From an uncultured Burkholderiales bacterium (GTDB lineage: Bacteria; Pseudomonadota; Gammaproteobacteria; Burkholderiales; Burkholderiaceae_C), in contig CAILCI010000019.1 of the NCBI GenBank assembly GCA_903832625.1, positions 1 through 34,910 of the forward strand: DNA of 34,910 nt, written 5' to 3'. A model generated the notes under the pieces. It searched no databases. It was given only the letters and a program-made list of their open reading frames with translations, and was not told the DNA's origin. Of this stretch, positions 1-34,910 are shown one piece after another (the first letter of the stretch is position 1; every line of letters starts with the position of its first letter). The position numbers were made by a program, and so were the translations under genes.

Positions 1-443
1 GCGAAATTACCGTTGACCTCATTGTTAAACAAGCATGGACTTTGTAAAAAGCTCGCAGCATTTTTCCTTGGAATATGCTTGTTGGCAAATAGGGCAAATG
101 AGGGTGCACCATAAATATGCTGCGCATAATCAGATTCCCCACGATGATGCGCCATCATATGGCAGGGGTGATCACCATGATAGGCAATCAATGGAAGTTT
201 TAATTCATCCCAAAGTCGAGTTTTATTGGTGTCGGTTTGACCCAAATTCAAGCCCAAACCTTGCCAAGTAAATACAAATGAAAGGCTGGGTGCGAGTGTG
301 CTGATGGTTTGCAATGTGTTTTCATCAAGATTGACCACCACAGCCGGACGACCCGCACGCTCAAAACTGGTTTTAAGACAATTGCTAAACAGCGTGAACG
401 GGTCATTTTCCCCATTTTTCCAGTTAAGTATCGCTATATACAT
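1..443 (-). CDS. Uncharacterised protein, incomplete (3' part outside window)
   Basis: An open frame runs on the minus strand from an ATG at 443-441 to the left edge, 147 codons without a stop, beginning MYIAILNWKNGENDPFT. The start lies one base after the stop of the TPR-glycosyltransferase, so the two are very probably co-transcribed from the sigma-54 promoter near 2157 and translationally coupled. The N-terminus looks like a beta-strand followed by a helix (AILNW, then a helix, then AVVVNLDE), as in a Rossmann-type or GT-B glycosyltransferase N-domain, and it is His-rich around residues 95-110. I do not recognise the family. A glycan-related role is inferred only from the neighbour. Confidence 0.75.
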   Translation of the reverse strand, partial: MYIAILNWKNGENDPFTLFSNCLKTSFERAGRPAVVVNLDENTLQTISTLAPSLSFVFTWQGLGLNLGQTDTNKTRLWDELKLPLIAYHGDHPCHMMAHHRGESDYAQHIYGAPSFALFANKHIPRKNAASFLQSPCLFNNEVNGNF

Positions 444-444
444 G

Positions 445-2109
445 TTACATCTCGCAGCCGGTTAATTCTTCTTGCACCAACGAATCATTGTTGTGTAAAT
501 AATTCAAAGCATTGACCACCTGCACCAAAACTGCATCCCAGTCGCCAGGCTTGGGTTGATTAAAAATTGTCATATTCGGGTACCAAGGTGAATTGGCGCT
601 CTGTTCTAGCCAACGCCAGCAACAATCAAAGCGGTTCAATAACCAAACGGGTTTGCCCATTGCGCCAGCCAAATGGGCGGTTGAGGTGTCAACAGATATC
701 ACCAAATCCAAATTTTCTATCAGGGCTGCTGTGTCCGAAAAGTCATGCAACTCACTCGTATGGTTGATGATGTGCGGCCCGTCCCAGCCAGACTCTTGGG
801 CTTGACGCAAGGCAGATTCCGCAGGATCGCCTTTTTGCAAGCTGATGAAATCAAAGGGTAAATCTTTGAAATATCGCAAATGCTCGAGGTTTAAATTCCT
901 GCGTTTATTCCAAGCCCATGTTTCTGGGCGATCCACGTGAAAGCCGCCTGACCAGACCAAACCAATTCGAGGTTTGTGCTTGGTGCCTAGTTTTTCTTGC
1001 CAGTTTGCAGCCTTTTCAGGGTGGCTGAACACATAGGGAATGGGGGCAGGCACGGTATCAAGGGTGGTATTGAAAATATGCGGCAAACTCAATTGCGCGC
1101 AATAGCAATCAAAGGGCGGCAAAGTATCGCCTTCTGCGGCAATGGTGATGCCAGGGCTCATGGTTTTTAGAATCTCGACCAAGGGTTTTTGTACTTCCAA
1201 AATAACCTTGGCGCCCATTTGTTCTACCAACAAGGCGTAGCGACAAAACTGAATCGTGTCGCCCAAGCCTTGTTCGGTGTGCAGCAAAATGGTTTTGTCG
1301 GCAATCGAAAAATTGCCGCTCCATTTGGGTTGGGGGTAATTTCTTGCCGTTAGCTTGGTATTTTTGGTGTCCCAACGCGATTCAAACAACTCCCAGCCTT
1401 TTGCATAATCACCTTGTCGCAAGTGAATATGGCTTAAATTCCACAAGGCTTCTGGCAAATTGGGTTTGAGCTCCAAGGCTTTGTGATAGCAGGCTTTTGC
1501 CGCATCATTTTGCATGAGTTTGCCTAAAATATAGCCCTTTTGGAAGTGCCCATGGTATTCAAGTGCTCCCAGAGTCAAGGCAATATCGCATACCTCTAAG
1601 GCTTCCAGGTTGTAATTCAGGTCAGACAAAATTAAGGCGTAATTGAGGTAATCATCGAACTTATATTTGTTCATTTCAATCACGGCTTGATAGCAGGCGA
1701 GGGCGTTTTCAAATTCATTTTTGTCGCGGTAAATCGCCCCTTTATTGCTCATCGCTTCGGCATAGTCAGGCTGTAGGGTCAAGGCCTCGTTATAGCAAGC
1801 CAAGGCCTCATCTAATTGACCTATTTTGTGCAGGCTGGCGCCGAAGTTATAGAAATTACTCGCTTGCGTGGGCTCTGCCAGCACGACCTTTGCAAAGTAG
1901 GTGCTTGCAGCTTGGTGCTGATCCATGGCGGCGCGAATTGCGCCCAACATTTTCAAGGCGGGGAGATTGTCGGGGTCTTTTTTCAAGACTTCCATCAGTG
2001 CTTGGCAGGCTTTTTCATCTTCCTTGCGCTCAAACGCTACCTGCGCTTTTTTAAAAAGCTGTTGAGTGGCGCGCTCAAGTTGGGGCTTGGGATAGCGAAG
2101 ATGGCTCAT
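445..2109 (-). CDS. TPR-repeat protein with GT9/GT41-like glycosyltransferase domain
   Basis: The protein has 554 residues. Residues about 48-245 are tandem tetratricopeptide repeats, with recurring A-x-C-Y-x-x-A-L and P-x-x-x-E-A-x-x-N/G patterns. From about 260 it becomes a glycosyltransferase-like domain: HTEQGLGDTIQF (277-288) resembles the nucleotide-sugar region of ADP-heptose and O-GlcNAc-type transferases, and the stretch around 490-515 contains DTSTAHLAGAMGKPVW, the typical C-terminal motif of these families. Bacterial TPR-GT proteins of this build often modify flagellins or surface glycans. The sigma-54-type promoter upstream and the nearby flagellin make flagellin O-glycosylation the most likely role, by inference. 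The ATG at 2109 has an AGGTAGG-like ribosome site just before it. No signal peptide is seen; the protein should be cytoplasmic. Confidence 0.85.
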   Translation of the reverse strand: MSHLRYPKPQLERATQQLFKKAQVAFERKEDEKACQALMEVLKKDPDNLPALKMLGAIRAAMDQHQAASTYFAKVVLAEPTQASNFYNFGASLHKIGQLDEALACYNEALTLQPDYAEAMSNKGAIYRDKNEFENALACYQAVIEMNKYKFDDYLNYALILSDLNYNLEALEVCDIALTLGALEYHGHFQKGYILGKLMQNDAAKACYHKALELKPNLPEALWNLSHIHLRQGDYAKGWELFESRWDTKNTKLTARNYPQPKWSGNFSIADKTILLHTEQGLGDTIQFCRYALLVEQMGAKVILEVQKPLVEILKTMSPGITIAAEGDTLPPFDCYCAQLSLPHIFNTTLDTVPAPIPYVFSHPEKAANWQEKLGTKHKPRIGLVWSGGFHVDRPETWAWNKRRNLNLEHLRYFKDLPFDFISLQKGDPAESALRQAQESGWDGPHIINHTSELHDFSDTAALIENLDLVISVDTSTAHLAGAMGKPVWLLNRFDCCWRWLEQSANSPWYPNMTIFNQPKPGDWDAVLVQVVNALNYLHNNDSLVQEELTGCEM

Positions 2110-2148
2110 ATACCTACCTGTAGAAAAGCTGACATTTGTGGGTTGTCA

Positions 2149-2165
2149 AGCAATGTTTAGGCCAA
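2149..2165 (-). promoter_or_regulatory. Sigma-54-type promoter for the TPR-glycosyltransferase
   Basis: Read on the minus strand the sequence is TTGGCCTAAACATTGCTT, with GG at 2163-2162 and GC at 2151-2150 separated by exactly 10 bases. It matches the consensus TTGGCAC-N5-TTGCT except for C in place of A in the -24 block. The predicted transcript start is near 2139, about 30 bases before the ATG at 2109. It sits back to back with the plus-strand element at 2198-2213. Confidence 0.68.
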
Positions 2166-2197
2166 TGCCTGCGGCAATGCAACTGTCTTAAAAAAGC

Positions 2198-2213
2198 TGG
2201 CATTGCTTTTGCT
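2198..2213 (+). promoter_or_regulatory. Sigma-54-type promoter for the 155-residue helical protein
   Basis: The element reads CTGGCATTGCTTTTGCTT, with GG at 2199-2200 and GC at 2211-2212, 10 bases apart. The -12 block TTGCTT is perfect and the -24 block TGGCA is good. The predicted start of transcription near 2224 places the potential TTG start at 2217 outside the message, so the gene must begin at ATG 2256. Confidence 0.75.
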
Positions 2214-2255
2214 TAATTGGATCATCTTCAACCCCGCTTGTTCAGGAGCCTTCCC

Positions 2256-2723
2256 ATGACACTCATCCAAGAACTGATGAACCAATCCATCAGCAGCACT
2301 GTTTTAAACACCGGCTTGGTCAAACGCTTTAGCCCCGCTGAGATTCGCGAAACCATTCAATCGTTGGTGGCGACTGAGCAAATTGAATTGGCCAATGCCT
2401 TGGGCGATGCAGGCTTGAGCCTGTATCCACAAAGCGAGGACATCTTGGCGATCACCAGCTTGTTGGCCATCATGAACCAAGACTGGACTTTGGCTGTGGA
2501 ACTGATGGATGAGCTCCATGCCATCCAAGCCGGCAACACCCCTGCCTTCACATATGTCATGTATGTGCGCGCATTGCGTTGCAACCTCGATCCCGCCCGT
2601 GCTTACGCCATGGTGTGCGAGGGTTTGGCCAAATATCCGGACCAAGTTGAACTGCTGGCTGAAAAGCTTTCGCTGGACGACTTGAGTACTTCAATGCTTG
2701 TTCCCTTGGGGCAACAACACTAA
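2256..2723 (+). CDS. Small helical-repeat (TPR/HrpB1-like) protein, sigma-54 driven
   Basis: The protein has 155 residues. The ATG at 2256 is chosen because AGGAG lies 8 bases before it and because the predicted transcript starts near 2224. It is predicted to be all helical. The middle (ANALGDAGLSLYP, then ITSLLAIMNQDWTLAVELMDEL, here quoted in two pieces) has the spacing of TPR helix pairs and is reminiscent of the HrpB1/HrpK and SycD-type proteins of type III secretion. That likeness is from memory and is weak. It has no signal peptide or membrane segment. Position between two flagellar sigma-54 promoters suggests a cytoplasmic role in flagellin production, such as a chaperone or regulator. 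This is inference. Confidence 0.8.
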   Translation: MTLIQELMNQSISSTVLNTGLVKRFSPAEIRETIQSLVATEQIELANALGDAGLSLYPQSEDILAITSLLAIMNQDWTLAVELMDELHAIQAGNTPAFTYVMYVRALRCNLDPARAYAMVCEGLAKYPDQVELLAEKLSLDDLSTSMLVPLGQQH

Positions 2724-2728
2724 ACGGC

Positions 2729-2779
2729 AAAAAATTGTCGCTGATTCAATGTGGCAAATGTTTGCCAAGCCAGCGACAA
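2729..2779. repeat. Nested inverted repeat upstream of the flagellin promoter
   Basis: The outer arms TTGTCGCTG (2735-2743) and CAGCGACAA (2771-2779) are perfect 9-base complements. Nested inside are TGGCAAA (2752-2758) and TTTGCCA (2761-2767), 7 perfect bases around TG. On the minus strand the outer stem is followed by six T residues (complement of 2729-2734), so it could end an antisense transcript. On the plus strand no T-run follows. Its distance from the predicted flagellin transcription start (about 115-150 bases) is also right for a sigma-54 enhancer site. Which function applies cannot be decided from sequence. Confidence 0.7.
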
Positions 2780-2859
2780 AGCCTTGCCACTGATGATTTT
2801 GAATGATAGATAAATTCGAAAAATGACCAAAAAAATAACTCTAAAAGTGTCAAAAATAT

Positions 2860-2876
2860 CTGGCACGAGTTGTGCT
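2860..2876 (+). promoter_or_regulatory. Sigma-54 promoter of the flagellin gene
   Basis: The element reads CTGGCACGAGTTGTGCT, with GG at 2862-2863 and GC at 2874-2875 separated by 10 bases. The -24 block TGGCACG is perfect; the -12 block is TGTGCT instead of TTTGCT. The predicted transcript start is near 2887, about 34 bases before the ATG. The flanks are A/T-rich (2800-2860), as expected for such promoters. Confidence 0.85.
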
Positions 2877-2920
2877 TAATCAGTGGCAAGTTTGATTGAC
2901 CCTAAGGTCAGGAGAAAAAA

Positions 2921-5900
2921 ATGGCAGTTATCAATACCAACGTAAACGCGCTCTTTGCTCAGAATGCTCTCGGTAATACCGGCAAGCTTCAGAGCCAAGC
3001 GATGCAGCAATTGTCTAGCGGCTTGCGCATTAACTCTGCACGAGATGATGCGGCTGGAATGGCGATTGCAACCCGCATGACGAATCAAATTCGCGGCTTG
3101 AACCAAGCTGTCAAGAATTCAAACGATGCTGTCACGCTGGTGCAAACCGCTGAAGGTGCGACATCCTCCATCACGGACATGATGCAGCGCATGCGCGAGT
3201 TGGCATTGGAAGCCGTCAACGGCACACAAGACGACACACAACGTGGTTATCTTGACTTGGAATTCCAGCAGCTCAAACAGCAAATTGTTGACATATCCAA
3301 CCAAACCCAATGGAACGGTTTCCCTGTTCTCAACGGTACGGCGGGTCAGCGCGTGGGTGAGATGCCGGTTTACAAAGCCACCTCCAATAATTTGTCGGGC
3401 AATGTGTTCATCAGCCCCACAACGGCTCGCACGATTGCCGGCGCAAATTCTGGTGCCGTGCAAACCCTTGATTTCACGGCGGCACTTGCAGGCATTGGCC
3501 CATCGCCTGGCAAGCTCAACATCACTTGGACCAGCAATGGTCAGTCGTATTCACAACCTGTCACCATTACTGCCGCAGATGCAGCAAGTGGCGCAGCAGG
3601 TGTGTTGAGTGAAATTCAAAACACACTCAATCAATCTCAGTATTTTGGTGGCAACACCGGACGTAGTGCAACGGTTGGCACTGACTCGACAGTAGCTGCA
3701 ACCTACGGCAAGGTGGCACTCAATTTCAACAACGCCGATGGCGCTGTGACCGGGTTGTCTGTTGGTACAGGCTCGGTCTTCAACCCCGGGACAACGGTGA
3801 CGGTCAACACCACACCACCTTTGACGCCTAGTGCGAATCCAGCTTTTGATCCGCAATTGCCTGTGACCAACAGCTCTGAACAATTTGCCAACAACGGCAA
3901 GTTTTTGCAGACCGGCTCACTGTCCATCAATGTGGTCAGCACATCGGGTACGCCTGCGGTGACGGCGACTTTCTTGACAACCGACAACAAGAAAATTTTG
4001 CTCACTGGTGCCGTGGATGCGACCAACGGCACGATTGTTTTTGCGCCAAACACGGGCAATAACAATTTGGTGTTGTCAGACACTTTGACATATACCCTGC
4101 GCGACTCAACCGGCAGCGCTTTGAATTTGAACAATCCTGTAGGCAATTTGTCGCTGAGCGTGGACGTGCAAGGCAGCATTCCCACCATGCGTTCGGGCGA
4201 TTTGCTGATCAACGGAACCGTCATCGGCCCATCACTCGCGGCTGACGATACTCTGTCACCTACCAACAATGCTGCTGGCAGTGCGATTGCAAAAGCCGCA
4301 GCAATCAACCGTGCAGCGGTGGCGCAAGGCATCACACAACCCGAAGTGCAGTCTTTGACTGTCAATGGCAACCCATCGCCCGGCACCATCACGGTTGCAG
4401 GCGTGAGCGTGGTCATTACATCTTCTGACACCACAGCAGCGGCCGTGGCGCAAAAAATCTCGAATGCCTTGCAAGGCAGCGCACAATTTAGCTCCACAAC
4501 AGGACGCGCCATCTCGGTGGCTCAAGGCTCCAATGTGGTGACGGTGACATATCCCGTCAGCGATGGTGTTCAGCCCAAATTGGACTTTTCGCCTGGCTCG
4601 ACCGGCATGAATGGCCTCTCAAACATTGTCACGCCCTACCAAGACAACATTGCAGGCACGGGCGTGTTTGCCAAGGTGAACGAAAACGTAGTCACCGGTA
4701 AATCGATGGTTGAGTCTGCGGTTTCTCATGGCGTGGTGTTTGTCAACGGCTATGCCTCGGCTGACATCACGACAGTGTTGAACAATCCGCAAGCTACGCG
4801 TGCAAACGTTGTCAAAGCGATCAATTTAATCAGTGACAAAACAGGCGTCAAAGCCATTGATTCAGGCTCTGATCTCAAGGGCGTGACTTTGGTTGCTGCC
4901 GATGGCCGCAACATCGAAGTGAGTTTCCAAACCAATGACAACTCGAGCGTTTTTGGCTCAGCAGTGGGCTTGAACGAAGGTGTTCAGTGCTCGACGATTT
5001 CGCTGGAATCCAAAATTCCTGCGCCCGTTGTTCTGTCAGCTTCTCCCAATGGCGATATTTCTCGTATTGGTTTAGATGCGGGCAACTATTCCAAGAACCA
5101 ATCGGTGCTCAACACCGCGCCGCGCGCTCCTGCCATGCCTGCAACGGCTCAAATTGAGGCGGTCAATATTGGTGTGCCGACCGTAGGTGCAGTTGTTGAT
5201 GTGTTGATTAACGGCCTTTCGTTTACTTCAACCGCGACTACGACTGATGCACAAGGTTTGACCACAGATTTGATCAGCAGGATCAATACTGACACCACCC
5301 TAGGCGTCTTCGCCTCGGTGGGTAGCAAAAATGGTCAGCTGTTGTTGACGGCACGCGTGCCAGGTACCTCCTTCACATCGTCGGTGAACCCAACGCCCAG
5401 CACGCTGGCGAGCATGCAAGAGATCACTCCCAACGCGCAGGCAACCAGCGCGGGTTTGACCACCAACGACTTGAACATCAACGGAGTGGCCATCCGTCAA
5501 AGCGTGGCTGCGGACGATTTGTTGTCCACCACCTCCGCTTCGAGCAGTGATCCTGCAGCCAGCGCACTGGCGGTTGCCGCTGCGATCAACGACAGCACTT
5601 CGCAAACAGGCGTCAAAGCCTATGCCAACCCAGTGGTTAGCCAAGGCACAAGTACCAATACCTTTGGTCCCTTTGGCCCTCAATCTTTGTACATCAACGG
5701 CGTGCAAGTCAGCGTTGACTTTGTGCAAGGTGAAGACCCCATGGTTCGCCGCTCCAAAGTGGTGGATGCAATCAATGCGCTGCAAGGTCGCGATGGCGTG
5801 AGTGCCAGCGATAACGGCAGCGGTGTGACGCTGACCTCTGACGGTCGCAACATGACGGTTTCATTCGACTCCAGCGTGCCCGGCCTGTCGGCGGCTAGCT

Positions 5901-6988
5901 TTGGTCTGGACAAAGGTGGAGCTACAGCGCAAGTGTCAAAAATTGCGATGACGGCCACAACCGCGACCAGCGCTAGCGTTGTTATCAACGGTGTGCCTAT
6001 TAGCGTAACCAAAGCAGGTGGTGTGACGCCAACCGACATTGCGGCGGCCATCAATAACCAAACCACTCCAAAACTCGATGTCAAGGCCACGCTCGAATAT
6101 GCTGACGCTGCACATCCAACAGTGGCAACCGCTGTATTGGTGACGGCAAATGTGCCGGGCAATAGCTTTGATTTGCGCGGCGCAGCTGTACTCGCAGGCA
6201 GCGGTGTGACCATGACCTTGAGCACCGTCACGCCAAACAGCGTTGGCAACAACGATGTGACGCCTGTCAATATGACGGCCGCTTACAGCAACAATGTTTT
6301 GGGCGGCGGTAACGCTTTGAGCAATGCCAAGACTTTGTACGGAACAGTCAAATTGGTGGCTTCCGCGCCCATGCTGCCTGGCGAACCAGGCGCAGACGGT
6401 CTTGCGCCCAACACCATGAACATTGCGGGCACGCCCATCATGATCAGCACCGGTGCTCACGGCGTTGGTGCTGACAGCAACTTCTCGGCCTTGGGTTTCC
6501 AAGAGGGTGGTTTTGGTGGTCGCGCCAGTGCGGACATGGATCCTCCCAAAGTGGGTCGCTTGTCTTTCCAAGTCGGCGCGGGTGCTAATCAGACCATCAC
6601 GATTGACCTGCCAGACTTTGGCTCGGGTGGCACGATCACGGGCGACATCACAGGCGATGTGAACGTGCCAGTGGATCAACGCACGGTGCGCATCAACACA
6701 GCCAACGGCGCGACAGCGGTGTTGAATTTGTTGGATGCCTCCATGGACCGCATCAACGCGGTACGCGCCACGATGGGTGCTGTCATGAACCGTTTGGATT
6801 ACGCGGTCAGCAACTTGACCAACACGTCCAACAACATGTCCACCTCGCGCAGCGCGATTCAAGACGCCGATTACGCCGCAGCCTCGACCAACTTGGCCAA
6901 AGCGCAAATCATGCAGCAAGCAGCGACTGCCGTGCTGGCGCAAGCCAACACCAGCCAGCAAACTGTGCTCAAACTCTTGGGTGGTTGA
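2921..6988 (+). CDS. fliC: Giant flagellin (filament protein)
   Basis: The protein has 1355 residues, against roughly 270-600 in ordinary flagellins. Residues 1 to about 150 are a canonical D0/D1 N-terminus (start MAVINTNVNALFAQNAL, then LSSGLRINSARDDAAGMAIA). The last 90 residues are the matching C-terminus (SAIQDADYAAASTNLAKAQI, ending TVLKLLGG), so the gene is intact. The 1100 residues between are Ser/Thr/Ala/Gly-rich surface modules with repeated flagellin-IN-like strands: LLING near 427, VFVNG near 606, LNING near 852, LYING near 921, VVINGV further on, and two GVTL-DGRN units. One cysteine is present (Cys690), the only one I found. GGAG lies 8 bases before the ATG. A sigma-54 promoter precedes it. 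It is exported by the flagellar type III apparatus and polymerises outside the cell. Confidence 0.97.
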   Translation: MAVINTNVNALFAQNALGNTGKLQSQAMQQLSSGLRINSARDDAAGMAIATRMTNQIRGLNQAVKNSNDAVTLVQTAEGATSSITDMMQRMRELALEAVNGTQDDTQRGYLDLEFQQLKQQIVDISNQTQWNGFPVLNGTAGQRVGEMPVYKATSNNLSGNVFISPTTARTIAGANSGAVQTLDFTAALAGIGPSPGKLNITWTSNGQSYSQPVTITAADAASGAAGVLSEIQNTLNQSQYFGGNTGRSATVGTDSTVAATYGKVALNFNNADGAVTGLSVGTGSVFNPGTTVTVNTTPPLTPSANPAFDPQLPVTNSSEQFANNGKFLQTGSLSINVVSTSGTPAVTATFLTTDNKKILLTGAVDATNGTIVFAPNTGNNNLVLSDTLTYTLRDSTGSALNLNNPVGNLSLSVDVQGSIPTMRSGDLLINGTVIGPSLAADDTLSPTNNAAGSAIAKAAAINRAAVAQGITQPEVQSLTVNGNPSPGTITVAGVSVVITSSDTTAAAVAQKISNALQGSAQFSSTTGRAISVAQGSNVVTVTYPVSDGVQPKLDFSPGSTGMNGLSNIVTPYQDNIAGTGVFAKVNENVVTGKSMVESAVSHGVVFVNGYASADITTVLNNPQATRANVVKAINLISDKTGVKAIDSGSDLKGVTLVAADGRNIEVSFQTNDNSSVFGSAVGLNEGVQCSTISLESKIPAPVVLSASPNGDISRIGLDAGNYSKNQSVLNTAPRAPAMPATAQIEAVNIGVPTVGAVVDVLINGLSFTSTATTTDAQGLTTDLISRINTDTTLGVFASVGSKNGQLLLTARVPGTSFTSSVNPTPSTLASMQEITPNAQATSAGLTTNDLNINGVAIRQSVAADDLLSTTSASSSDPAASALAVAAAINDSTSQTGVKAYANPVVSQGTSTNTFGPFGPQSLYINGVQVSVDFVQGEDPMVRRSKVVDAINALQGRDGVSASDNGSGVTLTSDGRNMTVSFDSSVPGLSAASFGLDKGGATAQVSKIAMTATTATSASVVINGVPISVTKAGGVTPTDIAAAINNQTTPKLDVKATLEYADAAHPTVATAVLVTANVPGNSFDLRGAAVLAGSGVTMTLSTVTPNSVGNNDVTPVNMTAAYSNNVLGGGNALSNAKTLYGTVKLVASAPMLPGEPGADGLAPNTMNIAGTPIMISTGAHGVGADSNFSALGFQEGGFGGRASADMDPPKVGRLSFQVGAGANQTITIDLPDFGSGGTITGDITGDVNVPVDQRTVRINTANGATAVLNLLDASMDRINAVRATMGAVMNRLDYAVSNLTNTSNNMSTSRSAIQDADYAAASTNLAKAQIMQQAATAVLAQANTSQQTVLKLLGG

Positions 6989-7293
6989 TGAGCGCCAAAC
7001 CCGCTCAGCCGCCCACCCGAGGGCCTAATTGTTGGGATTGCCGACATCTGGCCATCACATGGGATGCGCGCATGCCTTATGGCTGCAAGCTCATGGGCTT
7101 TCGCTCGCGTGTGCTGCCCTCGATGGAAGTGATGCGCAATGATGGTCGTCACTGTGGTGGTTTTTCCGTCAAAGTACGTGAAGATCAAGCGCAGACTTCA
7201 CCCGTAAAACCCTTGCAATCTGTCGAAGATACGTCGTTACGTCAAAAAGCCGACCTTTATCGACCTTTCACACAAGTGAATTTAATTATTTAG
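6988..7293 (+). CDS. Small cysteine-motif protein coupled to flagellin
   Basis: The protein has 101 residues. Its ATG (6988-6990) shares one base with the flagellin stop (TGATG), implying translational coupling. Residues about 14-60 hold a compact pattern: CWDC, then TWD, PYGC, GF, PSMEV and HCGGF, i.e. CxxC plus two single Cys, which suggests a metal site or two disulphides. It resembles, from memory, a family of very short proteins of unknown function with the pattern CxxC-TWD-P-GC-GF-PS-C-F. The last 45 residues are polar and probably disordered. There is no signal peptide. The function is unknown; the coupling suggests a role connected with flagellin expression or modification. Confidence 0.82.
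   Translation: MSAKPAQPPTRGPNCWDCRHLAITWDARMPYGCKLMGFRSRVLPSMEVMRNDGRHCGGFSVKVREDQAQTSPVKPLQSVEDTSLRQKADLYRPFTQVNLII
7251..7268 (+). repeat. Direct repeat CGACCTTT upstream of the activator promoter
   Basis: CGACCTTT occurs at 7251-7258 and again at 7261-7268, 10 bases apart, i.e. on the same face of the helix, about 50 bases before the -24 element at 7309. It lies inside the 3' end of the preceding gene. It may be a regulator site or chance. Confidence 0.4.
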
Positions 7294-7307
7294 GTGTCAT
7301 TTTCACC

Positions 7308-7323
7308 TGGCACGCAGTTTGCT
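7308..7323 (+). promoter_or_regulatory. Sigma-54 promoter of the activator-fliE-J operon
   Basis: The element reads TGGCACGCAGTTTGCT, a full match to the sigma-54 consensus with GG at 7309-7310 and GC at 7321-7322, 10 bases apart. The predicted transcript start is near 7333. A potential TTG start at 7319 lies inside this promoter, so translation must begin downstream (GTG 7358). Confidence 0.93.
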
Positions 7324-7357
7324 AAACAGTCTTACCTTAATTTTCAGGCTGTTCAAA

Positions 7358-8869
7358 GTGATTGCTTCTTCTGTCAACGTCATTCATTCGGTGTGGTTGG
7401 ACCCCTTCAGTCCCATCAATGCTGAAGATCGCGCCCAGCTTGATGCCGCCGGTATCAGCGTGGAAACTGTCTCAACCCTAGGCGACCTCACACTGGCGCT
7501 GCGACGCACGCATTTGCTCATCATCCGATTGGGCGACAGTGCAGAGCTGCTGCAAGAGGTGCAGACCTTGATTGCGCAACTCGGATTCAACATTCCCGTG
7601 CTGTGTCGCGTAGACCGTCGCCGCATGGAAGTTGCTGTTGAGGCCATGCGCTTTGGTGCTTTGAATGTCTTACCTGCTGACGAGTGGACGCCCGCTGTCT
7701 GGAAAAAAGCAGTGCAAGGCCTGAACGCGCCAGAACTCAAAACAAAAAGCTATGTCTTTGTGGACCCCATCAGCCAGCACTTGTTGGCCTTGGCGCAACG
7801 CGTGGCACAAACCGAAGTCACAGCCTTGTTGGTTGGCCCCACCGGCGCGGGTAAAGAAGTGTTGGCTCGCGTGCTGCACGAAACCTCACCCCGAGCTCGC
7901 GGCCCCTTCGTGGCCTTGAACTGCGCGGCCATGCCCGAGCACTTGATTGAAGACATGTTGTTCGGTCACGAAAAAGGTGCGTTCACAGGCGCTTTGAAAG
8001 AACACAAAGGCTTGTTTGAACAAGCCCACGGCGGCACGATTTTCTTGGACGAAATTGGCGAAATGCCCATGCAATTGCAATCCAAGCTGTTGCGTGTGTT
8101 GCAAGAGAAAAAGCTCAATCGCTTGGGCAGCGAGCTCACCGTCGATTTGGATGTGCGCGTCATTGCTGCCACCAACAAAGACCTCAAACTGGCCATCGAA
8201 CAACGCGAATTCCGCGAAGATTTGTACTTCCGCATCAGCACTTTCCGCTTGCGCATCTCGCCCTTGAAAGACCGTCCCGGTGACATCTTGCCTTTGGCGG
8301 CGCAATCCTTGGCGCGTCATGTCAAAGACGGCGTGCCTTACAGCTTGACGCCCGAAGCTCAACGCCTGTTGGTGCAATACCCTTGGCCTGGCAATGTGCG
8401 CGAACTCGAAAACGTGGTGCAACGTGCCGTGGTGTTGTCCTCTGGCCGTGTTATCACACCTGCGCATTTGATGTTCGATGACGGTGTGCTGATGGACCAA
8501 GCCAGCTTCCCGCCTGTTGACGCTGCGGTGCGCGATGCATTGGCGCTGGCACAAGTCTCGCCAACATCATTGACCTCCAGTGCGGTTGCCAACGCTCAGC
8601 CTATCGAGCAGCCTGCTTTTGCAGGACAAGATTCAGCTTCGGCAATGCATTACCTGCCAGCTCACGCCATTCAAGCAGTGACCACCACCGAGCCCATTAA
8701 TCTTGAGCAGGCCGTTAAGGTCAGCGAACACCAAGTCATCATGGCCGCGATTCAAAGCACAGAAAGCCGCATCGAAGCCGCTGCCAAATTAGGAATTAGC
8801 CCACGCACATTGCGCTACAAAATCGCGCAGCTGCGTGAAATGGGTTTGATTGAAGGAGTCGCAGCATGA
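7358..8869 (+). CDS. Sigma-54-dependent flagellar activator (FlrC/FlbD/FleQ type)
   Basis: The protein has 503 residues if translation starts at GTG 7358, the first codon after the promoter with an upstream AGG at proper spacing. Residues 1-105 resemble a receiver fold but lack the acceptor Asp (the strand reads LLIIRLGD). The AAA+ domain has Walker A GPTGAGKE (about 160-167), the sigma-54 contact loop GAFTGA (about 207-212), Walker B TIFLDEIGEMP (about 227-237) and WPGNVRELEN. A Fis-type helix-turn-helix closes the protein (AAKLGISPRTLRYKI). It hydrolyses ATP to open sigma-54 promoters. Since its own promoter is of that class it is probably autoregulated or under a higher activator elsewhere. 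Its stop overlaps fliE by 4 bases. I cannot tell which named orthologue it is. Confidence 0.93.
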   Translation: MIASSVNVIHSVWLDPFSPINAEDRAQLDAAGISVETVSTLGDLTLALRRTHLLIIRLGDSAELLQEVQTLIAQLGFNIPVLCRVDRRRMEVAVEAMRFGALNVLPADEWTPAVWKKAVQGLNAPELKTKSYVFVDPISQHLLALAQRVAQTEVTALLVGPTGAGKEVLARVLHETSPRARGPFVALNCAAMPEHLIEDMLFGHEKGAFTGALKEHKGLFEQAHGGTIFLDEIGEMPMQLQSKLLRVLQEKKLNRLGSELTVDLDVRVIAATNKDLKLAIEQREFREDLYFRISTFRLRISPLKDRPGDILPLAAQSLARHVKDGVPYSLTPEAQRLLVQYPWPGNVRELENVVQRAVVLSSGRVITPAHLMFDDGVLMDQASFPPVDAAVRDALALAQVSPTSLTSSAVANAQPIEQPAFAGQDSASAMHYLPAHAIQAVTTTEPINLEQAVKVSEHQVIMAAIQSTESRIEAAAKLGISPRTLRYKIAQLREMGLIEGVAA

Positions 8870-9228
8870 TTGATCGCATCTCTCAAAGTAACATCCAGTC
8901 GATGCTGGAGACGCTGCGTGCTTATCAAACGCAGGCTACTGGAACGGTTGCTGATGGCAACCCAGTCTCCAGCAATAGCAATGTGGCCAGCAACAGCAAA
9001 GTTGGTCAACCTACTTTTTTTGAATCAGTCAAAAGTGCTTTAGATCGCGTCAACGATGCTGACGTGAAGTCTGATGCCATGTCTGAGGCTTATGACCGTG
9101 GCGAAGACGTCCCTTTGACCGACGTGGTGCTGAGTATGCAAAAAGCATCGCTCTCATTTGAAGCCACCCTGCAAGTACGCAACAAAGTCATGAAAGCGTA
9201 CGAAGACATCATGAACATGCCGGTTTGA
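8866..9228 (+). CDS. fliE: Flagellar hook-basal body protein FliE
   Basis: The protein has 120 residues and starts in an ATGA overlap with the activator stop. GGAG lies just upstream. The C-terminal half is characteristic of FliE: PLTDVVLSMQKASLSFEAT followed by RNKVMKAYEDIMNMPV. FliE joins the MS ring to the proximal rod and is one of the first substrates of the flagellar export gate. The N-terminal 45 residues are Ser/Asn-rich linker, a little longer than in enteric FliE (about 104 residues). fliF follows after 19 bases, in the conventional order. Confidence 0.95.
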   Translation: MIDRISQSNIQSMLETLRAYQTQATGTVADGNPVSSNSNVASNSKVGQPTFFESVKSALDRVNDADVKSDAMSEAYDRGEDVPLTDVVLSMQKASLSFEATLQVRNKVMKAYEDIMNMPV

Positions 9229-9247
9229 TCTGGTCTGAAAGAATCAC

Positions 9248-11359
9248 ATGGCAACAGATACTCTCAACATGCCCGTCGCTGGATTACCAGCCACAACATC
9301 CGATGGTTCAGCATCCAACGCCACTGGCGGCGGGCTGACCGCGAGCTCAAACTCGCGTATTCCATCTTGGCTGAATCAGTCCGAAGGCCCCGCTGCCGTG
9401 GTGCTGGACATCTTGCGCCAACCCAGTGTGCGCAAGGCACTGCCATTTGTGGTGATCTTCATGCTGTTGGTTTCGGTGGCGGTGTTTTTCACCTCGATGA
9501 AGCCCACGCCTTATCGTCCTTTGGTGATGATGCTCAATGACGCGGACAAGCAGCAAGCGCTAGAAGCTTTGCGCACTGCAGAGTTCAAGCCCGAGGTCGA
9601 CGAAGCCACAGGCCAGTTGTCAGTACCTACAGCACGCTTTCAGGAAGCCCGCATGTTGTTGGCATCCAAAGGCATTCCACACACCGATGTGTCTGGCATG
9701 GACAACCTCAAAGACATGCCCGCCATGACCACCAGCCAGTTCATGGAGCAAGTGCGCTACAACAACGCCATGGAACAAGAGCTGGCGCGCAGCATCACAC
9801 AAATTGGCGGCATCAAATCAGCCCGTGTGCATTTGGCGGCGCCTAAGCAAAGTGTGTTTGTGCGCGACCGTGCGCCCACCAAAGCCTCGGTCATCATCAC
9901 CCGTATGCCTGGGCGTACTGTGTCCTCCGCCAACGTGCAAGCCATCATCCAATTGGTCGCTTCTAGTGTGCCCTATTTGGCGCCCGAAAACGTGTCGGTT
10001 GTGGACAACTTTGGCAGCTTGATGAACGACATGCTGACCGAGCAGCCTTTGGGGTTGACCTCTGCGCAGCTGACGCAAAAACAGCAAATGGAAGATTTGT
10101 ATCGCACCCGTCTGATTCAGTTGCTCGCACCCATCGTGGGCGAGGCCAACGTGACCGCGCAGGTGAGTATGTCGTTGGATTTCACGCAAACCGAAACCAC
10201 CACCGAAGACTTTGATTCGCAAGACAAGGGTCCCAAAACCCGCTCCGAACTCTTTGTTGAAGACCGCAGCACCTTGCGCGACGCGATTGGTATTCCGGGC
10301 GCCTTGTCAAACACGCCGCCTGCTCCTACCAACCCTCAAGCCACGACGCAAACCAATGCTGACCCGCTCAAAGGTGTGAGCGAAAAAGGCGTGCAAGTCA
10401 CCGCCCGTAGTACCAAAAACTACGAACTTGACCGTGCTGTGCGACACACCAAAAACGCCATGGGCGTGATCACCAAAATTGGTGTGGGTGTGTTGCTCAA
10501 CGAACGTCCCATTCCTGCCGGCATGAAAGTTGAAAAACCAGCCGATGGCGCAGCACCTGCCACCTCTATTCCTTACTCACCCGAAGAGTTGGAGCGTTTG
10601 AATCAACTCGTCAAAGGCGCCGTGGGCTTTAACGAAAATCGTGGCGACGTGGTGACTGTGGTTTCGACCAAGTTTGAACCACAAATCGATCCCAACGCAG
10701 TGCCCTGGTACTTGGATGAAAACTACCAAGTCATGGTCAATGCAGCTGTGATCGCGCTGGTCTTCTTGTTGCTGATGGTGTTTGTGGTTCGTCCGATGGT
10801 GCGTCGTTTGACCAGTCCTGAGATTGATCCAGCTGCCTTGGCCGCCGCTGCCGCCGAAGCCGCAGAACGAGAGGCTAAACTTGCCATCGAGGTGGCGACG
10901 GCTGAATCGGTAGCGGCGCAACATGCGGCCAAAGAAGCCCGCGAAGCACATGAAAACGAAATGGCTCGTTTGAGCGAAGAAGCCACACGATCAGCTGCGA
11001 TGGCTGCCCGAATTGCGGAAGCCGCGCGTCAAGCTGTGGCCGAAAAAGCAGCTGCCGAACAATTGGCTCGTGAAGAGCAAGAACGCGCCTTGGCCGAAGC
11101 CAGAGCCAAAGCAGAGACCGCTGCATTGGCCGCGGCCTTGGAAGAAGGCTCAGGCGAAGAAATCGAAATTCAAGAGGGCGAAACCCTCGAAGAAGTCAAG
11201 GCACGCATGGCGAGCTTGAAGCCCAAGAAACAATCGATCTCTGCGGACTTGCTCAACACAGCAAATTCGTATGATGACAAAGTTGCCTTGATCCGTATGA
11301 TCGTCTCTGAGGACTCCAGCCGCGTGGCAGGTGTGCTCAAAGGTTTGATCCAAGGCTAA
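9248..11359 (+). CDS. fliF: MS-ring protein FliF with extended cytoplasmic region
   Basis: The protein has 703 residues, about 130-150 longer than usual. It has TM1 near residues 63-83 and periplasmic ring-building domains with typical text (MTTSQFMEQVRYNNAMEQEL, then RVHLAAPKQSVFVRD). TM2 lies near 497-518 and ends VVRPMVRRL. The extra length lies after TM2: about 530-650 is an Ala/Glu/Arg-rich predicted coiled coil. The final 45 residues (start EIEIQEGETLEEVKARM, then NSYDDKVALIRMIVSED) form the tail that by family knowledge docks FliG. That tail is closely repeated in the separate protein at 13830-14507. FliF forms the inner-membrane base of the motor. Confidence 0.97.
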   Translation: MATDTLNMPVAGLPATTSDGSASNATGGGLTASSNSRIPSWLNQSEGPAAVVLDILRQPSVRKALPFVVIFMLLVSVAVFFTSMKPTPYRPLVMMLNDADKQQALEALRTAEFKPEVDEATGQLSVPTARFQEARMLLASKGIPHTDVSGMDNLKDMPAMTTSQFMEQVRYNNAMEQELARSITQIGGIKSARVHLAAPKQSVFVRDRAPTKASVIITRMPGRTVSSANVQAIIQLVASSVPYLAPENVSVVDNFGSLMNDMLTEQPLGLTSAQLTQKQQMEDLYRTRLIQLLAPIVGEANVTAQVSMSLDFTQTETTTEDFDSQDKGPKTRSELFVEDRSTLRDAIGIPGALSNTPPAPTNPQATTQTNADPLKGVSEKGVQVTARSTKNYELDRAVRHTKNAMGVITKIGVGVLLNERPIPAGMKVEKPADGAAPATSIPYSPEELERLNQLVKGAVGFNENRGDVVTVVSTKFEPQIDPNAVPWYLDENYQVMVNAAVIALVFLLLMVFVVRPMVRRLTSPEIDPAALAAAAAEAAEREAKLAIEVATAESVAAQHAAKEAREAHENEMARLSEEATRSAAMAARIAEAARQAVAEKAAAEQLAREEQERALAEARAKAETAALAAALEEGSGEEIEIQEGETLEEVKARMASLKPKKQSISADLLNTANSYDDKVALIRMIVSEDSSRVAGVLKGLIQG

Positions 11360-11391
11360 AGCGCTTGAAGTGAAAGAACAAGGAAACGACC

Positions 11392-12429
11392 ATGGCAGAC
11401 AATGACGGCTTGTTGATGACCGACGCCTTGCGCGCCGAGCTCGGCAACATCACCAGTACACAACGTGCGGCGGTGTTGATGTTGCTCTTGGGCGAAGACC
11501 AGGCGGCTGAGATCATCAAATTTTTGAACCCAAAAGAAGTTCAAGCACTGGGTCACGCCATGGTGCAGGTGGCAGATTTTTCACAAGACGCAGTCAACGT
11601 GGTGTTGGATGAGTTTGTGGAGCACTTGAAAAAGCAATCCACCTTGAGCATGGGCAATACCGACTATGTCGAAAAAGTCATGCGCCGCGCTCTCGGAGAC
11701 GACAAAGCCGCTTCTGTGCTGGGTCACATCATGCCCGGACAAGGCACCAAGGGTTTGGACATTTTGAGCTGGATGGATGCCCGCGGTATTGCGGACATGA
11801 TCAAGTCAGAACATCCGCAAGTGGTTGCCATTATTTTGTCATTGCTCGAAGGCGAAGTGGCTGCTGAAGTATTGATTTACTTGCCCAGCGAAATTCGCGC
11901 TGAAGTTATTCAACGCGTGGCCAGTCTCGATACGGTGCAGCCTTCTGCAATGGCGGAGTTAGAGGCCATCATGAAGCAACAATTCTCCAAGAGTGCTTCG
12001 GCGCAATCGTCGAGTTTTGGTGGCATCAAGGCTGCGGCCAAGATCATGAACTTGACCAAGACCGAGCTGGAGAACAGCATCATGGGCGGCTTAAACGAGC
12101 TCGATCCCGATTTGATGCTCAAGATTCAAGACAATATGTTCACCTTCGAGAATTTGATCAGCGTGGACAACAAAGGCATTCAAGTGCTCATGCGCGCTGT
12201 CGAACCCGATATGTTGATGATCGCCCTCAAAGGTGCCAGCGATGGTTGCCAAGCGCGCTTTTTTGATAACATGTCTGAGCGTGCCCGAGGCATGTTCCGC
12301 GACGACATGGAAGCCAAAGGCCCGCAGCGTATGTCCGATGTGGAAAACGCACAAAAGCAAATCATGCGTATGGCACGCAAGCTTTCCGACTCTGGCGAGC
12401 TGATGTTGGGGGGCGCAGACTTTGTATAA
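11392..12429 (+). CDS. fliG: Flagellar motor switch protein FliG
   Basis: The protein has 345 residues, normal for FliG, starting at ATG 11392 with AGGAAA 8 bases upstream. The N-terminal domain (RAAVLMLLLGEDQAAEIIKF) is the FliF-binding part. The EHPQ motif of the middle domain is present (IKSEHPQVVAIILSLL). The C-terminal armadillo domain contains the charged helix that meets the stator (FFDNMSERARGMFRDDMEA). FliG forms the upper C-ring on the cytoplasmic face of the MS ring and transmits torque. FliM and FliN, its C-ring partners, are not encoded in this window. fliH overlaps its last codons. Confidence 0.97.
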   Translation: MADNDGLLMTDALRAELGNITSTQRAAVLMLLLGEDQAAEIIKFLNPKEVQALGHAMVQVADFSQDAVNVVLDEFVEHLKKQSTLSMGNTDYVEKVMRRALGDDKAASVLGHIMPGQGTKGLDILSWMDARGIADMIKSEHPQVVAIILSLLEGEVAAEVLIYLPSEIRAEVIQRVASLDTVQPSAMAELEAIMKQQFSKSASAQSSSFGGIKAAAKIMNLTKTELENSIMGGLNELDPDLMLKIQDNMFTFENLISVDNKGIQVLMRAVEPDMLMIALKGASDGCQARFFDNMSERARGMFRDDMEAKGPQRMSDVENAQKQIMRMARKLSDSGELMLGGADFV

Positions 12430-13849
12430 CCAACCGCGTCCCTTGCGGCCACAAAAGCCGTGGCAAGCAGCGACTCATCTCATGCCTTTGGGAGAGAGGC
12501 GCAGTTTCGCCTCTGCCTCTTGGGCGCAAGATGAAAGTCCAGACGACGGATTTGAGTCAACAGACGTACAAGGTTCAGCCAGAGATTTTGCGCCAACACG
12601 CATCGAACCCATGATGCACCCTTTGCCCAAGCACATCTTGACTGCGCTGGCATTGCTGGACGAAGCACAACACAAACATGAGCAAGCCACGCAGTTTGGC
12701 GTGTCTGATCACGAGGCAACACCTGAGTCGGACGATCCGCCATTGCCCTTTGTGCCTATGGTCTATCAAGCGGTGGACTGGAGTGGTAAACCTATTGTTG
12801 TGCAAGCGCCTGAAATTGCAGATGCACAAGTGGATGCACCCGCGCCAACACCCGAACACGAAAACCCAGAATTGAATGTGCAATTGGCGCAGGTTGAAGC
12901 TGATGCGGCTCAGGACAGCCCTGAGCCTTGGGCCGACACACCAGAGCACGAGCAAGATCTTGAGATTTTTGCCGCCGACGCTTTTGAAGCACCTGAAGAG
13001 ACCGTACCTAACCCTTGCTTGGCAGATGAGTCGCCCGAAGAACACACAGCATTGGCCGAGAGTGAACTCAATGACCAAGATCAGACTGCGCCCAGCGAGC
13101 TGGCCACCGATGTGCAAGAACTGGAACAAAACCTAAGCACAGAACAAGAGCCCGAGCAACAAGCCCAACACGAAGCACAGCAGCAGGCAGATCCCGAAAC
13201 CGAACAGCCAGCTGAGCCAGCTATTGAGCAACCCTCAGAGCAAGAGGCCGCATTGCCTCCAGGTGTTCAAGAGGATGAAGTCCTACAACGCGAACAAGAG
13301 CATTACCTCAAAGGTTTAGAAGAAGGCGAGCGCAGAGCGCGCGCGGCCATGCAAGAAGAAATCACAGCCAAAAGCGCATTGCTTGACGAAGCCACCGCTC
13401 AGCTGGAAGCATTGCTCAACGACTCGAGCAAACTGTTCGAGCCCATCAAACGTTTGAGCATGCATTTGGCCGAGCAAATTGTTTTGGGTGAACTCAATAC
13501 GCCTACGGCATGGATTGAACGCATGGTGCAGCGTTGTTTGGACGAGGTGCATATTCCTGCGCAAGGCTTGGTCGTTGTAGAAATGAATGCACGCGACAAA
13601 CAGCACTTGGAAGCTGAAGACAGCAAGTTACTCAAGAGCGTGCGCCTTGAAGTTAGCGATGACATTGAGCCGGGCAGCGTGCGCGTCTTGGTCAATGGCA
13701 TGGTCATTGAAGAATTTTTGAGCCACCGCCTTTTGGGCTTGGTGCGCTCGTTGTCGATTGATGAGTCGGCGTGGCGCGAACAGTCCACTCTGACAAATAC
13801 CGAAGAATCTTTGCAAGAAATGGAGCGCGATGATGATCATCATTCCTGA
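12422..13849 (+). CDS. fliH: Flagellar export regulator FliH, with long acidic N-terminus
   Basis: With the TTG start at 12422 (overlapping fliG, with a G-run about 8 bases upstream) the protein has 475 residues, about twice the usual FliH. An in-frame ATG at 12482 is the alternative. Residues 1 to about 280 are low-complexity, rich in Glu, Gln, Pro and Asp (EQEPEQQAQHEAQQQ), and probably disordered. The conserved FliH part begins around 285: a coiled coil (LKGLEEGERRARAAMQEE), then FEPIKRLSMHLAEQIV and IEPGSVRVLVNG, typical of the FliH/SctL C-domain that binds FliI. FliH tethers and restrains the FliI ATPase at the export gate. The 3' end overlaps the next gene by 20 bases. Confidence 0.9.
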   Translation: MYNQPRPLRPQKPWQAATHLMPLGERRSFASASWAQDESPDDGFESTDVQGSARDFAPTRIEPMMHPLPKHILTALALLDEAQHKHEQATQFGVSDHEATPESDDPPLPFVPMVYQAVDWSGKPIVVQAPEIADAQVDAPAPTPEHENPELNVQLAQVEADAAQDSPEPWADTPEHEQDLEIFAADAFEAPEETVPNPCLADESPEEHTALAESELNDQDQTAPSELATDVQELEQNLSTEQEPEQQAQHEAQQQADPETEQPAEPAIEQPSEQEAALPPGVQEDEVLQREQEHYLKGLEEGERRARAAMQEEITAKSALLDEATAQLEALLNDSSKLFEPIKRLSMHLAEQIVLGELNTPTAWIERMVQRCLDEVHIPAQGLVVVEMNARDKQHLEAEDSKLLKSVRLEVSDDIEPGSVRVLVNGMVIEEFLSHRLLGLVRSLSIDESAWREQSTLTNTEESLQEMERDDDHHS

Positions 13850-14507
13850 AGTCATCAACACCATTTTGATGGGGCTGATTTTTATGGTGATTGTGATCAC
13901 CATCGTGCGGCCCTTGATGCTCAATTTGGTGCCGCTCTATACCGGCCCCCATCCGCAAGACGCCATTATCGATGAAATAGAGATGGAAGTCGCGCGCCTA
14001 GCCGAGCTAAACACAAAACGCAATGGCAACTTGATCGAGTTCCATCGTCAACTGCTGATTGCCCCGCCGCGCCCCAGTCGTCCTGTGGTGCAAGAGCCAG
14101 AAGAAGACGAAGACCTTGACTTATTCGGCTTGCGGGCTGAACTTGATGCGGCCAAAGCCAAAGCAGAACAAGAGCGCTTGGAAGCCGAGGAAAAAGCACG
14201 TGCCGAAGAAGAGCTCAAAGCTCAAGAAGCCGCTGCCGCTGCCGAGGAAGCCGCCAACCTCGCAGCCATTGCTGCTGACAGCGATGTACCGCTCGATGAG
14301 ATTGAAATCCGTGACGGCGAGTCTTTGGCCGAAATCAAAGAGCGCATGAAGCGCGAACAACAAAACGCCAAAAAACCCACCATTCCGCCCGAGTTGCTCA
14401 ACAATGCCAAGAGCTACGAAGACAAAGTCGGTGTGGTGCGCATGGTGGTGCAACAAGATCAAAACCGCGTGGCTGCTGTCATTCGCGGCATGATCAAAAC
14501 CAAATAA
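13830..14507 (+). CDS. FliF-derived mini-protein: TM2 + coiled coil + FliG-binding tail
   Basis: The protein has 225 residues; the start is ATG 13830 or 13833 with GGAG at 13822, inside the end of fliH. Residues about 8-30 are one membrane helix ending IVRPLMLNL, like TM2 of FliF (VVRPMVRRL). Residues 100-160 are an Ala/Glu/Lys coiled coil like FliF's extension. The last 60 residues match FliF's tail: EIEIRDGESLAEIKERM against EIEIQEGETLEEVKARM, and KSYEDKVGVVRMVVQQD against NSYDDKVALIRMIVSED. The periplasmic ring domains and TM1 are absent. By position and content it should sit in the inner membrane and offer a second docking tail to FliG. I know no named family; it looks like a partial duplication of fliF that has been kept intact. 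Confidence 0.88.
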   Translation: MMIIIPEVINTILMGLIFMVIVITIVRPLMLNLVPLYTGPHPQDAIIDEIEMEVARLAELNTKRNGNLIEFHRQLLIAPPRPSRPVVQEPEEDEDLDLFGLRAELDAAKAKAEQERLEAEEKARAEEELKAQEAAAAAEEAANLAAIAADSDVPLDEIEIRDGESLAEIKERMKREQQNAKKPTIPPELLNNAKSYEDKVGVVRMVVQQDQNRVAAVIRGMIKTK

Positions 14508-14516
14508 CCCCCGTCT

Positions 14517-15836
14517 ATGCTTGATCTTGCCCAAGAAGTCGAACGCAGCATGGCCAAGCTGCGTGTGCCTGCGCCATTGCGCAGCGGCACTTTGGTGCGC
14601 TTGGTGGGGTTGACCTTAGAGACACGCGGCATCATGGCACCCTTGGGCGCTTGCTGCGAAGTGTTGGGTCAAGACGGCCACCGCGTCGAGGCCGAGGTGG
14701 TGGGCTTTAACGACAAAACTCTCTACCTCATGCCTTTTAGCGATCCAGTGGGCGTGGGGCCTGGCGACACGGTGCGTGTCATCACCAATTCAGCACAAAT
14801 TCAAGTGGGTGATGCCTTGTTGGGGCGCGTCATCGATGGTCGTGGTCAACCCTTGGACGGCAAGCCCATGCCCGATTTGCCCGACCAGGTCAACTTGCTA
14901 GGCCACGCGCTGAACCCCATGGAGCGCGGCCCGATTGATTCGGTGCTCGACGTGGGCGTGAAAGCCATCAACAGTTGTTTGACCATTGGTCGAGGTCAGC
15001 GCATTGGTTTGATTGCCGGATCAGGCGTGGGCAAGAGCGTGCTCTTGGGCATGCTCACGCGCTTCACCCAAGCTGACGTGGTGGTGATTGGTTTGATTGG
15101 CGAGCGTGGCCGCGAGGTGCAGGCTTTTATTTCAGAATCACTGGGTGCAGAGGGATTGGCCAAGTCGGTGGTCATCGCTGCACCCGCCAACGTCTCGCCT
15201 GTGCTGCGGCTGAAGGCCACCCACATGACGCATGTCATTGCTGAGTATTTCCGCGATCAAGGCAAAAACGTGTTGATGTTGTGCGACAGCCTGACCCGCG
15301 TGGCACATGCTCAGCGAGAAATTGGCTTGGCCATTGGCGAGCCGCCGACTGCCAAAGGTTATCCACCTTCGGTGTTTGCGTTGTTGCCCAACTTGATTGA
15401 GCGCGGCGGTGTAGGGCGACATGGCTTTGGTGCCATCACCTCCATCTACACCGTGCTGGCCGAAGGCGATGACGCCTCAGACCCCATTGTGGACATCGCC
15501 CGTGCTTCCTTAGATGGTCAGGTCATGCTGTCGCGTCGACTGGCTGATCAAGCGCATTACCCCGCGATTGACCTGAATGGTTCTATTTCACGCGTCATGC
15601 AAAACTTGGTCAACCCCGATGAGCTGCGCTTGGCCAACAAATTTCGCAGGCTCTGGTCGGTGTATGAACAAAATGCCGACTTGGTGCAGGTGGGCGCTTA
15701 CGAAAAGGGAAGCAACCCCGAGTTGGACGAAGCCATTCGTTTGCGCGAACCCATGGTCAACTTTTTGCGCCAAGACATGCATTTGGCTGAAACTTACAAA
15801 CTCAGCCGCATGCAGTTGAATCACATGCTGACATGA
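14517..15836 (+). CDS. fliI: Flagellum-specific ATPase FliI
   Basis: The protein has 439 residues, the usual size. Walker A is GLIAGSGVGKSVLLGM (about 163-178) and the Walker B region is VLMLCDSLTRVAHAQREIG, followed by GEPPTAKGYPPSVFALLP, the signature of type III secretion ATPases. It resembles the F1-ATPase beta subunit, forms a hexamer at the base of the export gate and, with FliH and FliJ, promotes unfolding and delivery of substrates. It starts 9 bases after the FliF-like gene with only a weak ribosome site, and overlaps fliJ by 4 bases (ATGA). Confidence 0.97.
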   Translation: MLDLAQEVERSMAKLRVPAPLRSGTLVRLVGLTLETRGIMAPLGACCEVLGQDGHRVEAEVVGFNDKTLYLMPFSDPVGVGPGDTVRVITNSAQIQVGDALLGRVIDGRGQPLDGKPMPDLPDQVNLLGHALNPMERGPIDSVLDVGVKAINSCLTIGRGQRIGLIAGSGVGKSVLLGMLTRFTQADVVVIGLIGERGREVQAFISESLGAEGLAKSVVIAAPANVSPVLRLKATHMTHVIAEYFRDQGKNVLMLCDSLTRVAHAQREIGLAIGEPPTAKGYPPSVFALLPNLIERGGVGRHGFGAITSIYTVLAEGDDASDPIVDIARASLDGQVMLSRRLADQAHYPAIDLNGSISRVMQNLVNPDELRLANKFRRLWSVYEQNADLVQVGAYEKGSNPELDEAIRLREPMVNFLRQDMHLAETYKLSRMQLNHMLT

Positions 15837-16273
15837 AGCCGCGCAACGTCTGGCCTTTGCTGGCAAAAAAAGCCAAAGAAAAAAGCGATGTAGCGCAAGC
15901 ATCGTTGGTCAAAGCACGCGAGAAGGTACAACAATTAAATGCCAGCCGCGATCGAATGCAAACGCTCTATCAAGACTATCTTGAAAAATCCAAAGAGGCG
16001 GAAAAAAAATCGCACAGCATGGCGCAAACTATGAATTTCCGCGCCTTCATGCAGCAAATTCAAATGTTGATTCAGCGCGTGGAGATGGATATCCAGACTG
16101 CGCAAGGGCAGGTGGAAAACTGCAAGCTTGCTTTGCAAGAGGCTGAGCTCAAGCGGGTCAAAATGGATTCTTTGGTCGAGCAAGATTTGGCTGCCGTGCG
16201 TAAATTTCAACGCAAACGTGAACAACGTGAAATGGACGCAGCAGGCATCACGCTCTACAACCTCAAGGCCTGA
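15833..16273 (+). CDS. fliJ: Flagellar export chaperone/stalk FliJ
   Basis: The protein has 146 residues, nearly all predicted antiparallel coiled coil (ASLVKAREKVQQLNAS, then ELKRVKMDSLVEQDLAAVRK). Size, composition and position directly after fliI identify it, although the sequence itself is poorly conserved in this family. FliJ inserts into the FliI hexamer like the gamma stalk of F1 and contacts the FlhA gate. It is the last gene of the first basal-body operon: the stop at 16271-16273 directly abuts the stop of a minus-strand gene, so fliK, L, M and N do not follow. Confidence 0.9.
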   Translation: MKPRNVWPLLAKKAKEKSDVAQASLVKAREKVQQLNASRDRMQTLYQDYLEKSKEAEKKSHSMAQTMNFRAFMQQIQMLIQRVEMDIQTAQGQVENCKLALQEAELKRVKMDSLVEQDLAAVRKFQRKREQREMDAAGITLYNLKA

Positions 16274-17017
16274 TCAGGCTTGCACCCAGCCCGCTTGAAG
16301 CCAATGGCCGTGCTCGGGAGTGAACGCCCAAGGAATATAGTGAGTGGGTGTATTGGCCGCAAACACGTGGCCTGTCAAATGATCGCTCCAGACGTCGTGC
16401 GCACCTATTTGTTGGAGCAGCTTTTGGGCAAATACAGGATCTTGCGCATCAGCCGCTAGCGCTTGAATGGCTTGCAAAGCCAAAGGTTGCGGGCTTTGAC
16501 GCGGCCCTGACAGCCAATCGTGCAGACTGCCCCAACTGCGCCCATGCAGTTGTTGCTTGAGGGCGTTCAACTCTTTTTCTGTGCGATCGATATCACGCAG
16601 TCGATACCGATGTTGCCCCAACACATTGTCAAACCACACACAGGCTGTGGGGTGAGTGCTCAGGAGTTGAGGCAGGCTGGCCAGTGCGTCTTGTCGATGG
16701 TGTCTCACTTGCACACCTTGTTGTTTTAAGTGCCTGCCATGGCGCCAATTGAACAAATATTGCGCCAAAGGATCAATGTCGTAGGCATCGATGCGTTCGA
16801 ATTGCAGTAGCCATTGGCGCGGCATCATCCAGCCCGCACTCCCACCGACCAACAGCAGGTGAGAGCTGCCAGGCTTGAATATATTTAAAAAGTATTCAAT
16901 TTGCACCAACGTGCCCTGCCAACGCTTGAGCGACTGCGCTGCATGCCAGTGCCAACGCAGGCCACCCGTGCCTCCAGCCAGCAGTCCATCAGAAAAAAAT
17001 TGTTGCAATGGGAGCAT
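16274..17017 (-). CDS. Putative class I methyltransferase-like protein
   Basis: The protein has 247 residues. The segment HLLLVGGSAGWMMPRQWLL followed by IDAYDIDPLAQYLF has the layout of SAM-binding motif I plus the acidic loop at the end of strand 2, and ACVWFDNVLGQ could be motif IV, as in spermidine-synthase-like Rossmann methyltransferases. The glycine motif is not canonical, so activity is uncertain. It lies on the opposite strand between fliJ and fliO, where fliKLMN often stand, and ends exactly where fliJ ends. No clear ribosome site precedes ATG 17017. The substrate is unknown and a flagellar role is not shown. Confidence 0.75.
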   Translation of the reverse strand: MLPLQQFFSDGLLAGGTGGLRWHWHAAQSLKRWQGTLVQIEYFLNIFKPGSSHLLLVGGSAGWMMPRQWLLQFERIDAYDIDPLAQYLFNWRHGRHLKQQGVQVRHHRQDALASLPQLLSTHPTACVWFDNVLGQHRYRLRDIDRTEKELNALKQQLHGRSWGSLHDWLSGPRQSPQPLALQAIQALAADAQDPVFAQKLLQQIGAHDVWSDHLTGHVFAANTPTHYIPWAFTPEHGHWLQAGWVQA

Positions 17018-17059
17018 TTGCTAACTATAGCGATGTGTCAAAAGTGTGGGCTTTTAGGC

Positions 17060-17075
17060 TGGCACGGGCATTGCA
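17060..17075 (+). promoter_or_regulatory. Sigma-54 promoter of the fliOPQR-flhB operon
   Basis: The element reads TGGCACGGGCATTGCA, with GG at 17061-17062 and GC at 17073-17074, 10 bases apart. It is a near-perfect consensus. The predicted transcript start is near 17086. This gives the export-gate genes their own entry, independent of the fliE operon, needed because a minus-strand gene separates them. Confidence 0.9.
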
Positions 17076-17099
17076 AGGCTAGATGAAGAGGCACTGTAA

Positions 17100-17408
17100 G
17101 TGTCGGTAAATCGTCATGGCTTTTGGGATTACATCATGCAAACTTTCAATTGGACTCAGTTTCTGGCAAGCACCATTGGCATTGCCTTGGTGCTGTTGGC
17201 TGGCTTGTGGTGGGTTCGTCGCAACAAAAGCATGGGTACTCATTTATTGAGCGAGCGACGCATTCAGATGGTTGAAGCTTTGCCCTTGAGCTTGAAACAC
17301 AAAATGGTGTTGATCCAAATCGATAACCAAATGGTCTTGGCTAGCGTGAGTCCCGCCGAAGTGAAAACCTTGCACGCGTGGACGCAAGGAGGCGATCATG
17401 CTGCGTAA
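17100..17408 (+). CDS. fliO: Flagellar biosynthesis protein FliO
   Basis: The protein has 102 residues from GTG 17100 (GAGG 8 bases upstream, but only about 14 bases after the predicted transcript start), or 90 from ATG 17136. Both are plausible. One membrane helix (FLASTIGIALVLLAGLWWV) is followed by a small cytoplasmic domain with RRIQMVEALPLSLKHKMVLI, typical of FliO. FliO is an assembly scaffold for the FliP ring of the export gate and is not part of the final structure. It overlaps fliP by 11 bases. Confidence 0.88.
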   Translation: MSVNRHGFWDYIMQTFNWTQFLASTIGIALVLLAGLWWVRRNKSMGTHLLSERRIQMVEALPLSLKHKMVLIQIDNQMVLASVSPAEVKTLHAWTQGGDHAA

Positions 17409-18165
17409 GCCCATCACCAAAAAAATCTTGTATGTTTTGTTAGGCATGTTGTTGATTGCCATGTGCTTGGTGCCAACGCTGGGGCACGCACAAGGTATTC
17501 CGCTGGTCAATGTGAGTTCATCCAAAGGCGGTCAAACCTACAGCATGAATTTGCAGCTGCTCGGTTTGATGACCGTGCTGTCGGTGCTGCCTTCGATGTT
17601 GTTGATGATGACTTCGTTTGTCCGCATCATCATTGTGTTGTCTATCCTGCGCCAAGCTTTGGGCACAGCGCAAACACCGCCCAACACGGTGTTGGTGGGG
17701 TTGGCCTTGTTTTTGACTTTTTTCATCATGTCACCCGTCTTCGAGCAAGTCTATGCCGATGCGGTGGGCCCCTACATGAATGGCAACCTGGACTTTGACA
17801 AAGCATTGATCAAAGCCGAAGGCCCCATTCGCGACTTCATGACCAAGCAGACCCGTGAAGACGACATCGCCATGTTCATGCAAATCTCCAACCGCCGCGA
17901 GTTGGAGAGCTCGGCTCAAGTGCCTTTCACCACCTTGATGCCCGCCTTCATTACCTCAGAAATCAAGAGCGCCTTCACCATTGGGTTTTTGATCTACATC
18001 CCCTTTGTGGTGATCGATTTGATTGTGGCCAGCGTCTTGATGTCTATGGGCATGATGATGCTCTCGCCCATGATTATTTCTATGCCCATCAAGCTGATGT
18101 TGTTTGTGTTGATCGATGGCTGGACGCTTTTGATGTCGTCCTTGTCCAATAGTTTTGTTTTTTAA
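17398..18165 (+). CDS. fliP: Flagellar export gate protein FliP
   Basis: The protein has 255 residues. A cleavable N-terminal signal is visible (LYVLLGMLLIAMCLVPTLG, then HAQG). Conserved FliP text follows: LPSMLLMMTSFVRIIIVLS, QTPPNTVLVGLALFLTFFIM, and in the C-terminal half MPAFITSEIKSAFTIGFLIY and DGW. Five FliP subunits form, with FliQ and FliR, the pore core of the export gate inside the MS ring. fliQ starts 9 bases after the stop with AAGGA upstream. Confidence 0.98.
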   Translation: MLRKPITKKILYVLLGMLLIAMCLVPTLGHAQGIPLVNVSSSKGGQTYSMNLQLLGLMTVLSVLPSMLLMMTSFVRIIIVLSILRQALGTAQTPPNTVLVGLALFLTFFIMSPVFEQVYADAVGPYMNGNLDFDKALIKAEGPIRDFMTKQTREDDIAMFMQISNRRELESSAQVPFTTLMPAFITSEIKSAFTIGFLIYIPFVVIDLIVASVLMSMGMMMLSPMIISMPIKLMLFVLIDGWTLLMSSLSNSFVF

Positions 18166-18174
18166 GGAACCATC

Positions 18175-18444
18175 ATGGATACCGCAGCCGTTTTAGATCT
18201 AGCCCGTCAAGCCTTGTGGATCGCGATGTTGATCTCGGCGCCTATTTTGGGTGTCGGCTTGGCCGTGGGTTTGATCGTGGGTATTTTTCAAGCCGCGACT
18301 TCGATCAACGAGCAAACGCTGAGCTTTATTCCCAAAGTGCTGTCCATTGGTTTGACCATCTCTCTCACAGGGGGATGGATGATCAACACTTTGGTGGACT
18401 ACACGCGCAGCATCTTTACGCGCATCCCTAGCTTGTTCAATTGA
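18175..18444 (+). CDS. fliQ: Flagellar export gate protein FliQ
   Basis: The protein has 89 residues, the exact size class of FliQ, with two membrane helices (AMLISAPILGVGLAVGLIVG and VLSIGLTISLTGGWMINTLV) linked by the conserved FQAATSINEQTLSFIPK loop. It packs around the FliP-FliR core in the export gate. Start ATG 18175 has AAGGA at good spacing. Confidence 0.98.
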   Translation: MDTAAVLDLARQALWIAMLISAPILGVGLAVGLIVGIFQAATSINEQTLSFIPKVLSIGLTISLTGGWMINTLVDYTRSIFTRIPSLFN

Positions 18445-18450
18445 GCCATC

Positions 18451-19218
18451 ATGAACATCGCGCTCGCCGATTTGGCTAACAAGTTTTTCATCGTCATTTG
18501 GCCGATGTTGCGCTTGTCTGCGTTTTTGGCGTTCACCTCGATGTTCTCTATCCGTGCGGTCAACTTGCGCATTCGCATCATGCTGGCTTTCACGATGGCT
18601 TTTTTTGTATCGCAGCAAATTGATATTCCAGCCATCGATCCGATCAGCGCCGCGGGCGTGATGGAAGTGTTTAGGCAAATTTTGATTGGTTTGACCTTGG
18701 GCTTGATTTTCCAAGTCGCCTCGGCAGCTTTGGTGGTTGCCGGTCAGGCCGTCTCAGGCTCGATGGGTTTGACGATGGCAACTTTGGTCGATCCCAATAT
18801 GGGCAACGTGCCCGTTTTGTCATCGTTTTTCAATATTTTGGGAACGCTCATCTTTTTAGGCATAGGCGGACATTTGATTGTGTTTGGTTTGGTGCTGGAG
18901 TCGTTCAAGCTGTTGCCCATAGGGCAGGAGTTTTTCAGCCAGGACATGTTGGGCAAGATGATTCACTGGAGCAGCATGATGTTTTTGGGCGCATTACTCA
19001 TTGCGCTTCCTGTCATGATGACCTTGCTGTTTATCAACGTCGGGCTGGGTTTTGTGGCGCGTGCAGCGCCGAGTTTGAATATTTTCACGGTGGGTTTTCC
19101 CGCTCTGATTTTGGCTGGGTTCATGGTGCTCATCATGTCGATGGGCAACAACTTGTCGCGCATCCAATGGATTTGGGCGCAATCCTTTTTAATGCTTCGC
19201 TCTTATTTAGGTGAATGA
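18451..19218 (+). CDS. fliR: Flagellar export gate protein FliR
   Basis: The protein has 255 residues with about six hydrophobic segments. Family features include RLSAFLAFTSMFSIRAVNLR near the N-terminus, GQAVSGSMGLTMATLVDPN in the middle and NVGLGFVARAAPSLNIFTVG toward the end. It forms one unit of the P5Q4R1 gate complex. It starts 6 bases after fliQ and its final bases overlap or abut flhB, as usual. Confidence 0.97.
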   Translation: MNIALADLANKFFIVIWPMLRLSAFLAFTSMFSIRAVNLRIRIMLAFTMAFFVSQQIDIPAIDPISAAGVMEVFRQILIGLTLGLIFQVASAALVVAGQAVSGSMGLTMATLVDPNMGNVPVLSSFFNILGTLIFLGIGGHLIVFGLVLESFKLLPIGQEFFSQDMLGKMIHWSSMMFLGALLIALPVMMTLLFINVGLGFVARAAPSLNIFTVGFPALILAGFMVLIMSMGNNLSRIQWIWAQSFLMLRSYLGE

Positions 19219-19219
19219 C

Positions 19220-20365
19220 ATGGCCGAAGGCAGTCAAGACAAAACCGAAGAACCTACCGCGCAGCGGGTCAAAAAAGCCCGCGAAGAAGGTCAGATTGCG
19301 CGCTCGCAAGAGCTCCCGCCTGCGGCCATGATGATCGCAGGCACATTGTTTTTTACGATGACGGGTCAGTATGTATTTGGTCGAATGAGCGACTTGTTTC
19401 GCGCTCAACTCCAGTTCGATCGCCGCATTGCCGACAAAGCCGAGCTATTGCCGTCGATTTTCGGCAGCTCCGTGGTCGATGGGTTCATGATTGTTTTGCC
19501 GCTGCTGTGTATGTTGTATGTCATTGCGGTGCTCTCGACCGTGGTGTCGGGTGGTTTTATTTTCCAACCCAAATTGGCCTTGCCGCGCTTTAACAAGCTC
19601 AGCCCTATCAGTGGTTTGGCGCGCATGTTTGGTTCGCAGGCCTTGATTAATTTGGGCAAATCGGTGCTCAAGTTTTTGGTGGTGGGCGCTATTTTGTGCG
19701 TCTCGGTCATGAACAACTTGAACGACTTGACCAACATTTCGCAAATGGATTTGAACGCGGCCATCAAAGTCTCGGGCCGCATCATTGTGGATTCTTGTTT
19801 TTGGTTGAGTTTGGGTTTGGTACTGGTGGCTTTGGTGGATGTGCCGTTGCAGCGCCATCAACTGAATAAAAAACTCAAGATGACCAAACAAGAAGTGCGC
19901 GACGAAATGAAGAATTCTGAGGGTAACCCCGAGATCAAGGGGCAAATCCGCCGTCGCCAACGCGAAATTTTGAACAACAAAATGATGCTCAAAATTCAAG
20001 ATGCTGACGTGGTCATCACCAACCCAACGCACTTTGCGGTGGCACTTTCCTATGACCCCACGGGTGACGGCGCGCCTATGCTGGTGGCCAAAGGCGAAGA
20101 CGCCTTGGCCGCTCGTATTCGTGAAAAAGCACTAGAACATGGTGTCTATCTGTTCGAAGCGCCCCTGTTGGCTCGAGCCTTATACTTCACAACTAAGCTA
20201 GACCACCCCATTCCAGAGCCGCTCTACCATGCCGTCGCCCAAGTGATTGCTTATGTGTTTAGCCTCAACCAGGCTTATGGCAGAGGGGGTGCGGTGGTCA
20301 AGCCCACGCCTAAAGTTCCCGATGACATGAAGTTTGAAGCAAACGGCAAGCCGATGACTTCATAA
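19220..20365 (+). CDS. flhB: Flagellar export switch protein FlhB
   Basis: The protein has 381 residues from ATG 19220 (MAEGSQDKTEEPT, the usual FlhB beginning); a GTG at 19211 would add three residues. Four hydrophobic segments are followed by the cytoplasmic domain with the self-cleavage motif NPTH at about 268-271 (VVITNPTHFAVALSYDP). Cleavage between Asn and Pro switches export from rod/hook to filament substrates. The C-terminal tail (residues about 350-381) is polar. It is the last recognised core flagellar gene of the operon; three uncharacterised genes follow at short spacing. Confidence 0.97.
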   Translation: MAEGSQDKTEEPTAQRVKKAREEGQIARSQELPPAAMMIAGTLFFTMTGQYVFGRMSDLFRAQLQFDRRIADKAELLPSIFGSSVVDGFMIVLPLLCMLYVIAVLSTVVSGGFIFQPKLALPRFNKLSPISGLARMFGSQALINLGKSVLKFLVVGAILCVSVMNNLNDLTNISQMDLNAAIKVSGRIIVDSCFWLSLGLVLVALVDVPLQRHQLNKKLKMTKQEVRDEMKNSEGNPEIKGQIRRRQREILNNKMMLKIQDADVVITNPTHFAVALSYDPTGDGAPMLVAKGEDALAARIREKALEHGVYLFEAPLLARALYFTTKLDHPIPEPLYHAVAQVIAYVFSLNQAYGRGGAVVKPTPKVPDDMKFEANGKPMTS

Positions 20366-20381
20366 GCCCACGATTGATCGT

Positions 20382-21914
20382 ATGTCTGAAATCCATCAAA
20401 GCCCCGGTGATCGGCTGCGTTTTGAAATACTCCTCAAGTCTTTGACCGAGGGTAACCTGAACTTGGCCGTGCTCAGCGACCATGACATGGTGCTGGATTA
20501 CTACGGCAATTTGTTTGAACAAAGCTTGAAAGCGAAGGGTGAAACTCAGGTCGAGTTTTGCTACTCCACCAACTCCGAAAAGTTGGTTCAAAAATTCAAC
20601 GAAATCCTCTCCGACCTCACGCTCAACCAAGCACTGGAAAAAGAAGAAAAACACGCACCACGCCGCTACCTCTTATTTCGTGACTCGATCTTGATGCAAG
20701 AGTTCGAGTTGCAGCTCTTGGCGCGCTTGGTCAATGGTTTTCCAGCCAGCAACATCAGCATTATTTTGCTTATCAACAGCGCTGGCAGCTACCGCAACAA
20801 GCTGGAAGCCTTTGGCAAAAACCTGCTTCAGTGGGAGGTCGAAACCAAAGCTGGCAAGCCCAAACAGCCGCTGCAAGATTGGGTCGCCAAAGACATGCTG
20901 GACCCCACCGACCCCACGCCCATGAACGATGCTGAGGTATCCAAGCTCCTCAACATCCCCACCAAAACCGCATGGCGCGTGCCGAGTTTTGGTTTCTCCA
21001 AAGCGACTCCAGCGCAAACACAACCCGAATCAGATCCTCTGGATTCGCCCGCGCCGAGCACGCCGCAGCCCCCAATTCCTCAAGCCTCCCAAGCCCCTGT
21101 TTTGCAGCCCCTGCCACGCGAGCCCCAATGGCAAGCGAACAATTTGCCAGATGATTTTTCAGCACCGCCAGAAGATGCGCCTTTGATCATCGACAAGCCC
21201 AAGCGCACTTTTCCTTGGGGCTTGATGTTGTTGGTCTTGTTGCTCAGCACAGCAGCTTCTGGCTTGATGTACCAAGATTTTTTACTGTCTGAAGTGGAGA
21301 GCTTTAAAAAATACCTCTTGCGTGGCACACCCGCCAAGGCCACGGCAGCTGAGCAATCTGCCAGCGACATTGCGGCTGCAGCTTCTGAAGCCATGGCCCG
21401 CGCAGAGGCTCAAATGGCCGCATCGGCTGCTGCGCAGGCGGCCTCTGTGGCCATTCAAGCTGCCTCCTCCGCTGCTGAGACAACGAGCGAGGCTGCACCA
21501 GTGGCTGCTGCCCCTGCTTCAAGCGTGACCTCTTCGCCTGTGAGTTCAGCCCCCAAAAGCCTTGACAAGTCCGACAAATCGGAAAAATCTGACAAAACCA
21601 AACCTAAAGTTAGTACTTCCGCGTCCGATCAAGAATGGGTGAGTCAATTGCCCGAAAACGGCTACGTGCTTCAGCTCGCAGCGTTTGATACAGCCGATGA
21701 AATTCAAGCCTTCAAGCGCAGCCAAAGCGCTTATGGACAAACGCGCATCATGTCGCCGCTCAAAAAAGGCAGCGATAAGCGCTATTTCATCTTAGTCGCG
21801 GGACCATTTCCTGGTAAAGCGCAGGCAGAGGCTTTCATGGCGACCGATCCTTTGTTCAACAAAGGCTGGCTCAGAAGCAGTAAATCGCTCAAAGCTCAGT
21901 TTGAGCGACCTTAA
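20382..21914 (+). CDS. Membrane SPOR-domain protein with degenerate ExeA/DamX-like N-domain
   Basis: The protein has 510 residues. Residues 1-175 are predicted cytoplasmic; the part RRYLLFRDSILMQEFELQLL followed by ISIILLIN has the rhythm of the Walker-B region of ExeA/DamX/MshM-type ATPases, but there is no Walker A motif and the acidic pair is lost, so it would not hydrolyse ATP. A Pro/Gln-rich linker, one membrane helix (about 277-297) and a long Ala/Ser-rich periplasmic stretch follow. The end (about 425-510, GYVLQLAAFDTADEIQAFKR, then KRYFILVAGPFPGKAQAEAF) is a SPOR domain, a fold that binds denuded peptidoglycan. It lies 16 bases after flhB. It may link the export apparatus or the cell pole to the wall; a DamX-like division role is the alternative. 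Confidence 0.85.
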   Translation: MSEIHQSPGDRLRFEILLKSLTEGNLNLAVLSDHDMVLDYYGNLFEQSLKAKGETQVEFCYSTNSEKLVQKFNEILSDLTLNQALEKEEKHAPRRYLLFRDSILMQEFELQLLARLVNGFPASNISIILLINSAGSYRNKLEAFGKNLLQWEVETKAGKPKQPLQDWVAKDMLDPTDPTPMNDAEVSKLLNIPTKTAWRVPSFGFSKATPAQTQPESDPLDSPAPSTPQPPIPQASQAPVLQPLPREPQWQANNLPDDFSAPPEDAPLIIDKPKRTFPWGLMLLVLLLSTAASGLMYQDFLLSEVESFKKYLLRGTPAKATAAEQSASDIAAAASEAMARAEAQMAASAAAQAASVAIQAASSAAETTSEAAPVAAAPASSVTSSPVSSAPKSLDKSDKSEKSDKTKPKVSTSASDQEWVSQLPENGYVLQLAAFDTADEIQAFKRSQSAYGQTRIMSPLKKGSDKRYFILVAGPFPGKAQAEAFMATDPLFNKGWLRSSKSLKAQFERP

Positions 21915-21936
21915 CGGCGAAACAAGGAAGTAGGGC

Positions 21937-22323
21937 ATGAGCACACATGACAATCAAGTGGGCAATCACCATCAAGAGCCGGTGATCACCATCACCGACC
22001 CCAATGCTGGTTTTGAGGTGGACAAGCCCGAGAAGCTGCCTCAATTGCGCATGCATGACTTGCCAGAAGATGCCAAGGGTTTGTCGCCTGAAGAGTTGGC
22101 GTTGGTGCCGACCTTGACCGAACCTGTGGGTGACGCCAAAAGCGATTCAGACCAAGAGCCCAGCGATTCAACTGACCTAGAGGAACAGCCTTTGGCTCAA
22201 GAGTTGTTGCCTCAAGCCGATTCTTGGGTGGAGGTTTGTCAAATGCGCATAGCGAGTTTGTCAGATGACATCCATTCACTCAATGAGCGGCTCGATCGCT
22301 TCGAAAAAAGAATTAAGGCATAG
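21937..22323 (+). CDS. Small acidic protein of unknown function
   Basis: The protein has 128 residues and starts at ATG 21937 after GGAAG/AGGG, a good ribosome site, 22 bases past the SPOR-protein gene. It is strongly acidic and mostly unstructured (runs rich in Asp, Glu, Pro and Ser). The last 35 residues (SLSDDIHSLNERLDRFEKRI) form a short coiled coil. No membrane segment or known domain is seen. Three bases separate it from the next gene, so the two products may act together, perhaps through coiled-coil contacts. This last point is inference. Confidence 0.8.
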   Translation: MSTHDNQVGNHHQEPVITITDPNAGFEVDKPEKLPQLRMHDLPEDAKGLSPEELALVPTLTEPVGDAKSDSDQEPSDSTDLEEQPLAQELLPQADSWVEVCQMRIASLSDDIHSLNERLDRFEKRIKA

Positions 22324-22326
22324 ACC

Positions 22327-23613
22327 ATGGCAGATCAGTCACAAGCATCCAACGCCGAGCAAGCCGCAGCCGCACCTGTTGCGGGTGATGAGCCCTTGGT
22401 CGATGTAGAGGCGACTGCCAATCGCCTGACCGAAATCGCCAGCGAGTCGTTGGATACCAACGAAGTGGCGCGTCAAATTGAAGAGCTGACCTCGGTGGTG
22501 CTTGACTCTGCCGAGGTCTCCACACGCTCCGCATCGATAGCAGCCGACGTCAGCGCGACCATGCGTGCTGTGGTCACCAAAATCCAAGAAACCAACCGCC
22601 GCAACGTGATGCACTCGCGCATTGTGTTGGGCGTGGTAGCCGGTGCGTTGCTGCTGGCCATTGGCGTTTTCTTTGCGATCACGGTCAAAATGACCAAGTC
22701 CATCAAAGAGCTCGACACCATCGTCTACTCAATGGCAAAACGCGTCATTGAAGTCGATGCCAGTTTGACAGCCATTGGTAAAACGAATTCGGATCTGTCG
22801 GAAGTGACTGATCGGCAAGACAAGCTCTCAGAAGCTCAGGCGAAATTGGCCACACACTTGGATGAGATGGCTAAAACCTTGGCCAGTTTGCCCGCTAGCG
22901 TGATCGAACAAAGCAACAAGGCCGGTGACCCCAAAGCCCAGGCCCTCGAAAAAGAGCTGCAAAGTTTGCAAGCCAAGCTGACAGCGATGGACAGCAAGTT
23001 GTCCAATTCGCCAGCACTCAAAGCCGCTGCGCCATCGGGGCCTACGCCCCAGGTGTTGTTGCTCGAAATCCAACGCTTGCGCCAAGATTTAGAAACCATC
23101 AGCCGCGCACGCAATACAGCGCAATCCGAGGCAGATAAATCTTCGGCCAAGGTGTTGGAGATGGCGTTGTCCAAGTCTCAGGCCGCAGCCGACAAAGCTG
23201 AAAAAGCAGCCAACTTAGCGGGCTCTGCCGCAGACCGGGCCTCAGCCGCCGAGCGAGCTGCCGCCGCAGAACGTCAAGCAGCATTGAAAGCGGCTGCCGA
23301 AAAAGCCGTTGCCCTGCGCTCTGGCACATCGGTTGAAAAACCCGATCCCGACCGCTTGGCGCAAGAGCGTGCAGCAGCTCAAAAGGCTGCAGCTCTGAAA
23401 GAGAAAGCAGCAGCTGACAAAGCCGCAGCAGATAAGGCCGCTGCCGATAAAGCTGCCGCCGATCGTGCTGCGGCAGAAAAAGCCGCTGCTGATCGTGCTG
23501 CTGAGCGCGCCGCCGAGCAAGCTAGACAAGCCGCAGCTCAAGCAGCAAATGCAGCTCGCTCAAAAGAAAACTTGATCAAATATCCCCGAGCTTCGACCAA
23601 CGAAGAAAAGTAA
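22327..23613 (+). CDS. Membrane protein with long TolA-like Ala/Lys/Asp helix
   Basis: The protein has 428 residues. An acidic N-terminal cytoplasmic part of about 98 residues with Ser/Thr-rich helices (VARQIEELTSVVLDSAEVST) is followed by one membrane helix (about 100-121, IVLGVVAGALLLAIGVFFAI) with Arg residues on the N side, implying that the rest is periplasmic. Residues 130-290 are coiled coil, and about 300-410 is an Ala-rich helix with tandem AAADK units, like domain II of TolA. The end is Lys/Asn polar. No catalytic motif is seen. It closes the flagellar export operon and ends 7 bases from a convergent gene. A structural, envelope-spanning role is likely by analogy only. Confidence 0.82.
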   Translation: MADQSQASNAEQAAAAPVAGDEPLVDVEATANRLTEIASESLDTNEVARQIEELTSVVLDSAEVSTRSASIAADVSATMRAVVTKIQETNRRNVMHSRIVLGVVAGALLLAIGVFFAITVKMTKSIKELDTIVYSMAKRVIEVDASLTAIGKTNSDLSEVTDRQDKLSEAQAKLATHLDEMAKTLASLPASVIEQSNKAGDPKAQALEKELQSLQAKLTAMDSKLSNSPALKAAAPSGPTPQVLLLEIQRLRQDLETISRARNTAQSEADKSSAKVLEMALSKSQAAADKAEKAANLAGSAADRASAAERAAAAERQAALKAAAEKAVALRSGTSVEKPDPDRLAQERAAAQKAAALKEKAAADKAAADKAAADKAAADRAAAEKAAADRAAERAAEQARQAAAQAANAARSKENLIKYPRASTNEEK

Positions 23614-23620
23614 AGTTGGC

Positions 23621-25243
23621 TCAGTGCTGTGCAAATGAGTCGGCACTTGCGCCAGACCAATCCTTGAACACTTCGGGCAAGCCTGCGGATGGCTCTGACA
23701 GCAAAGCGCCTGCGCTGATGGTGTCAATCAAATCTGCCAAATGGCAAACCTGTTTCTCGCTCACCCGCACCATGATGTGCCTGGCAGTGATTTGATGCGG
23801 CTCGGTCAAGCCCGCTGCCTCAATCAATTCTTTGAGCGCTTCTAGGGTGTTGTTGTGAAATTTGCGTACGCGCTCAGCTTTGTCTGGCACGACCAAGGCC
23901 ATTTGGCGCACTGGGTCTTGTGTGGTGACGCCGGTTGGGCAATTTCCCGTGTGACAGGTTTGCGCTTGGATGCAACCCAAGGCAAACATAAAACCACGCG
24001 CACTATTGCACCAATCTGCGCCCAAGGCCAGTACCCGTGCCATGTCAAAAGCGCTCACTATTTTGCCGCTGGCACCGAGTTTGATGTGATCGCGCAAGCC
24101 TGCCCCCACCAAGGTGTTGTGAACCAAGCGCAAGCCTTCTTGCAAAGGCATGCCCAAGTGGTCAGAAAATTCCAAGGGCGCAGCACCGGTGCCGCCCTCT
24201 GCACCATCGACTACGATGAAGTCTGGGCAGATGCCAGTTTCTTTCATGGCTTTGACTATGCCAAACCATTCCCAAGCATGGCCAATGCACAGCTTCATGC
24301 CGACGGGTTTGCCATCGCTCAAGGTGCGCAGCCGTTGCACAAATTGCATCAATTCTTTGGGTGTTGAAAAGCTGCTGTGTGCAGCAGGAGAGACGCAATC
24401 TTGACCAACATAGACACCGCGTGCTTCGGCAATTTCTGGCGTCACTTTGGGGCCGGGCAAGACGCCACCATGACCGGGCTTGGCCCCTTGGCTGAGCTTG
24501 ATTTCAATCATCTTGACTTGGTCTAATTTGGCATTTTCAACGAATTTTTCCTCAGAAAAATTGCCGCTTTCGTCACGGCAACCAAAGTAGCCCGAACCAA
24601 TTTCCCAAATCAAATCGCCGCCATGAACGCGGTGATAGCGCGAGATCGAACCTTCGCCAGTGTCATGTGCGAAGCCGCCTTTTTTCGCACCATCATTCAA
24701 TGCCATGATCGCATTGGCGCTCAACGCGCCAAAACTCATGGCAGAGACATTGAAGAGGCTGATGTCATAAGGTTGAGTACAAAGTGCGCCACCCACTTTG
24801 ACGCGAAAGTCATGGCTTTTGATGTGGGTGGGTGCCATTGAATGGTTGATCCATTCATAGCCAATGGCGCGCAAATCGAGCTGCGTCCCAAACGGACGCT
24901 TGTCGGACTCACCCTTGGCACGCGAATAAACCAAGCTGCGCTGTGCCCGCGAAAAGGGCGACGCTTCAGTCTCAGATTCCAAGAAATACTGACGAATCTC
25001 AGGCCGGATTCTCTCCAACATAAAACGCAAATGCCCAATGATGGGGTAATTGCGCAAGATGGCGTGTTGACGTTGCTGTAAATCAAAAGCCCCTACCAAG
25101 GAGAGCCCTAAAAATAAAAGCGGCCACCCAACGTGAATAGACATTAGGCTCGTGCCCAGCAAACTAAAAATCAAGCCAATGACTGAGACGATGAATGCGG
25201 TGTATCTCACCGGATAAATCTGATTGAGTTTGTCCAGTGTCAT
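23621..25243 (-). CDS. FMN-binding glutamate synthase family membrane protein
   Basis: The protein has 540 residues. Two N-terminal hydrophobic segments (about 15-57) anchor it. The remainder is the FMN/Fe-S barrel of the large glutamate synthase subunit: ISRYHRVHGGDLIWEIGSGY, KLSQGAKPGHGGVLPG, VDGAEGGTGAAPLEF and the cysteine cluster CIQAQTCHTGNCPTG that holds a 3Fe-4S centre in this family. The glutaminase domain of true GltB is absent, so the physiological substrate is uncertain, as for other stand-alone members. It lies 25 bases after the 175-residue gene on the same strand, with GGAG before ATG 25243, so it probably belongs to the same transcript. Confidence 0.93.
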   Translation of the reverse strand: MTLDKLNQIYPVRYTAFIVSVIGLIFSLLGTSLMSIHVGWPLLFLGLSLVGAFDLQQRQHAILRNYPIIGHLRFMLERIRPEIRQYFLESETEASPFSRAQRSLVYSRAKGESDKRPFGTQLDLRAIGYEWINHSMAPTHIKSHDFRVKVGGALCTQPYDISLFNVSAMSFGALSANAIMALNDGAKKGGFAHDTGEGSISRYHRVHGGDLIWEIGSGYFGCRDESGNFSEEKFVENAKLDQVKMIEIKLSQGAKPGHGGVLPGPKVTPEIAEARGVYVGQDCVSPAAHSSFSTPKELMQFVQRLRTLSDGKPVGMKLCIGHAWEWFGIVKAMKETGICPDFIVVDGAEGGTGAAPLEFSDHLGMPLQEGLRLVHNTLVGAGLRDHIKLGASGKIVSAFDMARVLALGADWCNSARGFMFALGCIQAQTCHTGNCPTGVTTQDPVRQMALVVPDKAERVRKFHNNTLEALKELIEAAGLTEPHQITARHIMVRVSEKQVCHLADLIDTISAGALLSEPSAGLPEVFKDWSGASADSFAQH

Positions 25244-25268
25244 GCATCGCTCCTTGGTTCAAAAGTGC

Positions 25269-25796
25269 TTACAGTGAGTCCTTAAGCTTAGCAGAAAGTT
25301 TGCTTTGCGCCAGCGCCGATACTTCTGCGCGTAAACGTGCAGAAGAAAGCTGTTGGTCTGCGGCATGTTGTACCTCTTGCAAATGATGCAAGATGGTGGA
25401 GCGCAAACCACCAATGTCGCTGTTGAGCTGCTCGAGGCGATCGGTCAGCTCTCGGTGCAAGGCCATGCGTTGGGTGAGCAAATTCACCTCAGCAGCAATC
25501 GTGCGCCAAGTTTGTGTCAACTCATCGGCCGGTGGAGAACGCAGTTGATCAAATAACTCGCTGATCAACGGGTCAAACATTTGGGCAGAGCCTTGGCTGT
25601 GCTGGGCTTGTTGATCAGGCATTTCGGTCAGAGTCGGCACCTTGTCCGGTGCGCTTGGGCTGGAGGGTGACGGCGTCTTTCTGCGGTCTTGGCTACGCAC
25701 ATGGTTTTGCACGATGTCATTGACCTGTCCCCATCCGTCCTCGGGTGAGTAACTTTTGAGTCCCTTGAAGGACAAAAACTGCGGTTCGTTGGACAT
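25269..25796 (-). CDS. Uncharacterised coiled-coil protein next to ParA-type ATPase
   Basis: The protein has 175 residues. It has a short conserved-looking N-terminus (LSFKGLKSYSPEDGWGQVND), a Pro/Ser/Gln linker (about 40-75), and a helical C-terminal half (TWRTIAAEVNLLTQRMALH, then DRLEQLNSDIGGLRS) predicted to be coiled coil. It follows the ATPase gene after 9 bases, the position where ParB-like or adaptor partners of ParA/MipZ/MinD-type ATPases are often found, but it has no ParB or DNA-binding motif. No clear ribosome site is seen, so coupling to the upstream gene is likely. I do not recognise the family. Confidence 0.8.
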   Translation of the reverse strand: MSNEPQFLSFKGLKSYSPEDGWGQVNDIVQNHVRSQDRRKTPSPSSPSAPDKVPTLTEMPDQQAQHSQGSAQMFDPLISELFDQLRSPPADELTQTWRTIAAEVNLLTQRMALHRELTDRLEQLNSDIGGLRSTILHHLQEVQHAADQQLSSARLRAEVSALAQSKLSAKLKDSL

Positions 25797-25805
25797 GGGG
25801 GGCGA

Positions 25806-26765
25806 TCAATGGTTCAGCGTGCCAAGTGCAATGCGTTTGAGAAACTGTGGAATGCTAGTCGTTGCGCTAGTTGTTGTTCGAGCAGAGGTGGTTGATCCAT
25901 TGGGTGAGTTGACAGTTGCTGCGCTGTCTTCTGGACGTGTTTTGTGCAGGCGATGGCGACCCAAAATAGAGTACTGATTTGACAAGGTGCTCGATGTCGC
26001 CAGTAAGTTGTTGCGTGCCGTGGGCATCTGAACAGATTTGTTGCCCGCTCGGGCTGAGCTGACCATGGATGCGTGAGCCGACTTTTTCATGGCCTGTTCT
26101 GCATTTCGCATGTCTCGAGCTGCACATACGGCTTTGCCAAATTCGTTGAACGACGCACCACAAGCATCTTTCAAATCCATCAAATATCCTCGCTCAAACA
26201 TGTCGCGCGCGGTTTGCGCCTCCAACACGGGCGGGGACAACATGAAACTGACAGGAAAGCGTTGCTTGGAAAAAGCATTGTTATTCATCTGTTCATGTTG
26301 CACCCGCGTTGGGCACACCAGCAGCGTGGGTGGCGTGTGAATGGCCGAATCAAACACCCAACGGTGGCGACTCAAAAAGCCGGATGTGGCAGCCAACTCA
26401 ATTTCGGAGACCGAGGTCGGGACAATGACCATATCGAATTCGAACATCAACTCTCCGGCAATCGAATCGGTCCAAGTCAAATCACAAATCACAACATCTG
26501 AGCTTGTGGCGGCACGACGCAAGTGCAAACGCGCATCCAAAATAGGGCGATTCCCACCTTGATCGAGCGGCAAGATTTTGTGTTGCACCACCACCCCGAT
26601 ATTGGGTGCGCGTGACAACCAAGTGCTGGAGGAGCCATGTGTATCGAAGTCAATCAGGGTAACGGCCTCGCCTTGTCGACGGAAATAGGCTGCCAAGTTG
26701 GCCGAGATGGTGCTTTTGCCCACGCCGCCTTTTTGGCTGGTCAAGAGTATTTTGAATGTCGACAT
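25806..26765 (-). CDS. ParA-family (deviant Walker) ATPase
   Basis: The protein has 319 residues from ATG 26765, which follows GGAG. The N-terminus carries the deviant Walker A KGGVGKST (about 11-18) with the signature Lys, then LIDFDTHGSSSTW (Walker A', about 38-50) and VVICDLTW (Walker B region). These ATPases dimerise on ATP and position chromosomes, plasmids, flagella or other large assemblies. About 215 residues form the ATPase; the last 100 are Ser/Thr/Ala/Asn-rich and probably disordered, unusual for ParA. No ParB gene or parS-like site is evident. An orphan ParA beside a flagellar cluster suggests a positioning role, but chemotaxis or chromosome functions cannot be excluded. Confidence 0.9.
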   Translation of the reverse strand: MSTFKILLTSQKGGVGKSTISANLAAYFRRQGEAVTLIDFDTHGSSSTWLSRAPNIGVVVQHKILPLDQGGNRPILDARLHLRRAATSSDVVICDLTWTDSIAGELMFEFDMVIVPTSVSEIELAATSGFLSRHRWVFDSAIHTPPTLLVCPTRVQHEQMNNNAFSKQRFPVSFMLSPPVLEAQTARDMFERGYLMDLKDACGASFNEFGKAVCAARDMRNAEQAMKKSAHASMVSSARAGNKSVQMPTARNNLLATSSTLSNQYSILGRHRLHKTRPEDSAATVNSPNGSTTSARTTTSATTSIPQFLKRIALGTLNH

Positions 26766-27147
26766 TTTTTCTCCAAACACAAACTTAGTGTTGTTATGTT
26801 GATTGCCAATCCCTTTAGGGGGAAGTGAAATTTAACCGCGCAGACCCATCAAAGCAATATCACGACATGGCGCAAAAAGTATCAAGGGGAAGGTCTTCTT
26901 GTTTTTATTGAATACTTATATATTGAATTTAAATAAAAAATAAAGAAAGTGAAGAATATTGTGTAAGTCTATGATTTTTAATATATTTTTGATTTAGTGT
27001 CAAAAAAAACAACACTTTGTCTGGTAGCGCTCGCACAGTGCGTGATTTATCTGATTAACCCTGTTTTATATTTCAACTCCAGCAAATAAAAAGCTGTCAT
27101 TTAACTCACTTAGAATTCGCAATCCTTTTAACAACATTCTTTTGTTT
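26766..27147. other. A/T-rich divergent intergenic region
   Basis: These 380 bases separate the divergent ATPase operon and pal. No convincing reading frame is present. About 26900-27000 is very A/T-rich, fitting promoters for either direction, though I cannot fix them. A perfect 11-base palindrome CGCACAGTGCG (27032-27042) and a shorter one, CCCTTTAGGG (near 26810), could be operators. No sigma-54 element with correct spacing was found here. Confidence 0.5.
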
Positions 27148-27666
27148 ATGTCCAAACGCCACCTTGCCCTTTTGTCACTGATTTCAGTTGCTTTTTTGTC
27201 GGCTTGCAGCTCAACCAAATTGGCTGAAACCAAAGATGTGACACCCAAAGCTGTTGAAGTGTCAGCCCCTCAAGCCGAGTCAAAAGTGGCTTCTGTGGTG
27301 GCCGATCACTTGAACCCCAACAGCCTGATTTCTACCCAGCGCAGCGTGTACTTTGACTATGACCAATATGTGGTCAAGTCCAACGATGCTGCATTGGTCG
27401 AACGCCATGGCAAATACCTGAGCTCTAAATCGGCCCTGGTCATTCGCGTCGAGGGCAATACAGACGAACGCGGTGGTCGTGAATACAACCTGGCTCTGGG
27501 TCAAAAACGTGCCGATGCTGTGGTGCGCGCACTCAAGGTGTATGGCGTAAACGACAAACAAGTCGAGGCTGTGAGCTTTGGCAAAGAAAAGCCCAAAGCA
27601 GATGGACATGACGAAGCGGCCTGGTCGCAAAACCGTCGCGTTGACTTGGTCTACCCCACCAAGTGA
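27148..27666 (+). CDS. pal: Peptidoglycan-associated lipoprotein Pal
   Basis: The protein has 172 residues from ATG 27148; a TTG at 27142 would add two. The lipobox is LSAC with the lipidated Cys at 20 and Ser at +2, so it should sort to the outer membrane. A short linker leads to an OmpA-like domain: YFDYDQYVVKS, RVEGNTDERGGREYNLALGQ (diaminopimelate-binding Asp and Arg region) and QNRRVDLVY. Pal holds the outer membrane to the wall and works with Tol proteins in division. No tolB or tolA gene precedes it here, unlike the common tol-pal order. The NUDIX gene overlaps its stop. Confidence 0.93.
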   Translation: MSKRHLALLSLISVAFLSACSSTKLAETKDVTPKAVEVSAPQAESKVASVVADHLNPNSLISTQRSVYFDYDQYVVKSNDAALVERHGKYLSSKSALVIRVEGNTDERGGREYNLALGQKRADAVVRALKVYGVNDKQVEAVSFGKEKPKADGHDEAAWSQNRRVDLVYPTK

Positions 27667-28562
27667 TAGTCAACAGCGAGGCTGTCCACGAAACACCGCG
27701 AGCATCTGCGACCTTGGTGTTGTTGCGTGACTCGCCTCGCCAAGAATTAGAGGTATTTTTACTACGCCGCCATGCAGCTTCGGCTGTTTTAGGCGGCGTT
27801 TTTGTTTTTGCTGGCGGTAAATTAGACGCGGCCGATTGCCAAGCCGAATGGGTCTCGCACCTGAATGTGCCTGTCAATGTCTTGCATCAGCGCTTGGGTG
27901 AGCCGCAACTCGATCCACTCCAAGCCAGCGGTTTGTATGTTGCCGCACTGCGTGAGGCTTTGGAGGAGTGTGGTGTTTTGTTGGCTCACGCACGCGATGC
28001 AGAGCTTGTCAACAGCTTGCCCCAACAGCGCAAGCAGCTTCAACAAGATTTGCACGATGGCCACGACTTTGCGCAATTGGTCGCGCGTGAAAAACTCAGC
28101 TTAGACGCCGCAGCCTTGGTGCCTTGGTCGCGCTGGATTACGCCCCTTATTCCCTCAGTGAGTAATAAACGGTTTGACACTCGTTTTTTCTTGGCTGCTT
28201 TACCCCAAGGGCAAGAGCCAGTGCATGACAACGTGGAGGCTGTGGAGAGCGTTTGGTTGACGCCTCGTCAAGCCTTGCAGTCGTATTCCGATCACTCAAT
28301 TTCTTTGGCACCGCCGCAAATCATGAGCTTGGTCAATCTCTTGCCCTTTGCCAATGTCCAGAGCGCTTTGCAATCTGCCCGGCTCCAATTACCGCCCGTG
28401 GTGTTGCCAGAGACTTTTGATGACCATGGGGTGCGCACCATTTGTTATCCGGGGGATCCCCGCCATTCTGTCCAACAACGCGCATTGCTAGGGCCGACGC
28501 GTTTGCGTTTTGTCAATGGGCGATTTGAACCATTGGGGGGCTTGCAAGCATTTTTCGCTTAA
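27663..28562 (+). CDS. NUDIX hydrolase, NUDT19-like with split NUDIX box
   Basis: The protein has 299 residues. The GTG start at 27663 overlaps the pal stop (GTGA). The N-terminal strand ATLVLLRD and GGVFVFAGGKLDAAD give the first half of the NUDIX box; about 35 residues later ALREALEECGVLL supplies the RE-EE-G half. Such an insertion within the box is known in the NUDT19 group of CoA/nucleoside diphosphate hydrolases. The metal-binding Glu residues are kept, so it is probably active, cleaving an X-diphosphate substrate in the cytoplasm. Its neighbour acting on acyl-CoA and acetyl phosphate would fit CoA metabolism, by inference. Confidence 0.88.
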   Translation: MIVNSEAVHETPRASATLVLLRDSPRQELEVFLLRRHAASAVLGGVFVFAGGKLDAADCQAEWVSHLNVPVNVLHQRLGEPQLDPLQASGLYVAALREALEECGVLLAHARDAELVNSLPQQRKQLQQDLHDGHDFAQLVAREKLSLDAAALVPWSRWITPLIPSVSNKRFDTRFFLAALPQGQEPVHDNVEAVESVWLTPRQALQSYSDHSISLAPPQIMSLVNLLPFANVQSALQSARLQLPPVVLPETFDDHGVRTICYPGDPRHSVQQRALLGPTRLRFVNGRFEPLGGLQAFFA

Positions 28563-28587
28563 AAGCCTGGTTCCACTGAAAGTGAAT

Positions 28588-29982
28588 ATGAGCGACTATT
28601 TGGAAAATTTCCTTTACGAAGAAGTACAAGTGGGCCAGTCAGCGCGCTTGGTACGCACCTTGAGTTTGCAAGATATCCAAGCTTTTGCGGCTGTCTCAGG
28701 TGACACCAATCCAGCGCATTTAGACCCAGCCTATGCCAACTCTTCTGCGTTTCATGGGGTCATGGCGCATGGCATGTGGGAAGCGGCCTTGATCTCGGGA
28801 GTGCTGGGAACGGTGTTTCCAGGTGCTGGGACGGTCTACCTCGATCAAAATTTACATTTCAAGCTGCCGGTTCGAATCGGTGACACCTTGAGCGTGACGG
28901 TGCGCTGTATTGCCAAACATGACGCGCACAAACAACTCGATTTGGAATGTGTGTTGAGCAATCAAAACGGCGAACAAGTGCTCACAGGGATGGCTCGCGT
29001 GTTGGCGCCCACTAAAAAGTTAAAAACATTGCGCACACATGAGCCTCGCATCAGTTTGTTTGATCCTGAGCAGCGTTTTGCCAATTTGTTGGCGCTTGGC
29101 GCAGGACTGGAGCCAGTGCTGTGCGGCGTGGTGCATCCTTGTGACAAAGAATCCTTGCAAGGCGCAGTGGATGCGCATCGGGCTGGGCTGATCCAAGCTG
29201 TGTTGATTGCGCCAGAGAAAAAACTACGCGCTTTGGCCGTGGCCGAAAACATCGACCTTCAAGGATTGCAAATCATCGATGTTGCGCACAGCCACGCGGC
29301 GGCTGATTTGGCTGCACAAATGGCGGCCGATCACAAACTACAGGCCTTGATGAAGGGCAGCTTGCACACCGATGAGTTGATTCACGCTGTGGTCATGCAG
29401 CCAGATTTACGCACAGGGCGGCGCATGTCGCATGTGTTTCGCTTTGAAGTACCGATGTACCCCAAGCCGCTCTACATCACCGATGCCGCGCTCAATATTG
29501 CGCCGACTTTGCAGGAAAAAGCCGACATCATCCAAAACGCGATTTTGTTTGCGCAAATCATGGGCGTCGCTCAACCCAAAGTGGCGATCTTGGCAGCAGT
29601 TGAAACGGTTAACCCCAATATGCCTTCCACAGTAGACGCGGCGGCGCTTTGCAAAATGGCCGATCGAGGTCAAATCAAAGGTGGTTTGCTCGATGGACCG
29701 CTGGCCTTTGACAATGCCATATCCCCGCATGCGGCTCTCATCAAGCACATTGAATCTGAGGTAGCAGGCTATGCCGATATTTTGATGGCGCCTGATTTGG
29801 AGTCCGGCAACATGATCGCCAAGCAATTGGAGTATCTGGCGGGTGCAACCGCTTGCGGCGTGGTTCTGGGCGCACGCGTGCCGATTGCCTTGACCAGCAG
29901 AGCCGATTCGGCCAGCACTCGCAGCGCCTCAGCCTTGTTGGCGCTTTTGATTGCGAATCACTACAGGAATCATCCTGCATGA
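28588..29982 (+). CDS. MaoC-like hydratase / phosphate acetyltransferase fusion
   Basis: The protein has 464 residues from ATG 28588 (MSDYLENFLYEEV); an upstream in-frame start at 28510 lies inside the NUDIX gene and is less likely. Residues 1 to about 145 are a MaoC hot-dog domain with SGDTNPAHLDPAYA and FHGVMAHGMW. From about 160 on it is a phosphate acyltransferase (HAVVMQPDLRTGRRMSHVF, GLLDGPLAFDNAIS, APDLESGNMIAKQLEY). It would convert acyl-CoA and phosphate to acyl phosphate and CoA. The fused hydratase suggests action on hydroxyacyl/enoyl-CoA in polyhydroxyalkanoate or fatty-acid turnover. Acetate kinase follows with a 4-base overlap, completing the ATP-forming pair. Confidence 0.92.
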   Translation: MSDYLENFLYEEVQVGQSARLVRTLSLQDIQAFAAVSGDTNPAHLDPAYANSSAFHGVMAHGMWEAALISGVLGTVFPGAGTVYLDQNLHFKLPVRIGDTLSVTVRCIAKHDAHKQLDLECVLSNQNGEQVLTGMARVLAPTKKLKTLRTHEPRISLFDPEQRFANLLALGAGLEPVLCGVVHPCDKESLQGAVDAHRAGLIQAVLIAPEKKLRALAVAENIDLQGLQIIDVAHSHAAADLAAQMAADHKLQALMKGSLHTDELIHAVVMQPDLRTGRRMSHVFRFEVPMYPKPLYITDAALNIAPTLQEKADIIQNAILFAQIMGVAQPKVAILAAVETVNPNMPSTVDAAALCKMADRGQIKGGLLDGPLAFDNAISPHAALIKHIESEVAGYADILMAPDLESGNMIAKQLEYLAGATACGVVLGARVPIALTSRADSASTRSASALLALLIANHYRNHPA

Positions 29983-31163
29983 GTATTTTGTCTGTCAACG
30001 CGGGCTCGTCTAGTCTCAAGTTTGCCCTCTATCCTTTGCTCGACCCTGGCATTGGGGCAGCCGAAGTCACAGGCATGATCGAAGGCTTGGAGCCCAGTGG
30101 ACAGCCGCGAATGAGCTGTGTCACGTTGACCGGAGAAAAAATATCGCAACCCATTGAGCATGCCCCCGATCAAGATGTGTTTGATGCTGCGCTTGATGCC
30201 TTGAAAGAAGTTTTGCAAACCCGCTTTGCGGCTATCCCGTTGCAAGCCATTGCGCATCGCGTGGTGCATGGCGGTCCATATTTCACCCAAAGCGTGCTGG
30301 TCACGCCGCAGGTGATCGATGCTTTGGCCGATCTCTCACCGCTAGCGCCCTTGCATCAACCGCACAATTTGGCGGGAATTGTGGCTTTCGGAAAAGCATT
30401 CACACATTTGCCGCAAATTGCATGTTTTGATACCGCATTTCATCGCAGCTTGTCGCTGTTGGAGACCACATTTGCCATCGATCGCCAGCTCACCGCACAA
30501 GGCGTGCGCCGCTACGGTTTTCATGGCCTGTCCTACCAATACGTCAGCCAAGTGTTGCAACGAGTCTCAACCCAAGCGCAACGACGTGTGGTGATGGCGC
30601 ATTTGGGCAATGGCGCAAGTTTGTGCGCCATGACCGAGCATCAGAGCAAGGCCACGACGATGGGCTTTAGTGCTTTAGATGGCCTGATGATGGGGACGCG
30701 CAGCGGCGCGCTTGACCCGGGCGTCGTGCTCTACCTGATGGAGCAGGGTTGGACACACGATGCCTTGCAAAACTTGCTTTACAAACAATCGGGATTGCTT
30801 GGTGTGTCAGGCGTGAGCGCAGACATGCGCACCTTGCGAGCCAGCTCACACGCAAGTGCGAAGTTTGCGATTGACTTGTTTACCCATCGCGTCGTGCGCG
30901 AAGTAGGCGCCTTGAGCGCCGTGATCAGCGGTTTAGATGTGTTGGTGTTTACCGGTGGGATTGGTGAACATGACGCCGCATTGCGTCGCGATGTTGCGCA
31001 TTCATTGGCTTATTTGGGGGTGTATGTGGATGAGCCGAGCAATTTGAGCGCATGCAGCGATCAGATCGCGGCTATTCATGCGCCCCATTCACGAGTCGAA
31101 GTTTGGGTAGTTCCTACCGACGAAGGGCGCGTCGCTGCGCAAGATGCCTTGAATTTGCTGTAA
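29979..31163 (+). CDS. ackA: Acetate kinase
   Basis: The protein has 394 residues from ATG 29979, overlapping the previous stop (ATGA) with AGGA upstream. Family motifs are complete: SVNAGSSSLKFALY at the N-terminus, HRVVHGG, CFDTAFHRSL, MAHLGNGASLCA and VFTGGIGEHDAALRRD. It transfers phosphate from acetyl phosphate to ADP, yielding ATP and acetate, with the phosphate acetyltransferase domain encoded just before it. Acetyl phosphate is also a possible phosphodonor for response regulators. It ends 15 bases from a convergent gene. Confidence 0.96.
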   Translation: MSILSVNAGSSSLKFALYPLLDPGIGAAEVTGMIEGLEPSGQPRMSCVTLTGEKISQPIEHAPDQDVFDAALDALKEVLQTRFAAIPLQAIAHRVVHGGPYFTQSVLVTPQVIDALADLSPLAPLHQPHNLAGIVAFGKAFTHLPQIACFDTAFHRSLSLLETTFAIDRQLTAQGVRRYGFHGLSYQYVSQVLQRVSTQAQRRVVMAHLGNGASLCAMTEHQSKATTMGFSALDGLMMGTRSGALDPGVVLYLMEQGWTHDALQNLLYKQSGLLGVSGVSADMRTLRASSHASAKFAIDLFTHRVVREVGALSAVISGLDVLVFTGGIGEHDAALRRDVAHSLAYLGVYVDEPSNLSACSDQIAAIHAPHSRVEVWVVPTDEGRVAAQDALNLL

Positions 31164-31176
31164 GTCAAATTCAGGC
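31146..31176. terminator. Hairpin between convergent ackA and channel genes
   Basis: GCCTTGAATTTG (31146-31157) pairs with CAAATTCAGGC (31166-31176), 11 pairs with one bulged T and an 8-base loop containing the ackA stop. A short T-run follows on the plus strand only after nine bases. A bidirectional terminator is plausible but not canonical. Confidence 0.45.
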
Positions 31177-31178
31177 AC

Positions 31179-32345
31179 TCACTTGTTTTTGAGCAGTTGC
31201 CAAATATCGCGTTCGGTTTGCGTAGATTGCTCAGGATTAAGAATCAAAGCGTCAAGTTGAGGCGCACTTTTGCCATGAGCCGTGGCACGCAATGCACTGA
31301 CTTGCTGGCGAAAGTGTTCGAGCATCACATGGGCATCCAGCCCCGCGGTGACATCGTGTTGCGCTTGACGCATTTCTTCACGCACATGGGCAACGATGCG
31401 ATCAACATCTTGCGGCGTCATGTGCAGGCGTTCGGCTTCAGCGTCCATGGTTTGGCGCTCGTGCATAGACAGTCGCCCATCGGCCAAGGCTGCGCGAAAT
31501 TCGTTTTCAAAAGTTTCGCGGTCAATGCGGAGTTGATCGGTAAAAGCCGAGGCCATCAAGCCTGCTGGAATCGCAAAAATGCCAATTCCCACAAAGCTGA
31601 TCGCCATGGTCATGGCTTTGCCCAATGGCGTTATGGGCGTGATATCGCCATAGCCTACGCTGGCCAAAGTAATGACCGCCCAATACATGGTGGCTGGAAT
31701 GCTTTCGAATTTATCCGGTTGCGCCGCATGCTCAAGCTCATAGCCCAAACTGGCGGTCAGAATAATGAGCAATACCATCATGAAAGCCGAGGCCAGCAAG
31801 ACGCGGTGCTCACGTTGAACTGCTTTTGACAAGGTGTTCAAAGTGCCCGTGTAGCGCGTGAGTTTGAGTAACCGTGTGAGCCGAAATACCCGTAAAAAAC
31901 GCAAATCTAAGTTGCCACTGAATACAAACGCCAAATAAAACGGCGATACAGCCACCAAATCAATCAAGGCACTGATGCTCAGCATATAACGAACGCGGCC
32001 CTTGATCGGATGGGCGTACTGCGCCAACTCACAACAGCTGTAAACCCGCCCCACATATTCCAAAGTAAAGATTGCTACGGTAGCGATTTCTAGCGCATGA
32101 AATTCTTGCGTGAATGCGCTGGCAATGGCCGGCACAGTTTCTAAAATAATGCTCACCACGGACACCAGCACCGACAGAATAATGAATAAATCAATGTATC
32201 GATGAATGGGCCCCGAGGTGGGCGTTGGATGCAACAGCGAAAAAACCTTTTGCCGAACCGTACGGCCTTTGTTTTTATGTGTAAAAAGGCGCACCGCCTC
32301 AAACAGTGCGCCAATGATGTTGAGCTTGCCGAGAATTAGATCCAT
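31179..32345 (-). CDS. Voltage-gated potassium-type ion channel
   Basis: The protein has 388 residues with six hydrophobic segments. The S4-like helix has regularly spaced Arg/Lys (LRFLRVFRLTRLLKLTRY), and the pore carries the potassium filter TLASVGYGD before S6 (MAISFVGIGIFAIPAGLM). Thus it is a six-helix, voltage-sensing inner-membrane channel of the Kv type. After S6 a cytoplasmic helical domain of about 130 residues (LSMHERQTMDAEAERLHMTP, then VDRIVAHVREEMRQA) may mediate assembly or regulation; I do not recognise it as RCK or cyclic-nucleotide-binding. It is not linked to its neighbours by function. Confidence 0.92.
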   Translation of the reverse strand: MDLILGKLNIIGALFEAVRLFTHKNKGRTVRQKVFSLLHPTPTSGPIHRYIDLFIILSVLVSVVSIILETVPAIASAFTQEFHALEIATVAIFTLEYVGRVYSCCELAQYAHPIKGRVRYMLSISALIDLVAVSPFYLAFVFSGNLDLRFLRVFRLTRLLKLTRYTGTLNTLSKAVQREHRVLLASAFMMVLLIILTASLGYELEHAAQPDKFESIPATMYWAVITLASVGYGDITPITPLGKAMTMAISFVGIGIFAIPAGLMASAFTDQLRIDRETFENEFRAALADGRLSMHERQTMDAEAERLHMTPQDVDRIVAHVREEMRQAQHDVTAGLDAHVMLEHFRQQVSALRATAHGKSAPQLDALILNPEQSTQTERDIWQLLKNK

Positions 32346-32386
32346 GATTTTATTAATTTAATAATAAAAACCATTTTCCAATGATT

Positions 32387-33142
32387 TCAGCCTTTTTGCT
32401 GATTTTGGCCATCCGACTGATGTTCTTGCGCCACGGCTGGTTGGATTTTGCGAAATCGGATGTTGAGTGTTTCCACGCCAAGGGCAAACACCATGGCGAA
32501 ATAAATGTAGCCCTTGGGCACGTGATGACCTAAGCCATCCGCAATCAAAACCACACCGACGACCACCAAAAATGCCAAAGCCAGCATTTTGATGGTGGGA
32601 TGTCGGTCGACAAATTGACCAATCGCTTTGGCAAACAGCATCATCAAGCCAACGGAAGCCACAACCGCTGCGATCATGATCAGCACCGAATCAACCATGC
32701 CCACAGCCGTGATGATGGAGTCCAATGAGAAAACCAAGTCGATCACCATGATTTGCAAAATTGCACTGGCGAGCGTGATCTGTCCCAGCTTGGGTTGGTT
32801 TTCTTCACCACCTTCCAAGGTTTGATGAATTTCTCCTGTGCTTTTCCATATTAGAAACAAGCCTCCTGATATCAAAATCAAATCACGGCCTGAGATGGCT
32901 TGCCCCCCGACGTGGAACAAAGGTTGCACCAAACCGACAATCCAGGAAAGCAATAGCAGTAAGCCAATTCGCATGAACATGGCGGCAAAAAGCCCCACCC
33001 GACGTGCAAGTTCTTGTTGATCTTTACCTAACTTGGCAACCAAAATTGATATAAAAATAATATTATCTATACCTAAAACCAACTCTAGTAATGTGAGTGT
33101 TGCAAAGGCAATCCATGTTTCAGGGTTTGTTAAGAGTTCCAT
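32387..33142 (-). CDS. TerC family integral membrane protein
   Basis: The protein has 251 residues with about seven hydrophobic helices. TerC signatures are visible: LTLLELVLGIDNIIFISI in the first helix and IMVIDLVFSLDSIITAVGM in the middle, each carrying the paired Asp residues thought to bind metal. Members export Mn or other metal ions or support metallation of secreted proteins. The tail is polar and rich in Gln. It lies 41 bases before the channel gene on the same strand. No Mn riboswitch-like structure was seen in the 77-base gap upstream. Confidence 0.93.
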   Translation of the reverse strand: MELLTNPETWIAFATLTLLELVLGIDNIIFISILVAKLGKDQQELARRVGLFAAMFMRIGLLLLLSWIVGLVQPLFHVGGQAISGRDLILISGGLFLIWKSTGEIHQTLEGGEENQPKLGQITLASAILQIMVIDLVFSLDSIITAVGMVDSVLIMIAAVVASVGLMMLFAKAIGQFVDRHPTIKMLALAFLVVVGVVLIADGLGHHVPKGYIYFAMVFALGVETLNIRFRKIQPAVAQEHQSDGQNQQKG

Positions 33143-33219
33143 CTTTACTTTTCCATTGGCGTTAATCCAAGAATAGTAAGGGATGAATCGTCAAACGCAA
33201 ATCGTAAAAATACGCACCC

Positions 33220-33795
33220 ATGAATGCTCCCTTGCCTTGTCCCTATTTGCAAACCACGAGATTGCTGCTGTGTCCACTTCAGGAGCAAGATGCAGAAGGA
33301 TTGTGGCAGCTGTGGAGCTCTCCAGATTTTGCCGATCTGGCTGGAATTGACAGCCCTTCAAGTAAAGATAGCATTGATGAAAACATCAAATATTTCAAAA
33401 CTTTAAATGCTTCTGGGTTTTATTACAAATGGGCCATTAGAGACAGACTGACCCACGAATTCATAGGGGAATTTGAACTCTATCCCATCAAGCCACAAAT
33501 TCGACCGTGGATAGAGTGGGGCATTGGTTTTAGTCTGACCCCGCATCGTTGGCGACAAGGTTTGATGTCAGAGGCCTTGCAATGCGTGATGCAATTTTTG
33601 TTTACGCAAATGCCCGCCATCCGCGTCAAGGCCGATGTCCATTTGCACAATGAGGCCTCGTTGGCTTTGTTGCGAAAAATGGGTTTTACGCAAGAGGGCA
33701 TTCAAAGAAGCAAGCTGCATGTTCAAGGGCGCAGACATGACATGCATTTGCTGGCGATGAGTCAGCATGATTTTTTGCGCTCATCTCTTACATGA
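33220..33795 (+). CDS. GNAT N-acetyltransferase, RimJ/RimL-like
   Basis: The protein has 191 residues. TTRLLLCPLQEQDAEGLWQL is the typical RimJ/RimL opening; WGIGFSLTPHRWRQGLMSEA supplies the acetyl-CoA-binding loop (here RWRQGL) and VHLHNEASLALLRKMGFTQE the final strand-helix. It should transfer acetyl groups to protein N-termini or small amines; the substrate is unknown. It ends in an 8-base tail-to-tail overlap with the minus-strand gene. It is divergent from the TerC gene, with 77 bases between. Confidence 0.92.
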   Translation: MNAPLPCPYLQTTRLLLCPLQEQDAEGLWQLWSSPDFADLAGIDSPSSKDSIDENIKYFKTLNASGFYYKWAIRDRLTHEFIGEFELYPIKPQIRPWIEWGIGFSLTPHRWRQGLMSEALQCVMQFLFTQMPAIRVKADVHLHNEASLALLRKMGFTQEGIQRSKLHVQGRRHDMHLLAMSQHDFLRSSLT

Positions 33796-34105
33796 TGAAC
33801 AAATGTTCACAGGTCGCCTGGGCCTTTTTGCCGGTGGAAAATGACAATTCTGTTCGCAAGCACACGCGCAAGGCGGGCTTGATGGAGTCGCAGACTCGCT
33901 CATCTCGTATGCGTTTGGCTTTGTGCATACATTTTTTAAACGCATATTCGGTGCGAGTAATGATGCCGGGATCGTCAGCCAAGATGCGCGGTTGACGAAC
34001 CTCAGCAACTGCCTGCTCGTCAAATCCCAAAACGCACACAACAATACTTAAGCCCAAGAGGAGTCGGGCGATGCAGTGAGTCATTGGGTGCTTAAGAATT
34101 TGCAT
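33788..34105 (-). CDS. Small exported cysteine-containing protein, unknown
   Basis: The protein has up to 105 residues (ATG 34105); ATG 34084 gives 98. CIARLLLGLSIVVCVLG is a signal-peptide core ending near AVAEV, so it is probably periplasmic. The mature part is basic, with four Cys (KKC, RVC, RVC, ATC) spaced about 12-18 residues, fit for two disulphides. I do not recognise it. The 3' end overlaps the acetyltransferase gene. No obvious ribosome site precedes either start. Confidence 0.65.
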   Translation of the reverse strand: MQILKHPMTHCIARLLLGLSIVVCVLGFDEQAVAEVRQPRILADDPGIITRTEYAFKKCMHKAKRIRDERVCDSIKPALRVCLRTELSFSTGKKAQATCEHLFIM

Positions 34106-34305
34106 ACAAACAAGCTGGAGTTGCCATTAAAAGTAAATCGAAGACTAAATTTACATCGTAAGGTTGAATTTTTTATGATGGAATGTTGGGAATTTTTTGA
34201 GTTAATAGTAATTTTTCAAAAATACCAAATCAGTCAAAAGCTCAAAACGAGGGGCGTAGACATGACTTGCCCTAAGCTTGCAGTCTGCTGCTCGTCTTCG
34301 CCAAG
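34106..34305. other. Intergenic region without recognised gene
   Basis: About 200 A/T-rich bases between the small exported protein and the tRNA terminator. No convincing frame, promoter or repeat was found. Confidence 0.5.
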
Positions 34306-34342
34306 AAAAAAGCCCCTGCAATGTTGCCATTGCAGGGGCTTT
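34306..34342 (-). terminator. Intrinsic terminator of tRNA-Met
   Basis: AAAGCCCCTGCAATG (34309-34323) pairs perfectly with CATTGCAGGGGCTTT (34328-34342), a 15-base stem with a 4-base loop. On the minus strand it is followed by a run of T (complement of 34306-34311), and it begins 5 bases after the tRNA 3' end. Confidence 0.93.
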
Positions 34343-34346
34343 GTTT

Positions 34347-34423
34347 TGGTGGCGCTTCACGGATTCGAACCGCGGACCTGTGGATTATGATTCCATCGCT
34401 CTAACCGACTGAGCTAAAGCGCC
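34347..34423 (-). tRNA. tRNA-Met (anticodon CAT), CCA encoded
   Basis: The minus strand gives a full 77-base cloverleaf. The acceptor stem GGCGCTT pairs with AAGCGCC; the D-arm is GCTC/GAGC, the anticodon loop ATCATAA with CAT at 34-36, the T-arm CGCGG-TTCGAAT-CCGTG, and ACCA closes the gene. The loop and D-arm resemble elongator tRNA-Met of other proteobacteria; a tRNA-Ile2 that has its C modified cannot be excluded by sequence alone. The first anticodon-stem pair is A-C. Confidence 0.93.
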
Positions 34424-34515
34424 GAAGCCCAATAGTATAGCCTAAATTTTAGCGAGCAAGAAAGAGTCTTGGATTTTTAGCAAAAAATACTCATTTGAGA
34501 TCAAGTGATTGTTTT

Positions 34516-34531
34516 GGGCATGTTACTTGCT
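34516..34531 (+). promoter_or_regulatory. Possible sigma-54 promoter of the right-edge gene
   Basis: The element reads TGGGCATGTTACTTGCT, with GG at 34517-34518 and GC at 34529-34530, 10 bases apart. The -12 block TTGCT is perfect; the -24 block has G for T at one position. The predicted transcript start is near 34542, 47 bases before the ATG at 34589. Confidence 0.55.
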
Positions 34532-34588
34532 GATCGATTTGATGAGGTGTCATGAAACACATCAACTCTGTCTAACAAGGATATCTGC

Positions 34589-34910
34589 ATGTTTGAAAAT
34601 TTACCCCAATCAGCTGAAGAGTTTAAATCGCAAATGTTGTCGGAATGCATTCAGGCTTTGAAGCTGAATACTTTCGGTGATAATTTTGACTATGAAAGAT
34701 ATAACACCAACGGCAATGACATATCAGGCATATTTTATCCAGGGGAAAGAGCGTTCTGGTTTTCTTGGTTTACTGAAAATAGCGATAAGATTTTTAAAGC
34801 GATGCAGTTGTTGGGTGATGAAGGTTCAAAAAGGCTTTTGGCGGTAGAGTTGAACGAATGTCTATTTTCTCAGGGCCATTGCTCTTTGCCAAGGCGAACA
34901 TCGGTGGAAA
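34589..34910 (+). CDS. Uncharacterised protein, incomplete at right edge
   Basis: ATG 34589 with AAGGA 8 bases upstream opens 107 codons that continue past the window (MFENLPQSAEEFKSQM, then NGNDISGIFYPGERAFW). The part visible is acidic, with aromatic clusters (AFWFSWF) and three Cys. I do not recognise the family from this fragment; the layout would fit the leader of a methyltransferase or glycan-modifying enzyme, but that is a guess. The sigma-54-like element upstream suggests membership of the flagellar regulon. Confidence 0.72.
   Translation, partial: MFENLPQSAEEFKSQMLSECIQALKLNTFGDNFDYERYNTNGNDISGIFYPGERAFWFSWFTENSDKIFKAMQLLGDEGSKRLLAVELNECLFSQGHCSLPRRTSVE

Follow-up and report, generated by a model that had tools for sequence, protein, structure and literature searches.

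A stand-alone FliF-type tail between fliH and fliI

The window, by which we mean the whole 34,910-nucleotide stretch of DNA under analysis, comes from a freshwater bacterium and carries flagellar genes in the order fliE-fliF-fliG-fliH-[mini-FliF]-fliI-fliJ, followed by a reverse-strand gene and then fliO-P-Q-R. The bracketed gene, at positions 13830-14507 of the forward strand, encodes a 225-aa protein with a FliF-type tail that we refer to as mini-FliF. An earlier note on this DNA had described a stand-alone 225-residue protein at the fliH-fliI junction, and the frame is indeed open. Its start overlaps the frame of fliH (12422-13849, +) by 20 nt, and a gap of 9 nt separates its end from fliI (14517-15836, +), identified by Pfam as the export ATPase. 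The fliH gene was assigned from a weak domain match, below the cut-off. Its 475-aa frame is long, with a long acidic N-terminal half, and frames of up to 722 aa occur among other carriers of the mini-FliF gene.

Upstream, fliF (9248-11359, +) was identified by Pfam and encodes a protein of 703 aa, the cytoplasmic linker of which is lengthened according to our linker count. FliF's own C-terminal tail, paralogous to that of mini-FliF, is encoded at 11171-11356 (+). The distance of 4.6 kb given in the earlier note between fliF and the mini-FliF gene is correct when measured between the two starts; the gap between the FliF stop and the mini-FliF start is 2.5 kb. The presumed partner of mini-FliF, the 345-aa FliG, is encoded by a single-copy gene at 11392-12429 (+). 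A scan of positions 13500-14800 returned no promoter-like sites and a single terminator-like site, whereas shuffled sequence gave more. One FliF and one FliG were found in the window genome, and its fliM/fliN-type domains lie on another contig; a second motor is thus no explanation for the extra tail.

The window has several other features worth recording. Positions 2921-6988 (+) encode a very large flagellin of 1355 aa, with the usual flagellin N- and C-terminal domains at its ends and a long middle. The reverse-strand gene between fliJ and fliO (16274-17408), where E. coli has fliK-L-M-N, has no Pfam match, and the same order of fliJ, reverse-strand gene and fliO recurs in 8 other carrier loci inspected. 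Of three genes downstream at 20382-23613 (+), one has a SPOR domain; the other two have no Pfam match, and the last has an Ala/Lys-rich repetitive end.

Mini-FliF resembles the C-terminal part of FliF

The AlphaFold model of the window protein (mean pLDDT 70.9, pTM 0.21) predicts a single membrane helix, at residues 5-33 (13842-13928, +), with a VRP motif near its end; pLDDT in this block reaches 95, and the helix is homologous to the second membrane helix (TM2) of FliF. A predicted juxtamembrane cytoplasmic helix follows at residues 42-76 (13953-14057, +; block pLDDT 73-91). Residues 98-149 (14121-14276, +) form an Ala/Glu/Lys-rich linker, modelled as another long helix, that varies among species. 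The FliF-type, putatively FliG-docking tail spans residues 166-225 (14325-14504, +), with helices at 166-181, 187-192 and 196-224, and was delimited with BLASTP, a tail profile and the model.

Homology to FliF is found at both ends of the protein. By BLASTP, residues 165-223 of mini-FliF align with residues 646-702 of the window FliF at 27/59 identical and 42/59 similar positions (E 1e-13). This alignment bears out the earlier note's match over the last 60 or so residues; its description of the FliG-docking tail as nearly duplicated was too strong for sequences that are 46% identical. A genome-wide search extends the relationship to residues 8-223 and so to the membrane helix (35% identity, E 6.9e-13). 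A profile of 18 type-B FliF tails matched 43/43 mini-FliFs (E 6e-24 to 5e-12) and 0/43 reversed decoys. Conversely, a profile of mini-FliF tails only matched FliF C-termini at 26/29 class-level loci (E 8.5e-8 to 2.5e-3), a result that is partly circular because the 29 loci came from a mixed tail profile.

For the membrane helix, a profile built from relatives was run against 1468 other ORFs and gave 73 matches at E up to 10. FliF accounts for 66 of these (out of 69 FliF ORFs searched; E 9e-6 to 1.8, with the window FliF at 0.007), and in 66/66 the best stretch is TM2; the 7 non-FliF matches have E 0.56 or worse. The earlier note's equation of the two membrane helices is therefore sound. Its claim that a coiled coil also matches FliF did not hold up, as the likeness is one of composition only: the linker sequence of mini-FliF is unconserved between species (alignment A1, which excludes L030, a locus where the start of the gene is cut off), and the linkers of several relatives are not coil-like.

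The ring-building domains, lacking from the protein according to the same note, were indeed not matched. Neither YscJ_FliF (PF01514) nor YscJ_FliF_C (PF08345) was detected in mini-FliF by Pfam at E up to 1, and both families are present in the window FliF (2.3e-52 and 9e-35, respectively). No Pfam or NCBIfam family scored above cut-off on mini-FliF. MgtE_N was likewise unmatched in mini-FliF at E up to 1 (Pfam), and it did match in FliG (1.3e-07). The C-tails of FliF are diverse. PDB profile searches with mini-FliF and with the tail alone yielded few and weak matches, none of them FliF, and Foldseek with the window model returned nothing at E 0.001 or better and 5 matches at up to 10. Judged from these comparisons of sequence, and in line with the conservation and the second occurrence described below, mini-FliF is a FliF TM2 joined to a FliF-type tail, in which ring-building domains were not found.

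The tail core residues D, K, R, RVA and I are retained in mini-FliF and FliF alike. Of the positions conserved in type-B FliF tails, mini-FliFs keep 53% (59% in the window copy), compared with 79% in co-resident FliF tails. The greater drift of the mini-FliF tail suggests that its affinity or its partner may differ from that of the FliF tail.

The gene seems to be a constant feature of one lineage

In the GTDB genus (the Limnohabitans LimA lineage), 21/25 genomes gave a match, the window's own included, and the gene is present in all 21; the same search matched 0/16 genomes of other families. Further genus carriers are G118, G216 and G363. Among the outcomes that the earlier note would have taken as refutations were the lack of a significant alignment between the two tails and the absence of the gene from all relatives with the same operon. 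Neither occurred: the two tails align as described above, and relatives carry the gene. It is open in 20/20 other genus loci, and in the 19 fetched that show both neighbours it is preceded by fliH and followed by fliI. In the twentieth (L030), the contig begins inside the gene and continues to fliI. Five genus genomes without a match to the gene (G001, G011, G016, G019 and G420, with completeness of 64, 68, 99, 81 and 99) also gave no FliG match (0/5). The gene is thus present in each flagellate genome of the lineage that was examined, and mini-FliF appears to be fixed in this one lineage.

A profile search of 399 family genomes matched 18, of which 5 belong to the genus and each carry mini-FliF together with FliF; the 13 outside the genus have the FliF tail alone (in G076 the frame is shortened at the contig start). 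Of 369 genomes sampled across the class, 56 matched the tail profile, with a second copy in the window genome only. A 269-aa frame in G084 matches at E 2.4e-4. A single 244-aa frame in G476 (L154) was set aside as a FliF frame that is interrupted. The gene is carried by, among others, Limnohabitans sp. B9-3, Jir61 and JirII-31, each bearing the label LimA, whereas in the LimC isolates Hippo3, Bal53, T6-20 and WS1 fliH adjoins fliI and there is no mini-FliF gene; the NCBI genus Limnohabitans is therefore split in this respect. On the FliI tree, the contig of L098, titled as a 'Bordetella parapertussis' MAG, nests among carriers of the Limnohabitans type, and its label looks wrong. G875 has two separate full-length FliF frames (L198 and L199, of 624 and 628 aa), perhaps from two flagellar systems.

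Mini-FliF is old and under purifying selection

In a FliI tree with 73 rows, for which the best 80 among 165 relatives were sampled, the 47 carriers with the gene at the fliH-fliI site require one gain and no loss (SH-aLRT 91). The 47 mini-FliF tails form one clade, separate from FliF tails (SH-aLRT 100), on a tail tree with 64 columns, few for its 107 rows. With the tails grouped apart in this way, gene conversion with FliF is not indicated, and recent conversion is rejected on the same ground. Of the 25 closest pairs listed, all but one have a mini-FliF dN/dS between 0.10 and 0.27, the exception being at 0.44 (set of 43, excluding L137, a locus described below). In the same pairs, values for fliH are similar or somewhat lower, and those for fliF, fliG and fliI are lower. 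The gene is an ancient paralogue of the C-terminal part of FliF, with one origin in this lineage, and it is under purifying selection.

Other origins were considered and rejected. A pseudogene or frameshifted FliF is ruled out by the open frame and purifying selection. For a mobile or plasmid-borne gene, no relative was present among 33 viral-contig pattern matches, no PHROG matched at E 0.001, the sole plasmid protein match was an annotated FliF, and there was no plasmid DNA match.

A second occurrence between fliF and fliG

Two further genomes also have a stand-alone FliF-tail gene, placed between fliF and fliG (L137:2045-2437; L188:1489-1953, reverse strand). L137, from a Betaproteobacteria MAG (G803), encodes a 130-aa protein with one membrane helix ending in RP and a FliF-type tail. 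The protein of G842, also encoded between fliF and fliG, has 154 aa and no RP motif. Starting from G803, a search of 149 genomes matched 8, and 2 of them (G803 and G842) carry such a protein. In this second lineage fliH and fliI adjoin each other, and the stand-alone gene is next to neither. On the tail tree, the tail from L137 clusters with those of FliF, outside the Limnohabitans clade, which we read as an origin separate from that of the Limnohabitans gene; it keeps 78% of the type-B conserved positions. By its sequence, a mini-FliF-like protein thus seems to have arisen separately elsewhere.

Modelled as a read-through into FliG, the second-lineage protein gave a pTM of 0.40 and a tail pLDDT of about 72, from an alignment in which 9 of 25 rows are FliF-FliG. 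The part of this model from the tail helix through FliG_N, which belongs to the second-lineage and not to the window protein and is of modest confidence, aligns with FliG_M folds (3soh_B, 74 residues at 2.4 Å; 4qrm_D, 75 residues at 2.9 Å, the aligned ranges being given by first and last residue only). Co-folded FliFc-FliG_N reportedly resembles FliG_M, according to the portion of PMC6079021 consulted.

Linker lengths of FliF and mini-FliF

Linker length was counted in residues, starting at the RP that follows TM2 and ending with the last residue of the protein. The FliF linker has 152-215 residues in carriers (37 loci), versus 97-105 in non-carriers (the 23 loci where the fliH-fliI junction was seen). 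Six gene-less loci with the junction unseen stand outside the 23, with FliF linkers of 97-105 residues and, in L099, of 126. Since the carriers are one clade set against the rest, this difference counts as one event rather than 60.

At the 37 carrier loci, mini-FliF linkers span 163-209 residues, and their lengths correlate with those of the co-resident FliF (rho 0.61, n=37). The correlation is weaker when phylogeny is considered (independent contrasts of both lengths, r 0.52; same sign in 16/26), so that the link between the two lengths is suggestive only. The second linker-length correlation excludes L137, and a tip-permutation count (0/2000) was set aside because permuting destroys phylogenetic signal. 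In the second lineage, the linkers of the stand-alone protein and of FliF have 104 and 117 residues in L137 and about 122 and 127 in G842, where the start point of the linker was placed by eye.

Proposed role of mini-FliF and alternatives

We propose that mini-FliF serves as an additional FliG-docking tail, anchored in the membrane, and uncouples the copy numbers of FliF and FliG, a reading to which we give an even chance and in which binding to FliG is inferred. The earlier note had likewise suggested extra FliG-binding tails that change the FliF:FliG ratio, with an assembly adaptor for an enlarged C-ring as another possibility. Mini-FliF would be an inner-membrane protein with a cytoplasmic tail, located at the MS-ring or close to it, and the tail would fill the groove of a FliG N-domain as the FliF tail does. 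It would thereby anchor FliG copies not paired with a FliF tail, and the number of FliG in the C-ring would no longer be set by the number of FliF. Its tether would be similar in length to that of FliF because, in this proposal, the two tails have to extend to one and the same FliG layer. A cryo-EM study of a Salmonella rotor proposed 33 FliF to 34 FliG and stated that the ratio is not necessarily 1:1 (PMC11087270), which makes spare FliG sites conceivable. Counting against the proposal are the greater drift of the mini-FliF tail, the weakening of the linker-length correlation when phylogeny is considered, the modest confidence of the second-lineage model and its FliF-FliG alignment rows, and the PDB searches, which gave no FliF match.

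The same homology and conservation of the tail would also suit an assembly factor, a membrane-bound tail that hands free FliG to the growing MS-ring or blocks premature FliG assembly and is absent from the finished rotor. The more divergent tail would fit weaker, exchangeable binding, and in the second lineage the gene directly precedes fliG. The similar linker lengths of mini-FliF and FliF are more easily explained by a common position in the rotor, however, and we consider this alternative unlikely. Quite unlikely, in our estimate, is an activator of the export gate or basal body analogous to SwrB, that is, a single-pass protein that would act on the FliF basal body and license secretion. 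The mini-FliF gene sits among export genes, and SwrB, in the portion of PMC4526659 consulted, is a genus-restricted single-pass protein; alleles of FliG and FliP suppress its loss, and it needs FliF for its action. Yet the conserved part of mini-FliF is a FliF-type tail, and over-expression of SwrB restores hooks even without FliG (same portion of PMC4526659).

The setting of the gene invites a third reading, in which mini-FliF anchors the ATPase complex of FliH and FliI to the membrane or acts as its adaptor. A FliH/FliI adaptor was also among the suggestions of the earlier note, and only gene position supports it. In the 19 genus loci showing both neighbours, the gene starts within the end of fliH and fliI follows directly, and carriers have long FliH frames (395-722 aa, contig-cut ones excluded, versus 308-444 aa in 25 non-carriers; the ranges overlap). 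We regard such an adaptor as very unlikely nonetheless: the conserved ends of the protein are a FliF TM2 and a FliF-type tail, and the second-lineage gene is found between fliF and fliG, with fliH and fliI adjoining each other in that lineage. The chance of a non-functional fragment, pseudogene or assembly artefact is close to negligible given a frame open in 20/20 genus loci (19 whole, one contig-cut), a dN/dS well under 1, and one gain with no loss.

Extending the proposal of an extra FliG-docking tail, we suggest tentatively, at less than even probability, that two lineages independently evolved rotors with two FliG anchors, FliF and mini-FliF, in which a separate gene rather than MS-ring symmetry would set the FliG copy number and perhaps also torque and the size of the C-ring. 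Some rotors may thus have spare FliG anchors. What fixes the subunit numbers of the MS-ring and C-ring is debated, and a natural gene that makes ring-less FliF-type tails, and that apparently evolved twice, would offer a direct genetic handle on this question.

Comparison with known systems

The closest known counterpart is the C-terminal cytoplasmic part of FliF itself, the second membrane helix and FliG-docking tail of which are each homologous to the corresponding part of mini-FliF. Mini-FliF differs from FliF in that the ring-building domains were not found in it, it has no first membrane helix, it is separately encoded, and its tails form their own clade. YlxF, the partner of FliF in PDB entry 9a67, bears an MgtE_N/FliG-like domain and would accordingly mimic FliG, whereas mini-FliF mimics FliF.

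Neither a truncated or extra FliF in such a layout nor a gene between fliH and fliI was described among the papers listed in the literature searches, which covered open-licence PMC papers, and the consulted portions of PMC4526659, PMC13344023, PMC6079021, PMC11087270 and PMC3591437 likewise do not describe it. SwrB of Bacillus subtilis is, according to the portion of PMC4526659 consulted, also a small flagellar protein with a single membrane pass, confined to one genus and acting with FliF and FliG; homology to the FliF tail is not mentioned for SwrB in that portion. FliF-FliG fusion proteins (e.g. PDB 8z4d), as far as the material consulted describes them, likewise change the tie of FliG to FliF, but a fusion ties the two 1:1, whereas the mini-FliF layout would loosen their ratio.
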